Shown here in pieces: positions 1 to 64,000 of a stretch of DNA of 64,000 nucleotides. Origin of the DNA: Pseudoxanthomonas sp. CF125 (GTDB lineage Bacteria > Pseudomonadota > Gammaproteobacteria > Xanthomonadales > Xanthomonadaceae); contig NZ_FNLD01000003.1 in the NCBI RefSeq assembly GCF_900104085.1, positions 307,001 through 371,000 of the forward strand, read 5' to 3'. Position 1 is the stretch's first letter. Each line of letters starts with the position of its first letter. A model generated the notes under the pieces. It was given only the letters and a program-made list of their open reading frames with translations, did not search any database and was not told the origin of the DNA. The translations under genes were made by a program, and so were the position numbers.

Positions 1-254
1 TGGGTGCGGAAGCGCTGCGCATCGATCACCAGCACGCCCTCATCGGTGATGCGGCGGTCACGCTTGGCCAGCAGGCGCTCGCGCACCGGTTCGGGCAGCG
101 ACGGCGAAGCGGCCAGGTCGAAGCGCAGTTCCACCGCAGTGGAAACCTTGTTGACGTTCTGCCCGCCCGCGCCGCTGGCGCGCACGAAGCGTTCTACCAG
201 TTCGGTCTCGGGTATCGCCAAGGTAGGCGTGATTTCGAGTGCGTCGCTCCCCAT
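1..254 (-). CDS. arfB: Peptide chain release factor-like ribosome rescue protein ArfB (YaeJ), C-terminus outside window
   Basis: This is the N-terminal 84 residues of an ArfB/YaeJ-type peptidyl-tRNA hydrolase, which releases nascent chains from stalled ribosomes without needing a stop codon. The ATG at 254 gives a protein with the RF1/RF2-like catalytic segment ASGAGGQNVNKVST, whose GGQ motif falls at residues 30-32. GGQ within about 35 residues of the start, with no codon-recognition domain before it, separates ArfB from true release factors. The gene runs off the left edge, so the basic C-terminal tail that enters the mRNA channel in this family cannot be seen. The start is the first in-frame ATG before the GGQ region. 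Confidence 0.85.
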   Translation of the reverse strand, partial: MGSDALEITPTLAIPETELVERFVRASGAGGQNVNKVSTAVELRFDLAASPSLPEPVRERLLAKRDRRITDEGVLVIDAQRFRT

Positions 255-371
255 CGGTCAATTGTAGGCATGATGCGGCGCCGCTGGAATCCGACGGCTC
301 CGGCTTAACCGGTCGTTTACTTTGCGCTGGGCACTATGCGTCTCCCTTCATCCGTTCCAGGAACCACCGGC

Positions 372-920
372 ATGCCGATTCCACGCCTGTTTCCGCGCCT
401 GCTGGCTGCCGCCTGTCTTGCCTTGTGCGCCGCCACCGCGCTGGCCGCCCCGCCGACCGATGCCGACATCGAGCGCCTGCTCAAGGCCTCGCGCGCCCAA
501 AGCATGCTCAACGCGATCCTGCCGCAGATGGAGGAGATGCAGCGCCAGCAGTTCGAGCAGATCACCAGCGGCAAGGACCTGAGCGCCGAACAGAAAGCCG
601 AGGTCGAACGCATCCAGTCGCGCACCAACCAGATCGTGCGCAAGGCCCTGTCCTGGGACGAGATGCGACCCCTGTACATCGATGTTTACAAGCAGACCTT
701 CAGCAGCGAAGACGTCCGGGCCATGGCCAAGTTCTACGAAAGTCCGGCCGGCAAGAACCTGCTGGACAAGACTCCGGCGCTGATGCAGAACCTGATGGGC
801 GCGATCCAGAAGAAGATCATCCCGATGATGGAAGAACTGCAGACCGAGCTGAAGGAATCGACCAAGGAAACGCCGGCGCCGGAAGTCACTCCGCCTGCGA
901 AGAAGAAAAAGAAAAGGTAA
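372..920 (+). CDS. DUF2059 domain secreted protein
   Basis: A 182-residue exported protein. The ATG at 372 gives a classic signal peptide (basic MPIPRLFPR, a hydrophobic stretch to about residue 23, then an ALA-AP cleavage site). An upstream ATG at 336 would add 12 residues and bury the signal, so I prefer 372. The mature part is helical and charged, with the pattern DIERLLKASRAQSMLNAILPQ followed by a VYKQTFSSEDVRAMAKFYES-like segment, as in DUF2059 proteins. In that family a C-terminal helical pair surrounds the conserved FYxSPxGK element, visible here as FYESPAGKNL. The tail is very lysine-rich (AKKKKKR). Function is unknown; periplasmic location is inferred from the signal peptide. Confidence 0.8.
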   Translation: MPIPRLFPRLLAAACLALCAATALAAPPTDADIERLLKASRAQSMLNAILPQMEEMQRQQFEQITSGKDLSAEQKAEVERIQSRTNQIVRKALSWDEMRPLYIDVYKQTFSSEDVRAMAKFYESPAGKNLLDKTPALMQNLMGAIQKKIIPMMEELQTELKESTKETPAPEVTPPAKKKKKR

Positions 921-931
921 CCAGAGACCTC

Positions 932-1012
932 GTAGGAGCGGGCCCTGCCCGCGACGCTTTTGGGCGGCCTCCGGGCGATATTCAAAGCGTCGCGGGCAGG
1001 GCCCGCTCCTAC
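932..1012. repeat. GTAG-type REP doublet, core GGAGCGGGCCCTGCCCGCGACGC
   Basis: Two inverted copies of GTAGGAGCGGGCCCTGCCCG (arms 932-957 and about 986-1012) flank a short spacer between two convergent genes. Each arm is itself a hairpin (GCGGGC/GCCCGC). The right arm's GTAG supplies the TAG stop of ung. A second doublet of the same core is at 38770-38878. Confidence 0.9.
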
Positions 1013-1716
1013 AGCTTCAGGTCCGCCCTGGGCGGCAGCCGCCAGTCGATCGGCGTTTTGCCCTTCTGCGCCAGGAACTGGTTGGTCGAGGAGAAGTGCT
1101 GGCAGCCCAGGAAGCCGCGATGCGCCGATAGCGGCGAGGGGTGCGGCGCGCGCAGCACGCGGTGGCGGCGCGCATCGATCACCTTGCCCTTGGCCTGCGC
1201 ATAGCTTCCCCACAGCAGGAACACGATGTCCTCGCGTTCGCGGGCCAGCGTTTCGATGGCGTGGTCGGTGAATCCTTCCCAACCCTTGCCCTGATGGGCG
1301 CCCGCGCGGCCTTCTTCGACGGTCAGCACCGCGTTCAACAGCAGCACGCCCTGCCGCGCCCAAGGCAACAGGCAGCCGTGGTCCGGCCGCGGGATGCCCA
1401 GGTCGCTGTTGATTTCCTTGAAAATGTTGTCCAGCGACGGCGGCACAGGAATGCCCGGCAGCACCGAAAAGCACAAGCCGTGCGCCTGTCCGGCGCCGTG
1501 GTACGGGTCCTGGCCCAGGATCACGACTTTCACTTCCTCGAAAGGCGTCGCATCGAAGGCTGCGAAGATCTGCGGACCCGGCGGAAAGATGTGCGCCCCG
1601 GCTTGCTTGCGCTGGCGCAGGAACGCCGACAGCTCGCGCATCTCGGGACGTTGCAGCCAGTCGCCGACTTTCGCCTTCCAGGAGGGTTCTAGTTTGATGT
1701 TGTCGTTGTCGGGCAT
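1009..1716 (-). CDS. ung: Uracil-DNA glycosylase, family 1
   Basis: A 235-residue UDG that removes uracil from DNA to start base excision repair. The water-activating motif GQDPYH is at residues 68-73, and the leucine-loop motif [11 protein letters not shown] begins at residue 192, as in E. coli Ung; length is normal for the family. The uracil-binding region and the NxIFKEI segment are intact. The stop codon TAG at 1011-1009 lies inside the GTAG of the downstream REP repeat, so the last codon of the reading frame touches repeat DNA. It stands alone between convergent and codirectional neighbours and shows no operon coupling. Confidence 0.97.
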
Positions 1717-1796
1717 GAGGGGAGAATGAAATTCGGGCGCGATGATTGATTGGAATCGTCAAGAAAATTGACGCCGCCAGAGAGCATCACGCATGT

Positions 1797-2639
1797 TCAC
1801 ACCAGCGAACGAGCCTCGCCCATGCTCGACACGCGCAGCTGGAACAGCACCTTGGTGATCAGCAAGCGTTCCTCGATGGGCTTGAGCACCAGATCGTTGG
1901 CGCCGGCCTGCAGCAGTTCGGACTGGTTGTTGCGGTTGTCGTCGCCGGTCATCACCAGGATCGGCAGGCGGCGCTTGCCGTAGGCGAAATCGATGCGCAC
2001 ACGCTGCACCACATCGCGGCCGCTGAGCTCGCCCTTGAGGGTCACGTCGGTCAGCACCAGGTCGAAACGGTGGGTGGAATGGCCCAGCGATTCGGCGGTG
2101 AGCAGGGCGAAGGCGTCTTCGGCCTTGAGCACATGGACGACCTTGAGATCGTGGCGTTCCAGCATGCGCTTGGTGGTTTCGGCCACCACGCGGCTGTCTT
2201 CCACGTACAGCACGGTGGCGCCGGCGACCGGTTCGGGCTGCACGTAGCCACGGATGAAGGCCGCCAGCGCCTCGTGGCCCAGCGACTTGTCGAAATAGTC
2301 GGTGACGTATTCGGTGAAACGGCGTTCGACCAGATGTTGCTGCGCGTCGCCCGACACCACGATCACCGGCACATAGGCCTGCCCGGCGGATTCGCGCACC
2401 GCACGCGCGATCTCAAGCCCGTCGCCGTCCTTCAGCGCCAGCGAGGTGGTGACCAGGTGCACCGCGCCGCCCTCCAATGCCTTGCGCGCTTCGGCCACGC
2501 TGGCGCAGCCGATGACTTCGACGCCCGGCAGCTCTCGGGTAAGCACGTCGGCGATCATCTTGCGCACCATCTTCGAACCGTCGACCACCATCACCCGCGG
2601 GGTGTCGCTGATCAGATGTCGAAGCTCTTGCGAATGCAT
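1797..2639 (-). CDS. Two-REC-domain response regulator with a degenerate first receiver
   Basis: A 280-residue protein consisting of two CheY-like receiver domains and no visible output domain. REC1 (about residues 13-125) begins VMVVDGS, so one of the two acidic pocket residues is glycine. The expected phosphoacceptor aspartate is replaced in the strand HLVTTSLALKDGDG. REC2 (about 145-270) is complete: VEDSR acidic pair, phosphoacceptor in LVLTD, switch threonine in VMTGDD and conserved lysine in LKPI. I start at the ATG at 2639 because an earlier in-frame start would run into ftsX. It follows ftsX by 5 bases and may be co-transcribed with it. REC1 probably acts as a docking or dimerisation module; no partner kinase is nearby. 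Confidence 0.85.
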   Translation of the reverse strand: MHSQELRHLISDTPRVMVVDGSKMVRKMIADVLTRELPGVEVIGCASVAEARKALEGGAVHLVTTSLALKDGDGLEIARAVRESAGQAYVPVIVVSGDAQQHLVERRFTEYVTDYFDKSLGHEALAAFIRGYVQPEPVAGATVLYVEDSRVVAETTKRMLERHDLKVVHVLKAEDAFALLTAESLGHSTHRFDLVLTDVTLKGELSGRDVVQRVRIDFAYGKRRLPILVMTGDDNRNNQSELLQAGANDLVLKPIEERLLITKVLFQLRVSSMGEARSLV

Positions 2640-2644
2640 AGGGC

Positions 2645-3598
2645 CTAGGTTTCCGTCGGTCGGGTTTGACGCAGGAAATGTCCGGTCACCAGCCACGCAC
2701 CCAGCCAACCGATCGCCGTGGCGGCCAGCAGAAAACCTGCGGCACGCAAGGGGTCCAGTCCGCTGAGTGCGAAACCGCTACCGTAGCTTTGCGCCAATGC
2801 ATGCAGCGGCGCGCGCAGAGCATACGCTGCCGCGGCCAGCAGACCCAAGGCCAGCGCGCCAGCGGCCAGTCCGTACCACGCGCCGAGGTAGATGAAAGGA
2901 CGGCGGATGAAGCCGTCGGTGGCGCCCAGTAGCTGCAGTACGCCGATTTCCTCCCGCCGCGACTGGATGTCCAGGCGCACGGTGTTGCCCACCACCAGCA
3001 GCGCGCCCAGGCCGAACAGCGCCGCCAGCACCCAGGCCAGGCGTTCGCCGAAACCCAGCCAGCCTTGCAGGCGCTGGCGCCAGGCCGCGTCGTGCTGCAG
3101 CAGACCGGTTTCCGGCAGGCGCTCCAGCGCCGCCACCAGGCCGGCGTCGTCTTTGCCTGGGGTCACGATCAGCAGGCTGGGCAACGGATTCTCTTCCAGT
3201 GCGCCGATCGCATCGCCCAGACCGCTACGCGCGCGGAACTCGGCCAGTCCCTGCTCCGGCGTGCGCACTTCCACCTTGGCCACGTCGCCGCGTCCGCGCA
3301 GTTCCGCCGCCAGCGCCTGCGCGCGCGCGACTTCGATCTCGGGTTTCAGGAACACGTCGATCTCGCGCGACTGCTCCACGCTGCCGGCGAAATGCTGCAG
3401 GTTCTCCAGCGCCAGCCCCAGGCCCAGCGGCAAGGCCAGCGCCACTCCCATCACTCCGATGGTCAGCAGCGTGGCCCATGGCCGGCGCAGCACGCGGCCC
3501 AGGCTGGCGACGAAACTGTAGAGATGTTGGTCCAGCCAGATGCCCACGCCCGAGCGCGGGCCGGCGGCGACTTTGGCGTTCTCGCTGGCACCACTCAT
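2645..3598 (-). CDS. ftsX: Cell division ABC transporter-like permease FtsX
   Basis: A 317-residue FtsX, the membrane half of the FtsEX complex that recruits and activates peptidoglycan hydrolases at the septum. A cytoplasmic N-terminus is followed by a membrane segment at about residues 38-60, a periplasmic loop of about 110 residues (starting ENLQHFAGSVEQSREIDVFL) and three C-terminal membrane helices, including the typical QSRREEIGVLQLLGATDGFI cytoplasmic loop. The start overlaps the ftsE stop by four bases (ATGA), indicating translational coupling. The order ftsE-ftsX is conserved in most gammaproteobacteria, usually next to ftsY and rpoH; neither is seen here. Confidence 0.96.
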   Translation of the reverse strand: MSGASENAKVAAGPRSGVGIWLDQHLYSFVASLGRVLRRPWATLLTIGVMGVALALPLGLGLALENLQHFAGSVEQSREIDVFLKPEIEVARAQALAAELRGRGDVAKVEVRTPEQGLAEFRARSGLGDAIGALEENPLPSLLIVTPGKDDAGLVAALERLPETGLLQHDAAWRQRLQGWLGFGERLAWVLAALFGLGALLVVGNTVRLDIQSRREEIGVLQLLGATDGFIRRPFIYLGAWYGLAAGALALGLLAAAAYALRAPLHALAQSYGSGFALSGLDPLRAAGFLLAATAIGWLGAWLVTGHFLRQTRPTET

Positions 3599-4281
3599 TC
3601 GGCCAGGTCCGCCGGGGAGATATCGTCCATCAGCTTGCCGTGGTCCAGGATCAGCACGCGCTTCTTCATGCGCTTGATCAGGGCCAGATCGTGGCTGACC
3701 ACCAGCACGCTGGTGCCGCGTTGGGGCATGGAAGCGAACAGCGACATGATTTCGGCCGCCAGCGTGGGGTCGAGGTTGCCGGTGGGTTCGTCGGCCACCA
3801 GCAGGCGCGGCTCGGCGACGATGGCCCGGGCGATGCCCACGCGCTGCTGCTCGCCCGCCGAAAGCTGCGAAGGCAACGCCTTCTCTCGATGGCCCAGACC
3901 CATGCGCGCCAGTACTTCGCGCACGCGCTTGCCGATGTCGGCACGGCGGTCGCCGCGCAGGATCAGCGGCAGGGCGACGTTCTCGGCCACGCTGCGCTCG
4001 GCCAGCAACCGATGGTCCTGGTGGACGGCGCCGACTTCGCGGCGATGCAGCGGAATACGCCCGCCGCGGACTTTCAACAGATTGCGTCCACCGAACACCA
4101 CCGCACCGCGGGTGGGCCGCTCGCTGAGATGGATGAGTTTGAGCAACGTGCTCTTGCCCGCACCGGAGTGTCCGGTGACGAAGAGCATCTCGCCTTGGGC
4201 GACTTCGAAACTGACATCGGACAGGGCTTCGTGCCCGCCGGGATATTGCTTGCTGACGTTTTCGAATCGCAGAACACTCAT
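3595..4281 (-). CDS. ftsE: Cell division ATP-binding protein FtsE
   Basis: A 228-residue ABC ATPase that pairs with FtsX. Walker A GHSGAGKST is at residues 37-45, followed by the Q-loop region, the signature LSAGEQQRVGIARA and Walker B LLVADEPTGNLDP near residue 160, then the switch histidine in VVSHD. The length and the FSKQYPGGHEAL-type N-terminus match FtsE rather than other LolD/MacB-type ATPases. It is the first gene of a leftward ftsE-ftsX(-response regulator) transcription unit, preceded by a GTAG-type REP doublet that separates it from rhlB. Confidence 0.97.
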   Translation of the reverse strand: MSVLRFENVSKQYPGGHEALSDVSFEVAQGEMLFVTGHSGAGKSTLLKLIHLSERPTRGAVVFGGRNLLKVRGGRIPLHRREVGAVHQDHRLLAERSVAENVALPLILRGDRRADIGKRVREVLARMGLGHREKALPSQLSAGEQQRVGIARAIVAEPRLLVADEPTGNLDPTLAAEIMSLFASMPQRGTSVLVVSHDLALIKRMKKRVLILDHGKLMDDISPADLAE

Positions 4282-4312
4282 GCCGCGATTATGCCCTGTT
4301 CCCTTTCCACTA

Positions 4313-4386
4313 GTAGGTCGGGGTTACATCCCCGACGCGCGCGGTGTTTGGTGCATTGAGGGTCGGGGGCGTAGCCCCGACCCTAC
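4313..4386. repeat. GTAG-type REP doublet, core GGTCGGGG(N)CCCCGAC
   Basis: Left copy GTAGGTCGGGGTTACATCCC and right inverted copy ending CCCCGACCCTAC. They sit between the rhlB stop and the ftsE start. The right-hand GTAG shares its first G with the last base of the rhlB stop codon. The same core recurs at 6647, 30958 and 42952. Confidence 0.9.
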
Positions 4387-6071
4387 TAGCCGCCGGAGAC
4401 CAGCGACTTGAGCTTGCGTCCCAACTTGGTCAGGAACGAAGAATTGTCGGCGGGCGCCGCAGCCTTGGAGGCCGGTGCGGCCTGTACCTGCTGCGGACCC
4501 GGGTTCGCGACCGCGCCTTCCAGCGGCACGCCATGACGGCGACGCCGGCGCTTGCGCGGCGGACGCGTGGCGTCGGTTGCGGCCGCCGGGACCGGCCCGG
4601 CATTGGCGGCCGGCGCTGCGGCAGCCGGTACCGAAGCGGTGAGGTTCTCGCTGCGCGGTGGACGCGGCGGGCGCGGACCGCGGTCGCCAGTAGCGCCGGC
4701 CGAACCGCTGCGCGGACGCGAAGGACCGCTGCCGCTGCGGCCGGAACCGCTGCCGCCGCTGCGGCCGCCACCACGACGCTGCTCGTCGGCGATGCGCTGT
4801 TCGCGTGCTTCCTTGAAGATCGTGCCGATGCTTTCGCCAGCGTCTTCGTCCACTTCATCGCCCGGTTGCGGTGCAGCGCGCGGCGGACGCGGAAGGGCGG
4901 TCAGCAGTTCGGCGGTCACCGATTCCACCGGCAGCTTCTGCTCGATGTAGGCCTCGATGTCGGGCAGGCTCTGCGCGTAGATCTCGCAAGCGAAGCTGAT
5001 CGCGTCGCCCTCGGCGCCCAGACGCGCAGTGCGGCCGATGCGGTGCACGTAGTCTTCGGCGTCGAACGGCAGATCGTAGTTGTACACGTGCGACACGCCA
5101 TCGATGTGCAAGCCGCGCGCGGCCACGTCGGTGGCCACCAGGATCTCGAGCTGGCCTTTCTGGAAGCGGTTGAGCAGCGACTCGCGTTTCTTCTGCGGCA
5201 CATCGCCCGACAGCACGCCGACACGGTAGCCGGCCCGCTCCAGCGAACGCGCCACGCGCTCCACCCACACCTTGGTGTTGACGAAGATCATGGTGCGCGC
5301 GCCTTCGCTGCGCGACAGCAGACCGATCAGCAGCGGGATCTTTTCCTCGTTGGCCGGGAAATAGACCTTCTGGCGCACCTTGGCTGCGGTGATGAATTCG
5401 GTCTCCACCACCAGCTTCTGCGGCTCGTTCATGTGCTCGTACGCCAGCTCCAGCACCCGGTGGCTGAGCGTGGCGCTGAACAGCAGCGTCTGCCGTGTGG
5501 TGCGTTCGGGCATCTTGCGCAGCAGGAAGCGGATGTCCTTGATGAAACCCAGATCGAACATGCGGTCGGCTTCGTCCAGCACGCAGATCTCGCAGGCATG
5601 CAGCGAAACGACCTTGCTCTGCTTCACGTAGTCGATCAGGCGGCCCGGCGTGGCGATGATGACGTCCACGCCCTGGGTCAGCAGTTCGCGTTGCTTGTCG
5701 TAATCGACGCCGCCGTAGATGAGCGCGAAACGCAAACCCAGGTCGGCGCCGAACTTCACTGCGTCCTTGTGGATTTGAATGGCCAGTTCGCGAGTCGGCG
5801 CGAGGATGAGCGCGCGCGGATCCTCCAGCTTGCGGTCGGCCAGCGCCGGACGGGTGAGCAGACGGTTCATGACCGTGACCAGGAAGGCCAGGGTCTTGCC
5901 GGTGCCGGTCTGCGCCTGGCCGGCGACATCGCCGCCCGGCAACGCGACCGGAAGCGTCATCGCCTGGATCGGCGTGGTGCGCGAAAATCCGGCGGCTTCC
6001 AGTCCGGCGAGCAGGGCCGGATGCAGGTCGAACGAGGAAAAGGTGATATCGGTTAACGGCTTATCGCTCAT
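4386..6071 (-). CDS. rhlB: DEAD-box ATP-dependent RNA helicase RhlB
   Basis: A 561-residue RNA helicase. The Q motif region (FSRTTPIQ) is at about residues 29-37, Walker A AQTGTGKT at 53-60, then DEAD in [12 protein letters not shown] in LFSATLS and the C-terminal helicase motifs ARGLHIDGV and [10 protein letters not shown]. RhlB unwinds RNA for degradation by RNase E/PNPase in the degradosome. From about residue 390 the protein carries a low-complexity tail rich in Gly, Ser, Arg and Pro ([13 protein letters not shown], then [12 protein letters not shown]), probably an RNA- or RNase E-binding extension. It diverges from trxA-rho, the same neighbourhood as in E. coli, which supports the RhlB rather than RhlE assignment. 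The final C-terminal residues resemble those of other xanthomonad RhlB proteins. Confidence 0.93.
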
Positions 6072-6288
6072 GCTTTCTTCTTTGGGCTTTCTTCGCGCAT
6101 TGCGCGGGTCGATGCGCTTGCATCGTCGTCACCGGCGTCGCACACTGCGTTCCATGCCGGTGTACGCGAATCCAGGGGCAAACCCTTGAACGGAATCGCG
6201 GAACGCCCCAGTTTACAGCAATGCGGAGGCCGGCATTTCGGCCCACAACCGGGCCCCGCCCTCCGCGGACCCCGCAGGAGACCCCAAA

Positions 6289-6636
6289 GTGAGCGATAAG
6301 GTGACACACGTCGGCGATGCCGATTTCGAGACCGCCGTGCTGCAGTCCGACGAACCGGTATTGGTGGATTTCTGGGCCGAATGGTGCGGTCCCTGCAAGA
6401 TGATCGCCCCGGTCCTGGACGAGCTGGCCCAGACCTACGAGGGCAAGCTGAAGGTGGTCAAGCTCAATGTGGACGAGAACCGCGCCACCGCCATCAAGTA
6501 CCACGTGCGCAACATCCCGCTGCTGCTGCTGTTCAAGGACGGCCAGGTCCAGGCCACCCAGGTCGGCGCCGTGGGCAAGGGCCAGCTGACCCAGATGATC
6601 GAAAAGGGCATCGGCTCGACCGCCTCGGCGGCCTGA
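6289..6636 (+). CDS. trxA: Thioredoxin 1
   Basis: A 115-residue thioredoxin with the redox site WCGPC at residues 32-36 and a cis-proline in NIPLLLLF, where most thioredoxins have IPT. The start is GTG at 6289 and is fixed by a strong ribosome binding site, AGGAG at 6276-6280, eight bases upstream. It reduces disulfides in cytosolic partners such as ribonucleotide reductase using electrons from thioredoxin reductase. It lies between rhlB (divergent) and rho (downstream), the enteric gene order. A GTAG/GTGG-type REP separates it from rho, so rho probably has its own promoter. Confidence 0.97.
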
Positions 6637-6646
6637 TCAGTTTTCC

Positions 6647-6674
6647 GTGGGTCGGGGCTACGCCCCCGACCCAC
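6647..6674. repeat. Single REP hairpin, GTGGGTCGGGG/CCCCCGACCCAC
   Basis: A single perfect hairpin of the GGTCGGGG REP core, 10 bases after the trxA stop. The rest of the 260-base trxA-rho gap (6675-6896) holds no gene; it probably contains the rho leader. Confidence 0.8.
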
Positions 6675-6896
6675 GCAGCCTCCCCATAAGACCGGGTCAG
6701 GGGCCTGCGAAGCCCTCCAGCTGAACGGCTTGGTCGCGCGGCGCTTGCCGCCGCCGCTTCCCGGTGCTAGTTTCAGCAGTATCCGGCGCGGGGTCTGCGC
6801 CGCACCCATCTGACCGCACTCATTACGAGAGCCCACCCTTTCACCGTCCCGCCCGCATTCCGCTGGCGCTCGCAACCGTAGCGAGGAATCGCAACT

Positions 6897-8672
6897 TTGT
6901 CCGATAACACCCCTGAAGCCGGCGACGCCGGCGCTCCTGCCGAGAAGCGTGTGCGCAAGCCGCGCGTCGCCAAGGCCCTCCCCGCCTCCGAAGCACCCGC
7001 CGCCCCGGCGCCTGCTCCCAGCACCCCTCCTCCGGCTCCCGCCGCGCCTCCGGCGCCGCGACCCGAACCTTCCGCGCAGCCTGCCGCCGTGCAGCCGCAG
7101 CCGGCGCTTTCGCAACCGCAATCCCAAGGCGGCAACGCCCAGGGCGGCGGCCAGGAAAGCAGCGGCCAACCCTCCCAGAATCCGCAAGGCCAGGCCCAGG
7201 GCGGCCAGCAGCAGGACGGCGAGCCGCGCGACCAGAACCAGAACCGCTTCCAGAACGGCGGCGGCGGCAACAACAACCGTCGCGACCGTTTCCGCAACCG
7301 CCGCGATCGCGACCAGCGTCCGCGCAACGACGGCCTGCCCAGCGACAACGGCGCCAACGAGCCCTTCGTGCCGCGCGGCCCCGCTCCGGGCGTCCCCGAA
7401 GGCTTCCCGCAGTATTCGCTGAGCGACCTCAAGCGCATGCCGGCGCAGAAGCTGCTCGACATCGCCGAGCAGCTGAGCATCCACGAAGGCGTGGCCCGCG
7501 CGCGCAAGCAGGACGTGATCTTCGCCCTCTTGAAAGTGCTGACCCGCCACGGCGAAGGCGTGGCCGCCGACGGCGTGCTGGAAATCCTGCCCGACGGCTT
7601 CGGCTTCCTGCGCGCGGCCGAGGCCAGCTACCTGGCCGGCCCGGACGATACCTACATTTCGCCCAGCCAGATCCGCCGCTTCAACCTGCGCACCGGCGAC
7701 CACCTGAGCGGCCGCATCCGTTTCCCGAAAGACGGCGAACGCTATTTCGCGCTGTCGGTGGTGGACACCATCAACGGCGAGCCGATCGAAGCCAGCAAGG
7801 GCAAGGTGCTGTTCGAGAACCTGACCGCGCTGTTCCCGCGCCGCCGCTTCACTCTGGAACGCGGCAACGGCTCCAGCGAAGACATCTCCGGCCGCATCAT
7901 GGATCTGATGGCGCCGCAGGGCAAAGGCCAGCGCGCGCTGATCGTGTCGCCGCCGAAAGCCGGCAAGACCATCCTGATGCAGCAGATCGCCACCGCGATC
8001 ACCACCAACCATCCCGACGTGCACATGATCGTGCTGCTGATCGACGAGCGTCCGGAAGAAGTCACCGAAATGCAGCGCACGGTGCGCGGCGAAGTCATCA
8101 GCTCCACCTTCGACGAACCGGCCGCGCGCCACGTGCAGGTCGCCGAAATGGTGATCGAGCGCGCCAAGCGCCTGGTCGAGCACAAGAAGGACGTGGTGAT
8201 CCTGCTGGACTCCATCACCCGCCTGGCCCGCGCCTACAACAACGTGGTGCCCAGCTCGGGCAAGGTGCTCAGCGGCGGCGTCGACGCCAATGCCCTGCAC
8301 CGCCCGAAGCGTTTCTTCGGCGCGGCGCGCAACGTGGAAGAAGGCGGTTCGCTCACCATCATCGCCACGGCTCTGGTCGAGACCGGTAGCAAGATGGATG
8401 AAGTGATCTACGAAGAGTTCAAGGGCACCGGCAACAGCGAAGTGCATCTGAACCGCCGCATCGCCGAGAAGCGCGTGTACCCGGCCATCGACATCAACCG
8501 CTCCGGCACGCGCCGCGAGGATTTGCTGATCGAACCGGAACTGCTGCAGAAGATCTGGATCCTGCGCAAGCTGCTGCATCCCATGGACGAGATCACGGCG
8601 ATGGAATTCCTGTTGGACAAGATGAAGAACACCAAGTCCAACGACGAGTTCTTCAGTTCGATGAAGCGCTGA
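6897..8672 (+). CDS. rho: Transcription termination factor Rho with a long disordered N-terminal extension
   Basis: A 591-residue Rho, about 170 residues longer than E. coli Rho. The start is TTG at 6897, preceded by GAGGA nine bases upstream. Residues 1-165 are low complexity: first Ala/Pro-rich, then Gly/Gln/Asn-rich, then Arg/Asp/Asn-rich ([19 protein letters not shown]). The Rho N-terminal domain begins near residue 168 ([19 protein letters not shown]), the RNA-binding cold-shock-like fold follows with the DGFGFLR motif, and the ATPase carries Walker A PPKAGKT near residue 352 and Walker [17 protein letters not shown]. The hexameric helicase ends transcription of C-rich untranslated RNA. 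The extension is likely to add RNA binding or condensate formation. The gene ends in a strong intrinsic terminator. Confidence 0.97.
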
Positions 8673-8693
8673 ATTACGCAACTCGACACAAAC

Positions 8694-8723
8694 AAAAAAG
8701 CCCCGCATCGCGGGGCTTTTTTT
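8694..8723. terminator. Bidirectional intrinsic terminator
   Basis: Hairpin AGCCCCGC-ATC-GCGGGGCT flanked by A6 on the left and T7 on the right. It lies between the convergent rho and the leftward TonB-like gene and can terminate both. Confidence 0.93.
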
Positions 8724-8736
8724 CATGGCCGGATAC

Positions 8737-9603
8737 TCAACCCGGCTGCAACGGCGTCAACAGGCGCAAGCTGTTGCGGGCGTCGTACAAGATGCCCGCA
8801 ATCATGGCATCCGGCGCCTGCTCGCCGATCGCATTGGTGTCCCATGGTGCCCGCTGGGTGGGGCCCGGCACGTAGGAATCCCATTGGCCGTAAGTGGGAC
8901 GCTCATAGCCGTAGAACTGGAACTCCACCGGCACCCGCACCACCCAGCCCGTCTCGTTCGGACTGCCGCCGGCGACCGGCGGCTGGAACGTCCACTTCTT
9001 CGCAGCGCTCAAAGCGGCCTTGGAGAAGATCGTGCGCATGCTGGCCATCTGGTTCTCGCTGCCGATGACCTGCAGGTTGACCTGTTCGGCGAACGACTCC
9101 TGCACCGAGCCGTCGCGAGCGATCTTCAGCACCACGTACACGGTTCCGCGGCCACCCATGCGCGCCGCGTTTTCGGGGTAGGACGGCGGCTTCATCGCCA
9201 ACGGCTTGATCGCATCCGGACGCGCAATGTACTCCTCGGGCGTCTGCGCCTCTTCGCCGAAGTAGCCGCTACGGATGCTCAGCTGGTAGAGATCGGCATC
9301 GATTTTCTTGGCAACCACGCGCAGGCTCATCCGCGCCTTGGCTTTGCGTGCCACGCCATCGATCAGCACCGGCTCGAAACGCCAGCTCGCGCCGCCTTGT
9401 TCGACAAGCTTGACCACGCTCGCCGGAAGCTTTTCCTGCTCGTCGATTTCCAGCTTGGTCACGCTGCCGCCCGGAGCGATCAATGCCCACCCGGTCACCA
9501 GCATGCTGGACTCGATCTGTTTGCGCACCGCGCCAGGGCCGGCCGCATGGCTGGCGAGGGAGAGCAGCAATCCCAGCAGCAACACCATGATTCGATTCAT
9601 CAC
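8737..9603 (-). CDS. Periplasmic protein with TonB C-terminal-like domain (copy A)
   Basis: A 288-residue exported protein: signal peptide MMNRIMVLLLGLLLSLASHAA, an N-terminal region of about 140 residues of unknown fold, then a TonB C-terminal-like domain (PPSYPENAARMGGRGTVYVV, then IARDGSV and WTFQPP). It ends in SLRLLTPLQPG. The domain normally binds TonB boxes or partner proteins, but there is no N-terminal membrane anchor or Pro-rich stalk, so it is not a classical energy transducer. It is a tandem paralogue of the next gene upstream (9728-10576), sharing overall plan and the C-terminal LLTPLQ motif. Function is not known to me; envelope stress or transport roles are guesses. Confidence 0.75.
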   Translation of the reverse strand: MMNRIMVLLLGLLLSLASHAAGPGAVRKQIESSMLVTGWALIAPGGSVTKLEIDEQEKLPASVVKLVEQGGASWRFEPVLIDGVARKAKARMSLRVVAKKIDADLYQLSIRSGYFGEEAQTPEEYIARPDAIKPLAMKPPSYPENAARMGGRGTVYVVLKIARDGSVQESFAEQVNLQVIGSENQMASMRTIFSKAALSAAKKWTFQPPVAGGSPNETGWVVRVPVEFQFYGYERPTYGQWDSYVPGPTQRAPWDTNAIGEQAPDAMIAGILYDARNSLRLLTPLQPG

Positions 9604-9727
9604 GCCATTCCTTGCGAAGTTGTCGAGTAGGCAGCCTAGAGGGTGAGCCTGAGCTTGCCAAGCATTGCCGCGTAGTTATGCAGAGCGCTAGATCCGCGCT
9701 AGAGCCATCTTGGGCCCATCGCCGCAA

Positions 9728-10576
9728 TCAACCGCCTTGCAGCGGGGTCAGCAGGCGCAGGCCTTTGCCTGTTTGGTACACGCTGCCATCGGCCACCATC
9801 GTATCGGGCGAGAAGCTGGGCATATCGCGCAATCCTTCCCAGGGAATCGACTGCCGTGGCCCCGGCACATAGGCCTCCCATTCGCCATAGCCGGCTTTGC
9901 GGCCGCCTATTATGTAGTCGACCGGGACCCGTACCGTCCAATACGATTCATCCACGTCCTCGCCCTTTGCCGGTGGCGTGAATTTCCACTGCTCCGCGGC
10001 TTTGATCGAAGCGTCCGTAAAAACCTTGCGCGCCTGAGCCATGACGCTTTCGTTGGCGAGGTACTGCAGGTTGACCTGCTCTGCAACCACATCCTGCACC
10101 TCGCCATCCTTGCCGACCTTGATCGCCAGGTAGACCGTCGCCCCCGCGCCGGCACGGGCCGCGCCTACCGGATAGCGCGGCGGGGTCAGTCTGGTCGATG
10201 AAACCTCCGTCCCCTCTTCCACTTTGAACGGCGAGAAATTCACGCCGCCCATGCGAAAGGCGAAGTCGCCGTTCTCCAGCTTGTTGCCGATGACCCGCAT
10301 ACTCATCTTGTTGCGCATCGCAACTGGCGCGCCATCGAGCAACGGAGACTCGAATGTCCACTGGTCGATATTGCTTTTCACCAGGCTCAATACGCCGCGC
10401 TCGATTTTTTCCGGTTGATCGATGGCGAACTCTTCGACCTTCCCCCCCGGCCCGACCAGGATGGTGCCGGTCACCAACATGCTGGCTTCGATAGTCTTGC
10501 GTACCTCGCCCCGCCCCGCAGCCGTTGCCGGCAACGACAACAACAGAAAAAGCGCGCCAAACATGATGCGTTTCAT
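9728..10576 (-). CDS. Periplasmic protein with TonB C-terminal-like domain (copy B)
   Basis: A 282-residue paralogue of the neighbouring gene. The signal peptide MKRIMFGALFLLLSLPATAA is followed by EVRKTIEASMLVTG, matching AVRKQIESSMLVTG of copy A. A TonB-C-like domain follows (TPPRYPVGAARAGAGATVYL, KVGKDGEV, WKFTPP), and the end is GLRLLTPLQGG. Both genes are leftward and separated by about 120 bases with no obvious terminator, so they may form one unit. As in copy A, no membrane anchor other than the cleavable signal is seen. I read the pair as a local duplication with divergence; the conserved ends suggest the C-terminal motif matters. Confidence 0.75.
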   Translation of the reverse strand: MKRIMFGALFLLLSLPATAAGRGEVRKTIEASMLVTGTILVGPGGKVEEFAIDQPEKIERGVLSLVKSNIDQWTFESPLLDGAPVAMRNKMSMRVIGNKLENGDFAFRMGGVNFSPFKVEEGTEVSSTRLTPPRYPVGAARAGAGATVYLAIKVGKDGEVQDVVAEQVNLQYLANESVMAQARKVFTDASIKAAEQWKFTPPAKGEDVDESYWTVRVPVDYIIGGRKAGYGEWEAYVPGPRQSIPWEGLRDMPSFSPDTMVADGSVYQTGKGLRLLTPLQGG

Positions 10577-10703
10577 GGTCCGCTCCGTTTCCCCGTGGAC
10601 TGCAGGCTAACGCAGGTCCTGAACCCTTTCAATGCGTTTTGGCCTGATGGAATCGGGCCACTGGCATCGGCGTGACCCATAATGCAGCCAAGGAGGTGCG
10701 CGC

Positions 10704-12521
10704 ATGCACGGTAGCGGTCTGGAACTTGCCCTGGTCTTCCTGCTGGCCGCAACGCTGGCGGTGCCGCTGTTCAAGAAATTCGGCCTGGGCGCGGTGCTGG
10801 CCTACCTAGTGACCGGTGCGGTGCTGGGGCCGTACGGGCTGAGCCTGGTGAGCGACGCCGACCGCATCCTCAACGCCGCCGAGATCGGTGTGGTGATGAT
10901 GCTGTTCGTGATCGGCCTGGAACTTTCGCCGCAGCGCTTGAAGGTGATGCGCAAGCCGGTGTTCGGCGCGGGCGGCCTGCAGGTGCTGCTGAGCGCGGTG
11001 GCGCTGGGTGGCCTGGCTCTGACCGTGATGGACATGCACTGGAAGACCGCGCTGGTGGTGGGGTTGGGCCTGGCGCTGTCGTCCACGGCGGTAAGCCTGC
11101 AGCTGTTGTCCGAGCGCAAGGAACTGACCACCGATTACGGCCGCCTCGGTTTCGCGATCCTGTTGTTCCAGGACCTGGCGGCGATTCCTCTATTGGCCGC
11201 GATTCCGCTGCTGGCCGGCGCCAAGAACGAAACCCTGAGCTGGACCATGGTGTTCCAGGCCGTGGGCGCGATTGCCATCGTAGTGTTCGGCGGACGCTTG
11301 CTGCTGCGGCAGATCTTCCGCGTGGTCGCGCGCACGCGCATGCCCGAGGTGTTCACCGCCAGCGCGCTGCTGGTGGTGCTGGGCACCGCCTGGTTCATGC
11401 AGTTGGCGGGATTGAGCGCGGGACTGGGCGCTTTCCTGGCCGGCGTGATCCTATCGGATTCGGAATTCCGGCACGAGCTGGAATCGCAGATTGAACCGTT
11501 CAAGGGACTGCTGCTGGGCCTGTTCTTCATTGCGGTCGGCATGGACATCGACCTGGACCGCGTGGCCGCCGAGCCGCAGATCATCGCCGCGGGCGTGGCG
11601 GTGTTGCTGGCGGTGAAATTCTCGATCCTGTACCTGCTCGGCCTGCGTCCCGGCAAGCTGGCGCCGCGCGCTGCGCTGATGCTGGCGGGCGTACTGTGGC
11701 TGGGCGGCGAATTCGCCTTCGTGGTGTTCAGCGAAGCGGTGCGCGTGGGTCTGCTGGACGACCCCACCCGCGACCGGCTGGTGGCGGTAGTGGGTGTGTC
11801 GATGGCGATGACGCCGCTGTTGCTGATCGCCATGTCCAAGCTGCTGGCGCGGGTGAAGAAGCCGGTGGTCAAGCCCGAGTTCGACAAGATCGAGGAAATC
11901 GATGCGCAGCAGCCACAGGTGCTGATCGCGGGCATGGGCCGTTTCGGCCAGATCGTGGCGCGCCTGCTGACGGCGCAGCGCATTCCGTTCGTGGCGCTGG
12001 AACACAGTCCGGAACAGGTGGAAGACATGCGCCGTTTCGGCAGCCGCATCTATTACGGCGATCCCACCCGCCCCGAGTTGCTGCGGGCTGCCGGCGCGCA
12101 GCACGTCAAGGTGTTCGTGATCGCCGTCGACGATACCGAAACCAATATCAAGGCCACGCGCCTGATCCGGCGCATGTATCCGAAGGCGCTGATCCTGGCG
12201 CGTGCGCGCAACCGGCGGCATGCGTGGCGGTTGATGGATCTGGGGGCCGAAGCTTTCAGGGAGACCTTTGGCACCAGCCTGGAGCTGGGAGAAAAAGTGC
12301 TGGTCGCACTGGGATTACCGCCCGAAACGGCGGCCGACCACACCAAGCGCTTCCGCACCCACGACGAGAAACTGCTGCGCGCGCAGCACCTGATCTACGA
12401 CGACGATGTCGCCGTGGTGCAGACCGCACGCGATGCGCGCGCCGATCTGGAGAAGCTGTTCGAGGCCGATGTCAGCGACAGCGACACGGTGGAGCAACCC
12501 AAGTCATCCGAGCAGGCTTGA
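10704..12521 (+). CDS. Kef-type K+/H+ antiporter (CPA2 family) with TrkA-N domain
   Basis: A 605-residue inner-membrane antiporter. Residues 1 to about 385 form 12-13 hydrophobic segments of the Na/H exchanger fold (GLGAVLAYLVTGAVLGPYG; LSSTAVSLQLL; FQDLAAIPLL, the last holding the conserved aspartate of CPA2 proteins). From about residue 400 there is a Rossmann-type RCK/TrkA-N domain (VLIAGMGRFGQIVARLL) that senses NAD(H) or glutathione adducts in KefB/KefC. The protein resembles KefB/KefC, but no KefF/KefG ancillary flavoprotein is adjacent, so glutathione gating is not established. AAGGAGG seven bases upstream of the ATG is an excellent ribosome binding site. It faces the ankyrin gene across a REP doublet. 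Confidence 0.9.
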   Translation: MHGSGLELALVFLLAATLAVPLFKKFGLGAVLAYLVTGAVLGPYGLSLVSDADRILNAAEIGVVMMLFVIGLELSPQRLKVMRKPVFGAGGLQVLLSAVALGGLALTVMDMHWKTALVVGLGLALSSTAVSLQLLSERKELTTDYGRLGFAILLFQDLAAIPLLAAIPLLAGAKNETLSWTMVFQAVGAIAIVVFGGRLLLRQIFRVVARTRMPEVFTASALLVVLGTAWFMQLAGLSAGLGAFLAGVILSDSEFRHELESQIEPFKGLLLGLFFIAVGMDIDLDRVAAEPQIIAAGVAVLLAVKFSILYLLGLRPGKLAPRAALMLAGVLWLGGEFAFVVFSEAVRVGLLDDPTRDRLVAVVGVSMAMTPLLLIAMSKLLARVKKPVVKPEFDKIEEIDAQQPQVLIAGMGRFGQIVARLLTAQRIPFVALEHSPEQVEDMRRFGSRIYYGDPTRPELLRAAGAQHVKVFVIAVDDTETNIKATRLIRRMYPKALILARARNRRHAWRLMDLGAEAFRETFGTSLELGEKVLVALGLPPETAADHTKRFRTHDEKLLRAQHLIYDDDVAVVQTARDARADLEKLFEADVSDSDTVEQPKSSEQA

Positions 12522-12531
12522 TGCGGGGAAT

Positions 12532-12669
12532 GTAGGGCGGGTCTTGACCCGCCATTACCATCGATCCGCACACGCCGACAATGATCGAAACCGTGGCTAG
12601 GTCGTCCTGGTTTCGCTACCCGCCGATGCGAATTGATCCTCTGCAATGGCGGGTCAAGACCCGCCCTAC
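12532..12669. repeat. GTAG-type REP doublet, core GGGCGGGTCTTGACCCGCC
   Basis: GTAGGGCGGGTCTTGACCCG at 12532 and its exact inverse ending at 12669 enclose about 95 bases between convergent genes. The right-hand GTAG provides the stop codon of the ankyrin gene (TAG at 12668-12666). This is the only copy of this core that I see in the window. Confidence 0.9.
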
Positions 12670-15600
12670 CGCGGTTCGCGCAGGAACCTGGCCATCGATG
12701 CGCCGGAAACCGCCGGCGAGAACTCCGCGGCCACGTCTACGAAACCGCGCATCACCGCGATCTCGCGCGGCGTGCGGTTGAGTGCATCGCGCAGGTCGGG
12801 ATCGGCGCCGGTGCGCAGCAACCGCTGGACCACGCGCAACAATCCGTGCAAGGCGGCCAGGTGCAGCGGGCCGAAGCCGCGCGGGTCCTGCACGTCCAGC
12901 GAAACTTCTTCGTCCAGCAGGCGCTCCAGCGCGGCGAGCACCACTTCTTCGTCGCAGGCAGTGCCGGGTTCGGCGCGCGCGCCCAGCAACAGCAGCAGCG
13001 GCGTGACCGCGCCGGCGGCGATCTGTTCGGGTTCGGCACCAGCCAATAGCAAGGTATCGAACAATGCGACCAGGCGCGGCTTGTCGCGTGCGATGAAGCC
13101 GAACAGCGCGGCGCAGTGCAGCGGCGTCAGTCCCTGCGCATCGCTGGCATGGACGTTGGCGCCGGCAGTGAGCAAACGCGCAGCGATATCCGGCAGGCCC
13201 AGCGCCGAAGCCAGCATCAATACGGTGACGCCGCCCGGCAGGCGATGTTCGATCTGCGCGCCGGCGGCGAGCAGATCGTTGACGATATCGGCCTGGCGCA
13301 TGCTGACCGCTGCCGACAGCGGCGTGGCGCCGGTGTTGGCGGCGTGCTGCGGATCGGCGCCATGGCCGATCAGCAGGTCGACGGTGGCGCGATGGCCGCC
13401 GCCCGCTGCGCGCAGCAAGGCGGTGCAACCTTGCGCGTCGGGCGAGTCGACAGCGAAACCCAGGTCCAGCAGGCGGCGTACCGCGTCGGCGTCGCCGGCC
13501 ATCGCCGCGGCGGGCAAGTCGGCGGCGCGCAAGGCGCGCTTGGGCAGGGGCCAGCCGCGCCAATCCAGCCAATCGGCAAGATCGCGGCGGCCACTGGCCA
13601 ACGCCACTCCGAGCGGGGTCTGCCCGTCGGCGGCGCGCGCCTCCGGTGAAGCGCCCTTGGCGATCAACTGCTTCAGCAGCGCTTCACGGCCCAGCGCCGT
13701 GGCCAGGTGCAGGGCGGACATGCCGTGGCCATCGCGCGCTTCGCGATTGAGGCCCAGATCCAGCAGGCGATCGAGCAGGCGGCTCCACCCCAGGCGCACC
13801 GCCAGCGACAGCGGCGGATCGCCGTTGCGCGACGGGGCGAAAGGATCGGCGCCGCGCTCCAGCAATTCCAGCGCAAAAGCTTCGGCGCCGCGCACCGAAG
13901 GATTGCCCTGCAGACAAGCCGACAGAAAGCGGGACAAGCCGCCGGCACCGGCGGGCGACAGGCCACGCTGCAGCAACAGCCGCAGCAGCGGCAGCGTTTC
14001 GGGTCCGCGCGCCAGCAGTGCGAATACCGCCACATCGCCCTGGCTGTCGCGCGCTTCGCCATCGGCACCCTGTCGCAGCAACCATTCGACGCGCGCGGGC
14101 GAAGCGACGATGTCCGGGTCGTGCAGCAAGGTGCCCAGTTCCTGTGCCGAACAAAGTCTGGCCAGAGCTTCGAGACCCTCGCGCCGCTCGGCCTGCAGAC
14201 CATCGCGGACCAAGCCCAAAGGCGCGCGATCGGGCGGCGCCTGGTCTTCCTCACTCTCGGCTACGGCGGCAGGCAAGGCATAGGCGGGATCAAGCGCGGA
14301 CACGATGGCCCAGCGCCCGGCCTCGGCCGCCAGATCGACCGCGCGCCTGCCATTGCGATCTGCGTGGTCCGGATCGACACCGAGCTCCAGCAAGCGACGC
14401 ACCAGCGTTGCGGGTACCGATTCGCCGGCGCAAGCCAGATTCAAGGCGTTGCGGCCGTCGCTGTCCTCGTCGCCGGGAAGCGAACCCGCTTCGGCCAGCA
14501 CATCCAAAACGGAGACATGGCCGCCACGCGCCGCTTCCAGCCATGGCGTACGGCCAGCCTGGTCGCGGCTTTGCACATCCGCACCGGCGTCGAGCAGCGC
14601 GGCGGTGATGTCGGCGTGGCCGGCGAAGGCCGCTTCGTGCAGCGCGCTGCGGCCACGGCTGTCGCGCGTGTCGATCTTGGCCTTGTGCTTGAGCAGCAGC
14701 GATACGCCGGCCGAATCGTCTTCCTCGGTAGCCGCTGCGGCCAGCAGCACCGGTTGTCCGCCAAGCGGTTCGGGTTTGGCTCCGCGCTCGAGCAGGAACT
14801 TGGCCAGGCGCCAGTTGCCGGCAACGCAAGCCACCGCCAGCGGGGTCATGCCCTCTCCGTTCAACGCGTCGATTTCCGCTGCGGCGTCGCGCAGCAATGC
14901 AGCCACGCCGGGATCGGAGCTGCGCGCGGCATGGTGCAGGGGGGTGTTGCCTTCGCTGTCGGCGGCGCGTGGATCGGCCCCGTTGGCCAGCAGGGTAGTC
15001 ACCGCATCGGGCCTTCCATGCCAGCTGTCGCGGGTGGCAGCCAGCAGAGGCGTCATGCCCGCCTGTGCCTGGTTCAGGTCGATGCCGCGGCCGATCAGGG
15101 CGCGCAACAGGCGCAGATCGGGCAGCACCGCCGCCAGCGTGGCCAGGCTGCGCTGGTCGCGGGTGTCGGAAGACACGGCGCGCGGGTTGGCGCCGGCTTC
15201 CAGCAGCTCCAATGCGCGTTCCACTCTTCCTGCGCGTGCCGCAGCGAACAGCGCCGTATCCAGATCCTCTTCGGCCGCGGGCGATACGGCGACGGGAACG
15301 GCGCTTGCGCCGGCCGTGGACGGCGCCATCACCAGCACCGGCAGGGTCCGGGCGGCGGCGGCGCGCTGTAAAGCCCAATGCAGCACCGGCAGCAGCAGCG
15401 CGTAGGCCAGCGCAAAAAACATCCGCAGGTGCGCGGGCACCAGGCCCGGCCAGGCCAGTACGCCGCCAAAGCCGATGGCCACCGCCACCAGGGCCGCCAC
15501 GCCCAGTCCATGCCAGGCATGGATATCGCGTTCGGACAGGCCGCGCCAATGTTCGGCAAGCGAACCGCCCTCGCGTTCCAGCAGGTGCCACAGCGGCCAG

Positions 15601-15983
15601 GTCCGCCACAACCCGATCAACAACGCGCCCACTACCGCGCTCAGGCCCAGCGCCGCAGGCAGGCTGCCGCTCTGGCGCAAAGCGCTCAGCGGCCATGCCA
15701 CCAGCAGTGCGGAGGCGAGAAAACCCACCGCCCACAGCGACAGCAACGCCAGCGCCTCGCCGCGCCAAGCGAAACCGGAAGGACGGACGCGGGTCTGGCG
15801 TTGCCACGACACCGCCAGGGCCAGCGCCGGTTGCGCCAGCAGCGCGCCCAGGGCGGCGAACACGCCGCCGCCCTTATCGGTGGTGAGCCCGGTGAGCGCA
15901 GCCAGCAGCATGCCTAGCGTCAGGGCGATCCAGGGCGCGGCGCGGGACAGGGATGCTTTCCTAGCCATTCGCGCGGCCGGCAT
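12666..15983 (-). CDS. Large membrane-anchored ankyrin-repeat protein
   Basis: A 1105-residue protein. The first 200 residues contain about six hydrophobic segments (for example [19 protein letters not shown]) and a soluble insert. From about residue 235 to the C-terminus there is an almost unbroken array of ankyrin repeats, recognisable by G.TPLH.AA and LL..GAD periodicities ([41 protein letters not shown]). More than twenty repeats fit in that length. The start at 15983 has GGA six bases upstream; ATG at 15968 is an alternative. It overlaps the end of the YcgL gene, so the two are probably co-transcribed. Such proteins mediate protein-protein contacts; the target is unknown. Its TAG stop lies in a REP repeat. 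Confidence 0.88.
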
Positions 15984-16233
15984 CGCCGTCCTGCAGGTCG
16001 AATATCCGCGGCGGAAACTGCAGATGGAAGCCGTGCGAGGCCAGATTCTGGCGGACCGTCTCGCTGTTTTCCCGCGCCAGTTTGCGCCCGGGCGTCAGCG
16101 CCACCTCCAGCACGAAGGTCAACTCGCCCAGCGGTGTGCGCAGGGACTCGGGAATGCGTTCGAAATCGTCGCGTGCGGCAAGGTAGACGAAAGTGTCGGC
16201 CTTGCGCTGGCTTTTGTAGACGTAGGCTTGCAT
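15961..16233 (-). CDS. YcgL domain-containing protein
   Basis: A 90-residue protein matching the YcgL family: [19 protein letters not shown] at the N-terminus, the [17 protein letters not shown] core and the GFHLQFPP C-terminal strand. YcgL proteins are small, single-domain alpha/beta proteins of unknown biochemical role, often near minCDE in gammaproteobacteria, but not here. The ATG at 16233 begins exactly at the conserved MQAYVYKS; longer upstream frames lack similarity. It is the promoter-proximal gene of a leftward pair with the ankyrin protein, whose start lies inside its last codons. Confidence 0.85.
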
Positions 16234-16429
16234 CCGCGCGTGACGCGTCCTGCGTTTGGGGGTGGGAGGATTGTGGAGGAAACGCGGGCATAGCGAAACC
16301 CGCGACGGCGCGCGCGAACGTGCGGGAGGGCTCGAAACAGCGGTATTTCCGGGACAAGAATGAATGCCCGGCGCGGTTTGTCTCACAAGGCTGAATCCGG
16401 AACACGGCGCCGCGCGCCATTAAGGCCGT

Positions 16430-16462
16430 GCGAATTTTCCCGCCGCCGCCACTGGCTATACT
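16430..16462 (+). promoter_or_regulatory. Candidate sigma-70 promoter of the rightward xanthomonadin genes
   Basis: TATACT at 16457-16462 is a good -10 box. The -35 region about 17 bases upstream (TTTTCC) is weak. Transcription would begin near 16469, about 20 bases before the ketosynthase start. The rest of the 257-base gap between YcgL and the ketosynthase shows no gene. Confidence 0.4.
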
Positions 16463-16490
16463 TCGGCCACGTTAGTTCACGGAATACCGC

Positions 16491-17717
16491 GTGCAGTCAT
16501 CGCCGTTGTCACCCATGCCTGCCCTGGCGATTACCGCCTACACCGCCACCACCGCCCTGGGCCGCGGCCGCGACGCGCAGACCGAAGCCTTGCATGGCCG
16601 CCGCAGCGGACTACGCCGCAACGATTTCGGCGGCGACGGACGCCTGAACTGCTGGATCGGCCGGGTGGACGGACTGGAACACTCGCCGCTGCCGTCCGCC
16701 CTGTCGGAGTGGGAATGCCGCAACAACCGGTTGGCGTGGCTGGCGCTGCAACAGGATGGGCTGCTCGAAGCGGTCGCCGAAGCGGTCGCGCGTCATGGCG
16801 CCGACCGCGTGGCGTTGGTGGTGGGAACCTCCACTTCCAGCATCGGCGCCACCGAAGAAGCCTATACGCGGCTGTCGGGCGGATTGCCGGGTGAAAGCAG
16901 CCATTTTCCGGCCGACCTGAATCGGCCAATGGTGCACACGCCGCATTCGCTCGGAGATTTCGTGCGCCACGCCACCGGCTTGCGCGGTCCGTGCATCACC
17001 GTGGCGACCGCCTGTTCCTCCAGCGCCAAGGTGTTCGCCCAGGCCGCGCGACTGATCCAGGCCGGCCTGGCCGATGCGGCCCTGGTCGGCGGCGTGGATA
17101 CCTTGTGCGGCAGCGTGCTGTTCGGCTTCAACGCCTTGCAGCTGGTATCGCCTGAACCGTGCAGGCCCTTCGATGCGAACCGGATCGGCCTGTCGCTCGG
17201 CGAAGCCGGCGGTTTCGCGGTGCTGGAGCGTCCGGCGAAAGGGGAAACCGAAGGCCTGCGACTGCGCGGCTACGGCGAATCCAGCGACGCCCACCACATG
17301 TCCGCACCGCATCCCGAAGGGCTGGGCGCGCAACTGGCCATGCGCGATGCGCTGGCGCGCGCCGGCATCGGCGCCGGCGAAGTGGATTACCTCAACCTGC
17401 ATGGCACCGCTACGCCCGCGAACGACTCGGTCGAAGCCCGCGCGGTCGCCGGCATGTTCCCCGACCGCCTGCACGCCAGCTCCACCAAGGGCTGGACCGG
17501 ACACACGCTGGGCGCAGCGGGCATCGTCGAATCGGTGATCGCGCTGCTGGCGCTGGAAAGCGGATTGCTGCCAGGCACGCTCAACAGCGTTGTTCCCGAC
17601 CCGGCCTGCGGTCCGCAGATCCGCTTCGACAACGCACGGCGCAGCATCGGTTTCGCCATGAACAACTCGTTCGGCTTCGGCGGCAACAACGCGTCCCTGG
17701 TCTTCGGCCGCGCATGA
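16491..17717 (+). CDS. Beta-ketoacyl-ACP synthase of the aryl polyene/xanthomonadin type II PKS
   Basis: A 408-residue FabF-like ketosynthase. The catalytic triad is complete: cysteine in TACSSS, histidine in NLHGTAT and histidine in GWTGHTLGAAG, followed by the NNSFGFGGNN glycine-rich end. It corresponds to ApeO of the characterised E. coli aryl polyene pathway, extending the aryl starter by malonyl units on ACP together with the chain-length factor encoded next. The start is GTG at 16491; ATG at 16515 is equally possible and also leaves the fold intact. It is the first of four rightward genes that overlap by 4-8 bases, so the set is translationally coupled. Confidence 0.92.
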   Translation: MQSSPLSPMPALAITAYTATTALGRGRDAQTEALHGRRSGLRRNDFGGDGRLNCWIGRVDGLEHSPLPSALSEWECRNNRLAWLALQQDGLLEAVAEAVARHGADRVALVVGTSTSSIGATEEAYTRLSGGLPGESSHFPADLNRPMVHTPHSLGDFVRHATGLRGPCITVATACSSSAKVFAQAARLIQAGLADAALVGGVDTLCGSVLFGFNALQLVSPEPCRPFDANRIGLSLGEAGGFAVLERPAKGETEGLRLRGYGESSDAHHMSAPHPEGLGAQLAMRDALARAGIGAGEVDYLNLHGTATPANDSVEARAVAGMFPDRLHASSTKGWTGHTLGAAGIVESVIALLALESGLLPGTLNSVVPDPACGPQIRFDNARRSIGFAMNNSFGFGGNNASLVFGRA

Positions 17718-18541
17718 TCCAGCCACGCATGACCTCGCCGGTTCTTTCGGCCGGCATCGCCGGCATCGGTTTCTGGACCCGCGGCCTGCCTTCGTGGGCG
17801 GCGGCGTGCGCCTATCTGGCCGATGGCCCGCCCGCCAATGGCATGCCGCCCGACGACGCACCGGCCAAGCCTTCGCCCCAGCTGCTGGCGCCCAACGAGC
17901 GTCGGCGCGCGCCGGAAACGGTGGCGGTCGCGCTGGAGGTGGCGTTGGCCGCCTGCACCGCCGCAGGCTGCGATCCGGCCACGCTGTCCTCGGTGTTCGC
18001 TTCCACCCATGGCGACCTGGCCATCACCGACTACATGTGCCAAACCCTGGCCAGCGACCCGCATAGCCTTTCGCCCACCCGCTTCCACAACTCGGTGCAC
18101 AACGCGGCGGCCGGCTACTGGACCATCGGCGCCGGCGCCATGGCCCCGGCCACGGCCATCAGCGCTTACGACGCCAGTTTCGCGCAGGGCCTGCTGGAAG
18201 CGCTGGCGCAACTGGCCACCGGCACCGAGGCCGTATTGCTGGTCGGCTACGACAGCTCCTCGGCAGGACCGTTGGCCGAGGTTTCCCGCAGCCAGGGCCT
18301 GCTGGGCGGCGCTCTGCTGCTGGTCGCCGATCCGCGGCCTGGTATGCCGCGACTGCGTGTGGGCATTCGGGAAGCGACGGAGCGTGCCGTCGAAAATGAC
18401 GGCGCGCTTTCGCGATTGGCCGCCGGCAACGCCATGCTGCCGATGCTGCCGCTGTTCGAAGCCTTGGCCTTGTCGCGCCCACACGCGGCGATAACGGCCG
18501 GATCAGGGAAGATTCTGGAGATGGAGATCGCTTATGACTGA
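17714..18541 (+). CDS. Ketosynthase chain-length factor (Ketoacyl-synt_2 family)
   Basis: A 275-residue truncated-thiolase protein, the ApeC-like partner of the ketosynthase. It lacks the active-site cysteine and shows the family pattern of SVFASTHGDLAITDYMCQ and FHNSVHNAAAGYWTIG, in which the cysteine region is replaced by SVHNAAAGYW. In aryl polyene systems the ketosynthase and this protein form a heterodimer that sets chain length. The ATG at 17714 overlaps the upstream TGA (ATGA). It is much shorter than a normal KS, which is usual for this subfamily. Confidence 0.88.
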   Translation: MIQPRMTSPVLSAGIAGIGFWTRGLPSWAAACAYLADGPPANGMPPDDAPAKPSPQLLAPNERRRAPETVAVALEVALAACTAAGCDPATLSSVFASTHGDLAITDYMCQTLASDPHSLSPTRFHNSVHNAAAGYWTIGAGAMAPATAISAYDASFAQGLLEALAQLATGTEAVLLVGYDSSSAGPLAEVSRSQGLLGGALLLVADPRPGMPRLRVGIREATERAVENDGALSRLAAGNAMLPMLPLFEALALSRPHAAITAGSGKILEMEIAYD

Positions 18542-19361
18542 GTCGCATCGGCTCGAACGCAACCAGGTCGCGGTGCTGATTCCGGCATTGAACGAATCGC
18601 TGCGTATCCGCGAAGTAGTGGAAGGCGCGCTGGCGCAGTGCCCTAACGTGATCGTGGTCGACGACGGCTCCACCGACGGCACCGGCCAATGCATCGCCGA
18701 CCTGCCGGTGATCGTGCTGCGGCACGAGCAACGCATGGGCAAGGGACAGTCGCTGCGCGATGGCTTCGGCGAAGCGCGGCGGCGCGGCTTCAAGGGCGTG
18801 CTGACCATGGATGGCGACGGCCAGCACTCGGCCAGCGACTTGCCGCGCTTGCTGGACGCAGCCAATCGCCATCCCGGCTGCATCGTGATCGGCGCGCGCC
18901 TGCGCAAACGCGCCTCGCAGCCGACCTATCGCCGGCTGGCCAACGAGTTCGGCGACTGGGGCATCGCCTGGGGCACCGGTTATCAGGTAGCCGACAGCCA
19001 GAGCGGCCAGCGTTTCTATCCGGCCGAAGTGCTGGCGCTGGACGACATCCCTGGCGAGAATTTCGTATTCGAAGCGCAGATCGTTATTTCCGCGGCGCGC
19101 ACCTTGGGTACGCGTTGCGTGTCGGTGCCGATCGAATCGCGCTACCGCCGCGCCGGCAGCGAGGAGCAATTCCGGCCCAGCCACTTCCGGCCGCTCACCG
19201 ATCTTTACCGCATCACCAGCCACATCGTGAGGCAGGCGCTGCGCTACGGCGGCATCCCCGCGGTCTACCGCAGCATCCAGGCCAACCCGCCGATCATCGA
19301 CGATCCCAGCGGGGAATTCGGTGCTCCACCGGTCACCTCCGAGGTCAGGAAACCCGCATGA
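18534..19361 (+). CDS. Family 2 glycosyltransferase of the xanthomonadin cluster
   Basis: A 275-residue GT-A fold enzyme. It has the nucleotide-binding start VAVLIPALNESLRI, VVDDGSTDGTG and the metal-binding TMDGDGQH, as in dolichyl-phosphate mannose synthase-like GT2 enzymes, and no membrane helices. In xanthomonadin and aryl polyene clusters such an enzyme is thought to glycosylate the pigment or its lipid anchor. The sugar donor cannot be read from the sequence. Its ATG lies 8 bases inside the preceding gene and its stop overlaps the halogenase ATG, so it belongs to the same coupled operon. Confidence 0.87.
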   Translation: MTESHRLERNQVAVLIPALNESLRIREVVEGALAQCPNVIVVDDGSTDGTGQCIADLPVIVLRHEQRMGKGQSLRDGFGEARRRGFKGVLTMDGDGQHSASDLPRLLDAANRHPGCIVIGARLRKRASQPTYRRLANEFGDWGIAWGTGYQVADSQSGQRFYPAEVLALDDIPGENFVFEAQIVISAARTLGTRCVSVPIESRYRRAGSEEQFRPSHFRPLTDLYRITSHIVRQALRYGGIPAVYRSIQANPPIIDDPSGEFGAPPVTSEVRKPA

Positions 19362-20977
19362 ACTCCACCGCCACCGATGTCGTGATACTGGGTGGCGGAC
19401 TGGCGGGATTGAGTTTGGCGATACAGCTGAAGCAGCGCGAGCCGGCGATCGGCGTCACCGTGCTGGAGCGGCGCGCGCATCCGGTGCGCGAGGCCGCATT
19501 CAAAGTCGGCGAATCGACGGTGGAGATCGGGGCGCACTACTTCGCCAATGTGCTCGGTTTCCGCGAGCACCTGGAGAACGAACAGATACGCAAGTTCGGC
19601 TTCCGGTTCTTCTTTTCCGAAGGCCGCAACGACATCGACCGCTGCACCGAGCTGGGCGTAAGCGAACTGCTGCCCGCGCCCTCCTGGCAGCTCGACCGCG
19701 GGCGTTTCGAAAATTTTCTCGGCGAACAGGCACGTGCGCTCGGCGTGGATTTCCGCGATGGCGCAGTGGTACGCGGAATCGAGCTGGACGAGAAAGACCA
19801 GCCGCATGCGGTGACGTTCGATCACGCAGGAGCGCAGGCGATCTTGAGCGCGCGCTGGGTGGTCGATGCGGCAGGCCGCGCAGGACTGATCAAACGCAAG
19901 CGTGGGCTTGAGCAATCCAACGACCATGACGCCAATGCGGTGTGGTGGCGGGTGGACGGTTTCGTCGATCCCGACCAATGGTCCGACGACCCGCAGTGGC
20001 TGGCGCGTTGCGCGCCGCCGGACCGCTGGCGCTCGACCAACCACATGTGCGGACCTGGTTACTGGTTCTGGCTGATTCCGCTGGCCTCGGGCGCGCATTC
20101 CCTGGGCATCGTCTGCGACGCGAAGATGCACCCGCTGGTAACCATGAACACCTTCGACAAGGCGATGGCCTGGCTGCATGAGCACCAGCCGCAGGTGGCG
20201 CGTTCTCTGGAAAAGCCCGAACACCGGCTGCAGGACTTCCTGTTCCTGCGCCACTTTTCCTATGGCTGCAAACAGGTGTTCAGCGGCGACCGCTGGGCGC
20301 TGACCGGCGAGGCGGGCCTATTTCTGGATCCGTTCTATTCGCCGGGCAGCGATTTCATCGCCATGAGCAACACCTTCATTTGCGATCTGATCGGCAAGGA
20401 CCGCGCCGGCCGGTCGTTCGCGCCCTATGCCGAGATCTACCAGCAGATGTACTTCTCGTTCTACGAAAATACGTTGACGTTGTACCAGGATCAGTATCCG
20501 CTGTTCGGCGATGCGCAGGTGATGCCGGTCAAGGTGATCTGGGACTACACCTACTACTGGGCGTTGCTGGCGCCGTTGTTCTTCGGCCAGCGGCTTACCG
20601 AGATTTCGCTGATAGGCAAACTACGGCCGCAATTCCTGCGTGGCCGCCAGCTGAACCTGTCGATGCAGGCGCTGCTGCGCGAATGGGGTCGGCGCAATAG
20701 CGCGCCGCTGCGCCCGGACGACCGCTTCCTCAACCAGTACGAGGTCGACTGGTTCCATGAAATGAATCGGGCGCTGCTGGATGAACTGGACGATGCCGCG
20801 TTTATGCAACGCATAGGCGACAACGTGGCGCGGATGGAGTGGCTGGCGCGGGAGATACTGGGGCGGGCCAGGGCCGAACATGGACAGATCGATGGGTATG
20901 GGTTGGATGAGTTGCTTGCGGGTTCCGAAAGTGCGGAGATTTCGCTGGCCTCGTTCTGGTATGCCGACGCCGCCTAG
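19358..20977 (+). CDS. Flavin-dependent halogenase-like enzyme
   Basis: A 539-residue FAD enzyme of the tryptophan halogenase superfamily. The dinucleotide motif VVILGGGLAGLS is at the N-terminus, then the lysine-containing FKVGEST, the halogenase signature WFWLIP (WxWxIP) and the FLDPFYSPGSDF flavin motif. Xanthomonadins are mono- or dibrominated aryl polyenes, so this is the best candidate for the brominating enzyme; that link is inferred from chemistry and context. The C-terminal 150 residues are helical and outside the canonical fold. It is the last gene of the four-gene rightward operon. A GIY-YIG element follows directly. Confidence 0.88.
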   Translation: MNSTATDVVILGGGLAGLSLAIQLKQREPAIGVTVLERRAHPVREAAFKVGESTVEIGAHYFANVLGFREHLENEQIRKFGFRFFFSEGRNDIDRCTELGVSELLPAPSWQLDRGRFENFLGEQARALGVDFRDGAVVRGIELDEKDQPHAVTFDHAGAQAILSARWVVDAAGRAGLIKRKRGLEQSNDHDANAVWWRVDGFVDPDQWSDDPQWLARCAPPDRWRSTNHMCGPGYWFWLIPLASGAHSLGIVCDAKMHPLVTMNTFDKAMAWLHEHQPQVARSLEKPEHRLQDFLFLRHFSYGCKQVFSGDRWALTGEAGLFLDPFYSPGSDFIAMSNTFICDLIGKDRAGRSFAPYAEIYQQMYFSFYENTLTLYQDQYPLFGDAQVMPVKVIWDYTYYWALLAPLFFGQRLTEISLIGKLRPQFLRGRQLNLSMQALLREWGRRNSAPLRPDDRFLNQYEVDWFHEMNRALLDELDDAAFMQRIGDNVARMEWLAREILGRARAEHGQIDGYGLDELLAGSESAEISLASFWYADAA

Positions 20978-20990
20978 TTAAAATAGTGCC

Positions 20991-21382
20991 GTCATCCCGG
21001 CGCATGCCGGGATCCATCCATCAGGACAAGGAAGTCCATGAAGCAACCCTGCGTATACCTGCTTGCCAGCCGCCACTACGGGACGCTGTACACGGGCGTC
21101 ACTTCCGATCTGCTCCGGCGCGTTTCACAACACCGCGAAGGCATCGTCGACGGCTTCATAAAAAAGTATCGCGTGCATAGATTGGTCTGGTTCGAACACC
21201 ACGCCACCATGCCCGAAGCGATAGCGCGGGAAAAGTCGATAAAGGAATGGAAACGTGCCCATAAGATCGCGCTGATAGAAGCTTGCAATCCTCACTGGTC
21301 GGACCTGTTTCCGCGGCTGTTTTGATGACCTTCGGAAACACTCCTTCACTTAGGGATGGATCCCGGCATCCGCCGGGATGAC
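20991..21382. mobile_element. 392-bp element with 28-bp terminal inverted repeats carrying a GIY-YIG nuclease gene
   Basis: The left end at 20991-21018 starts GTCATCCCGGCGCATGCCGG. The right end at 21355-21382 is its inverse with one mismatch in 28. Each end is itself palindromic (CCCGGC...GCCGGG). The only gene inside is a GIY-YIG endonuclease. No target-site duplication is evident. It sits in the convergent gap between the halogenase and the ketoreductase. Related ends without the gene occur at 27048-27079 and 58496-58632. Confidence 0.7.
21038..21325 (+). CDS. Small GIY-YIG endonuclease
   Basis: A 95-residue stand-alone GIY-YIG domain. The family strands appear as VYLLAS (GIY equivalent) and LYTGVT (YIG equivalent), followed by the conserved arginine in LLRRVSQHREG and the catalytic glutamate region AREKSIKEWKR. 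It belongs to the UPF0213/YhbQ-like group of single-domain proteins (COG2827), which cleave or bind branched DNA in the few studied cases. A ribosome binding site (AAGGAAG) precedes the ATG. The gene is enclosed by two inverted REP-like ends, with about 20 bases on the left and 30 on the right, suggesting that protein and repeat travel together. It has no evident role in pigment synthesis. Confidence 0.88.
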   Translation: MKQPCVYLLASRHYGTLYTGVTSDLLRRVSQHREGIVDGFIKKYRVHRLVWFEHHATMPEAIAREKSIKEWKRAHKIALIEACNPHWSDLFPRLF

Positions 21383-21416
21383 GACCGGAAGAAAACGGGC
21401 CCGGAATATTTTTTGG

Positions 21417-22151
21417 CTAACCCATCCCTCCATTGACCCCAATCACCTGCCCATTGATATACGCCGCCTGTTCCCCGCACAAGAATCCCACCAGCGCCGC
21501 AACCTCTTCCGGCTTGCCCACCCGCCCCGCCGGCACTATCTGCTTTACCACCTCAGGCGGAAAAGCATCGCCCGCCATGCTGCCTTCGATCACCCCGGGC
21601 GCCACCACGTTGACGGTGATGTTGCGCGCGGCCATCTCGCGCGCCAGCGATTTCGATGCGCCATGCAGGGCGGCCTTGGCGGCGGCGTAGTTGGTCTGGC
21701 CGCGGTTGCCCAGCACCGCGGCGACCGAGGACACGCTGACGATGCGCCCCCAGCGCGTACGCGCCATCGGCAGCAGCAACGGCTGGGTGACATGGAAAAA
21801 ACCATGTAGCGAGACGTCGATCACCCGCTTCCACTGCGCTTCGGACATGCCGGCCATCGGGGCGTCGTCATGGATGCCGGCGTTGTTGACGATCACCTGG
21901 ATGGGGCCGCTCTGCAACAGCGCGTCGATAGCCATGCGCGTCGCATCGCCATCGGCTACATCGAAGGCGACGGCATCCGCGCTGCCGCCAGCCGCGCGGA
22001 TCTCCGCGACCACCGTCTCGGCGCGCGCAAGATTGCCGTTGGCGTGGACGATGACATGCAACCCGTCCGCAGCGAGCCGCTTGCTGATGGCGCCGCCAAG
22101 GTCGCCGCTACCGCCGGTGACCAGCGCGCGCTTCATGGTTTCCTGTTGCAT
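21417..22151 (-). CDS. 3-oxoacyl-ACP reductase (FabG/ApeQ-like SDR)
   Basis: A 244-residue short-chain dehydrogenase. It shows TGGSGDLG near the N-terminus, NNAG at about residue 89, the catalytic serine in SVSSVAAV and YAAAK. It reduces the beta-keto intermediate during polyene extension. The cofactor motif is unusual: classical SDRs have TGxxxGxG, but the central glycine is aspartate here (TGGSGDLG). GGGAG eight bases upstream supports the ATG at 22151; ATG at 22136 is an alternative. It is the distal gene of the leftward pigment operon, separated from the dehydratase by a REP doublet. Confidence 0.92.
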   Translation of the reverse strand: MQQETMKRALVTGGSGDLGGAISKRLAADGLHVIVHANGNLARAETVVAEIRAAGGSADAVAFDVADGDATRMAIDALLQSGPIQVIVNNAGIHDDAPMAGMSEAQWKRVIDVSLHGFFHVTQPLLLPMARTRWGRIVSVSSVAAVLGNRGQTNYAAAKAALHGASKSLAREMAARNITVNVVAPGVIEGSMAGDAFPPEVVKQIVPAGRVGKPEEVAALVGFLCGEQAAYINGQVIGVNGGMG

Positions 22152-22198
22152 CTCGGATTCTCCCTTCGTTCGTTGAACAGCTGCGCTCCCACGTTTTT

Positions 22199-22287
22199 GT
22201 AGGAGCTGCGTAAGCTGCGACCGTAAGAACCGGGTCGCGCACGCATGCGATCGGAAAGACCACGGTCGCAGCTTACGCAGCTCCTAC
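22199..22287. repeat. GTAG-type REP doublet, core GGAGCTGCGTAAGCTGCGACCG
   Basis: GTAGGAGCTGCGTAAGCTGC at 22199 and its inverse ending at 22287. The right-hand GTAG gives the TAG stop of the dehydratase gene. The doublet interrupts an otherwise compact operon and may stabilise or attenuate the transcript. Confidence 0.9.
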
Positions 22288-22712
22288 AGCTGAAGCATGA
22301 CTGCGGCGCGGCCTTCGACAAGAAGATGGTCCCCATGGTGGATGCGGAACGCATACTGCTGACTGCCCTCGCCTTCGGCCAGCACCTCGGCTTCGCACTC
22401 GAGCACGCCGGGCAACTGGTCGATGTAGGACACGTGCAGCCGTACGCCACGCAAGGCGACCAGCAGACCTGGACCCGCATCGCCGCCGCGCGCACGCGCG
22501 CGCAGCCCGCCGTGCACGGCCATGGCTTGGGCGCCGTATTCGCACAGATGCACGGCGCGCAGTTTGTCGCCGGACCGCAGCGGGTGCGCAACATCACGAT
22601 GGTTGCTGGCGCGCAGGACGATCCGATGCGCGTCCCACTCCACCACCTGGTCCCACAGGCACATGCTGCCCTTGTGCGGAATCATCGCTTCGATCTGCTC
22701 ACGCGGCAACAT
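22284..22712 (-). CDS. Hotdog-fold 3-hydroxyacyl-ACP dehydratase (ApeP-like)
   Basis: A 142-residue hotdog protein. It starts IEAMIPHKGSMCLWDQV, typical of the aryl polyene dehydratase ApeP and distinct from FabA/FabZ in lacking HFPG. Aryl polyene systems use two dehydratases of different type acting with each other; the second here is at 26646-26939. The start at 22712 overlaps the end of the exporter gene by 14 bases. The stop codon TAG is the first TAG of the adjacent REP. Function in dehydrating the beta-hydroxyacyl chain is inferred from homology and cluster position. Confidence 0.85.
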   Translation of the reverse strand: MLPREQIEAMIPHKGSMCLWDQVVEWDAHRIVLRASNHRDVAHPLRSGDKLRAVHLCEYGAQAMAVHGGLRARARGGDAGPGLLVALRGVRLHVSYIDQLPGVLECEAEVLAEGEGSQQYAFRIHHGDHLLVEGRAAVMLQL

Positions 22713-25038
22713 CGGGGTTCTCCTGCACCGGCTGCCGCGACACCAGCAGCGCCAGCACGAAATTGGCGAACACCCCGATGGCCACGGTGCTGCCGATCGC
22801 GCGCAGCACGGGGATGGAGGACAACGCGAGCAGACTGAACACCAGCAACGTCATCAGACTGCACACGATCAACGCGTGCAAAGTGCGCAGCTGATCGGCG
22901 CGGTCGTCGCCGGCATGGTCGAAAAACAGGGCGTAGTCCAGGCCCAGGCCGGCGGCGAGAATCAATGCAACCAGATGGAACAGATTCAACTCGACTCCCA
23001 GGCCACGCAACACGGCCAGGATCAGCAGGGTCGTCAGCGCCATCGGCAACAACACCCGCAGCACGCGCCGCGGCTGGCGCAACGCGATCCACACCGTGGC
23101 CGTGAGCAACAGCGCGGCGACGGCCAGCGCCGCCAGCACGCGGCCACGGTAGGCGGCCACCAGCGATTCGGAGGCTTCCTTCAAGTCCAGCAATCGCGCG
23201 CCGTTGGCCGCTGCCGTTGTCGCGACCGCGGCAGGATCCTGCAGGCCGTTCAACGACACCAGCGCGGTGACGTGATCGCTGCCGGACAGCAGCAACCCGG
23301 CAACGCTCGCCGCCAGCGGCGTGCCCTGCAGGTCGGCCTGGGAAAGCGCGGGCGCGCGCTTGGCGGCCTCGATGTCGGCGACGAAGGGATCGAACGCATC
23401 CGCGTTGAAGGGCGAATCCTCCAACACCGTTGCCAGCATGGCTTGAAGGCGATCGCGCGCAGGCAACGCCTGCTGGCGCGCATGCTGCACTTGCGCGCTG
23501 GGCAGGTAGCGCGCAGCCAGGTCGTAACCGGCCAGCGCACCGTCGACCACCAGCCGATCCAGCGCCGGACGCAAACGTTCCGAGGCCTGCAGCACCTGGT
23601 CTTCGGTCTTTCCCTCAACCGTCAGCACGTAGCGCACATCCGGCGCGCCCAGCTCGTCGCGCAGCACCGCATCCTGCGCCAGCGCATCGGCGGGCACTGG
23701 CGTGAGTTTGGATAGGTCGTTCTGCCAGAACACGCCGGGCGCGAACGCGATGATGCACAGCGCGACCAGGGCCAGCATTGCCAGCGACCCCTTCGGTCGC
23801 GGCAAACGCGCGATGCCCCGCCACATTTTCGCCAGCGCCCGCGAATCGGCGAAGTCGCGCGGTGCGGGGTCTATCAGCGCAGGAAGCAGGAAACGCGTAC
23901 TGATCGCGGCAGCGCCCAGCCCGGCAATGGTGAATACCGCCAACTGTTTCAACCCGTCCACGCCGGAGAACAGAAAAGTGACGTAGGCGATGCAAGTGGA
24001 GGCTACGCCGGTGGCCAGCGTCGGCCACAACGAACGCGCGTTGGTCCACGGCGACATGCCCGGACGCTGATGGCTGAAGAGGTGGATCGGGTAATCCTGC
24101 ACCACGCCGATCAGAGTGAAACCGAAAGCGACGGTGATGCCGTGCACGCCGTCGAACAGCAACGCCACCGCGCCCAGCCCGGCCAATCCGGCGGTGGCCA
24201 ATGGCAATGCGCCCAGGATCGGCATCTTCCAACTGCGGTAGGCGATTCCCAGCAACAGGATCAGGCCGATGGTATCGACCATGCCGATCCATTGCGCCTC
24301 GGCGGCGGTGCGCCCGCCGATCTCCACCGAGAACGCACCCGGGCCGGTCAGGACCAATTCGCTGCGCGTGCCGGCGGCGATCTTCTTGAAACCGGAATGG
24401 ATGGCGTCGACCGCCGCCTGCTGGCCGGTGGGATCGAAACCCGCCGCCCGCGTCTGCGCCACCAGCAGGGCTTTGTCGCCGGCGCGGTCGAACCAGACTT
24501 CTTGCAAGCGTTGCGGCGCGTTGGCCGGTTGCCAGCGCTCGGCCAGTTTCAGCGTTTCAAGGGTGGGGTCGGCAGGCAGCAGCGGCTCGATCAGCGAGGC
24601 CGCCGGCGAGCCGAGGTCCTGCACGCGCGCATCGAGTTCTTCGCGCAGCATCGCTTCATCGAACGGCCGCGTATCGAAAGTGTCGGTCAGCAGGTAGCGG
24701 TAGGGACGCAGCCGCTCCGGAATGGAATCCAGGCTGGCATCGCCGCCATTGGCGACCAGTGCGAACTCCGGTCGCGCCGCCAGCGCACTGCGCAAAGCCT
24801 GCGATTGCGCGGCCAGGGTCGGCGCATCGGCGCCGGAGATCGACATCAGCAACAGACGCGAGCCCGGGCCCTCGCCCAGCTCGTCGATCAGCAGTTTCTG
24901 CGCCGGGGTTTCGGCGGCCGGCATGAACTTGCGCAGGTCGCCGCTGAGTTGCAGCCGCTGGGTGATCGCCCATGCGGCCAGGGCCAGCACGGCAAGCCAC
25001 AGCAGGGCCAGCGCGATGCGGCTGCGCGCCGACAGCAT
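22699..25038 (-). CDS. RND/MMPL-family exporter of the pigment cluster
   Basis: A 779-residue membrane protein with the two-fold RND plan. One N-terminal helix (RIALALLWLAVLALAAWAI) is followed by a large periplasmic loop of about 230 residues, then five to six helices including GFTLIGVVQDYPIHLF, with an acidic residue in the membrane. The arrangement then repeats, ending with LILAAGLGLDYALFFDHAGDD. It corresponds to the ApeM-like exporter that, with the LolA-like protein, moves the aryl polyene lipid to the outer membrane. I start at the ATG at 25038, which overlaps the upstream TGA (ATGA); a GTG at 25062 is an alternative. Confidence 0.9.
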   Translation of the reverse strand: MLSARSRIALALLWLAVLALAAWAITQRLQLSGDLRKFMPAAETPAQKLLIDELGEGPGSRLLLMSISGADAPTLAAQSQALRSALAARPEFALVANGGDASLDSIPERLRPYRYLLTDTFDTRPFDEAMLREELDARVQDLGSPAASLIEPLLPADPTLETLKLAERWQPANAPQRLQEVWFDRAGDKALLVAQTRAAGFDPTGQQAAVDAIHSGFKKIAAGTRSELVLTGPGAFSVEIGGRTAAEAQWIGMVDTIGLILLLGIAYRSWKMPILGALPLATAGLAGLGAVALLFDGVHGITVAFGFTLIGVVQDYPIHLFSHQRPGMSPWTNARSLWPTLATGVASTCIAYVTFLFSGVDGLKQLAVFTIAGLGAAAISTRFLLPALIDPAPRDFADSRALAKMWRGIARLPRPKGSLAMLALVALCIIAFAPGVFWQNDLSKLTPVPADALAQDAVLRDELGAPDVRYVLTVEGKTEDQVLQASERLRPALDRLVVDGALAGYDLAARYLPSAQVQHARQQALPARDRLQAMLATVLEDSPFNADAFDPFVADIEAAKRAPALSQADLQGTPLAASVAGLLLSGSDHVTALVSLNGLQDPAAVATTAAANGARLLDLKEASESLVAAYRGRVLAALAVAALLLTATVWIALRQPRRVLRVLLPMALTTLLILAVLRGLGVELNLFHLVALILAAGLGLDYALFFDHAGDDRADQLRTLHALIVCSLMTLLVFSLLALSSIPVLRAIGSTVAIGVFANFVLALLVSRQPVQENPDVAA

Positions 25039-25751
25039 CAGCGCGTGGCGCCCGCGCGGCACAATGCGGCCAATGCCTCGGCGGAGCTTGCCTTTCCAGA
25101 GCCGGCTTTGGCGGCATCGTTAGCGGCGCCCGCGAGCAACGTGCGTTGCAGGTCGCCTTTGAGCGGACGGGTTTCGATGCAGCGCAACTCGGCGCCGCGT
25201 CCGTACAGGATGATGTCGCGCACGCTGCTCTTCATCTGCGCGTCGAGAGGCGCGAGCAGCAGCGTCCATTGCTGGCGCGTACCTTGCGGCGTGAGCCGAT
25301 AGTGCTTTTCCAGCAAAGCGCGGTCGCCCGAAAGCAACGCGCCGAAACTGGCCTGCAAACCCGCAAGTTCCGGCACCCGCGACAGCGCGAACTTGCGCGG
25401 CGTCTTGCCGGCGCGGGCGATGATCGCCTCGCCGTTGCGCAGGGTGGTGGTTTCCACGTACGGCGAGCGCACCGCGCGCACCAGCGTGTCCTGGTCGGGG
25501 CGCTGGTATTCGCCCTCTATGCGCAGCGGCGCCTTCAGCATCGCCGATCCGCGCAGCTCCACGAAGGCGGTGCGCACCGGCGCGGGCCGCGCCAGCTTCT
25601 GCAGAATCCAGTCCGCATCGACCGCTGCGGCCGCACCGGCTTCAGGGGCTGCGACGCACGGCCACGCGGCGCTGCACAGCAGCATCAGCGTCGGCATGAT
25701 CGATCGCCACGATGCGCGGCGCATCGGCCGTGGACGACGTGCTGGCTTCAT
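25038..25751 (-). CDS. LolA-like outer membrane lipoprotein carrier of the pigment cluster
   Basis: A 237-residue periplasmic protein with a signal peptide (basic MKPARRPRPMRRASWR, hydrophobic IMPTLMLLCSAAWPCVA) and an LolA/LolB-like body: FVELRGSAMLKAPLRIEGEYQ and YVETTTLRNGEAIIARAGKTPR strands. In aryl polyene operons this ApeL-type carrier is proposed to ferry the pigment lipid between inner and outer membrane. Several starts are possible (25751, 25724, 25697); I chose 25751 because it gives the best basic region. The 5' part overlaps the acyltransferase gene by more than 50 bases whichever start is used. Its stop is fused to the exporter start. Confidence 0.82.
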   Translation of the reverse strand: MKPARRPRPMRRASWRSIMPTLMLLCSAAWPCVAAPEAGAAAAVDADWILQKLARPAPVRTAFVELRGSAMLKAPLRIEGEYQRPDQDTLVRAVRSPYVETTTLRNGEAIIARAGKTPRKFALSRVPELAGLQASFGALLSGDRALLEKHYRLTPQGTRQQWTLLLAPLDAQMKSSVRDIILYGRGAELRCIETRPLKGDLQRTLLAGAANDAAKAGSGKASSAEALAALCRAGATR

Positions 25752-26649
25752 CTTGGTTACCCCAGAAATCATAGAAATTGAACCAGTTGTAAGGTGCGGC
25801 ACGGGCGTGATGCTCCAGCCTGGCGGCGTAACGCTGGATGAGCGAGAGCACCGCCTGGGCGCGCTGCTGACGCGGAACGGCGATGCCGTCGCTGAAACGC
25901 TCGAACGCCAGGTGGTAGCGGCAGCCATCCAGATACAGCCCGAAAGCCAGCACCACCGGCACCTTGAGCGCCGAGGCGATCAACCAGGGCGCCGTCGGGA
26001 AGGGCGCTTCGCGACCCAGGAACCGCGTATTCAATGCGGGCTCGCCGGCGCGCGCACGATCCACCAGCAGCGCGACCAGCGCGCCTTCGTCGGTGGCCTG
26101 CTTGATGGCCATGGCGATCGACGGCCCGTCCTGGCCGGCATCGATCACGCCGGCGGCGATCTCCGGATTCAACGCATCCAGCAACTGCGTCATCGCCGGA
26201 TTGTGCGCTTTGTCCAATACCACCCGGATCTTGTAGTCGGAGCGTTGCTGGGCCAGCACGCGCATTACTTCGAAACTGCCCAGATGAGAACCGAACAATA
26301 GAACGCCCTGGCGGCGGTCCAGTACCTCATGCAGTTCCGGCAGGCCGGTGATGCGCACGTCGAAACCGCCGAAGCGCCCGCCCAGCAGAAAAACCCGGTC
26401 CAGGATGGTCGCAGCGAAAGTATGGATATGCCGGGCCACCGCCCACAGCCCCACCTTGCGGCCCAGCACACGCGTCAGGTAGGTACGCGAGGCGCGCCGT
26501 TCCGGACCGCGCACCAGCAGAAAATAAAGCGTGATGGGATACAGGCACATGCGGGCGACGCTGCGCCCGCCGTAGCGCGCGATGCTGCGGATCAGCCAGA
26601 TGGCGAAACGCCCTCCGCCTTCCGGACGCTGTTTCCAGTTGGCGCTCAT
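25642..26649 (-). CDS. Lysophospholipid acyltransferase-like enzyme (LpxL/HtrB-type)
   Basis: A 335-residue LPLAT protein. It has the acyltransferase motif FGSHLGSFEV (HX4E), LVDRARAGEPALNTRFLGREAPFPTAPW and a single N-terminal hydrophobic region. It presumably attaches the finished polyene, or a fatty acyl chain, to a lipid. Clusters of this kind always carry one such gene (ApeD/ApeJ or XanD-like). The ATG at 26649 overlaps the upstream stop (ATGA). Its C-terminus is extended by about 30 low-complexity residues that overlap the LolA-like gene. Confidence 0.88.
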   Translation of the reverse strand: MSANWKQRPEGGGRFAIWLIRSIARYGGRSVARMCLYPITLYFLLVRGPERRASRTYLTRVLGRKVGLWAVARHIHTFAATILDRVFLLGGRFGGFDVRITGLPELHEVLDRRQGVLLFGSHLGSFEVMRVLAQQRSDYKIRVVLDKAHNPAMTQLLDALNPEIAAGVIDAGQDGPSIAMAIKQATDEGALVALLVDRARAGEPALNTRFLGREAPFPTAPWLIASALKVPVVLAFGLYLDGCRYHLAFERFSDGIAVPRQQRAQAVLSLIQRYAARLEHHARAAPYNWFNFYDFWGNQDEASTSSTADAPRIVAIDHADADAAVQRRVAVRRSP

Positions 26650-26939
26650 GCCGTGGCCTGCGCTTCGGCCACGATCTCGCCGCTGGCCAGCACTTCCGGA
26701 CCGCACAACACCCGGAAACGCCAGCGCGGCGCTTCGCCCGACAACTCCACCGAAGCGGATTGGCCGGGCAGCAAGGGTTTGAGGAATTTCACTTGTGGCA
26801 AACGCAATGGCGGCAGCGGCCCGCAATCGGATTCGATGGCCTCGATCACCCGGTCCAGAAGAACCACGCCCGGGACAATCGGCCGACCGGGAAAATGCCC
26901 CGGCAAGCTCGGGTGATCCGCTGGAATGATGAACCGCAT
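26646..26939 (-). CDS. FabZ-like 3-hydroxyacyl-ACP dehydratase (ApeI-like)
   Basis: A 97-residue hotdog dehydratase. HPSLPGHFPGRPIVPGVVLLD at residues 9-29 contains the FabZ-type catalytic histidine and HFPG loop. It is shorter than FabZ (about 150 residues), as is usual for ApeI. It likely works with the ApeP-like protein as a heteromer. The ATG at 26939 begins MRFIIPADHP; a longer frame upstream is not conserved. It is the first gene of the segment after a 490-base repeat-filled gap, so either a promoter lies in that gap or transcription comes through from the ACP side. Confidence 0.86.
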   Translation of the reverse strand: MRFIIPADHPSLPGHFPGRPIVPGVVLLDRVIEAIESDCGPLPPLRLPQVKFLKPLLPGQSASVELSGEAPRWRFRVLCGPEVLASGEIVAEAQATA

Positions 26940-27047
26940 ACCGCATTTTCCTGACTGTCCCCTGCACACAAGGATACCGGAGGCTTGGGTGAACGCACCG
27001 CATTTGCCGGCTCGTCAGGAGAATTACTGTCCGCATACCCTCCGACC

Positions 27048-27425
27048 GTCATCCCAGCGAACGCTGGGATCCATTTTGATCTTGCTATGGCCCTAGCTTT
27101 TGCTCGTGCTTTTGCCTCCTCCCTTGCGCGCAGCGCAGGGGAGGATTGAGGAGGGGTGCTCTTGATCTTTGCTTTTGCCTCGAAGCAAAAAGCGTTTCGC
27201 GCGTTGCGCGAGTCACTTTTCTTTGCACGGCAAAGAAAAGTAACCAAAAGAAAGCCGCCCTACGGCGCGCCCAGCGATGAAGCCGCTGGGTTCGCAAATG
27301 AGCCGGGAATTTCCGGAAGGCGCCTCCTGCGCCTCCGGAAACGGCGCACATCCTTGTGCGCCGCCCCTGCGGGGTTTGTCCCGCCTCATTTGCCGCGCCT
27401 CACGGGGTTTGGGCAAAAAAGCACA
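27048..27425. repeat. Repeat-filled intergenic block without a gene
   Basis: The 492-base gap (26940-27431) has no convincing gene. It contains a half copy of the GTCATCCCAGCG repeat (27048-27079), a CCTCCC/GGGAGG hairpin near 27117-27146 followed by GATTGAGGAGGGG, a perfect 10-bp hairpin CTTTTCTTTG-CACGG-CAAAGAAAAG (27216-27240) followed by TAACCAAAAGAAAG, and a string of short GC-rich hairpins to 27425. I recognise the TAACCAAAAGAAAG block as the kind found repeatedly in xanthomonad intergenes, but cannot confirm copy number here. Confidence 0.65.
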
Positions 27426-27431
27426 GCACCT

Positions 27432-28175
27432 TCACCGCATCAATTCATTCCAGAACCGCGGCCCCAACCGCGCCATCTGCTGAATAAACTCGCCCACATT
27501 GCGATACGGCCGATGCGGAAACCGACGCTTGCGCAGCCAGTATTCGACGACAAAGAACCCTCCGACGATGCCGTAATTGAGCACATTCGCGAACAGCGAC
27601 CACTGCTCGTCCGTCACCGCCAGCACCGGCGTATGGCCGAACTGGTGCAACACGCCACTGGGCACCGCGCACAACGCCAACAGCAGGTTCAACACCGCCA
27701 ACACCGCCAGCATCGCCGCCCAGGCCACCGTCAACTGGCGAGTGTAGAGATACAGCGCCGGGCTCACCGGCATGGACGCCTGCGCATACAGCCCTTCCAC
27801 GATGCGTGTGATCAGCGGAACCCTGCCCGCATACAACGTGCGCCCGAACAGCCACGCCACCAGCGCGATGAACACCACCGGCGGCGCCAACAGCGGCATC
27901 AACGCATAACGCGATTGTGAGACCACCCACAGTGCCAGCAGGCACATTCCCAGCAGCGACAGCGCCCACAGCCGGCGCTTGAGCAACGGCTCCAGCAGTA
28001 ACAGCAGCACGATGTCGGCCAGCGCCAGCGCCGCCCAGCCGCCATCGCTACGGGCGCTGGCCAGATGGGCGAACACCGGATAGGCCAGCGCAAGCAGCAC
28101 CCGCAGCCCCATCAGCAGCCCCCCGGAAACCTCCGGAGCGGCGGCGGGGTCAGGCGGCCTTGTTGGTTTCGACAT
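27432..28175 (-). CDS. COG4648-type integral membrane protein of aryl polyene clusters
   Basis: A 247-residue membrane protein with about six hydrophobic segments (GLRVLLALAYPVFAHLA; ADIVLLLLLEPLL; LWALSLLGMCLLALWVV; LAPPVVFIALVAWLFG; AAMLAVLAVLNLLLALC; VLNYGIVGGFFVVEYWL). It ends with the positively charged YWLRKRRFPHRPY segment. COG4648 proteins are found almost only next to the ACP of aryl polyene/xanthomonadin operons (ApeG position) and have no known reaction. The ATG at 28175 lies 26 bases inside the ACP gene, so the two are coupled. A scaffold or lipid-handling role is possible but unproven. Confidence 0.82.
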   Translation of the reverse strand: MSKPTRPPDPAAAPEVSGGLLMGLRVLLALAYPVFAHLASARSDGGWAALALADIVLLLLLEPLLKRRLWALSLLGMCLLALWVVSQSRYALMPLLAPPVVFIALVAWLFGRTLYAGRVPLITRIVEGLYAQASMPVSPALYLYTRQLTVAWAAMLAVLAVLNLLLALCAVPSGVLHQFGHTPVLAVTDEQWSLFANVLNYGIVGGFFVVEYWLRKRRFPHRPYRNVGEFIQQMARLGPRFWNELMR

Positions 28176-28419
28176 GCGCCGACAGTGCGCGCAGCGACGC
28201 GAAAATGCGACGGTTCTCGTCGTTGTCCGAACGCAGCTGGAAGCCGTACTTCTTGCTGATCGCCAATGCCAGCTCCAGCGCGTCGATGGAATCCAGGCCC
28301 AGACCGGTGTTGAACAACGGCGCCTCCGGATCGATCGCACCGGCCTCGACATCCTCCAGGTTCAGGCTTTCGACCAGCAGATCGGCGAGCTCGCGTTCAG
28401 CGGCGGTTTGCGTGGACAT
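28150..28419 (-). CDS. xanC: Acyl carrier protein of the xanthomonadin pathway
   Basis: An 89-residue ACP with the phosphopantetheine attachment serine at residue 44 in GLDSIDALEL. It carries the aryl starter and the growing polyene. In Xanthomonas campestris XanC is the ACP to which XanA2 transfers 3-hydroxybenzoate; position next to the COG4648 gene and xanA2/xanB2 supports the same role. E. coli-type aryl polyene clusters encode two ACPs; only one is seen here. It diverges from the FAD enzyme at 28563, with a 143-base shared promoter region. Confidence 0.85.
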   Translation of the reverse strand: MSTQTAAERELADLLVESLNLEDVEAGAIDPEAPLFNTGLGLDSIDALELALAISKKYGFQLRSDNDENRRIFASLRALSAHVETNKAA

Positions 28420-28513
28420 CCAGTGACTTCCCTAAGTGGCAGGGGCGACACGATCCGGCATCCGCGTCCGCTTGGCAACCGGCGCGGACCATGGCCGCCC
28501 GCAACGCCCGAGT

Positions 28514-28519
28514 TATCAT
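28514..28519 (+). promoter_or_regulatory. Candidate -10 box (TATCAT) for the rightward FAD enzyme-xanB2 pair
   Basis: TATCAT in the 143-base divergent gap between xanC and the FAD enzyme would place the transcript start near 28526. That favours the ATG at 28563 over the earlier one at 28518. No good -35 box is seen, so confidence is low. Confidence 0.25.
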
Positions 28520-28562
28520 GCGCGCCTGCTTCTACCGCGAACACCGAGATGGTTCAGCCAGG

Positions 28563-29957
28563 ATGACCCAAGCCGACCCCGCAAGCGCACAGCCCCGTAC
28601 GGAGGATCCGCCGGCCGCGTCCGCACCGGATCCGGTCCCGGCGGCGGTCGATGTCCTGGTGATCGGCGGCGGACCGGCCGGCACCACCGCCGCCACCCTG
28701 CTGGCGCGCAAGGGCTGGCGGGTGGTATTGCTGGAAAAAGGCGAGCACCCCCGCTTCCATATCGGCGAATCGCTGCTGCCGATGAACCTGCCCATTCTGC
28801 AGCGCCTGGGCGTGCTGGAGCAGGTGAAGGAAATCGGCGTGTTCAAGCCCGGGGCCGACTTTCCGCTGCAGGACAAGGCCAACAGCGTCAATGTGTTCAG
28901 GTTCGAACGCGCGCTCAACCCCGTTTTCCCGCATGCCTATCAGGTCAAGCGCGAAGAATTCGACCACCTGCTGTTCCAGAACTCGCTGGACAACGGCGTG
29001 GACGCGCGCATGCGCACGACCGTGGAGAAGGTGGAATTCGGCTCCGATGGCCGGCCAGGCACGGTGCTGGCGCGTACCGCCGCAGGAGAAGCGCTGGCGT
29101 TCGCACCGCGCTATCTGGTCGATGCCAGCGGCCGCGACACTTTCATGGGCGGCAAGCTGAAACTGAAAAAGAAGAATTCGCTGCATCAATCGGCAGCCAT
29201 CTTCAGCCACTTCCGCGGCGTGACCCGCCGCGAGGGCGCCGATGCGGGCAACATCACCGTCGAACGTTTCCCGCACGGCTGGATGTGGCTGATTCCGCTG
29301 CGCGACGATGTGATGAGCGTGGGCGCGGTGTGTTTCCCCGAGTACCTCAAGCAGCGCCGCGGCGACAACGAAGGCTTCCTGATGCAGACCCTGCAAGCCA
29401 CGCCGTCGGTGTGGTCGCGCATGCAACAGGCCGAGCGCGTGGCGCCTGTGCACGTCACCGGCAACTATTCCTACACCTGCACGCGGATGACCGGGCCGGG
29501 CTGGGTGATGGTGGGCGACGCCTACGCCTTCATCGACCCGGTGTTTTCGTCGGGCGTGTACCTGGGCATGAACAGCGGCGAGCATGCCGCCAGCGTGGTC
29601 GATGGCGCGTTGCGCGATCCGGCCAGCGAAGCGGCGTTGCAACGGGCCATGGAAAAACGCCTGAAGCGCGGCCTGAAGCATTTCTCCTGGTTCATCTACC
29701 GCTTCACCACCCCGGTGATGCAGCGCCTGTTCGCCCAGCCGCGCAACGATTTCCAGATCGAACAGGCGGTCATTTCGATGCTGGCCGGCGATGTGTTCGA
29801 CAACCGTCCGGTGCTGCGGCGCCTGCGCCTGTTCCGTCTGATCTACGCGTTCAACGCGCTGCAGCTGGCGCCGCGCGCGTTCCGGGGCTGGCTGCGCCGC
29901 AAGCGGCAGGTAGGCGAGAATTTCGGCGGCGACACTTTGCAGGAAGGCAATCCATGA
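28563..29957 (+). CDS. FAD-dependent oxidoreductase/halogenase-like enzyme of the pigment cluster
   Basis: A 464-residue flavoprotein. It has the FAD motif VIGGGPAGTTAA after an Ala/Pro-rich N-terminus, FHIGESLLP, the WMWLIP signature (WxWxIP) and the GDAYAFIDPVFSSGV flavin motif. It is thus a second member of the flavin halogenase superfamily in this cluster, only distantly similar to the enzyme at 19358. The position of the catalytic lysine is not obvious (FHIGES against FKVGES), so it may be a dehydrogenase or hydroxylase rather than a halogenase. Its stop overlaps the xanB2 start (ATGA). An ATG at 28518 would add 15 residues. Confidence 0.85.
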   Translation: MTQADPASAQPRTEDPPAASAPDPVPAAVDVLVIGGGPAGTTAATLLARKGWRVVLLEKGEHPRFHIGESLLPMNLPILQRLGVLEQVKEIGVFKPGADFPLQDKANSVNVFRFERALNPVFPHAYQVKREEFDHLLFQNSLDNGVDARMRTTVEKVEFGSDGRPGTVLARTAAGEALAFAPRYLVDASGRDTFMGGKLKLKKKNSLHQSAAIFSHFRGVTRREGADAGNITVERFPHGWMWLIPLRDDVMSVGAVCFPEYLKQRRGDNEGFLMQTLQATPSVWSRMQQAERVAPVHVTGNYSYTCTRMTGPGWVMVGDAYAFIDPVFSSGVYLGMNSGEHAASVVDGALRDPASEAALQRAMEKRLKRGLKHFSWFIYRFTTPVMQRLFAQPRNDFQIEQAVISMLAGDVFDNRPVLRRLRLFRLIYAFNALQLAPRAFRGWLRRKRQVGENFGGDTLQEGNP

Positions 29958-30961
29958 GCCGGCCGATGACCTCGATGCCCGTGGCGGCCGCCCACGCGCG
30001 GCTGGAAGTGGACTATGTCGGCGCCGACTCGCCCGCTGCGCTGCTGGCCAGCGACGACGTCCTGGCGGTACTCGGTTTCGGCAACGATGCGCCGTACAGC
30101 GACGATCCGCGTTACCTGCGCATACCGCTGCAGCCGCATGGCGCGGCGCCGTTCGAGGTGTGGCGGGCCAACGCGCCGGTCACCTGCGGGCGCGATGGAG
30201 ACATCGCCTGGTCGACCGACGGGCAATTGCTGTTCGGCGCGATCGAGATCGACGAGAGCGTGATCGGCATCGAGGCAGCGGCCGATGTGGCCTACGCGCA
30301 GCTGATCGAGTTCGTGCGCCGCAGCGACACCCCGCAACTGCTGCGCATGTGGAACTACCTGGACGCCATCACTTTGGGCGACGGCGATGCGGAACGCTAC
30401 CGCCAGTTCTGCGTCGGACGCGCGCGCGGCATGGGCGATTTCGACGCCTCGCGCCTGCCAGCCGCCACCGCGATCGGCCGCTGCGACGACAAACGCATCA
30501 TCCAGATCTACTGGTTGGCCGCACGCGAAGCCGGTACGCCGGTGGAGAATCCGCGCCAGGTCAGCGCTTATCGCTACCCGCGCCAGTACGGCCGGCAGTC
30601 GCCCAGTTTCGCGCGCGCCATGCTGCCGCCGCCGGGCGGGACGATGCCGCTGCTGTTGTCGGGCACGGCCAGCGTGGTCGGGCATGCCTCGCAGCACGTT
30701 GGCGAATTGCTGGCGCAGATCGAGGAGACTCTGGCCAACTTCGATGCGTTGCTGTCGGCGGCGCGCGTGCGCGCGCCGTCGTTGCCGGCGCAGTTCGGCG
30801 CCGGTACGCGGTTGAAGGTTTACGTGCGCGACCGCGCCGATCTGCCGGTAGTTGCGCAAGCGCTGGACCAGCGTTTCGGCGACCGCGTGCCCAGGCTGCT
30901 GCTGCACGCCGCGATCTGCCGGCGCGAACTCAGCATGGAAATCGACGGCGTGCACGGGTAG
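29954..30961 (+). CDS. xanB2: Chorismatase XanB2 (3-/4-hydroxybenzoate synthase)
   Basis: A 335-residue protein of the chorismatase (FkbO/Hyg5/XanB2) family, formerly called pteridine-dependent deoxygenase-like. Characteristic segments are LEVDYVGADSP at the N-terminus, WSTDGQLLFGAIEID, the RMWNYLDAI motif, SAYRYPRQYGRQSPSFARA and the C-terminal SGTASVVGHASQHVG with a glutamate in IEETLANFD. XanB2 hydrolyses chorismate to 3-hydroxybenzoate and 4-hydroxybenzoate; the former starts the pigment, the latter feeds ubiquinone. The gene is coupled to the FAD enzyme and faces xanA2, which uses its product. Its TAG stop is the TAG of a GTAG REP. Confidence 0.9.
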   Translation: MSRPMTSMPVAAAHARLEVDYVGADSPAALLASDDVLAVLGFGNDAPYSDDPRYLRIPLQPHGAAPFEVWRANAPVTCGRDGDIAWSTDGQLLFGAIEIDESVIGIEAAADVAYAQLIEFVRRSDTPQLLRMWNYLDAITLGDGDAERYRQFCVGRARGMGDFDASRLPAATAIGRCDDKRIIQIYWLAAREAGTPVENPRQVSAYRYPRQYGRQSPSFARAMLPPPGGTMPLLLSGTASVVGHASQHVGELLAQIEETLANFDALLSAARVRAPSLPAQFGAGTRLKVYVRDRADLPVVAQALDQRFGDRVPRLLLHAAICRRELSMEIDGVHG

Positions 30962-31028
30962 GTCGGGGCTACGCCCCCGACGCGAAGAATCCGGATATCC
31001 GTGGGTCGGGGGCGTAGCCCCGACCTAC
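30958..31028. repeat. GTAG-type REP doublet, core GGTCGGGGCTACGCCCCCGAC
   Basis: GTAGGTCGGGGCTACGCCCC at 30958 and an inverted copy ending at 31028, separating convergent xanB2 and xanA2. Both genes take their stop codon TAG from it: 30959-30961 on the plus strand and 31027-31025 on the minus strand. Confidence 0.92.
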
Positions 31029-32392
31029 AGGCCAAGCATCCGCAACAACTCCGCGCGCGGCAACTTGCCGGTTTCGCTGCGCGGCAGCGCCGGCACCCGC
31101 TTCAACGGCCGCGGCAGGAACACCGGATCGATGCTCTCGCGCAATGCCGCCAGGATCGCGGCTTCCTCCAGGTCGGGCGCGACCACCAGCGCGGCGATGC
31201 GCGCCACGCCGCGGTGGCCACAGTCGTCCAGTTGCAGCATCACTCCGTCGGCCACCCCAGGGATGGCGAGCAGCCGTCGGGTCAGGTCGCCCAGCGAAGC
31301 ACGCTTGCCCGCGATTTCCAGCAAATCGGCCTGACGGCCGCGCAGATGGAAACGGCCGTCGCTTTCCACTTCCACCAGGTCGGCCAGCGCCACCGGCACC
31401 GGCAGGTGGGCCGCATGAACCAGGGTGCCGTCCGGCTTGGGATGCAGGTGCACGCCGGGCAACGGCGTCCACGCGGCTTCGCAGGCGGTACGGCGACGGG
31501 CGATCACGCAGGTCTCGGTGGAACCGAAGACTTCGCGCACTTCGCAACCGAAACGCTCCTCGGCCGCAGCCGCCAGCTCCTGCGAAAGCGGCGCGGTGGC
31601 CGAAACGATTCCGCATAGCGCCGGCAAGCGCACGCCCGATTCGACCAGCGCGCGCAGGTGCACGGGCGTGGTGGCCAGCAGTCGCGGCTCCGGCGTTTCC
31701 GCCAGCGCGCGCGCTACGTCCTCGGGAAAGAACGGGCGCCCGGCATGCAATCCGGCCGGGCCCAGTAACGGCAGCAGCACCGACAGCTCCATGCCGTACA
31801 TATGCTGCGGCGGCACCGTGGCCAGCACATGGGGCATCGCATGCCCCTGCCACAGGCTTTCCAGTGCGGCCAGGTTCTGTGCGGTACTGGCGCGGAAAGC
31901 GGACCAGGTCTTGGGATTGGCTTTGGGCGTGCCGGTGCTGCCCGAAGTGAAGCCGATGGCCACCACCGCGGCGCCATCGATCATCGGCGTGCCGTCCATC
32001 GATGCGTCGCCCTGCAACTCCGGCAGCACGTCCGGCAACAACCAATGCCCCGGCGGCACCGCCGCCAGCAAACCGTCGCCCAGGCTGTAGCTTTCCGGAT
32101 ACTGCGCCAGCACGTCGGTCACCACTTCCGGCGCCCGCGACGGCGGCAGCAGGGTGATCTGCCCACGCAAGGCGACCGCGCAGAACGCCACCAGGAAACG
32201 GTAGCGGTCTTCGCACAGATTCACCGCATGGCGTCCCGCCGGCAGCTCCGCTGCGACTCCGCGCACCTGGGCCAGGAACGTGTCCAGACTTATGCGCTGC
32301 CCGTCATCCAGAGCCACGGTGCGATCCGCATGGCCTACGGCCAGCGGTTGCGAGGCGGCAGATCCGAGTGGAGCGTTGACGACTGCCGACAT
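31025..32392 (-). CDS. xanA2: 3-hydroxybenzoate:ACP ligase XanA2 (AMP-forming)
   Basis: A 455-residue member of the ANL adenylating superfamily. The P-loop FTSGSTGTPKANPK is near residue 142, then VPPQHMYGMELSVLLPL, the VFGSTET motif and the C-terminal lysine in RSETGKLPRAELL. It activates 3-hydroxybenzoate with ATP and loads it on XanC, the first committed step of xanthomonadin assembly. The start at 32392 is set by GGGAGAT about 8 bases upstream; a longer frame lacks conservation. It is shorter than acyl-CoA synthetases, as expected for this ApeH-like group. It diverges from the S9 peptidase gene. Confidence 0.9.
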   Translation of the reverse strand: MSAVVNAPLGSAASQPLAVGHADRTVALDDGQRISLDTFLAQVRGVAAELPAGRHAVNLCEDRYRFLVAFCAVALRGQITLLPPSRAPEVVTDVLAQYPESYSLGDGLLAAVPPGHWLLPDVLPELQGDASMDGTPMIDGAAVVAIGFTSGSTGTPKANPKTWSAFRASTAQNLAALESLWQGHAMPHVLATVPPQHMYGMELSVLLPLLGPAGLHAGRPFFPEDVARALAETPEPRLLATTPVHLRALVESGVRLPALCGIVSATAPLSQELAAAAEERFGCEVREVFGSTETCVIARRRTACEAAWTPLPGVHLHPKPDGTLVHAAHLPVPVALADLVEVESDGRFHLRGRQADLLEIAGKRASLGDLTRRLLAIPGVADGVMLQLDDCGHRGVARIAALVVAPDLEEAAILAALRESIDPVFLPRPLKRVPALPRSETGKLPRAELLRMLGL

Positions 32393-32598
32393 GGTGTTGC
32401 GATCTCCCTGGTAGCGGTACGGCTTCCCTGATGCGGTTCGCCCTGCTTGCATGCGCATCGATCGACGGCAGGCAGTCCGATTGTGTCGGAAATCACGGTA
32501 TTAAGGAATTGCGCGCCGGGCCGGGCATGACCACTGGCCGGCTCGTCCGCCTTGGGCCGCTGGTAACCTTGCCGATTCGCGTATGCCACGGAAACCCT

Positions 32599-34977
32599 AT
32601 GCGTCCCCGCCTGAACGCCCTGTTGCTTGCCCTTCCCTTTGCTTTTGCCGGCGCCGGCGCCGCCTCCGCGCAGGACGCCAGCGCCCTGACCATCGAACAG
32701 GTCATGGCCGACCCCGACTGGATCGGACCGCCCGTGGAAACCGCCTGGTGGGCCTGGGATGGCAAGCAGGTGCAGTATCATCTCAAGCGCCAGGGCAGCC
32801 CCATCCGCGACACCTTCCAGCAATCCATCGCCGGCACGGCCGCCCAGCGCGTGGGCGATGGCGAACGCGACACGCTGGATGCGGCCAATCCCGTCTACGA
32901 CCAGCAGCGCCGGCGCATGGTCTTCGTGCGCAACGGCGATGTGTTCCTGCGCGATCTGCGCAGCGGCGCGCTGGCCCAACTGACGCGTAGCAACGATGAG
33001 GAAACGCAACCGCAGTTCGCCACCGACGGCGGGGTGGTCTGGCGCGTGGCCAACCAGTGGTACCGGTGGACCCCGGCCGGCGGGGTGGCCCAGGCGGCGC
33101 TGGTGAAAGCCGAAAAGGATCCCAACGCCAAGCCCAAGCCCGACGCGCTGCGCGAACAGCAGTTGCGCACGTTGGAAACGCTGGCGCGCGACAAGGCCCA
33201 GCGCGATGCGCTGCAGGCGCAGAACGACAGCTGGCGCAAATCCGACCCCAGCCGCGCACCGGCACCGGTTTATCTGGGCGATGAAGTACAGATCGTGGAA
33301 AGCGCGCTGTCCCCGGACGCGCGCTGGCTGTTGGTGGTGACGCAGAAGAAAGGCGCCGATGCCGGCCAGTCCGGCAAGCTGCCGCGCTACGTGACCGAAT
33401 CGGGCTACGAGGAATTCCAGGAAGTCCGCACCCGGGTGGGCCGCAACGCGCCGTTACCGCAAACCCTGTGGTTGGTGGATCTGGCCAGCGCGAGCGCACG
33501 TGAAGTGAAGTTCGACGCGCTGCCCGGCATCGCCGACGATCCTCTGGCGGCATTGCGCAAGTCCGCGGGTAAAGAGCCGTTGAAAGGCAACCGCGACGTG
33601 CAGGTGGCCACCAGCGGCGACAACGGCGACGGCGCCACCATGCGCTGGAGCGCCGATGGCCGCAACGTGGCAGTGATGGTACGCGCCATCGACAACAAGG
33701 ACCGCTGGATCGCCAGCGTGGACCTGGCTGGCGGCAAACTGCAGCCGCGCCACCGTCTGACCGACCCGGCCTGGATCAACTGGAGTTTCAACGAATTCGG
33801 CTGGCTGGCCGACAATCGCACCTTGTGGTTCCTGTCCGAGCAATCGGGCTACTCGCACCTCTATACGCAGCACGATTCCGGCAAGCCGGTGCAACTCACC
33901 TCGGGCCAATGGGAAGTTTCTTCGCCGGTTCCGGCCGCCGATGGCGGCTTCTTCTTCCTGTGCAACCGCAAGACGCCCGGCGCATACGAGATCTGCCGTG
34001 CCGACGACGGCAAAGTGCGCGAGCTGACCACGCTGGGCGGAGTCGAGGATTTCACTCTCTCGCCGGATGGATCGAAATTGCTGCTGCATCGTTCCGGCAG
34101 CTATCTGCCCTCGCAGCTTGCCGTCATCGACAGCAAGGGCGGCGATGCGAAGACTTTGACCGATACGCGCACCCCGGCGTTCAAATCGCGCGACTGGATC
34201 GAGCCGGAGTTGGTGCAGGTGCCTTCGCAGCACGGCGCCGGCAAGGTGTGGGCGAAGTACTACGGGCCGGCAACGCTGGAACCGGGAAAGAAGTATCCGA
34301 TCGCGATGTTCGTGCATGGCGCCGGCTATCTGCAGAACGTGCACCGGCGTTACCCGGCTTATTTCCGCGAGCAGATGTTCCACAACTTGCTGGTGCAGCG
34401 CGGCTACTTGGTCCTGGACATGGACTACCGCGGCAGCGAAGGCTACGGCCGCGACTGGCGCACCGCCATCTACCGCAACATGGGCCACCCGGAGCTGGAC
34501 GATTACCTGGATGGCCTGGACTGGCTGGTGGCCAGCAAGCAAGGCGACCGCGATCATGCCGGCATCTACGGCGGCTCCTACGGCGGCTTCATGACTTTCA
34601 TGGCGTTGTTCCGCGAACCCGGCAAGTTCAAGGCCGGCGCGGCGCTGCGACCGGTAGTGGACTGGACCCAGTACAACCACGAGTACACCAGCAACATCCT
34701 CAACACGCCGGAACTCGACCCCGAGGCCTACCGTAAATCCTCGCCCATCGAATACGCGGCCGGCCTGCAGGACCACCTGCTGATCGCCCACGGCATGATC
34801 GACGATAACGTGTTCTTCCGCGATTCGGTGGTGTTGACCCAGAAGCTGATCGAACTGCACAAGGACAACTGGGAAATCGCGCCCTATCCGCTGGAACGCC
34901 ACAGCTTCACCCGAGCCGATTCCTGGCTGGACGAATACAAGCGCGTGCTGAAGCTGTTCGAGGAGAACCTGAAATGA
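32599..34977 (+). CDS. S9 family prolyl oligopeptidase (DPP IV-like), secreted
   Basis: A 792-residue serine peptidase. The signal peptide MRPRLNALLLALPFAFAGAGAASAQ leads to a beta-propeller (WTPAGG, SPDARWLLVV and SPDGSKLLL blades, residues about 40-520) and a C-terminal alpha/beta hydrolase. The catalytic serine is in GGSYGGF (near residue 660), the aspartate in HGMIDDNVF and the histidine in LERHSF. Such enzymes cleave dipeptides or oligopeptides after proline in the periplasm. A Lys/Glu/Asp-rich insert (residues about 180-220) is present, as in other xanthomonad S9 peptidases. It heads a three-gene operon with four-base overlaps. Confidence 0.92.
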   Translation: MRPRLNALLLALPFAFAGAGAASAQDASALTIEQVMADPDWIGPPVETAWWAWDGKQVQYHLKRQGSPIRDTFQQSIAGTAAQRVGDGERDTLDAANPVYDQQRRRMVFVRNGDVFLRDLRSGALAQLTRSNDEETQPQFATDGGVVWRVANQWYRWTPAGGVAQAALVKAEKDPNAKPKPDALREQQLRTLETLARDKAQRDALQAQNDSWRKSDPSRAPAPVYLGDEVQIVESALSPDARWLLVVTQKKGADAGQSGKLPRYVTESGYEEFQEVRTRVGRNAPLPQTLWLVDLASASAREVKFDALPGIADDPLAALRKSAGKEPLKGNRDVQVATSGDNGDGATMRWSADGRNVAVMVRAIDNKDRWIASVDLAGGKLQPRHRLTDPAWINWSFNEFGWLADNRTLWFLSEQSGYSHLYTQHDSGKPVQLTSGQWEVSSPVPAADGGFFFLCNRKTPGAYEICRADDGKVRELTTLGGVEDFTLSPDGSKLLLHRSGSYLPSQLAVIDSKGGDAKTLTDTRTPAFKSRDWIEPELVQVPSQHGAGKVWAKYYGPATLEPGKKYPIAMFVHGAGYLQNVHRRYPAYFREQMFHNLLVQRGYLVLDMDYRGSEGYGRDWRTAIYRNMGHPELDDYLDGLDWLVASKQGDRDHAGIYGGSYGGFMTFMALFREPGKFKAGAALRPVVDWTQYNHEYTSNILNTPELDPEAYRKSSPIEYAAGLQDHLLIAHGMIDDNVFFRDSVVLTQKLIELHKDNWEIAPYPLERHSFTRADSWLDEYKRVLKLFEENLK

Positions 34978-35576
34978 GCGCCGCACCGAACCTGCCGCCT
35001 CCGATCCCCGCCAGCGCGCGGCCGGTCAGCAATTTCGTTACCGTACTGGCCTGGATTTCCATTGCGCTGGCACTGCTCGGTCTTCTGTACGGCCTGATGC
35101 AGACAGTCATGGGCCTGGTGCTGCCGGCGGATTTCTACCTGCGCATGCTCAACCCCTACGGCGGCGAACCGCCGCGGCTGCCGCCGCTGATGCACTGGAT
35201 CTACACCAACACGCTATTGATGGGCGTGCTGATGTTGGTGCTTTCGGCGATCTTCCTGTGGGTGTCGTGGGCGGTACTGAAACGCCGCGAATGGGGCCGC
35301 AAGGGTTTCATCGCCGTGCTGGTGCTCGGCACCTTGTGGCAGTTCGCCTGCATCTTCGCCCTGCCGCAGTTCATCGAGGGCATGCTGGCCGTCCAGGCCG
35401 GCGCGCTTCCGCAGGGACAAACCATGCCGCCGGAACTGGAAGGCTTCATGACCGCCGCCATGCTGATGGGCGGGGTGGTAGCCGTGGTGTTCGCTGCGCT
35501 GCATCTCTGGATAGTCTGGAAACTGTGTACGCCCGCGGTGCGGGCGGAGTTCTATCCCTGCAAGGAACCTCAATGA
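34974..35576 (+). CDS. Four-helix inner-membrane protein, function unknown
   Basis: A 200-residue protein with four hydrophobic segments (VLAWISIALALLGLLYGLM; NTLLMGVLMLVLSAIFLWVSW; GFIAVLVLGTLWQFACIFAL; AAMLMGGVVAVVFAALHLWIVW) and a short Pro-rich N-terminus (PNLPPPIPASARP). It starts in the stop codon of the S9 peptidase (ATGA), and its own stop overlaps the next start. I do not recognise a named family. The coupling suggests it acts with, or is dosage-linked to, the peptidase, but no mechanism can be read from the sequence. Confidence 0.75.
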   Translation: MSAAPNLPPPIPASARPVSNFVTVLAWISIALALLGLLYGLMQTVMGLVLPADFYLRMLNPYGGEPPRLPPLMHWIYTNTLLMGVLMLVLSAIFLWVSWAVLKRREWGRKGFIAVLVLGTLWQFACIFALPQFIEGMLAVQAGALPQGQTMPPELEGFMTAAMLMGGVVAVVFAALHLWIVWKLCTPAVRAEFYPCKEPQ

Positions 35577-35881
35577 CCTCTCACGCACTCATCATCAAGC
35601 ACAAGACTCAAGCCGGGAAACGGGACGAAGTCAGGAAAGTATGGGAGCGGCACATGGCACCGGCCGTTTCGGCCAACCCCGGCCACATCGCTTACTTCTA
35701 TTGCTTCGACAATGCCGATCCGGATGCGATCGTTGCGTTCCAACAGTATGTCAGCGCCGAAGCGGCCGGCCAATTCCTGAAGACGGACAGCTACGCCGCC
35801 TACCTGCAGGAAGTCGAACCGCTGCTGTCCGGTCCGCCGCAAGTCACGACACTGACCCCGATGTGGTCGAAAGGAAGCTGA
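35573..35881 (+). CDS. Antibiotic biosynthesis monooxygenase (ABM/YgiN-like) family protein
   Basis: A 102-residue dimeric alpha/beta-barrel type protein: ALIIKHKTQAGKRDEVRKVW, then HIAYFYCFDNADPDAIVAFQQYVSAEA and a C-terminal FLKTDSYAAYLQEVEPLLS helix. Members act as quinol monooxygenases, or in heme or aromatic degradation, without bound metals. The ATG at 35573 overlaps the preceding stop, making it the third gene of the peptidase operon. Substrate is unknown. The operon ends at a GTAG REP doublet 23 bases downstream. Confidence 0.82.
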   Translation: MTSHALIIKHKTQAGKRDEVRKVWERHMAPAVSANPGHIAYFYCFDNADPDAIVAFQQYVSAEAAGQFLKTDSYAAYLQEVEPLLSGPPQVTTLTPMWSKGS

Positions 35882-35903
35882 AAAACCTCCAGGCTTCCCG
35901 TTT

Positions 35904-35969
35904 GTAGAGCCGAGCTTGCTCGGCTGCTCTTGAGTTCGAGACACAGCAGCCGAGCAAGCTCGGCTCTAC
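35904..35969. repeat. GTAG-type REP doublet, core AGCCGAGCTTGCTCGGC
   Basis: GTAGAGCCGAGCTTGCTCGG at 35904 and its inverse ending CTAC at 35969. It lies downstream of the S9 operon. Only one copy of this core is seen in the window. Confidence 0.9.
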
Positions 35970-36052
35970 AAAATTCATCTTGGAAACCATCGGGCTCGGC
36001 AATCGGGGATAATAAATCCCCCCCTGTTAGCTGATTGCCCCGGAGTTCTTCA

Positions 36053-37618
36053 ATGCCAAACGGAATTGGAAGGCTCGGCCTTTTGGCCGCGCTATTGTTC
36101 CTCGCCGACTCTGCGGACGCCGCGGCGCTCGCCTGCGGCGTCTACCAGGATCAGAAGAACGAAAACTCCCGGCTGGTGATAGAAAGCGGCGCGCAGGCGC
36201 TGGAACTGTCCGCCGGCAGCGCGCCGCGCCGCTTCGAATACCGCCGCGCCGGTGCCGAATTGCAAATGGCGGACCTGGAGGCGGGTCATGTCTCCAAGTA
36301 CAAGGTCGACGCCGGCAACCGGATTAGCGACGACCTCGATTTCCACGAGTACGTGCTGTCCGAATCCGCCGCCTGCAAGCCATTGCCGCAAGCGGCAGCC
36401 GCCGGCACCTGCCGCGCCGATCTGCCGCAGTGCCTGGACAACGCCTACAACGCCGACGAGACCACACTGCGCCGATGGTGCGAGGCGGAAGCGCTGCCTT
36501 TCGCCTGCGACAAACTGATCGATCTGTATCAGACGCAGGCCAAGGAGTCCGCCCCCCCCGAACCGGAGATCGAAAAACCGCCCGTCTGTCAGGAAGGCAC
36601 TCCGGCTTTTTCGGAGGAAGGATGCATAGCCGCAGCCAAGCAAATCCTCAGCGAGCAGATCGCCAAGAGCCTGGTGGGAGCGCTCGGCTCGATGTACGCC
36701 GATGCCGTGGCTTTGTCCCCCTCGCACCTGGATCAGAGCATCGCCATGTGCGACCGCACACGCTCGGCGAAAGTCTGCAACAACGCCGCCGGAAAACTAT
36801 GGACCGCCGGCCGCTACCTGCAGGCGCGCAGCGCATTGCAGACCGCATGCAGCGAAGCCGGCGACCCGGATGCCTGCAAGAAGGCTGAACCTCTGCAAAG
36901 CTTGACCGACGCAGATCAGCGCTTCGCCCCGGCCACGCAGCTGCCCTGCGGCGACTACGCGGCCGCCACCGGTTTGATGTCGGAACTGAAGTTCGGCGAT
37001 CGCGGCATGGTCGAAGGCGGTTTCGGCAGCCGCATGCGCGCGCGCCTGGAGAACGGGCTGGTGCGCATCCGCCACGACAAGGGCGGCGATTTCGTATTCC
37101 GCGTACTCGATGCGCAGCGCCTGCTGGGTATCGACAGCTGGAATGAGTTCGCCCTGTACGAACGCCAGGGCGGCGCCGACCGCTGCAGCGCGCCAGTGGC
37201 CTATGTCGAAAAACCATTGGAGCAGGACTGTCCGGCGATCATGGAGGAAGGCGGCGCCAAGGCTTGTTGCGACGCAGGCAAGCTGCAGGGCTGCAACGCC
37301 CTGGGCAACCAACGCGCGCTGCAGGGCGATTGGACCGGCGCCAAGGTCTATTACCAGCAGGTCTGCGCGCAGGGCGTGCGCGCCGGTTGCGAGAACCTGA
37401 CCCAGGTGTATGCCAATGCCGGCGACGAATCGGTGATCGATTCGCTGGACCGGTTGTGCGAGAAGGATTCGAAGCATGTCGCCTGCGACGTGCGCGAAAC
37501 CAGCAATTGGGAAATGCTGAAAGCGGTCAATGCCCTGCAGCAGCTGGGCGATTCGCTGGAGGCGGAGTTGCCCGCCGAAGACGATAGCGGCGGCGAGAGC
37601 AATCCCAACAAGGATTGA
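36053..37618 (+). CDS. Secreted cysteine-rich protein, function unknown
   Basis: A 521-residue exported protein. The ATG at 36053 has a good ribosome binding site (CGGAG) and gives the signal peptide MPNGIGRLGLLAALLFLADSADA; a TTG at 36035 would mask it. The mature protein has more than twenty cysteines in repeated CxxxA...C arrangements, such as ACSEAGDPDACKKAE, CCDAGKLQGCNALG and CAQGVRAGCENL. The last blocks resemble short Sel1/TPR-like helical pairs held by disulfides. I recognise no catalytic motif. It stands alone between two repeat blocks. A periplasmic or surface binding role is possible; confidence in any function is low. Confidence 0.7.
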   Translation: MPNGIGRLGLLAALLFLADSADAAALACGVYQDQKNENSRLVIESGAQALELSAGSAPRRFEYRRAGAELQMADLEAGHVSKYKVDAGNRISDDLDFHEYVLSESAACKPLPQAAAAGTCRADLPQCLDNAYNADETTLRRWCEAEALPFACDKLIDLYQTQAKESAPPEPEIEKPPVCQEGTPAFSEEGCIAAAKQILSEQIAKSLVGALGSMYADAVALSPSHLDQSIAMCDRTRSAKVCNNAAGKLWTAGRYLQARSALQTACSEAGDPDACKKAEPLQSLTDADQRFAPATQLPCGDYAAATGLMSELKFGDRGMVEGGFGSRMRARLENGLVRIRHDKGGDFVFRVLDAQRLLGIDSWNEFALYERQGGADRCSAPVAYVEKPLEQDCPAIMEEGGAKACCDAGKLQGCNALGNQRALQGDWTGAKVYYQQVCAQGVRAGCENLTQVYANAGDESVIDSLDRLCEKDSKHVACDVRETSNWEMLKAVNALQQLGDSLEAELPAEDDSGGESNPNKD

Positions 37619-37653
37619 TGCGAAGGCATACCCAATTCAAAGGCACCGACGCG

Positions 37654-37784
37654 CCTCCCCCCTTTGCAAAAGGGGGTCGCCCGGCTTCGCCGGGCGGGGG
37701 GGATTTGCTCTTGATCTTGTTTGGAAGCAGCCGAGCAAAGTCAAAAGCAAATCCCCCTCAATCCCCCTTTTTCAAAGGGGGAGG
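37654..37784. repeat. Inverted repeat CCTCCCCC/GGGGGAGG with internal hairpins
   Basis: CCTCCCCCCTTTGCAAAAGG on the left and its inverse CCCTTTTTCAAAGGGGGAGG on the right, with an internal CGCCCGGCTTCGCCGGGCG hairpin and two opposed copies of AAATCCCCC/GGGGGATTT. It fills most of the 235-base gap before hemF. It has no GTAG and is a different class from the REPs above. Confidence 0.8.
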
Positions 37785-37853
37785 TACTGCAATGCTCCCG
37801 CAGCATTGATTCCGATCAAGGCAGCTGTATCTACGCGCCGCTAGAATAGGTGC

Positions 37854-38765
37854 ATGAACAATATCGCCGACGTCCGCAACTACCTGACCGGCCTGCAGGA
37901 CCGCATCTGCGCCGCCATCGAAACCGCCGATGGCGGCGCGCGCTTCGCCGAAGACAACTGGACGCGTGCCGAAGGCGGTGGCGGACGCACCCGCATCCTG
38001 CGCGAGGGTTCGGTGTTCGAGCAGGCCGGCGTGGGTTTTTCGGACGTTTCGGGAACCAAGCTGCCGCCTTCGGCCAGCGCCGCGCGCCCCGAACTCGCCG
38101 GTGCGTCCTGGCGCGCGGTCGGCGTCTCGCTGGTGTTCCATCCCCGCAACCCCTACCTGCCCACCACCCACGCCAACGTGCGCCACTTCCGCGCCGAGCG
38201 CGGCGGCGAAACCGTAGCCTGGTGGTTCGGCGGCGGCTTCGACCTGACCCCGTTCTATCCTTTCGACGAAGACGTGCTGCACTGGCACCGTACCGCGCGC
38301 GGGTTGTGCGAACCCTTTGGCGGGGATGAGCGCTACCAAACGCACAAGCGCTGGTGCGACGACTATTTCTTCCTCAAGCACCGCAACGAAACGCGCGGCG
38401 TCGGCGGCTTGTTTTTCGACGACCTGGGCAGCGATTTCGAACGCGACTTCGCCTACCAGCGCGCGGTCGGCGATGGCTTCCTGGACGCCTACCTGCCCCT
38501 GGTCGAGCGCCGCAAGGACACGCCCTATGGCGAACGCGAGCGCGAATTCCAGCTGTACCGCCGTGGACGCTATGTGGAATTCAATCTGGTCTACGACCGC
38601 GGCACCCTGTTCGGCCTGCAGAGCGGCGGCCGCAGCGAAAGCATTCTGATGAGCCTGCCGCCACGCGTACGCTGGGAATACGGCTTCGCGCCGGAAGCGG
38701 GAAGCCCGGAATCGCGGCTGGCCGATTACCTGCGGCCACGCGACTGGCTGGCCGAGCTGGCCTGA
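37854..38765 (+). CDS. hemF: Oxygen-dependent coproporphyrinogen III oxidase
   Basis: A 303-residue HemF, which converts coproporphyrinogen III to protoporphyrinogen IX with O2 in heme synthesis. The conserved core is intact: [61 protein letters not shown] and GLFFDDLG, then [15 protein letters not shown] and [13 protein letters not shown]. Length matches the family. It stands alone, with a CCTCCCC repeat block upstream and a GTAG REP doublet four bases after the stop. The presence of HemF implies an aerobic lifestyle, consistent with the pigment cluster. Confidence 0.97.
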
Positions 38766-38769
38766 CCTT

Positions 38770-38878
38770 GTAGGAGCGGGCCCTGCCCGCGACCGCTCTT
38801 GAGAGGCGTTCCGGCAAGGCGCTACAGGCGGTGGCGATCACCGTGCCAAGAGCGGTCGCGGGCAGGGCCCGCTCCTAC
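38770..38878. repeat. GTAG-type REP doublet, core GGAGCGGGCCCTGCCCGCGACCGC
   Basis: Second doublet of the core seen at 932-1012, between the convergent hemF and DUF421 genes. The spacer is about 57 bases and the inner stem CGACCGCTCTTG/CAAGAGCGGTCG extends the pairing. Confidence 0.9.
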
Positions 38879-38886
38879 AGGATTGG

Positions 38887-39381
38887 CTACGCGGCAGAAT
38901 CCTGTTTAACGATGGTGATGTGGCCGTTGGTTTCCAGCACCGCCGACTGGATGTCGTCGATGGCGATGCATCCGGCCTCGCGCAGGGCGCGGTCGAAATC
39001 CGCGCGGCTGATCAACTCCTTGCGCAGCACGTCCTTGTAGACGGTGCCGTCGCGCGCCAGCAGCACCGGCGAGCCTTCGATCAGCGATTCCACTTTCGCG
39101 CTGCGTGCCGATATCAGGCCCACGGTCCAGTTGAGCGCGATCAGAGTCACCGCCAGCAGCAGCCCGCCGCCGACAGAGGTGTCCTGGCCCAGCAGCGCGT
39201 TCTGCACCGCATTGCCCAGCAGCACCACCAACAGCATGTCGAACGGAGTGAACTGGCCCATGGTGCGTTTGCCGGAAGCGCGGATCATCACCAGCAGTAC
39301 GAAGTACACGACGCACGCGCGCAACACGAAGGCCCACCACGGCATGGCCAGTTCGAACATCTCTGCAAACACTTGCGGCAT
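38887..39381 (-). CDS. DUF421 (YetF-like) membrane protein
   Basis: A 164-residue protein with three N-terminal membrane helices (WAFVLRACVVYFVLLVMIRA, FDMLLVVLLGNAVQNALL, LLLAVTLIALNWTVGL) and a C-terminal cytoplasmic DUF421 domain. The domain shows SLIEGSPVLLARDGTVYKDVLRKELISRADFDRALRE. The motif RASGKRTMGQFTPFDMLL is diagnostic of the family. Function is unknown; some relatives are linked to spore or envelope physiology. The ATG at 39381 starts MPQVFAEMF; an upstream frame is not conserved. It lies downstream of the candidate sRNA terminator, so read-through is probably blocked. Confidence 0.85.
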   Translation of the reverse strand: MPQVFAEMFELAMPWWAFVLRACVVYFVLLVMIRASGKRTMGQFTPFDMLLVVLLGNAVQNALLGQDTSVGGGLLLAVTLIALNWTVGLISARSAKVESLIEGSPVLLARDGTVYKDVLRKELISRADFDRALREAGCIAIDDIQSAVLETNGHITIVKQDSAA

Positions 39382-39455
39382 GGTCCGATTCCGGTACGGG
39401 GATACGCGCACAGTAACGCAGAGCACCGACCGTTCCGCGGAATGCCATCGCGCAA

Positions 39456-39582
39456 AATAAAAAGCCCCACCGACCAGGGGGGGGTCAGCGGGGCCAGGGA
39501 ACTAGGCCTGGGGAGGGGCCTTCGTTCCGGAGATCACTCCAGGGGATGGGAGAGATCCAGTGACAGACCTTGCATCTGTCAC
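39456..39582 (-). ncRNA. Candidate sX13-like small RNA downstream of polA
   Basis: The gap between polA and the DUF421 gene contains, on the minus strand, an about 125-base transcript model. It starts with a perfect 8-bp hairpin GTGACAGA-TGCAAGG-TCTGTCAC, followed by a C-rich stretch CTCTCCCATCCCC, a hairpin AGGCC-CCTCCCCA-GGCCT with a C-rich loop, and a terminator hairpin GCCCCGCTGACC-CCCCCCT-GGTCGGTGGGGC followed by TTTTTAT. The -10-like TATAGC/CATATA at 39585-39592 fits a start near 39582. In Xanthomonas the sRNA sX13 lies downstream of polA and acts through C-rich loops. Position and architecture agree; sequence identity could not be tested. The rest of the gap (39583-39760) holds nothing recognisable. 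Confidence 0.6.
39457..39494 (-). terminator. Intrinsic terminator at the end of the candidate sRNA
   Basis: Read leftward: GCCCCGCTGACC, a seven-base C-rich loop, GGTCGGTGGGGC, then CTTTTTATTTT. It would also end polA transcripts. Confidence 0.8.
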
Positions 39583-39760
39583 GGGCTATATGACCAGACC
39601 GCGCATGGATAGTTCGTGAAGATTCCGGTTAAAAAACCGTAAGGTTTAAGACATATTCAGTTTATTGAACTAGCCAGTATTGAATTAGAAACGCGAGCGC
39701 CCGCACAGATACCGGCCGTAACTACCCGCTTTGTCACGGATTTGGGCCTGAATATCCGGG

Positions 39761-42520
39761 TCAATGCGCCTCATCCCAGTTATCGCCCACTCCGCTGTCG
39801 ACCACCAGGGGAACCGAGAGCTTTGCGGCACCCGACATTCGCGCGGTGACCTCGTTGAGCAGCGTTTCGACAAAATCCTGTTCAGTTTCGAACACCAGTT
39901 CGTCGTGCACCTGCAGGATCATCAGCGCGCGCGCGGCGTGATCGACCAGCCAGGCATCCACCGCGACCATCGCGCGCTTGATGATGTCGGCAGCGGTGCC
40001 CTGCATGGGCGCATTGATCGCGGCACGTTCGGCGCCCGCGCGCTGGCCCTGGGTGCCCTTGTTGATGTAATCCAGGTACAGGCGGCGGCCGAATACGGTT
40101 TCCACATAGCCCTGCTCGCGCGCCTGCTGGCGCGTGCGCTCCATGTAATCGCGCACGCCCGGATAGCGGCTGAAGTACAAGGCGATGTAGTCCTGCGCTT
40201 CGCCGCGGCCGATGCCCAGCTGACGCGCCAGCCCGAAGGCGCTCATGCCGTACATCAGGCCGAAATTGATGGCCTTGGCGGCGCGGCGCTCGTTGCCGGT
40301 GACTTCTTCGAGCTTGCGGCCGAACACTTCCGCCGCGGTGGCCTTGTGCACATCGACGCCGGATTCGAACGCGCGCACCAGGCCGGGGTCTTCGGACAGG
40401 TGCGCCATGATCCGCAGCTCGATCTGCGAATAGTCGCAGGCCACCAGCTTGCGCCCGGGCGGCGCCACGAAGGCGCGGCGGATGCGGCGGCCGTCGTCGG
40501 TGCGGATCGGGATGTTCTGCAGGTTGGGATCGGACGAAGACAGGCGGCCAGTGGCGGCACCGGCCTGGTGGTAGCTGGTGTGCACGCGGCCGGTTTGCGG
40601 GTTGACCATTTCCGGCAGCTTGTCGGTGTAGGTGCTGCGCAGCTTCGCCAGCCCGCGGTATTCCAGGATCACGCGCGGCAGTTCGTGCTGGTCGGCAATG
40701 GCCTCCAGTGCTTCTTCGTTGGTGGAAGGCTGCCCGGTCGGGGTCTTCAGCACCGCGGGCAGTTTCAGTTCTTCGAACAGCAAGGCCTGCAGTTGCTTGG
40801 GCGAATCCAGGTTGAAGGTACGCCCGGCCAGCTCGGTCGCCTTCTGCTGGGCGGCGAGCATGCGCTTGGACAGGTCGGCGGACTGGCGGCGCAGTTCGTC
40901 GGCGTCGATCATCACGCCGTTGGCTTCGATGCGCTCCAGCACCGGCACCAGCGGCATTTCTATTTCGCGATACACGCTTTCCAGCCCCGGCTCGGCGGCC
41001 AGCCTGGACGACAGTGTGCGGTGCAGGCGCAGGGTGATGTCGGCGTCCTCGGCCGCGTAGCGCGTGGCGTCGTCCAGTGCGACCTGCGAGAACAGGATCT
41101 GCTTGGCGCCCTTGCCGGCCACCTGTTCGTACTTGATGGTGTCGTAGCCCAGGTAGCGCTTGGCCAGGCTGTCCATGTCGTGGCGGCTGCTGCCCGAGTT
41201 CAACACGAAGCTTTCCAGCATGGTGTCATCGGCGTAGCCGGCCACTACCACGCCATGGCGGCGCAGGACGTGCAGATCGTATTTTCCGTGCTGTCCGAGC
41301 TTCTTCTTGTTCGCGTCGGCGAACAGGGGCGAAAGCGCGGCCAGCGTCGCGGCGCGGTCGAGCTGTGCGGGCGCGCCGGGATACTCGTGCGCCAGCGGAA
41401 GGTAGACGGCCTTGCCGGGTTCGACCGCAAAACTCAATCCCACCAGGTTGGCCTGCATGGGATCCAGGCTGTCGGTTTCGCTGTCGAAGGCGAACTCGTC
41501 GGCTTTGCGCAGCGTGCCTATCAGCGCATCGAGCTGTTCGGCGCTGAGCACGGTTTCGTATTCGCCCTGCACCGACAGCGCGGGATCGATAGCCGAGGTC
41601 TCCATTGCGGCAGCGGCCACGAAACCAGTACCGCGCGCGCGGCCCGGCTCCTTTTCCGCGACCGCGCCGGCGGCTTCGCCGCCCAACTCCTTCAGCGCCT
41701 GGTTGAATCCGTAACGCTGGTACAGCTGCCGCAGCGAATCCACATCGCGTTCGCGCATGCCCAGGCTTTGCGCATCGCCGTCCAGCGCGACGTCGGTCTT
41801 GATGGTGACCAGCTGGCGATTCAGCGGCAGGCGTTCCAGCGCAGCGCGCAGGTTGTCGCCGATCTTGCCCTTGATGTCGCCGGCGTGCGCCATCACCCCG
41901 TCCAGCGTGCCGTACTCGGCCAGCCATTTGGCCGCCGTCTTGGGGCCGCACTTCTCCACGCCGGGCACGTTGTCCACGGCGTCGCCCATCAGCGCGAGCA
42001 GGTCGACGATCTGCGCGGGCTTCACTCCGAACTTCTCGAACACGTTTTCGTCCGAATCCATGCGGCTGCCGCTCATGGTGTTGACCAGCGCCAGCCCGGG
42101 CCGCACCAGCTGCGCGAAATCCTTGTCGCCGGTGGAAATGGTCACATCAATCCCGTCGGCATTGGCCTGCAGGGCCAACGTGCCGATCACATCGTCGGCT
42201 TCCACGCCGTCGATGCGCAGGATGGGCATGCCCAGCGCCTGCACGATCTCGCACATCGGCAGCACCTGCGCGCGCAGGTCGTCCGGCATGGCGGCGCGGT
42301 TGGCCTTGTACAGCGGATACAGTTCGTCGCGGAAGGTCTTGCCGGGCGCGTCGACCACGAAGGCGACGTACTCGGGATTCTCCTTCAAGGTCGCGCGCAG
42401 CATGTTGACCACGCCGAACAGCGCGCCGGTGGGCTCGCCCGCGGCATTGGTCAGCGGAGGAAGCGCATGGAAGGCGCGGTAGAGGTAACTGGAACCGTCG
42501 ATCAGTACGAGTCTGGGCAT
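39761..42520 (-). CDS. polA: DNA polymerase I
   Basis: A 919-residue Pol I with three domains. The 5'-3' exonuclease occupies residues 1 to about 290 (MPRLVLIDGSSYLYRAFHAL; GVEADDVIGTLA; TGDKDFAQLV). The 3'-5' exonuclease-like domain lies at about 320-510; FDSETDSLDPMQANLVGLSF keeps the DxE acids, so proofreading is probably active. The polymerase domain follows from about 540 (SSSDPNLQNIPIRT, the CDYSQIELR motif A, RAAKAINFGLMYGMSAFG motif B and QVHDELVFE motif C). It replaces RNA primers and fills repair gaps. The downstream gap carries the candidate sRNA; upstream is a divergent DUF2782 lipoprotein gene, an arrangement also common in xanthomonads. Confidence 0.98.
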   Translation of the reverse strand: MPRLVLIDGSSYLYRAFHALPPLTNAAGEPTGALFGVVNMLRATLKENPEYVAFVVDAPGKTFRDELYPLYKANRAAMPDDLRAQVLPMCEIVQALGMPILRIDGVEADDVIGTLALQANADGIDVTISTGDKDFAQLVRPGLALVNTMSGSRMDSDENVFEKFGVKPAQIVDLLALMGDAVDNVPGVEKCGPKTAAKWLAEYGTLDGVMAHAGDIKGKIGDNLRAALERLPLNRQLVTIKTDVALDGDAQSLGMRERDVDSLRQLYQRYGFNQALKELGGEAAGAVAEKEPGRARGTGFVAAAAMETSAIDPALSVQGEYETVLSAEQLDALIGTLRKADEFAFDSETDSLDPMQANLVGLSFAVEPGKAVYLPLAHEYPGAPAQLDRAATLAALSPLFADANKKKLGQHGKYDLHVLRRHGVVVAGYADDTMLESFVLNSGSSRHDMDSLAKRYLGYDTIKYEQVAGKGAKQILFSQVALDDATRYAAEDADITLRLHRTLSSRLAAEPGLESVYREIEMPLVPVLERIEANGVMIDADELRRQSADLSKRMLAAQQKATELAGRTFNLDSPKQLQALLFEELKLPAVLKTPTGQPSTNEEALEAIADQHELPRVILEYRGLAKLRSTYTDKLPEMVNPQTGRVHTSYHQAGAATGRLSSSDPNLQNIPIRTDDGRRIRRAFVAPPGRKLVACDYSQIELRIMAHLSEDPGLVRAFESGVDVHKATAAEVFGRKLEEVTGNERRAAKAINFGLMYGMSAFGLARQLGIGRGEAQDYIALYFSRYPGVRDYMERTRQQAREQGYVETVFGRRLYLDYINKGTQGQRAGAERAAINAPMQGTAADIIKRAMVAVDAWLVDHAARALMILQVHDELVFETEQDFVETLLNEVTARMSGAAKLSVPLVVDSGVGDNWDEAH

Positions 42521-42626
42521 GCGCCAATTCTAACCCCGGGGCTTGCGCGGCCGTGCTTCTACCGTTCTCACGCACGCTTAGCGTTGCCGGCGCATAATCG
42601 CAGCCCCGGCATCGTAGAGACCCCCC

Positions 42627-42938
42627 ATGAGAATCACCATGAAAGCCCTGTTGAGCGCGCCTCTGCTGGCGCTTGCCGGCTGCGCTTCCCTGGGGTCGGC
42701 GCAAAACAATCCTGGCGTGGACCTGGCCGATGCCCAGGTGGCCGTGCGCACCGAGCCCAACGGCGATGTCATCGAGGAATACCGCGTGGCCAACCAGCTG
42801 CGCATGGTCAAAGTCACGCCTTCGCGAGGCGCGGCCTACTACCTGATGGACGAAAACGGCGACGGCCGCCTGGACCACAGCAAGGGTGCTGGCGAGAAAG
42901 ACATCTCGCCGGTGTATTGGAAGCTCTACGGTTGGTGA
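42627..42938 (+). CDS. DUF2782 small lipoprotein
   Basis: A 103-residue lipoprotein. The signal MRITMKALLSAPLLALAGC ends in the lipobox LAGC, with lipidation expected at the cysteine of residue 19. The mature part, with VRTEPNGDVIEEYRVANQLRM and the C-terminal SPVYWKLYGW, matches DUF2782, whose members are short envelope proteins found beside polA in xanthomonads and pseudomonads. ATG at 42639 is an alternative start that shortens the basic region. No function is known. It is followed by a REP pair at 42952. Confidence 0.8.
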   Translation: MRITMKALLSAPLLALAGCASLGSAQNNPGVDLADAQVAVRTEPNGDVIEEYRVANQLRMVKVTPSRGAAYYLMDENGDGRLDHSKGAGEKDISPVYWKLYGW

Positions 42939-42951
42939 GTGATTCCGGCAT

Positions 42952-43003
42952 GCGGTCGGGGACGTAGCCCCGACCTACGTAGGTCGGGGCTACGTCCCCG
43001 ACG
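42952..43003. repeat. Back-to-back REP hairpins, GGTCGGGG core
   Basis: Two complete hairpins of the GGTCGGGG core abut at CCTACGTAGG: GGTCGGGGACGTAGCCCCGACC followed by its near-identical neighbour. Both GTAG heads meet in the centre (CTAC-GTAG), unlike the spaced doublets elsewhere. Confidence 0.88.
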
Positions 43004-43033
43004 CTCTGCAATTACCCCGCGCGTGACCGCTTC

Positions 43034-44581
43034 TCAGGGATCGCGCGTGACTTCGTACTGTTCGATGTCCTGCTGCTGCAACCGCGCCGCCTGCGGCGAA
43101 AGCGCGACCAGCGCCGAAGGCGGCGGCGCATTTTCGTTCCAGGTGCAGGGGTTGAAGGTCTGTCCGCCGGTTGCGGTGGGCAAGGCGCGCGCCACCGTCG
43201 CCGACAGCTGCAGTGAGTAGTCCGCAGCGGTGACGGTCACGCCGGACGGCAGATTCGTCAGACAGGTCTGCCCCGAGGCCTGACGACGGCCGAAAGCGAT
43301 GGTGCCGCGCAGATTGCGGAACCAGTCGGCGCGGAACGGCTCCTGCGCGCATGCGCCGGTGGGCAGCATTCCCGCCAGCGAAGGCGCCTGCGCGGTGCTG
43401 TGGCAGCTCATGCAGGCCGAAGCGGGATTGTCCACCGGTCCGTTGAGGCGGCCGCCCACACCCAGGTGCGCCAATGCATAAGCCGGCGCCGCGGTATTGA
43501 TCCAGGATTCGGTGATCGGCGCACCGTCGGGGTCGTTGCCCCACATCAGTCCGACCGGTGCCATCTTCTTCCACGGCGACGCGCCGGACTGCGAGGCATC
43601 GTAGGCATAAGTGGCGAAGTACCAGCCGGTGTCGCTGGCCCGTCGATCCTTGACCGCGATGTCGATCTGCATCAACCGCACCGGCACTGGAGCTGCGCCC
43701 GGATTGGGCAGAATGTCGACCTTGAGCGATCCAGCCAGCAGATCCTGGGGGAAAGCGCCCGGCGCGGCGGCGCTGTACAACAGCTTGAACACGAAACTGC
43801 CTTCGCTGAACTTCATTCCGCTGAGCTTGGGTTGATCGACACCCGGCGTGGTGGTCTTCCACAAACGCTGGAACACACGCCCGCCGCGCGCATCGTAATA
43901 GGCGACCGCGTAATTCTGGAAGGCGGCGGTATTGCCGCCGAGTTCGCCGACCCGCACGGTGCGTTCCAGGGTCATGCCATGGGCCGCTTCGCGCGTGCCG
44001 GGCGAATTGGTGGGCCCGTAGAACATGCGCGGTGCGGGGTACCACTTCTGGTTGCGCTGCGCCGCCGTCACCGTGCCGCCTGCGGCATCGCGATAATCGG
44101 CGTCGGCAGTCAGTTGCGGAGTCAGGCCACGCACGACTGCACTGCTGAACGCGTAATTGCGCAGCGCCAGCGCATAAGCCAGCCGTTCATCGGGATCGCG
44201 GGGATCGAAGGCGAGCCACGGGCGCGAACCGCTCGGCACGCCGGTAGAAGCCTGTTCCAGCAGATTCGGCTGGAACCAGGGCCCCGCATAGGCGCCGGGC
44301 AGCGTCGTCTTCGGCACGATGAAATCGGCGAACTTGCCGCGGCATTGCGCAACAAAGGTTCCGCTGGCCAAGGGTCTTCCGGTGCCGGTGACCGAAAGGC
44401 AGCGGGTGCCCGGCGCGCAACCGGTGGCCGCAGGCAGAAGCGCCGCGGACATCGAAGTTGCGTCGGCATCGCCGGCCAAAGCGGCCGGCTCTTGCGAACG
44501 CACGCGTGCGTCCTGCGTGCAGGTGACCAGCGCCAAAGGCGCCAGCAATGAAAACGAAAGTCGAGCGATGCGGATATCCAC
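43034..44581 (-). CDS. Exported single-heme cytochrome c-like protein, function unknown
   Basis: A 515-residue exported protein. A GTG start at 44581 is supported by GGAGAT nine bases upstream and gives VDIRIARLSFSLLAPLALVTC. The final LVTC may be a lipobox, although threonine before the cysteine is unusual. One c-type heme site is present, CMSCH at about residue 380, inside NPASACMSCHSTAQAPS. The rest, including WLAFDPRDPDERLAYALALRNYAFSS and SWINTAAPAYALAHLG, is not a family I can name. The heme site within a large domain suggests a periplasmic redox or peroxidase-like role. It diverges from the protease island across a 236-base gap, in which I see no other gene. Confidence 0.75.
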   Translation of the reverse strand: MDIRIARLSFSLLAPLALVTCTQDARVRSQEPAALAGDADATSMSAALLPAATGCAPGTRCLSVTGTGRPLASGTFVAQCRGKFADFIVPKTTLPGAYAGPWFQPNLLEQASTGVPSGSRPWLAFDPRDPDERLAYALALRNYAFSSAVVRGLTPQLTADADYRDAAGGTVTAAQRNQKWYPAPRMFYGPTNSPGTREAAHGMTLERTVRVGELGGNTAAFQNYAVAYYDARGGRVFQRLWKTTTPGVDQPKLSGMKFSEGSFVFKLLYSAAAPGAFPQDLLAGSLKVDILPNPGAAPVPVRLMQIDIAVKDRRASDTGWYFATYAYDASQSGASPWKKMAPVGLMWGNDPDGAPITESWINTAAPAYALAHLGVGGRLNGPVDNPASACMSCHSTAQAPSLAGMLPTGACAQEPFRADWFRNLRGTIAFGRRQASGQTCLTNLPSGVTVTAADYSLQLSATVARALPTATGGQTFNPCTWNENAPPPSALVALSPQAARLQQQDIEQYEVTRDP

Positions 44582-44817
44582 GGGCAATCTCCATTCCTGT
44601 CGCTGCGCTTGCGCGCGCATAGCCGTTGCTTCGGCGTCATCGCGACGCGCCCACCCCACGCCGTTAGTTCTTCCCAACGCAGCATCGCAACAGGGCCGGA
44701 CACCTTGCGATGCGATGGCCCGAAGTCGCGTGCAACCGCGTTGGTACTGTTACGCAGCGTATTGCGCAACGTAAAAAATTCACATCGCACGATCTTTCCC
44801 CCGGGAGATCCCACGCA

Positions 44818-46305
44818 ATGAAATACTCTGGTTTCGGCACCAGTCTTGCCCTGTTCCTATGTTGCATGCCGCCATTTACGGCCTTGGCCCAGGACGCGCC
44901 ACGCGCGCAGCGCATCAGCACCAGCGAACTGCGCGAGCAGGTACGGCGGCGTCCGCAGGGCGTGGTGGTGCCTGTCGAAATCACCAAGCAGGGCGGCAAA
45001 GTGGTGCTGCAGACGGCCGATTCGGCGGTGGCGGTTTCCAATGCCGATGCGGTGGCCCAGCAGGTGCGGCAGATGCCGGTGCAGGCCGCCGTGATCGACG
45101 GCCCCGGCGATTCGGTGCAGTTGCAGAACGTGCAGCTGCAGGCCACCAAACGCTGGAACGATCTCGCACCGACACAGCGCGCCAAGTACCGCAATGTCGA
45201 TGCCGCGCAACGGCGCATGAGCAACATCGCCGAGACCGCGCTCGGCGCCGATGCGACCGAAGCCGATCTGCTGCAGCTCAAGCGCAGCGCCGAAAACACC
45301 GAGCGGCAACTCGTGCAGGCCTACAAGGCGCTGGACGGCAGCCAGCGCGCCGAACAGCGCGAACTGGTGGAACAGCACGCGGAAGTCCGCCGTCTCAGCA
45401 AGTCGCTGTACGGACTGGACCACGACGACCGCTACCCGCCGCAGACCTATCAGCGCATCTACGCGAACTCGCGCGGCGCTTTCGCGCTCAGGGCGCGGCT
45501 GGAAGAAAAACCGCGCTGCAGCGCGGTGCTGATCGGCGAGAGGCTGGCATTGACCAACAATCACTGCATCCTCGAGGAGACTCCGGAGGAATTCGAAGCC
45601 GTTTTCGACTACGAGGACGATCTGGCCGGCAACCATCTCGCCAGGCAGGTATTCCCCGTGAGCGCGATCCGGTTGAGCGACGAGGACGAACGCGGGAACC
45701 TGGATTTCGTGCTGCTCGAACTCGGCGTCAACGCCGACGGCGTGCTACCGGGCGCGGCCTACCCGCCGCAATGCCTGTCGCTGGCGCAGGTGAAACGCGA
45801 CGACCCGCTGTACGTCATCGGCTATCCGCTGGGAGAACCGCGCACGGTGCACGACAACAGCTTCGTGTACTTCCCGTTCCGGGTCACGCCGGACGAATAC
45901 ATCGCCATGAAACTGCTGGTCAGTGCGGAATTCGATTCCATCGAAGCCGAAGATCTGTCCTACCGTGAAGGAAAGCTCAAGGAATTCGTCGACAGCTACC
46001 AGCTGCGCGAAAGCGACGGCGCGCCCTATTACGAGTACATCAGCGTGCGCTTCGACCAGCAGCCGACCATCGGTGCCGACAGCGACACTTACCGCGGCAA
46101 TTCCGGATCTCCGGTCTATCACCGGCGTTCGCATGCGGTGATCGGGTTGCTCTTCGACGGACAGGAAGATCTGTCCGAACCCTGGGCCGCCGGCTGGCGC
46201 GCGCACGAAGCGGTGCTGCCCATCACCAAGGTGGTCGAACGCCTGGACATCGCCGCGCCGGCCTGGCGCGAGGATCCGCGCGTCTGCGTACTGCCCGCCA
46301 CTTGA
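44818..46305 (+). CDS. Secreted trypsin-like serine protease (S1/V8-like)
   Basis: A 495-residue exported protease. The signal peptide MKYSGFGTSLALFLCCMPPFTALAQ is preceded by GGGAG. Residues about 25-215 are a helical, Gln/Ala-rich prodomain-like region (KRSAENTERQLVQAYKAL). The protease domain has its histidine in LTNNHC (residue 249), aspartate in NLDFVLLEL and serine in YRGNSGSPV (residue 429). The HxC after the histidine and the GNSGSP form fit glutamyl endopeptidase/V8-like enzymes. The long prodomain probably keeps it inactive until secreted. It is the first of a cluster of exported peptidases; a 10-base gap leads to the subtilisin gene. Confidence 0.88.
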   Translation: MKYSGFGTSLALFLCCMPPFTALAQDAPRAQRISTSELREQVRRRPQGVVVPVEITKQGGKVVLQTADSAVAVSNADAVAQQVRQMPVQAAVIDGPGDSVQLQNVQLQATKRWNDLAPTQRAKYRNVDAAQRRMSNIAETALGADATEADLLQLKRSAENTERQLVQAYKALDGSQRAEQRELVEQHAEVRRLSKSLYGLDHDDRYPPQTYQRIYANSRGAFALRARLEEKPRCSAVLIGERLALTNNHCILEETPEEFEAVFDYEDDLAGNHLARQVFPVSAIRLSDEDERGNLDFVLLELGVNADGVLPGAAYPPQCLSLAQVKRDDPLYVIGYPLGEPRTVHDNSFVYFPFRVTPDEYIAMKLLVSAEFDSIEAEDLSYREGKLKEFVDSYQLRESDGAPYYEYISVRFDQQPTIGADSDTYRGNSGSPVYHRRSHAVIGLLFDGQEDLSEPWAAGWRAHEAVLPITKVVERLDIAAPAWREDPRVCVLPAT

Positions 46306-46315
46306 GGACAACGTC

Positions 46316-48010
46316 ATGCGTCTAGCGTTCCTGCTGTTCCTGTTGCTGATGGTCGCAGCGTGCAAACGCGATCAGCCCGCTGCCCCGGCAACGCCGGCTG
46401 CGACTGCGCCCGTAGCGACGCCGGTCGCCACGCCCGCTTACACCCAGGGTTACGTGGTGGAGCTTGCACCTGCGCAAACGCCTGCCGATCTGCGCACGGC
46501 CGCCGAAGCGGTGTTCGCCAACGTGGTCAGCATCGAACCCTTGTTTCCCGATGCGCCGGCGACCGACGACCCCGAAGGGCTGTCGCGCATCCACCGCCTG
46601 CGCGTGTCCGACCCGCCGCAGGGCAATCCCTGGGATTCGGCCAACGCCTTGCGCGAGCGCGGCGGTTTCCTTCAGGTGGAACCGGACAGCGAGGACACGC
46701 TGGTCGAAGCGCAGAAACGTTCTGCGGTAGCCGCCTGCCTGGGCGACAACGGCATCGCCGCCCCCACCAATCCGGCATGGTCGCTGGATGCGCAACACAT
46801 GGCGGTCGAGGCGGCACGCAAGCTCACGCCGCCTGCCGGCGGCAAGACACTGGGCGAAGGCGTGCGAATCTGCCACCCGGACAGTGGCTGGACCGATCAC
46901 GTCGATCTGGACTCCGGACGCATCGACCGCAGCTTCACCCTCAACCTGATGGAAGGCGGCAGCGACGCACGCGATCCGCTGGGTTATTCCGGCAATCCGG
47001 GCCACGGCACCAAGACCGGCAGCGTGCTGATCAGCGACGGCGGTTTCGACGCCAGCGGCAACACCACCGCGCCCGGCCGCATCGACGGCCTGGCGCCCAA
47101 GGCGACCTTGGTGCCCATCCGCACCTTCAACAGCGTGATCCGCGTGCTGGATTCCAACACCGCGCGGGCCGTGCGCCATGCGACCAAGGCGCAGTGCGAC
47201 GTGATCTCGATGAGCCTGGGCGGGCGGGCGTTCTTCGGCCTGGAGCGCGCCATCAACGACGCCGTGCGCCGCGACATCATCGTGGTCAACGCCGCCGGCA
47301 ACTGCATCGGCATGGTGGTGGCGCCGGCCAGTTACGACAACGCCATCGCGGTGGGCGCCACCAATGCCGACAACAAACCGTGGAAGGGTTCCTCGAAGGG
47401 ACGCGCGGTCGATATCTCCGCACCGGGCGAAGACGTTTACGTGGCCGATGCGGTAGCCGGCGCCACCGGCATCGAGTCCAGCCCGGGCAACGGCACCTCG
47501 TTCGCCACCGCAGCGGTGGCCGGCGCGGCCGCCAGCTGGATCGCGTTCCATGGACGCGACCGCATCAAGGCCGCGCAGGGAAGCCTGACCCGGCGCGATC
47601 TGTTCGTGCAGGCGATGCAAGCCAGCGCGCGCGTGCCGCAGGGATGGGATGCGCAGCGCTATGGCGCCGGCATCCTCAATCTGGACAAGCTGCTGCGGCA
47701 ACCGCTGGGATCGCCGCGCACGCAACTGCGCGCGCCGCCCAAGGACGACACCGTCAGCCTGATGTCGCGCACGCTGGACCGCGAGCCGGCCGATCTGCGC
47801 GCGGGATTGCAGCGCATGCTCGGCCAGCCCGCGGACCTGGAGGCGGAGCTCAAGCGTTTCGGTCCGGAGCTGCTGGATTTGGCGATGCGCGACCCGGAGG
47901 CGTTCCAGCGCGCGCTCGAGGCGCCGCAGCCCGGCCAACTGCAGGCGCCCAATACGGTGAAACCGAAAGCTTCGCGCGCGCTCGCTGCACGCATGCCGGG
48001 CACGCCATGA
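46316..48010 (+). CDS. Subtilisin-like serine protease, lipoprotein (S8)
   Basis: A 564-residue lipoprotein. MRLAFLLFLLLMVAAC ends in a lipobox with the modified cysteine at residue 16, then a Pro/Ala/Thr linker. Residues about 43-115 (GYVVELAPAQTP, RIHRLRVSD) resemble an I9 propeptide in strand pattern. The catalytic aspartate is in HPDSGW (189), histidine in GHGTKTG (230) and serine in GTSFATAAV (395), with the oxyanion asparagine in NAAGNC. The C-terminal 130 residues are helical and unassigned. Membrane tethering suggests processing of envelope proteins rather than free secretion. The stop overlaps the next gene start (ATGA). Confidence 0.9.
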   Translation: MRLAFLLFLLLMVAACKRDQPAAPATPAATAPVATPVATPAYTQGYVVELAPAQTPADLRTAAEAVFANVVSIEPLFPDAPATDDPEGLSRIHRLRVSDPPQGNPWDSANALRERGGFLQVEPDSEDTLVEAQKRSAVAACLGDNGIAAPTNPAWSLDAQHMAVEAARKLTPPAGGKTLGEGVRICHPDSGWTDHVDLDSGRIDRSFTLNLMEGGSDARDPLGYSGNPGHGTKTGSVLISDGGFDASGNTTAPGRIDGLAPKATLVPIRTFNSVIRVLDSNTARAVRHATKAQCDVISMSLGGRAFFGLERAINDAVRRDIIVVNAAGNCIGMVVAPASYDNAIAVGATNADNKPWKGSSKGRAVDISAPGEDVYVADAVAGATGIESSPGNGTSFATAAVAGAAASWIAFHGRDRIKAAQGSLTRRDLFVQAMQASARVPQGWDAQRYGAGILNLDKLLRQPLGSPRTQLRAPPKDDTVSLMSRTLDREPADLRAGLQRMLGQPADLEAELKRFGPELLDLAMRDPEAFQRALEAPQPGQLQAPNTVKPKASRALAARMPGTP

Positions 48011-48666
48011 ACGCAACGCGCATTCCATACGCAGTGTCGCGCACATTACTGACGCTGCTGACTTTGGCTTGCGCCTGCACGGCCTGCAGCGCGCCTGCGC
48101 CACCGGCAGGCGACGCCGACCGCACGGTTGCCGAACCTGCGCCCGCACCCGGCGCTCCGAGCGCCGATGCACCGGTTGCCGATACGCCTGCGGCCGCGAT
48201 ATCCGATGCAAAGGAGCCGGAAGCGGACTCGCCGCCAGCGGTGTCGCCGGAACCTGCCGCACCGCCCGCACCAATCGATTCGCCACCAGCGTCGCCAACA
48301 CCCACGCTCCCCATCATCAAGGCACCGGTGAAACCCATGCCTACCCAGACCTCGCCCGGCACCGGCGGCAAGGCTGAGACGCCTGTGCACATCACCATCG
48401 ACGCGCTTTCGCGCGGGAAAGGCGTTCCCGCCGAAACACGCGATGCCTTCAAGCAAATACGCGCGCTGCTGGAACGGCAGCAAGCGACCTCCGCCGTCGC
48501 CGCCGTGCGCTACCAACGCATCGGCCTCGAAGGCGAATCACGGCTTTGCGTGGAATTCCGCAATGCCAGCGACGCGCAGGCCGCGCTTACCGAGATCCGC
48601 AAGATCGCGGCCGGCACCGACCTGCTCAACGTCGTCGAAGCACCCTGCCCCTCCAACAAGGAATAG
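48007..48666 (+). CDS. Small Pro-rich lipoprotein with an I9-like C-terminal region
   Basis: A 219-residue lipoprotein: signal TLLTLLTLACACTAC with a lipobox, then about 100 residues rich in Pro, Ala and Asp. A compact C-terminal segment of about 85 residues follows, with a predicted beta-alpha-beta-beta-alpha-beta order (HITIDAL, AFKQIRALLERQ, VRYQRIGLEGESRLCVEF, AQAALTEIRKIA, LLNVVEA). That order matches the ferredoxin-like fold of subtilisin propeptides and I9 inhibitors. Since it is translationally coupled to the subtilisin gene, a trans-acting inhibitor or chaperone is a reasonable hypothesis. No similarity was confirmed. Confidence 0.65.
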   Translation: MNATRIPYAVSRTLLTLLTLACACTACSAPAPPAGDADRTVAEPAPAPGAPSADAPVADTPAAAISDAKEPEADSPPAVSPEPAAPPAPIDSPPASPTPTLPIIKAPVKPMPTQTSPGTGGKAETPVHITIDALSRGKGVPAETRDAFKQIRALLERQQATSAVAAVRYQRIGLEGESRLCVEFRNASDAQAALTEIRKIAAGTDLLNVVEAPCPSNKE

Positions 48667-48671
48667 AACCC

Positions 48672-50054
48672 ATGAGCGCACCCACTTCCCCCCTCGCGCG
48701 TCCGTTGCTGACGCTGGCCATGGCATTGGCGCTTGCAGGCTGCAAGCAGGACACGCCCACCGCCGGTCCCACGCCGCCGGCTGGACCCACTCCCACGCCC
48801 ACACCCGCCGACAGCGACATCAAGCCAGCCACGGGCGCTGTCGCGGCGACCGACGAGAACATCGCCGCCGCGCAGAAATCCATCGAGGAGGCGGCCGACG
48901 CCGCGCGCAGGAAATGGATCGGCAAGACGTTCGAGGAATTCGAAGCGTCGGTCTACAAGGAGCCGGGCGAAGGCGGCAAGTACATCGTCAATGGCGACAT
49001 CGCCATTCCCGACCGCAAGTTGCTGCAGGAATTCTTCGAGAAAATGCAGAAGGAAGCCGATGGCGTGGCCAACGGCAAGCTGACAGTGGCGCTGGCCGCC
49101 GCCAAGGGCGCCACCGGCGGCGTCGATATCTGGACCAGCGCCAAGAAGAAGCAGCTCACCTACTGCGTCAGCAACGCGTTCGGCACGCACAAGGCCGCGG
49201 TCATCGCCGACATGGAAGCGGCCGCGCGCGCCTGGGAAGAAGCGGCGCAGGTGGATTTCATCCATCTCCCTGCCCAGGACGGCGGCTGCAATGCGAGCAA
49301 TCCGAATGTGCTGTTCGATGTGCGGCCAGTCGATGTGGGCGGCGAATATCTGGCGCGCGCGTTCTTCCCCAGCGATCAGCGCAGCGACCGCAACGTGCTG
49401 ATCGACAATTCCTCCTTCGATCTGCCCGCCGACGAGCCGCTGCAGCTGGTCGGCATCCTGCGCCATGAATTGGGCCACACGCTCGGCCTGCGCCACGAAC
49501 ATACGCGCCCGGAGGCTGGCATCTGCTTCGAGGACGATCAGTTCGAGCCATTGACCGCCTACGACAAGTTCTCGGTCATGCATTATCCGCAATGCAACGG
49601 CGGCGGCGACTGGTCGCTGGTGCTCACCGGCCTGGACAAGGCGGGTTCGGCCTGCCTGTATGGAAAAGGCAGCAACAACCCGGAAAACCTGGCGCAGTGC
49701 GTCTATCACGCTCCCGAGGCGCCGGCGACAGGCACTACCGAGACGAAGGTGTTCGACAATCAATCCGTAGCCAAGAACGCCAAGAAGCAGTACGGACCGT
49801 TCGCGGTCAAACCCGGCTCGATCGCCCAAGTGAAGATGCAGGGAACCGGCGGCAATGCGGGCGATCCCGATCTGTACGTGCGCTATGTCGGGCCACCGGA
49901 CACCTCAAGCTGGATCTGCCGCCCTTACCTGAGCCACGCCAACGAAACCTGCGAACTGGAAGTGCCGGCCAACCGCAACAAGATCTACGTGATGGTGCGT
50001 GGCTATGCGGCGGGCAATTACAAACTTGAGGTGACTTACATCAAACCGAACTGA
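48672..50054 (+). CDS. Metzincin-type zinc metalloprotease lipoprotein with C-terminal PPC-like domain
   Basis: A 460-residue lipoprotein: signal ending ALALAGC, a Pro/Thr linker (PTPTPTPADSD) and a helical region. The zinc protease then shows the metzincin motif HELGHTLGLRHEH at residues 265-277 (histidines 265, 269 and 275) and the Met-turn SVMHYP. The C-terminal 110 residues (QVKMQGTGGNAGDPDLYVRYV, YVMVRGYAAGNYKLEV) match the bacterial pre-peptidase C-terminal (PPC) domain. It is six bases downstream of the small lipoprotein, so the four exported proteins form one unit. Substrates are unknown; fungal, plant or bacterial cell wall proteins are possible for a soil predator-like bacterium. 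Confidence 0.9.
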   Translation: MSAPTSPLARPLLTLAMALALAGCKQDTPTAGPTPPAGPTPTPTPADSDIKPATGAVAATDENIAAAQKSIEEAADAARRKWIGKTFEEFEASVYKEPGEGGKYIVNGDIAIPDRKLLQEFFEKMQKEADGVANGKLTVALAAAKGATGGVDIWTSAKKKQLTYCVSNAFGTHKAAVIADMEAAARAWEEAAQVDFIHLPAQDGGCNASNPNVLFDVRPVDVGGEYLARAFFPSDQRSDRNVLIDNSSFDLPADEPLQLVGILRHELGHTLGLRHEHTRPEAGICFEDDQFEPLTAYDKFSVMHYPQCNGGGDWSLVLTGLDKAGSACLYGKGSNNPENLAQCVYHAPEAPATGTTETKVFDNQSVAKNAKKQYGPFAVKPGSIAQVKMQGTGGNAGDPDLYVRYVGPPDTSSWICRPYLSHANETCELEVPANRNKIYVMVRGYAAGNYKLEVTYIKPN

Positions 50055-50124
50055 CGGCGTATCCGGGTCCTGGTCCGTTGCCGCAGCGGAGCCATGCGGC
50101 AACGGCAACGGCCGGTTGCGCGAT

Positions 50125-50754
50125 CTAAAGCCTGTGCCACGAGAAGCCTTCTCCGCGCCGGTAATAAATGGCGACAGCACGTCCGTACAATTCGCCCACC
50201 GGCACCAGCCCGAAGAAGCGCCCATCGATGCTGTTGCCGCGCGCATCGCCCAGCATCAGCACCTGGCCATCGGGAACGGTCAACCCATGGATGTCCGGTC
50301 CGCCACCGTGCGACAGGTCGAGCATGGCGCGATGGTCGCGGAATATCTCGGTATCGGTAGCGCCGATCGCTTCCAGGGCGACGCCGTTGACGCTCAGCCT
50401 GCCGTCGATCAGTTCCACTTCGTCGCCCGCCACCGCAGCCACACGCTTGATCAGGCGCGTACCGTCCTGCGGCGAATCGAACACCGCGATGTCGCCGCGC
50501 TCGGGCTTGCCGGTGGCGATGAGCCGCACGTCGGTGAACGGCAGGCGCACGCCGTAGGCCCGCATGTCGACCGCCACGCGGTCGCCGATCTCCAGCGTAT
50601 GCTCCATCGAGCCCGACGGCACGTAGTAGTGATTGGCGAACGAATCGCGCGCCGCCGCCAGCAACACCAGCATCAGTACGATCTGCGGCAGTTCGCTGCG
50701 CAACCAGCGCCACGCCCTTTCCGGCTTGTTCGAGGAGTCGGCCTGGGTCTGCAT
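50125..50754 (-). CDS. lepB: Signal peptidase I
   Basis: A 209-residue type I signal peptidase that removes N-terminal signal peptides after Sec/Tat export. A single membrane segment (residues 22-38) is followed by the catalytic serine 49 in PSGSMEHT and the catalytic lysine 103 in GTRLIKRV, then GDEVELIDG and the C-terminal LGDARGNSIDGRFFG box. It is shorter than E. coli LepB (324), with only one transmembrane helix and no large insert. It is probably an accessory copy, since the usual lepA-lepB-rnc neighbourhood is absent. Its proximity to the exported proteases is suggestive, but it is convergent with them. Confidence 0.92.
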   Translation of the reverse strand: MQTQADSSNKPERAWRWLRSELPQIVLMLVLLAAARDSFANHYYVPSGSMEHTLEIGDRVAVDMRAYGVRLPFTDVRLIATGKPERGDIAVFDSPQDGTRLIKRVAAVAGDEVELIDGRLSVNGVALEAIGATDTEIFRDHRAMLDLSHGGGPDIHGLTVPDGQVLMLGDARGNSIDGRFFGLVPVGELYGRAVAIYYRRGEGFSWHRL

Positions 50755-50908
50755 GCGTCGATAGCTCCGGTCGGTACGATCGCGAGTAACTCACGCATCC
50801 CGCCCTGCCGCATATGCCATGGGTCATGCGACCGGATTTTCCAGGTGCCGGCCGCCGATCCGGACAAGCCCGAACAAGGCGTCGCCTGCTTTTCTGTCGC
50901 GCATCGAT

Positions 50909-51922
50909 TCAAAGCATGATTTCGATCTCGCGGAATTCATCCGCCTGCGGCAGGCCGTTCCCCGACCAGAATTGCTCCAGGCTGGCCCGCACCACATCCA
51001 GCCGGGTCGAAGCTCCGCGCTGCAGGGGGAAACGTTTCAGGTTCTCCGATTGCAGCTGCAGGATGCGTCTGTCCTGCTCGCTGACCTGCCGTAGGAACGG
51101 CCAAACCAGAAGACGTACGGCCCATGCGGGCGCCCAGCGGCCTTCGACGTGCAGCGTGGCGAACACGTCGGTCTCTTCGCTGGTCCGTGGAGTGAAATGC
51201 AAGGTGATGCGGACGATGCCGCCTTTGGCATAGCGATACTCGATTTGCGCACTGCCCGGGGCCGCGAAATGCGCACGCTCCAGCGTGCGTCGCGATTCGA
51301 AAAGGCGATACAGCAGCCCCGATTGCCGGTCCTGACCGGAATAGTCCACGCTGAATCCTTCGGCGGTTCCGCTGAAGCGAACCTTGGTGCGCGTTCTCTC
51401 CCCGTTGCGACGCACCAGTCCCGGGTGGATGGCATGGGTGTGCATGGGATCCAGAAAGTTTTCCGTCGCATCGACCACATGCGCCCGCCAGCGGGTCTGC
51501 CATAGGAAGCGGCGGTAGACGGGTTGCGAGCTGTTCACCAGTTCGCCTGGTCCGGCGGCACCGGTATCGGCGGGGCGCAGCCAGATCAGGCCATCGTGCT
51601 CCAGCAAGGGAAACGCGCGCGCGCGCACGCCCGGCAACGGCGATTCCGGCGGCATTCCAGGAACGGCTTGAAGCGCACCGTCGCTGCCAAACTCCCAGCC
51701 GTGGTAGGGGCAGGCGATACCCGTGGGTGTCCGGCAGCCGGCCGAAAGCGGAGCCTGCCGATGCGGGCACCGATCCTCCAGTGCAAGCAGTTGGCCCGTT
51801 TCCAGACGCGCAAGGACGATCGGCGAGCCAAGGACGGTGACGGCGATGGGCCGGCGCCGCAATTGGTCGCTGCGCGCGACCGCATACCAATAGGTGAAGA
51901 GCGAGGGATGCCAGGGCTTCAT
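50909..51922 (-). CDS. Rieske [2Fe-2S] non-heme iron oxygenase
   Basis: A 337-residue ring-hydroxylating-type oxygenase. The Rieske cluster ligands are C52/H54 (CPHRQAPL) and C71/H74 (CPYHGW). The mononuclear iron site is NFLDPMHTHAIH, with D158, H161 and H166. It has no obvious reductase partner nearby. Members of this class hydroxylate, desaturate or N/O-dealkylate small molecules, including late steps in natural product pathways. It is the last gene of the six-gene leftward operon and starts in the GNAT stop codon (ATGA). The substrate is presumably the KAS III-derived product; this is inference. Confidence 0.88.
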   Translation of the reverse strand: MKPWHPSLFTYWYAVARSDQLRRRPIAVTVLGSPIVLARLETGQLLALEDRCPHRQAPLSAGCRTPTGIACPYHGWEFGSDGALQAVPGMPPESPLPGVRARAFPLLEHDGLIWLRPADTGAAGPGELVNSSQPVYRRFLWQTRWRAHVVDATENFLDPMHTHAIHPGLVRRNGERTRTKVRFSGTAEGFSVDYSGQDRQSGLLYRLFESRRTLERAHFAAPGSAQIEYRYAKGGIVRITLHFTPRTSEETDVFATLHVEGRWAPAWAVRLLVWPFLRQVSEQDRRILQLQSENLKRFPLQRGASTRLDVVRASLEQFWSGNGLPQADEFREIEIML

Positions 51923-53028
51923 AGTTTGTACTTCGTCAGCAATGGAGCGCCTACGCGCCGTGTCGCCAAGGAGAGAATTCCGATCGCGTTGCGAAGCTTT
52001 CGCGGCAGGTGCCGTGCATAGACTGCGCTGTACTCGATAGCCGGCACGCCGCCGCGCAAACGTTTGAACTGGGCGGCGCCGGCGCTGAAGTTCAGGCGAC
52101 CTCCCTTTTCCATCGTCGCCTCATACGCGCAAGCGGTCAGCAGTCGGTACAGGCCCAGCTGCCGTGGCAGCGAGGTGTCGTAACCCACGATGGGCGAGGT
52201 GAAAGTAGCGCCTTGCCGGAACAGACCGACCACGCACTGCAGAACACCCGATGCATCGCGGAACCCGTGGAACTCCAGCAGCCCGGCCTTGTGCCAGCAG
52301 CGCATGAATTCGGCGCTGTAGTGAGGATTGAAGCGGGAGTATTTTTCAATGTAGAGCAGCTCGTAGAGCCTGACGATGCGCGGGTAGTCGTCGTCGGCGA
52401 TGCCGTCATCGCGTACGCGGTGCAAGCTGGTGCGTCCGAGCTGCTGAAGATCCCGTTTCAGATTGGCATGCCGGGCCGACAGCGCGGCCAGGTTCTCGTA
52501 AAGATAGACCTGACGGCTGACTACGAACTGGAAGCCAAGTTCGCCCAGGGCAGCGATCCAGTCGGCATTGTCGATGGTGTTCAGCGAGCGGAACCAGATC
52601 GCATGGTCGGGCCAGCGTTCGCGCGCGGCCCGGATCGTCGTTGCCAGCGGAACCGTCCGCAACGGCGGATAAAGATTGGTCGATAGCAGCCAGTTGTTGA
52701 TGGCTGCGACGCGGTCGATGCCGGCGCCCGTCAGCCAATCGCCGAGTCCCTTGCTCAAGCCGCGGCTGCCACGGGCCATCCACGCGGGAAGATAGCGCTC
52801 GGCTTCCTCGGCTGCGCAATCGGCGTAAGTGGCCCGCGGCGAACACACCCAAGCATCGCCGGGCCCGCCATCGCTTAGGGTGACCGGCATGGTGATTTCG
52901 CCCGCCTGCAGCGTCTCGACCCTGGCGCTCAGGTTCGCCGCAAAGGTCTTCGGCGGTTCGCCGGCATGAATCCGCGCGAAAGCACGGGCACGTTCGGAGA
53001 AATCATGGTCCGTGGCGGACGCGCTCAT
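51919..53028 (-). CDS. GNAT acyltransferase (FemAB/CelD-like, Acetyltransf_6)
   Basis: A 369-residue protein. The C-terminal half has the FemAB/CelD-like GNAT signature, an aromatic-rich GLYRLLTACAYEATMEKGGRLNFSAGAAQFKRLRGG segment (about residues 300-335), and an N-terminal lobe of unknown class. Such enzymes transfer an acyl group, often aminoacyl from tRNA or acyl-CoA/ACP, to an amine. The ATG at 53028 overlaps the ATP-grasp stop (ATGA), fixing the start despite an upstream in-frame ATG. Within the operon it could acylate the ligase product with a KAS III-made chain; no direct evidence. Confidence 0.78.
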   Translation of the reverse strand: MSASATDHDFSERARAFARIHAGEPPKTFAANLSARVETLQAGEITMPVTLSDGGPGDAWVCSPRATYADCAAEEAERYLPAWMARGSRGLSKGLGDWLTGAGIDRVAAINNWLLSTNLYPPLRTVPLATTIRAARERWPDHAIWFRSLNTIDNADWIAALGELGFQFVVSRQVYLYENLAALSARHANLKRDLQQLGRTSLHRVRDDGIADDDYPRIVRLYELLYIEKYSRFNPHYSAEFMRCWHKAGLLEFHGFRDASGVLQCVVGLFRQGATFTSPIVGYDTSLPRQLGLYRLLTACAYEATMEKGGRLNFSAGAAQFKRLRGGVPAIEYSAVYARHLPRKLRNAIGILSLATRRVGAPLLTKYKL

Positions 53029-54182
53029 GTCTGCGAGAGGCATTCGCCATCCCATTCGATATCCCGTGTCGCCGCTTCCCGGAGATTGCAGCCTTGCCGG
53101 ATAGCCAGCCGCGAGTAGGAGCACAGATCCAGCAAGGCTCCCGCAAGAGGCAGCCGGTCACCCGGCGCTGTAACCACGTCCCTGGCGCGCCGATAGTCGT
53201 GTCGCCAGCGCTGCAGGGTCGAATTGGCCGTTGCCTGATACAGACCCGCCGAGAGCATGAGAGCGGCGATCATGGCGGGCTGCTCGTTGTGCGGCTCCAC
53301 GCACTGGCCGATCTCGCCGGCCAGTGCCGCCGGCAGCCCATCGTGCTCGGAGAACAGATGCAAACCGCTGGTAGCCCGCGGGTTGCATTCGATCACGGTC
53401 GCTTCGCCGTCTTCGCCCTGAATCCAGTCGAAGGAGATCTGCCCGGTGAAATTCATCTTGCGCACGAATGCGGAAACGAAACTCCGGATCTTCCCGGAGG
53501 GATACGGGTCGAAGTAGAAGCTGGAACTGCGCTGTATCCGGTAGCCGGGCCGATAGACCGCGTGGGCCAGTAGCCGACCACGATCGGCGACTCCGTAGGA
53601 ACACAGCTCGATACCGGCGTGATACCGCTGCGCCACCCAGGCGCCGGCGATGCCCAGTTCCGGGGCTCGCATCGGCAAACCCTCAGGATAGAGGCGCACA
53701 TGCACGCCGAAACGCGAGTACTCGGGCTTCAGCACGACAGGTTCGGCACCCGCCCATGCGCGGGCTTCCGCCAATGAAGCGACCCGGCAGCTCGCCGGCA
53801 CGCGGACGCCGCAGCCTTGTGCGGCTGCGACGAAATGCCACTTGCTATGCAGTGTGCGCAGCGTGCCGAAGTCGTCGGCAAGCACGCGTACGTTCGCCGG
53901 CAACAGGTCGCGATATCGCGAAAGATAGAAAACTTCCTCGCATGTCGGCACGATCAGATCTATCCCGTACCTTCTTATCGCAGCGCAGATGCCCTCCACG
54001 AAAGCCATCGGCGCATAGCGCGGGGAGGCCAACGACAAAGTCGCAACCACCGAACGCGACCAACCCGAGAGCCGGCAAGGGATACTGTCGGCCAGGCACA
54101 CCTTCCAGCCTTGGCTTTCGAAACGACGGGCATGATCCAGCGCCACTGGTGCCCTGCCGCCCAGAATGAGCACGCTAGGCAT
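53025..54182 (-). CDS. ATP-grasp ligase
   Basis: A 385-residue ATP-grasp enzyme. An N-terminal Rossmann-like preATP-grasp domain (VLILGGRAPVALDHARRF) is followed by SKWHFVAAAQGCGVRVPAS and the ATP-binding lysine in PVVLKPEYSRFG. The metal-binding acids are in ISFDWIQGEDGEATVIECNPRATSG. The class joins a carboxylate, activated as acylphosphate, to an amine or thiol. AAGGAG eight bases before the ATG at 54182 is a perfect ribosome binding site, so the start is secure. Its 3' end is fused to the GNAT gene. It is closest in plan to CarB-like ATP-grasp proteins of peptide or amide natural product pathways. Confidence 0.85.
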   Translation of the reverse strand: MPSVLILGGRAPVALDHARRFESQGWKVCLADSIPCRLSGWSRSVVATLSLASPRYAPMAFVEGICAAIRRYGIDLIVPTCEEVFYLSRYRDLLPANVRVLADDFGTLRTLHSKWHFVAAAQGCGVRVPASCRVASLAEARAWAGAEPVVLKPEYSRFGVHVRLYPEGLPMRAPELGIAGAWVAQRYHAGIELCSYGVADRGRLLAHAVYRPGYRIQRSSSFYFDPYPSGKIRSFVSAFVRKMNFTGQISFDWIQGEDGEATVIECNPRATSGLHLFSEHDGLPAALAGEIGQCVEPHNEQPAMIAALMLSAGLYQATANSTLQRWRHDYRRARDVVTAPGDRLPLAGALLDLCSYSRLAIRQGCNLREAATRDIEWDGECLSQT

Positions 54183-55017
54183 CGGTCCGGCTCCTTGCGG
54201 GTCGCCATTCACGACAATGCGAGGGGACTATCCGCACTTCTGGCGCCTCTTTGCCAAGCGCATTCAATTTGGCCAGCGTATCGCGGTAGCTGCGCGTATC
54301 GCCCAGCCAGCTTGTCACTAGCGCTGGCGGTGGAATGAAGTCGCGGATGGCCTGGCTGGACCAACTGGCGTCGGCGATCAGGAATACCGGACCGCTGGCG
54401 TCCTCGAACAACAGGCCATAGTGGCCGGCGGCATGGCCAGGCAAGGCGATAAGCAACAGGCTGCGATCGCCGAACAGATCGTAGCCCGATCCGAACCGCT
54501 CGAATGGACCGGACAAAGCGACCGCGGGCCGATCTTCGAACCACTGCAACCGCGCCTGTGCGTGCGCATCAAGCAGCCCTGGCAGCAGTCCCATGCTGAG
54601 CGCGCCGACACGGCTGCGGCTTTGCATGTCCTTCCAGGCCTCGTGCGAAAGCGCGATTTTAGAATACGGAAAATCGGCGAGCCCGCCGACATGATCGCCA
54701 TGCAGATGGGAAACCACGACCCATGCGACAGCGGATGCGGGAATGCCATCGTGCTCGAGCTGCAACGACAACGCCGCGCCATCGTGCAGGCGCACCGGCG
54801 TCACCATCCGGTACAGCCGCTCCGGGAATCGTTCGGTGGCATGGAAGAAGTGCCGGGAGTAGCCGGTATCGAACAGGACGATCCCGTGCCCGGGATGCCG
54901 CAGCACCGATACCAGCGCGGGGAATTCGCATGCGCGGAGCGATCCGCCGGCCTTGGTCGCCCGTTCGGGGTGGGTGCAGTACCCGGCTTCATAGAGACGC
55001 CATTCAAGTGCCGGCAT
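54175..55017 (-). CDS. MBL-fold metallo-hydrolase
   Basis: A 280-residue metallo-beta-lactamase fold protein. The metal site is HLHGDHVGG (about residues 104-112), followed by GHAAGHYGLLF and a C-terminal acidic/histidine pattern (IADASWS; VPSHCREW). It resembles N-acyl homoserine lactonases of the AhlD/AiiA group in length and in the YCTHPERATKAGG start. In a biosynthetic operon it could hydrolyse a thioester or lactone. It overlaps both neighbours (8 and 14 bases). Lactonase activity on signalling molecules is an alternative that cannot be excluded. Confidence 0.85.
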   Translation of the reverse strand: MPALEWRLYEAGYCTHPERATKAGGSLRACEFPALVSVLRHPGHGIVLFDTGYSRHFFHATERFPERLYRMVTPVRLHDGAALSLQLEHDGIPASAVAWVVVSHLHGDHVGGLADFPYSKIALSHEAWKDMQSRSRVGALSMGLLPGLLDAHAQARLQWFEDRPAVALSGPFERFGSGYDLFGDRSLLLIALPGHAAGHYGLLFEDASGPVFLIADASWSSQAIRDFIPPPALVTSWLGDTRSYRDTLAKLNALGKEAPEVRIVPSHCREWRPARSRTDA

Positions 55018-55999
55018 GCTGTTTCCACCATCGCGCGTAACGCTCGATTCCCTGATCGATGGAGATCGCCGGTGCGTAGCCGAGTTCGCGCCGGGCCAGC
55101 GAGATATCCAGCGTCTGCGAATAGCCGAGCACGCCTACGCCGTAACGGGTCAGCCGCGGTTCGGGACGTCCGGGGCGTGCGCGTGCGATGCGTTCCGCAA
55201 TGCCTGCCATGGCCACCGCGACCCGACGCGGTACTGGGACCAGACGGACTTCGCGGCCCATGGCGGCGAACAATTTGGCGATCAGTTCGACGACCCGGAT
55301 GGGGTCGCCATTGGTGACGTTGTAGGCGCGTCCATCGGCAACGACATCGGCCTCCAGGCATTGGGCTACGAGTCGCGACAGGTTGCCGACATAGGTCACG
55401 TCGATGACTGCCCCACCGCTGTGTATCAACGGGAACCAGCCCCGGTCGGCGATCGCCATCAGCCGGGGCAGGATGGCCTGGTCGCGCTCGCCGAAGACCG
55501 CGCGCGGCCTCAGCACCAGCGCTTCCAGCCCATTGGCGGCGGCGGAGCGGACGCAGAGTTCAGACTCCCATTTGCTGCGCGCGTAGTCGGTGATCCATCG
55601 CCGCGGCGGTTCGAATCGTTCGTCGATCCCATATTGATCCGCAAAGCGGAAATGGATGCTGGGCGAACCCATGTGGATGAAACGGCGCACGCCAGCGCGC
55701 TGGCTCGCTTCCAGGATTCGACGTGTAGCGAGTACGTTGGCGCGCGAGAAGCTGTCCGCTGCGCCCCAGGGAGAAGACAATGCGGCGCAATGGACGACCG
55801 CGTCGCATGCCTCCGCCAACGGCTCGAGCGGATCGGTAGACAGGTCGGCGGCAGCCAGCTGCGCTGCCGTACCTTGCAGCAATCGCAGCCGCTCCAGGCA
55901 ACGTCCATTGGCGATGACCTGGTGCCCCGATGCTGCCAGATGAGCGGCAACATGACTGCCGATGAAGCCGGAAGCGCCAGTGACGAGGATGCGCGCCAT
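55004..55999 (-). CDS. NAD-dependent epimerase/dehydratase family protein (3-beta-HSD/OleD-like)
   Basis: A 331-residue extended SDR. It shows the NAD motif ILVTGASGFIGSH, DAVVHCAALSSPWG, the catalytic YARSK with serine in MGSPSIHF, and RPRAVFGERD. The pattern resembles 3-beta-hydroxysteroid dehydrogenase-like enzymes such as OleD, which reduce the beta-keto acid made by OleA. The gene next upstream is a KAS III, as OleA is, so reduction of a KAS III product is a natural hypothesis. No OleB/OleC homologues are present. The gap to the KAS III stop is three bases. Confidence 0.85.
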   Translation of the reverse strand: MARILVTGASGFIGSHVAAHLAASGHQVIANGRCLERLRLLQGTAAQLAAADLSTDPLEPLAEACDAVVHCAALSSPWGAADSFSRANVLATRRILEASQRAGVRRFIHMGSPSIHFRFADQYGIDERFEPPRRWITDYARSKWESELCVRSAAANGLEALVLRPRAVFGERDQAILPRLMAIADRGWFPLIHSGGAVIDVTYVGNLSRLVAQCLEADVVADGRAYNVTNGDPIRVVELIAKLFAAMGREVRLVPVPRRVAVAMAGIAERIARARPGRPEPRLTRYGVGVLGYSQTLDISLARRELGYAPAISIDQGIERYARWWKQHAGT

Positions 56000-56002
56000 G
56001 GT

Positions 56003-57019
56003 TCAGTAGCGCACCACGGCGCCGCCGAACGAAAGTCCGGCGCCCGAACCGACCAATGCGATCAGGTCTCCACGCAGGATTTCGCCCCGCTCTATGGCCC
56101 CATGCAGGGCAATGGGTATGGAGGCGGCCATCTGGTTGCCGCGCGTTTCCAGCACCCGCACCAGCATGTCGGAGCGCAGTTCCAGCGCCACTTCCAGATG
56201 CTTGAGCGCCTTGGCGCTGGCCTGGTGCGGAACCAGCTTCTTCAGATCGCCGATGGCGACACCGGAACGCGTCGATAGGCGGGCCATGAAGCGCGGCAGA
56301 TGCTGCGCGGCCAGACGATAGGTGGCCCGTCCGGACATTTCGAAATGCGCGCCCTGCTTGAACGCTTCCAAGCCGTCTGCGATCCGCAATCGCGTACCGC
56401 CGGCGCGCACTTGGCACAGCTCGGCGCCTTCGGAATAGGTTTCCATGTGCGCAGCGAGGAATTGCGAACCCTCTTCGGCAAGGCAAGCCTCGGCCACCAC
56501 GGCCGCCGCGCCATCGCCGAACAGGGGCGCGGTTTCCTGATCGTTCCAGTCCAGCCCTGCAGACGCCACTTCGCTGGAGACGATCAGTACCCTGCGATAG
56601 CGGCCGACGGCAATCGCCGCCGCGGCCAGGTCCAGGGCGACGACGAAACCAAGACAAGTCGCATTGATGTCGAATGCGGGAATTCCGCTGCCGGCAAGGC
56701 CCAGGCGGCGATGCACCAGCGCTGCGGTACAGGGAATGGCCTGCTCCATCACGCTGCACGCGGATATCACGCAGTCGAGCTGGTCGGCGCGGAGGCCCGC
56801 GCGGCGCAACGCGTCTTCAGCGGCGCGGGCGGCCATCAAAGACGCCGGTTCCTCATTGGTCGCGTAGTGCCGGTAGTCGATGCCGAGTTGCCGGCGGGTC
56901 CAGCCGGCGGGCTTGTCCCAGCGTGCGTCGAACTCCTCCGACCGGACCAGACGCGACGGGATGTACTCGCCGGTCCCTGTTATTCGGAGCGGAATCGGCG
57001 GCGGCGTTCTTTCATCCAT
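56003..57019 (-). CDS. Beta-ketoacyl-ACP synthase III-type condensing enzyme
   Basis: A 338-residue KAS III/FabH-like thiolase-fold enzyme. The catalytic cysteine is at about residue 122 (FDINATCLGF), the histidine is in VPHQAS and the asparagine in RGNQMAAS, so the Cys-His-Asn triad is complete. It condenses an acyl-CoA or acyl-ACP with malonyl-ACP, or two acyl chains in the OleA subfamily. It is the first gene of the leftward operon and probably sets its substrate class. Start choices are ATG 57019, ATG 57031 and TTG 57037; none has a strong ribosome binding site. The 205-base gap upstream carries the palindrome at 57118. Confidence 0.9.
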   Translation of the reverse strand: MDERTPPPIPLRITGTGEYIPSRLVRSEEFDARWDKPAGWTRRQLGIDYRHYATNEEPASLMAARAAEDALRRAGLRADQLDCVISACSVMEQAIPCTAALVHRRLGLAGSGIPAFDINATCLGFVVALDLAAAAIAVGRYRRVLIVSSEVASAGLDWNDQETAPLFGDGAAAVVAEACLAEEGSQFLAAHMETYSEGAELCQVRAGGTRLRIADGLEAFKQGAHFEMSGRATYRLAAQHLPRFMARLSTRSGVAIGDLKKLVPHQASAKALKHLEVALELRSDMLVRVLETRGNQMAASIPIALHGAIERGEILRGDLIALVGSGAGLSFGGAVVRY

Positions 57020-57117
57020 GTGTAGCAACATCCTCAAGGTGGCACCGGCGCTAGCCTGAGGCGCTCATGCCGTTGCTTGCAAGCCGTTCGTGGCAGGAAC
57101 ACGCCCATGGCATGCCC

Positions 57118-57136
57118 GGTATCATAATTTGATACC
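57118..57136 (-). promoter_or_regulatory. Perfect palindrome GGTATCA-N5-TGATACC, candidate operator overlapping a -10 box
   Basis: Seven-base perfect arms with a five-base AT spacer (57118-57136). Read leftward it contains TATGAT, five of six matches to the -10 consensus, placing a start near 57113, about 90 bases before the KAS III start. A dimeric repressor bound here would block the operon. No -35 box stands out. No matching regulator is adjacent; the broken XRE gene at 60687 is a possible former partner. Confidence 0.55.
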
Positions 57137-57224
57137 ACTCTCTCTAAGGAATGACTTGGAATGCCGTGTCCACGATGACAACCGCTGTCGCGGCCGGACT
57201 TCGCGCATCCCTGAATCACATGAA

Positions 57225-58472
57225 CTAGCTCCCCACTTTTCCACGCAGCGAGTACAGCGGCTCCAATACCCATTCATAGAGCTTGCGGCGCTCGCCCAGT
57301 ATGTCGGCATCCAGCCGCATGCCCGGCCGCAACGGCTCTTGTTTGCCGTAGGCGGTGATGGATTGCTCTTCCAGGGCCACCAGTACGCGGTAGTAGGGCT
57401 CCGCGCTCTGACCGTCGCCGCCGGCAGGGGTAATGGCGCTGCGCGATACACGAATCACTTTGCCGCGGTGGTGTCCGAACTTCTGGTAGGGGTACGCCTG
57501 ATAGCGCAGCAACACACTATCGCCCGGCTCAATGAAACCTACGGCCGCGCTGGGCACCAGCAACTGCGCCTGCAACCGTGAGCCCTTGGGTAAAAGACTC
57601 ATCAACGGCTGTCCGGCCTGCACCGCTTGGCCCGGTTCTATCAGGCGATTGGCGACCAGTCCTGCCAATGGCGCTCGCACCAGCAGCTCGCCGTTGGCCT
57701 CCTGCTGCACGCGCTCCTGTTCCAGCATCGCCAGATCGCGGCTGGTGGTCGCCAGCAGCCCCCTGCGCTGAGCGGGAAGTTCGCGCAAGGTCTGATCCAG
57801 CTGCGCAAGGCTGCGGCGGATCGAAGTGGCTTGCCGTTCCAGGCTTTGCTGGGCGTTGATCAGCTCGAGCAGGGATTGCTGTTGCTGATTCAACTGCACC
57901 TGGCTGACATACTTCTGATCCGCTACCAGCTGATAGCGCCCCGTGGTTTCCTTGCCGATACGCACCTGTTCGCGGCGTGTCGATATTTCGTTCTCTATTT
58001 GCGCCAGCTCGTGTTGCGCAGTGGCGCGCTGGCGGCCGATGCCCTGGACCTGCGCGTCTATCTGCTCGGCTTGCGACTGGCCCAGTTCGGTCAGGCTGTC
58101 GCGCCGGGTTTCCAGACCGCCCCTGATCACCGTCAATGCGTCGCTGCCGGCAGCGGTCACTCGCGGCACATCAATCAAGGTCAGCGCATCGTCGGCTTTC
58201 ACCTGGTCCCCTTCTTCGGGGAAGAGCCGGCCTACGACGCCATTGGTCGGCGACACGATGGTCGATAGGCCAAGGTCCGGCACGAGTTCTCCTGCAACCC
58301 GCGAGCGGCGCGTGTAGTCGCCCATGACCAGGAAACAGATCACGGCCGAGGCAGCGAGCATCGCGAAGCCGGACAACGTCCATAGCCGCAGCGGCTGAGC
58401 AAGAGAGATTCCTCCCAGCCAGCTGTTGCGCTTGGCTTCCAGCACTTCATGACGGAACAGGGAATCAGTCAT
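57225..58472 (-). CDS. HlyD-family periplasmic adaptor (type I secretion / bacteriocin export)
   Basis: A 415-residue membrane fusion protein. A cytoplasmic N-terminus (MTDSLFRHEVLEAKRNSWLGG) is followed by one transmembrane helix (about residues 33-52), a lipoyl-like domain (IVSPTNGVVGRLFPEEGDQV), a long coiled coil rich in Gln/Glu/Leu (about 110-270) and the second lipoyl half (LVRAPLAGLVANRLIEPGQAV). The RHEV(L)EAKR start is typical of adaptors paired with C39-peptidase ABC exporters of class II bacteriocins. It pairs with the ABC gene upstream but is separated from it by a 171-base repeat-bearing gap. Confidence 0.9.
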   Translation of the reverse strand: MTDSLFRHEVLEAKRNSWLGGISLAQPLRLWTLSGFAMLAASAVICFLVMGDYTRRSRVAGELVPDLGLSTIVSPTNGVVGRLFPEEGDQVKADDALTLIDVPRVTAAGSDALTVIRGGLETRRDSLTELGQSQAEQIDAQVQGIGRQRATAQHELAQIENEISTRREQVRIGKETTGRYQLVADQKYVSQVQLNQQQQSLLELINAQQSLERQATSIRRSLAQLDQTLRELPAQRRGLLATTSRDLAMLEQERVQQEANGELLVRAPLAGLVANRLIEPGQAVQAGQPLMSLLPKGSRLQAQLLVPSAAVGFIEPGDSVLLRYQAYPYQKFGHHRGKVIRVSRSAITPAGGDGQSAEPYYRVLVALEEQSITAYGKQEPLRPGMRLDADILGERRKLYEWVLEPLYSLRGKVGS

Positions 58473-58495
58473 ACGACGCGAATCCAATAACGTTC

Positions 58496-58632
58496 GTCAT
58501 TCCAGCGAAAGCTGGAAGCTGATTTTCAACAGCCGAATGGCTGGTCATCCATCTTGACTTTGCTGTTGCTTGGCTTTTGGATACCAAGAGCAAATCAAGA
58601 TCAAGATGGATTCCAGCTTTCGCTGGAATGAC
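58496..58632. repeat. GTCATTCCAGCG inverted-repeat element
   Basis: GTCATTCCAGCGAAAGCTGG at 58496 and its exact inverse ending at 58632 flank about 90 bases without a gene. The ends are related to those of the GIY-YIG element at 20991 (GTCATCCCGGCG). It lies between the HlyD and ABC genes and looks like a non-autonomous form. Confidence 0.85.
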
Positions 58633-58643
58633 GGCTGACGGGT

Positions 58644-60704
58644 TCATAGCGCCACCGCCGTCAGCGTCGCAGCCGCAGCTGCAACCCGCACCGAAAGATG
58701 CTCCTCCACAATCCGCCCACCCTGCATCACCAGCACCCGGTCCGCGCTGGCAATCGTCTCCGTCCGGTGCGCGATGATCACCTTGGTCAACTTGAGCGCG
58801 CGCACGGCCTCGTTGACCAGACGTTCGCGCGCCACATCCAGGTGACTGGTGGCTTCGTCCAGGAACAGAATGCGCGGCATGCGGTAAAGGGCGCGCGCCA
58901 GGATCACCCGCTGCTTCTGCCCGCCCGACAGTGTGGTGCCCATATCGCCGATCAGGCTGTGGTAGCCCATCGGCATGGCGACTATTTCGTCATGCACGGC
59001 CGCCAGGCGAGCGGCGGCTTCGATACGTTCGGAATCGAAGCCTTCCTCGCCGAAGGCGATGTTCTCTGCCACGCTGCCGGCGAAAAGCTGATCGTCCTGC
59101 ATCACCGCGCCGACCATCCGCCGGTAGTTGTGCGGGCCCAGCTTGGCGATATCGTGCCCGCCCGCGGCAATCGTGCCTTGCGTTGGTTTCAACAGGCCCA
59201 GCAGCAGCTTTACCAGAGTGGTCTTGCCGCAGCCCGAGGGACCGACGATGGCGACCGATTCGCCTTCCTCCACGGTGAAGCTGCAGTCCTGCAGCACCCA
59301 CGGCTCGCCTTCGGCGTAGCGGAAGTTCAGCCCTTTTATTTCCAGGCGCGTACTTGCGGGCGAAGCCTGTTCGAAGCCATGTCCGTCCAGGAGTTCCGGT
59401 TCGGCCAGTGCGATATCCGCCAGGCGTTCGCCATGCAGACGCAGCATGCGGAACTCGACCCATTTGTCGATCAGGCCACTGACCCTTCCGGCGAACTGGT
59501 CCTTGTAGGCCAGGTAGGCGATCAGCATGCCGACCGAGAACACGTTCTGCATGGCCAACAGCGCGCCTATCCAGATCACGGCGATGCGCTCGGCGCCGAA
59601 GATCAGCTGGCTGGCGGTGTTGAAGCCCAAGCCCAGTTTGGCCAGCCAGACATCGCGGTTGACGGTGTCGTTCATCAGGTTGAGGTAAATGGAACACCGG
59701 CTGCTTTCGCGTCCGGCAATCTTGACCGATTGCACGCCGCGGATCGACTCAAGCAGATGGCTTTGCTGTTTGGCGCCGGCGACCAATTGCTGCTCGGTGC
59801 CTTCACGCACCGGGCGGAAAGCCAATGCGCGAAGACCGAGGTACAGCGCTACGGCCAGCAAGGTGATCAAAGCCAATTTCCAGCTGTAGAGCAGCATCAT
59901 GCCCAAAGTCACCACGGCCATCAGTCCATCGATCAGGGCTTCGACGAAGCTTGTGGTCAGGGTGCGCTGGATGGTCTGCACGCTGCCCATGCGCGAAGTG
60001 ATGTCGCCCAGGTGGCGCTTCTCGAAGAAATCCAGCGGCAGCTTGAGCAGATGGCTGAAGACGTTGCCCATCCACTGCAGGCCGAGCCGGCTGGAGAGAT
60101 ACACCACAGACCACCCACGCAATAGTCCAATGCTTACCTGGAGGAGCAGGACCAGAGCGAAACCCAGGCCCAGCACCGTCAGCAAGCTGCGGTCGGCGGA
60201 GATCAGTACCTGGTCCACTACCCACTGCATGAAGAATGGGGCCAGGATCACGAACACTTGCAAGGCCACCGACAAAGCGAGAATCAAAGCCAGCGAACGC
60301 CACAGACCGGTGACGCGGCCGGTCAGCTGGCGAAAGGAAATGCTGGGCGCGGCTTTCTGCGGCTTGAACTCGGCAGAAGGCGTCAGCTCCAACGCTACGC
60401 CAGTGAAATGGTCGGAGATTTCGGCATAGCTGAGCTCGCGCTTGCCGAAGGCAGGGTCAAGAATGGTGATTTTCTTCTTGCCAACTTTGGCCAAAACGAC
60501 GAAGTGGTTCAAGTTCCAGTGCAGGATGCAGGGCAGCTTAAGTTCGCCCAGATGCTCCATGTCCAGCCGCAATGGGCGGCATTGAAAGCCGAGTTGCCCA
60601 GCGACCGTCATCAAGCGTGAGAGGTTGGCGCCTTTCAGCGATAGCGGGAAGCATTGGCGTAGATCGCGCAATGTGAGCTTCTGACCGTGGTGGTCGGCCA
60701 CCAT
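58644..60704 (-). CDS. C39-peptidase-type ABC exporter, N-terminally truncated (catalytic cysteine missing)
   Basis: A 686-residue ABC exporter of the bacteriocin-processing class. The peptidase domain is recognisable from MVADHHGQKLTLRDLRQCFP (ATG at 60704), with the catalytic histidine in LNHFVVLAKV and aspartate in ILDPAFG. The usual preceding segment with the active cysteine (consensus ECGLACLAMVA) is absent; upstream in-frame codons read PQAGGQLTLAEPAMVA and lack similarity. Six membrane helices follow (about 190-450), then the ATPase with Walker A GPSGCGKTT, signature LSGGQKQRV and Walker B ILFLDEATSHLD. It should still transport but not cleave leaders. The break coincides with the truncation of the facing XRE gene. 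Confidence 0.88.
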   Translation of the reverse strand: MVADHHGQKLTLRDLRQCFPLSLKGANLSRLMTVAGQLGFQCRPLRLDMEHLGELKLPCILHWNLNHFVVLAKVGKKKITILDPAFGKRELSYAEISDHFTGVALELTPSAEFKPQKAAPSISFRQLTGRVTGLWRSLALILALSVALQVFVILAPFFMQWVVDQVLISADRSLLTVLGLGFALVLLLQVSIGLLRGWSVVYLSSRLGLQWMGNVFSHLLKLPLDFFEKRHLGDITSRMGSVQTIQRTLTTSFVEALIDGLMAVVTLGMMLLYSWKLALITLLAVALYLGLRALAFRPVREGTEQQLVAGAKQQSHLLESIRGVQSVKIAGRESSRCSIYLNLMNDTVNRDVWLAKLGLGFNTASQLIFGAERIAVIWIGALLAMQNVFSVGMLIAYLAYKDQFAGRVSGLIDKWVEFRMLRLHGERLADIALAEPELLDGHGFEQASPASTRLEIKGLNFRYAEGEPWVLQDCSFTVEEGESVAIVGPSGCGKTTLVKLLLGLLKPTQGTIAAGGHDIAKLGPHNYRRMVGAVMQDDQLFAGSVAENIAFGEEGFDSERIEAAARLAAVHDEIVAMPMGYHSLIGDMGTTLSGGQKQRVILARALYRMPRILFLDEATSHLDVARERLVNEAVRALKLTKVIIAHRTETIASADRVLVMQGGRIVEEHLSVRVAAAAATLTAVAL

Positions 60705-60911
60705 AGCCGGCTCAGCCAGCGTCAATTGGCCTCCCGCTTGGGGTTGGCGCACAGCACACTGGGACATTGGGAGAACAACCGCTCTTCGCCCAATGCCTGC
60801 CATTTGCTTCGTATTGCCGAGATCACCGGTGCCGATGTCTTCTCGCTGCTGACGGGGAAGCCGTCGCTGCGTACCGACGACCCCATGCACAAGAATGAGA
60901 AGGCCGCCTGA
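60687..60911 (+). pseudogene. N-terminally truncated XRE/Cro-family regulator
   Basis: A 74-codon frame beginning at GTG 60687. From RLSQRQLASRLGLAHSTLGH it follows the XRE helix-turn-helix consensus through WENNRSSPNACHLLRIAEITGADVFSLLTG, but the normal first 15 or so residues (helix 1) are missing. The first codons instead read the opposite strand of the ABC gene. Both genes lose similarity to their families within about 5 bases of 60705, consistent with a deletion that removed their shared promoter region. A functional short protein cannot be excluded. Confidence 0.7.
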
Positions 60912-61010
60912 TGCCCGTCCGCGGGCTTTTACTCCGTGTTTCCCCAGCGGATCTTGTGGAGATCGAAGCGTCTTGGTAACGGCAACCGATGGACCTTATG
61001 TTCAAGCAAG

Positions 61011-61039
61011 AAAAAACCCCGGTCGCGGGGGTTTTTTTT
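61011..61039. terminator. Bidirectional intrinsic terminator
   Basis: A6-CCCC-GGTCGC-GGGG-T8 hairpin. It can end leftward uvrD transcription and rightward transcription from the XRE remnant. The surrounding 60912-61139 gap shows no gene. Confidence 0.85.
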
Positions 61040-61139
61040 GCCCGCTGGGACGGCGAGTCGTTTTCACGCTCTTCCGAGAACAAGCCTTCCGCGGATCAAT
61101 ACGACGTCTTACCGCAGATCGCGAACAGACTCCAGGGCG

Positions 61140-63329
61140 TCACAACACCTGCAGGTTCGCATAAGCCAGTACCAGCCACTTGCTACCTTCGCTGTCGAAG
61201 TTCACCTGCACGCGCGCGTGGGCGCCGGCGCCTTCGTAGTCGGTGACCACGCCCTGCCCGAATTTGGGATGCGAGACATTGGCGCCCAGCTTGAGCGGCG
61301 GCGCTTCGATGGGCGCGTGGCCGAAGCTGCGGGGCGCGCCGGCCGAATAGGTGCGCGACACCTGCACCTTGGGCCGCACTTCATGCAACAGGTGCGTCGG
61401 GATTTCGCGCAGGAAGCGCGACGGGATGCCGTACATGTCCTGGCCGTGGATGCGGCGCGTTTCCGCATAGCTCAACATGAGTTTCTGTCGTGCGCGGGTA
61501 ATGCCGACGTAAGCCAGGCGGCGCTCTTCTTCCAGCCGCCCGCTTTCGTCCAGCGACTTGCTGCTGGGGAAAAGCCCTTCTTCCATGCCGCCCAGGAACA
61601 CGACCGGGAATTCCAGACCCTTGGCCGAATGCAGCGTCATCAGCTGCACGCCGTCCTCGCCCGCCTGTGCCTGGCCTTCGCCGGCTTCCAGCGAGGCGTA
61701 GGCCAGGAACGCGGTCAGCTCGCTCATGCCCTCGCGGCTTTCATCGAGGATGTCTTCGTCGTCGCGGCGAACGAAACGGGAGGCGACCGAAACCAGTTCG
61801 TCCAGGTTCTCGGTGCGCGAATCCAGCTGGCCCTTGCTTTCGTTGAGATAGAAATCGCGCAGGCCCGAGCGCATCAGCACGTGGTCGATCTTGTCCTTGA
61901 GCTCGAGTTCGGCGACCTCCACCGACAATGCCTCGATCAAGGTGATGAACCCCGCCAGCGCGTTGCGCGCGCGGCCCGCCAGCTCGTTGCCTACCGAAAG
62001 CGCGCGCGCCGCCTCGAACAGCGGCTGCGACAACGTGCGTGCGCGCTTGCGCACTTCGTCCAGGGTACGGTCGCCGATGCCGCGCGTGGGCGTATTGACG
62101 GCGCGCTCGAACGCCGCGTCGTCGGCGCGATTGGCGATCATGCGCAGATAGGCGAGCGTGTCCTTGATCTCGGCTCGCTCGAAGAAGCGCATGCCGCCAT
62201 AGACCCGGTACGGCACCTGCTCGGCCAGCAGCGCTTCTTCGAAGGCGCGCGACTGCGCGTTGCTGCGATAGAGCACCGCCGCCTCGCCGTAGCTGCCGCC
62301 GTCGCGCACCCATTGCAGGATGCGATCGACCACATAGCGCGCTTCGTCGACTTCGTTGTAGGCCGCATACAGATCGATCGGCTCGCCGTCGCCGGTATCG
62401 GTCCACAATTGCTTGCCGATGCGGTCCGGATTGTGCGCGATCACCGCGTTGGCCGCACCCAGGATATTGGCGCTGGAACGGTAGTTCTGCTCCAGGCGGA
62501 TGGTCTGGGCGCTCCCGAAATCCTTGAGGAAGCGCTGCACGTTCTCGACCTTGGCGCCGCGCCAGCCGTAGATGGCCTGGTCGTCGTCGCCGACCACGAA
62601 TACGTGCCCGGTGTCGCCGGCGAGCAGGCGCACGAATCCGTACTGGATGGCGTTGGTGTCCTGGAATTCGTCCACCAGGATTTCGCGGAAGCGCGCACGG
62701 TAATGCGCGAGCAACGCGGGCTGGTCACGCAGCAACTCGTGCGCGCGCAACAGCAGTTCGGCGAAATCCACCAGTCCGGCGCGGTCGCAACGCTCCTGGT
62801 ACAACACGTAGGCGCGGCGCAAGGTATCGGTCCACTGGTCGTCGCCGGGCTGGATGTGCTCGGCGCGGCGGCCTTCGTCCTTCTGCGCGTTGATCCACCA
62901 GGCGATCTGGCGTGGCGGAAAGCGCGCCTCGTCCAGCTCCATCTGCTGGACCACGCGCTTGACCAGACGCAGCTGGTCGTCCGAATCCAGCACCTGGAAG
63001 GTTTCCGGCAGCTTCGCCTCTTGCCAGTGCAGGCGCAGCAAGCGATGGGCCAGACCGTGGAAGGTGCCGATCCACATGCCGCGGCTGCCGTTGCGCAATT
63101 GCGCGTCGGCGCGGTGGCGCATCTCGCCGGCCGCCTTGTTGGTAAAGGTGACGGCGAAGATGCCGTGCACCGGCACGCCATGCACTTCGTTGAGCCAGGC
63201 AATGCGGTGCGTGAGCACACGCGTCTTGCCCGAACCGGCGCCTGCGAGCACGAGATAGTGGCCCGGCGGCGCGGAGACCGCTTCGCGCTGCGCCGGGTTC
63301 AGGTCGTCGAGTAAATGGGAGACATCCAC
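61140..63329 (-). CDS. uvrD: DNA helicase II, UvrD
   Basis: A 729-residue SF1A helicase of nucleotide excision and mismatch repair. The start MDVSHLLDDLNPAQREAV is typical of UvrD. Walker A AGAGSGKTRV is at residues 29-38, followed by the DEFQDTNAIQY motif II, GDDDQAIYGWRGA motif III, LEQNYRSSANIL motif IV, LMTLHSAKGLEF motif V and the EEERRLAYVGITRARQKL motif VI. The C-terminal tail with GVNVSHPKFGQGVV-like sequence (here ANVSHPKFGQGVV) is a Tudor-like RNA polymerase-binding domain as in E. coli UvrD. A TGA/ATG spacing of about 50 bases separates it from the membrane protein gene upstream, so the two may share a transcript. Confidence 0.97.
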   Translation of the reverse strand: MDVSHLLDDLNPAQREAVSAPPGHYLVLAGAGSGKTRVLTHRIAWLNEVHGVPVHGIFAVTFTNKAAGEMRHRADAQLRNGSRGMWIGTFHGLAHRLLRLHWQEAKLPETFQVLDSDDQLRLVKRVVQQMELDEARFPPRQIAWWINAQKDEGRRAEHIQPGDDQWTDTLRRAYVLYQERCDRAGLVDFAELLLRAHELLRDQPALLAHYRARFREILVDEFQDTNAIQYGFVRLLAGDTGHVFVVGDDDQAIYGWRGAKVENVQRFLKDFGSAQTIRLEQNYRSSANILGAANAVIAHNPDRIGKQLWTDTGDGEPIDLYAAYNEVDEARYVVDRILQWVRDGGSYGEAAVLYRSNAQSRAFEEALLAEQVPYRVYGGMRFFERAEIKDTLAYLRMIANRADDAAFERAVNTPTRGIGDRTLDEVRKRARTLSQPLFEAARALSVGNELAGRARNALAGFITLIEALSVEVAELELKDKIDHVLMRSGLRDFYLNESKGQLDSRTENLDELVSVASRFVRRDDEDILDESREGMSELTAFLAYASLEAGEGQAQAGEDGVQLMTLHSAKGLEFPVVFLGGMEEGLFPSSKSLDESGRLEEERRLAYVGITRARQKLMLSYAETRRIHGQDMYGIPSRFLREIPTHLLHEVRPKVQVSRTYSAGAPRSFGHAPIEAPPLKLGANVSHPKFGQGVVTDYEGAGAHARVQVNFDSEGSKWLVLAYANLQVL

Positions 63330-63382
63330 GCGGCTATTTTACGCCGTACCGCGCGCAGGCACTGAGATCGATCAAGGGCAAA

Positions 63383-63988
63383 TCAGTGCTCGGCTTTGGG
63401 TTTGCTGGTCACATGGCTCATCAAACGGTCCGTGTAGGCGATACCGATGGCCGACAGGATGAACACGCAGTGGATGATGGTCTGCCACATCACGCCCGAT
63501 TCGGTGAACTTGCTGTCCGGCATGCCCAGGTCGCCGACTTCGATGAAAGTCTTCAGCAGGTGGATGGAAGAGATGCCGATGATCGCCATGGCCAGCTTCA
63601 CCTTCAGCATGCTGGCGTTGACGTGGCTCAGCCATTCCGGCTGGTCGGGATGGCCTTCCAGGCGCAGGCGCGAGACGAAGGTTTCGTAGCCGCCCACGAT
63701 CACCATCATCAGCAGATTGGAGATCATCACCACGTCGATCAGCCCCAGCACGATCAGCATGATCGCCACTTCGGCCGTGGGGCCGCCTTCGGCCAGCTTG
63801 GCGGCCTGCTCGGCTTCGCCGCCGTGCAGGAACACCTCGTTCACCAGATGCACCAGCTCCACGCCGAACTGCCAGACATAAACCGCCTGGGCGACGATCA
63901 ACCCCAGATACAGCGGCAACTGCAGCCAGCGCGAAGCGAAGATCAGCGAGGGAAGCGGGCCGAGGCGATTGGGTTGCTGATGCGACAT
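63383..63988 (-). CDS. UPF0114 family membrane protein (YqhA-like)
   Basis: A 201-residue protein with four membrane segments and the family signature IMLIVLGLIDVVMISNLLMMVIVGGYETFVSRL. The C-terminal pair is MLKVKLAMAIIGISSIHLLKTF and the YTDRL end. UPF0114/YqhA proteins are universal in enterobacteria but have no known function. The gene is intact and begins 12 bases before the right edge (ATG at 63988). It could be co-transcribed with uvrD, which begins 54 bases after its stop. Confidence 0.9.
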   Translation of the reverse strand: MSHQQPNRLGPLPSLIFASRWLQLPLYLGLIVAQAVYVWQFGVELVHLVNEVFLHGGEAEQAAKLAEGGPTAEVAIMLIVLGLIDVVMISNLLMMVIVGGYETFVSRLRLEGHPDQPEWLSHVNASMLKVKLAMAIIGISSIHLLKTFIEVGDLGMPDSKFTESGVMWQTIIHCVFILSAIGIAYTDRLMSHVTSKPKAEH

Positions 63989-64000
63989 GGGATCGGAATG

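Follow-up and report, generated by a model that had tools for sequence, protein, structure and literature searches.

Among stand-alone ketosynthases, MxnB and CorB act on polyketide synthase carrier proteins, and their products are myxopyronin and corallopyronin. In the OleABCD system, the condensing enzyme OleA requires a glutamate (Glu117 in X. campestris OleA, followed by a proline), as stated in an excerpt of PMC7064751. The window analysed here, the whole stretch of 64,000 nucleotides from Pseudoxanthomonas sp. CF125, contains a six-gene operon that is one version of a widespread, apparently undescribed gene set, whose enzymes probably make a hydroxylated fatty acid and couple amino acids to it with no giant assembly-line enzyme involved. 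Its six open reading frames, all on the minus strand, span positions 50909-57019:

50909..51922, minus strand: Rieske non-haem iron oxygenase (Rieske and VanA_C by Pfam), predicted hydroxylase or desaturase
51919..53028, minus strand: tandem GNAT protein of Fem/MprF-type fold (Pfam Acetyltransf_6; AlphaFold), predicted aminoacyl transferase
53025..54182, minus strand: predicted ATP-grasp carboxylate-amine-ligase-like enzyme (nearest NCBIfam model PRK06849, below cut-off; AlphaFold)
54175..55017, minus strand: metallo-beta-lactamase-fold (MBL) hydrolase, AHL-lactonase-like (Pfam, NCBIfam), predicted thioesterase or lactonase
55004..55999, minus strand: extended SDR of the NAD-dependent epimerase family (Pfam; best NCBIfam model OleD)
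56003..57019, minus strand: KAS III-type beta-ketoacyl synthase (Pfam, NCBIfam, PDB profile search; nearest solved relatives MxnB, 4v2p, and CorB, 4yuc)
57020..57224, minus strand: upstream intergenic stretch, where the operon's promoter is expected

A gap of 3 bases separates the KAS stop (56003) from the SDR start (55999), and the following junctions overlap by 14 (SDR stop 55004, MBL start 55017), 8 (MBL stop 54175, ATP-grasp ATG 54182), 4 (ATP-grasp stop 53025, GNAT ATG 53028) and 4 bases (GNAT stop 51919, Rieske ATG 51922), in agreement with the original prediction of six leftward genes with these overlaps and a single 3-base gap. The right edge given there, 57136, does not mark the end of a gene; the KAS most likely starts at ATG 57019 (338 aa), the alternatives being TTG 57037 and ATG 57031. 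Five of the six family calls made at that stage exceed the curated Pfam cut-offs (KAS III, epimerase-type SDR, Lactamase_B, Acetyltransf_6 and Rieske with VanA_C); the ATP-grasp call falls below its own (17.1 against 23.2), but the predicted structure (AlphaFold, pLDDT 92.3) is a clear ATP-grasp fold. No sigma-70-like consensus site was found in a scan of the upstream stretch, and a terminator scan counted 8 sites resembling terminators, where shuffled sequence averaged 4.8 (sd 2.5). PADLOC defence models had no match among the six proteins. Genes for a HlyD protein (57225-58472) and a C39-peptidase ABC protein (58644-60752) were weighed as possible product exporters and left out of the system because they are nearly absent elsewhere: among the remaining 43 family loci, HlyD had no match and an ABC-type match turned up once, in L061.

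We tentatively favour, at not quite an even chance, the reading that a widespread modular pathway makes a lipid/amino-acid conjugate and that the operon encodes its local version, and we infer the substrates, step order and product as follows. By similarity to MxnB and CorB, the KAS would join an acyl thioester and a second thioester unit into a beta-keto thioester, the SDR would reduce the beta-keto group to beta-hydroxy, and the MBL hydrolase would free the acid from its thioester. The ATP-grasp enzyme may then activate the carboxylate and couple it to an amine, in the simplest case an amino acid, the Fem/MprF-like tandem GNAT may add another aminoacyl unit, possibly from aminoacyl-tRNA, and the Rieske enzyme may hydroxylate or desaturate the product. 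With no NRPS module taking part, these steps would yield an aminoacylated hydroxy-acyl lipid or a small lipopeptide, in oxidised form. Pfam identified no PKS, NRPS or ACP in the operon; carriers may be encoded elsewhere. That none of the six encodes a carrier protein, a Rieske reductase or a transporter counts against this pathway.

The KAS retains the Cys-His-Asn triad that the original prediction had described as intact (Cys128-His271-Asn301, numbering of P0006), as do all 70 KAS sequences compared, i.e. the window's own and 69 relatives longer than 300 aa. In the PDB profile search MxnB and CorB reach 361 and 357 bits, the next match having 257. OleA-type head-to-head condensation was set back as the leading reading because the OleA glutamate is missing in all 70, its site being occupied by Ile (48, including the window's KAS), Leu (12), Met (7) or Val (3). 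Such a route would join two fatty acyl thioesters head to head in a Claisen condensation, followed by an OleD-like reduction, with the two-tailed beta-hydroxy acid captured as an amide or sugar conjugate rather than as a beta-lactone or olefin. The closest NCBIfam model of the SDR is indeed OleD (2-alkyl-3-oxoalkanoate reductase), at 192.5 bits far below equivalog level (cut-off 580); moreover, an OleC-like ligase lies within the operon of one relative (L163), the AMP ligase adjoining KAS, SDR and MBL in many relatives parallels OleC, and lipid-metabolism genes stand beside some of them. We nevertheless consider this route unlikely, given the missing glutamate, an identity of 24% between the KAS and the same genome's OleA, and a gene set with neither OleB hydrolase nor OleC AMP ligase. 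A complete oleABCD is encoded separately in this genome, which bears out the distinction from that system drawn originally, and its OleD is 30% identical to the operon's SDR. A hydrophobic residue at the glutamate site is also found in the genome's FabH, and the KAS passes the NCBIfam KAS III subfamily model PRK09352 (263.7 bits, cut-off 249) and fails TIGR00747 (fabH; 240, cut-off 292.1). A FabH-like condensation of acyl-CoA with malonyl-ACP, yielding an ordinary single-chain 3-hydroxy acid to serve as acyl moiety in a conjugate with an amino acid (a signal molecule, perhaps), would suit these residues, the PRK09352 score and the AHL-lactonase-like hydrolase. It seems improbable to us, with MxnB and CorB about 100 bits above FabH and with a dedicated KAS and SDR superfluous on this route, since plain 3-hydroxyacyl-ACP is already supplied by fatty acid synthesis.

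The third alternative concerns the GNAT protein. Sba18/Sbb17 and FemX head the VIA-align list of its AlphaFold model (pLDDT 93.4), and each of the ten best rows is an aminoacyl-tRNA-dependent enzyme of the Fem or streptothricin type. Under the VIA-align rule of one Z unit, the tandem acetyltransferase VipF (14.7) ties with the lowest FemX rows (15.6-15.7). An uncharacterised protein tops the plain Foldseek ranking, and searches of PDB sequences produced chance-level matches only, one with the single sequence and three with the profile. Two GNAT motifs that we chose are kept in 22/34 and 24/34 relatives. From the model the protein is predicted to be a Fem-type aminoacyl transferase, a fold that alone does not prove tRNA use. 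The N-acylation first proposed for it is doubtful since its fold is closest to Fem-type aminoacyl transferases. Were it a plain N-acyltransferase, it would use acyl-CoA, the ATP-grasp enzyme would make an activated intermediate and not the amide, and an N-acylated oxidised small molecule would result, as had been proposed; the ten best structural rows speak against this, as does the lack of any NCBIfam match to the protein at E 0.001, and we hold it to be quite improbable. Bacterial ceramide synthase was considered as a possible GNAT relative, and a literature search on it returned nothing on the six-gene set.

Returning to the conjugate pathway, the remaining enzymes have conserved catalytic motifs. 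Both SDR motifs (G..G.[IVL]G and Y...K) are present in 70/70 relatives of at least 300 aa (5 of 75 were shorter and dropped), and the MBL motifs HxHxDH, PGH and P[ST]HC in 80, 63 and 74 of 80; in two Planctomycetes the MBL hydrolase is fused to the SDR. The Rieske enzyme has the ligands of the cluster and of the mononuclear iron (CxH...CxxH and NxxDxxHxxxxH) in all 11 named relatives. The ATP-grasp enzyme matches PRK06849 over residues 13-392 (337.5, cut-off 406), and its motif E[CF]NPR occurs in 42/42 relatives of at least 350 aa (one of 43 was shorter and dropped). PylC and L-amino-acid ligases are among the best Foldseek matches of its model, PylC with the best E-value among solved structures. 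By VIA-align Z, GAR synthetase (25.9, 25.0), a CPS-like protein (24.8) and PurK (24.6) stand at or above PylC (24.1), and "amino-acid ligase" is therefore a choice among ATP-grasp functions. A single-sequence search of PDB sequences had no match, and the profile search only AMdnB (E 5.4e-7). The ATP-grasp tree used 15 family loci, with four near-duplicates and rows under 350 aa left out. Relatives of this enzyme without the cassette, in L223 and L228, count against the conjugate pathway; no clear function emerged for them.

Within the family Xanthomonadaceae, 44 genomes, among them the window's, gave an ATP-grasp match, and in 24 of these all six genes occur in the same order (one of them decayed), a recurrence that is more than chance and that confirms a real conserved biosynthetic operon. 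The census includes two short contigs, L126 (7.4 kb) and L238 (3.8 kb), and L239, which had none of the genes at the threshold used. In 13 of the 44, all of genus g236, ATP-grasp, GNAT and Rieske are found together without the other three, and seven of eight g236 genomes tested have, at other sites, a related MBL and a KAS that has diverged to 41-43% identity. The idea of a fixed unit, which separate occurrence in relatives had been named as refuting, does not hold; since the genes do occur separately, the operon is a member of a modular family. A search of 13 family genomes for an AMP ligase left 11 with no match, the window's genome (31%) and one other having a weak partial one.

The wider survey covered the best 80 of at least 319 confirmed relatives, which are not a random sample, being ranked by similarity to a Legionella-type MBL; 20 of the 80 had insufficient flank and were left out of presence counts, and several, being MAG contigs, may have been misbinned. 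Culturable non-pathogenic carriers include Dyella nitratireducens (L187) and a Pseudomonas protegens biocontrol strain (L201). Common to these best 80 is a core of KAS, OleD-like SDR and metallo-hydrolase, to which two kinds of tailoring genes are added. Type A, to which the operon belongs, adds ATP-grasp and GNAT, sometimes with Rieske, and KAS, SDR, MBL, ATP-grasp and GNAT are all co-located in the window and in named relatives. Type B adds lipid-type glycosyltransferases in the layout KAS-MBL-(AMP ligase)-SDR-GT21-UGT. Several observations count against the conjugate pathway: an AMP ligase (TIGR02304-type), which often accompanies the core in relatives, is absent from this operon, L226, L227 and L229 have Rieske and ATP-grasp with no GNAT match, and lipid-enzyme neighbours are scattered single cases. 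In the portions of the open-licence full-text literature covered, we found no product for the gene set and no description of the six genes together or of the type B clusters; operons in an excerpt of PMC2922099, with an oxygenase-cupin protein, ATP-grasp ligases and a Rieske protein, differ from it. The original claim that this exact set has no described pathway thus stands as to the literature covered and fails as to the exact set, which is modular.

Being common to distant phyla, with conserved catalytic motifs and an order largely kept, the set probably has a product from which many bacteria benefit, and two alternative tailoring sets on one core offer a comparative test of the core's product. 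Should the amino-acid version be true, the set would offer a compact route to lipopeptides or aminolipids in place of non-ribosomal peptide synthetases. A broader proposal, which we judge somewhat unlikely, is a pan-bacterial NRPS-free pathway to a new class of aminoacylated hydroxy-lipids, in which a dedicated KAS would lead to a (possibly two-tailed) beta-hydroxy acid that receives amino-acid head groups from the ATP-grasp enzyme and a tRNA-using Fem-like transferase in one branch and sugars in another, i.e. one scaffold with interchangeable head groups across about ten phyla.

Compared with known systems, MxnB and CorB are the closest solved relatives of the KAS and have the same catalytic triad, but assembly-line carrier proteins supply their chains and none is encoded among the six genes. 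OleABCD likewise starts with a thiolase-superfamily condensing enzyme and an OleD-like SDR, and some cassette relatives carry an AMP ligase as well, OleC-like or other; OleABCD differs from the operon in the glutamate of OleA, in an alpha/beta-hydrolase (OleB) where the operon has a metallo-hydrolase, and in OleC, which has no equivalent here, whereas ATP-grasp, Fem-like GNAT and Rieske have no counterpart in OleABCD. PylC and the L-amino-acid ligases share the ATP-grasp fold at about 17% identity or less, GAR synthetase, CPS-like protein and PurK fitting equally or better. Fem, MprF and Sba18/Sbb17, tRNA-dependent peptide synthases, share the tandem GNAT fold at about 9-13% sequence identity, and their systems serve wall or streptothricin synthesis whereas the operon's GNAT lies within a lipid-type gene set. 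The type B clusters (13 of the 80 named loci) have the KAS/SDR/MBL core in common with the window's operon, and in them glycosyltransferases replace ATP-grasp, GNAT and Rieske, except in L189, which has ATP-grasp and GNAT as well, on the other strand.

The six genes originally predicted to form an undescribed biosynthetic system run, from upstream to downstream, as a KAS III-type ketosynthase (KAS), an epimerase-type, OleD-like reductase (SDR), a metallo-beta-lactamase-fold hydrolase (MBL), an ATP-grasp, a tandem GNAT of predicted Fem/MprF-type fold and a Rieske oxygenase. Every one belongs to a known superfamily, as assigned with Pfam and NCBIfam; the ATP-grasp, the only one of the six under its Pfam cut-off, was settled through a structure model. 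The tight junctions claimed for the operon (-4, -4, -8, -14 and +3 bases) agree with the ORF coordinates; the right edge had been placed at 57136, which coincides with no gene end. About 200 bases separate the operon from HlyD and C39-ABC genes upstream, a pair not found beside it elsewhere in the 44-locus family census, where one locus (L061) gave the single ABC-type match.

50909-57019, minus strand: six-gene operon (ORF calls)
57225-60752, upstream of the operon: HlyD-type adaptor and C39-peptidase ABC transporter genes (NCBIfam, NHLM/type I-like, below cut-offs)

The ATP-grasp query matched, in some cases weakly, 44 of 395 sampled Xanthomonadaceae genomes (11/54 genera), and the surroundings of all 44 formed the census. 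All six genes recur in identical order in 24 of them: ten have the six uninterrupted, and in 14, all from one genus (g228), GNAT and Rieske are separated by a diguanylate-cyclase gene. At 13 loci, every one from another genus (g236), ATP-grasp, GNAT and Rieske were the only members of the set seen. The seven left over comprise partial and split sets, loci on short contigs and loci with no match at the threshold. Seven of the eight g236 genomes tested carry divergent KAS (41-43%) and MBL (30-38%) genes at another site, with a divergent SDR between them; the eighth (G476) has neither this KAS nor this MBL. Since g236 keeps ATP-grasp-GNAT-Rieske apart from KAS/SDR/MBL, the operon appears to combine two three-gene modules, which are mostly found side by side. 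Downstream in one g236 locus (L114), Pfam assigns a TetR regulator, an HlyD-like protein and an ABC-2 permease; apart from the short L117, the remaining g236 loci carry genes of comparable size at that place.

Of the 16 g228 genomes having the ATP-grasp, 14 (L057-L059 and 11 further loci) carry the inserted GGDEF (diguanylate cyclase) gene, and in a Bacillota (L161, 8364-9434) another GGDEF gene comes after the AMP ligase, making a link to c-di-GMP possible. One of these 14 g228 loci (L122, genome G532) is a decayed six-gene copy, its ATP-grasp and MBL matches fragmented and one KAS piece interrupted by an in-frame stop.

Beyond the family, we scanned a one-genome-per-species collection with an MBL profile and kept the best 80 of 319 relatives; presence counts cover the 60 of these with enough flank. 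KAS and SDR were each found in 58 of the 60 and an AMP ligase in 41. Of the genes that mark type A (the KAS/SDR/MBL core plus ATP-grasp, GNAT and sometimes Rieske), ATP-grasp was seen in 36, GNAT in 31 and Rieske in 10; of those marking type B (the core plus glycosyltransferases), GT21 and UGT were each seen in 12.

Commonest layouts in the best 80 of 319 relatives
KAS-ATPgrasp-SDR-MBL-AMPligase-GNAT: 19 (18 Bacillota, one alphaproteobacterial MAG)
KAS-SDR-MBL-AMPligase: 8 (four with insufficient flank on the contig)
KAS-SDR-MBL-AMPligase-ATPgrasp-GNAT-Rieske: 7 (Pseudomonas, Dyella, Undibacterium, Legionella norrlandica, gammaproteobacterial MAG)
KAS-MBL-SDR-GT21-hyp-UGT: 7

A Shewanella locus, additional to the seven, has the third layout with two extra GNATs. 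The window's own layout, with the AMP ligase missing, recurs in Holophagae (L144), Planctomycetaceae (L196) and Thermomonas (L205) MAGs. KAS, SDR and MBL occur together in records assigned to ten phyla, several of them MAGs and the phylum partly assigned from names. In two Planctomycetes SDR and MBL are fused in single ORFs (L196, 2298-4208, 636 aa; L197, 9005-10876, 623 aa). In the phylum sample, nine of 398 genomes gave an ATP-grasp match with an E-value no higher than 1e-30. Besides the window's own there were eight such matches: five had KAS, SDR, MBL, AMP ligase and Rieske alongside, two had no cassette and one lay on a 6.5-kb contig. The class sample gave any ATP-grasp match, mostly weak, in 17 of 274 genomes. 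The cassette is widespread but patchy. One solitary ATP-grasp relative (L228, 9030-11515) adjoins a P450-looking 444-aa gene and CrtI-like genes, named by eye.

In a 54-row tree, the family ATP-grasps together with Dyella and Undibacterium formed a single group of 20 with 100/100 support. On this tree the AMP-ligase label has to change six times, three of the changes being forced by supported branches. Because two ligase-bearing rows nest within the group of 20, the tree suggests that the ligase was repeatedly lost, or regained. Among 13 family genomes searched for it, 11 gave no match and two, including the window's own, weak partial ones.

Type B accounts for 13 of the best 80 of 319 relatives; of the 13, L189 alone carries ATP-grasp and GNAT as well, both on the opposite strand. 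The GT21-family glycosyltransferase of type B is HpnI-like (81 bits versus 310) and is accompanied by a UGT. The KAS-MBL-SDR-GT21-231 aa protein-UGT clusters of Xanthomonas (L154, L167, L172, L176) and Luteimonas (L151), of which we found no description, look like a glycolipid pathway. Other neighbours were LplT-Aas (L188), an LplT-like transporter (L150), a fatty-acid hydroxylase (L209), GT4 with a PAP2_C protein (L135, with similar genes in L141) and an OleC-like ligase (L163). These neighbourhoods, scattered single cases and not a statistic, point to lipids.

The operon, its conservation, the predicted folds and the conserved motifs are established by the data; substrates, step order and product we infer as follows. 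The core would convert fatty acyl thioesters to a beta-hydroxy acid, which would be released by the MBL and, where there is an AMP ligase, re-activated by that ligase. In type A, ATP-grasp and Fem-like enzymes would then couple amino acids, with oxidation by the Rieske enzyme where there is one; in type B, sugars would be attached instead. We hold this beta-hydroxy acid core with amino-acid or sugar tailoring to be the likeliest working reading, if still a tentative one. An Ole-like variant using two chains and a FabH-like variant using a single chain both appear improbable, to about the same degree, and a plain N-acyl product somewhat more so.

For the six-gene set, and likewise for TIGR02304 and its names, the open-licence full-text literature, which excludes subscription papers, yielded no paper. 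That the beta-hydroxy acid pathway makes a new class of bacterial aminolipids is a bolder reading, which we consider rather unlikely. The window's own genome also holds a complete, separate oleABCD (L212, 8483-13715, contig C3), recognized by eye and by similarity to SDR, KAS and an OleC-like ligase. The tested features that define OleABCD are absent from the window's gene combination, which we rate as a variant, not found described, among the thiolase-superfamily-initiated hydroxy-acid pathways.
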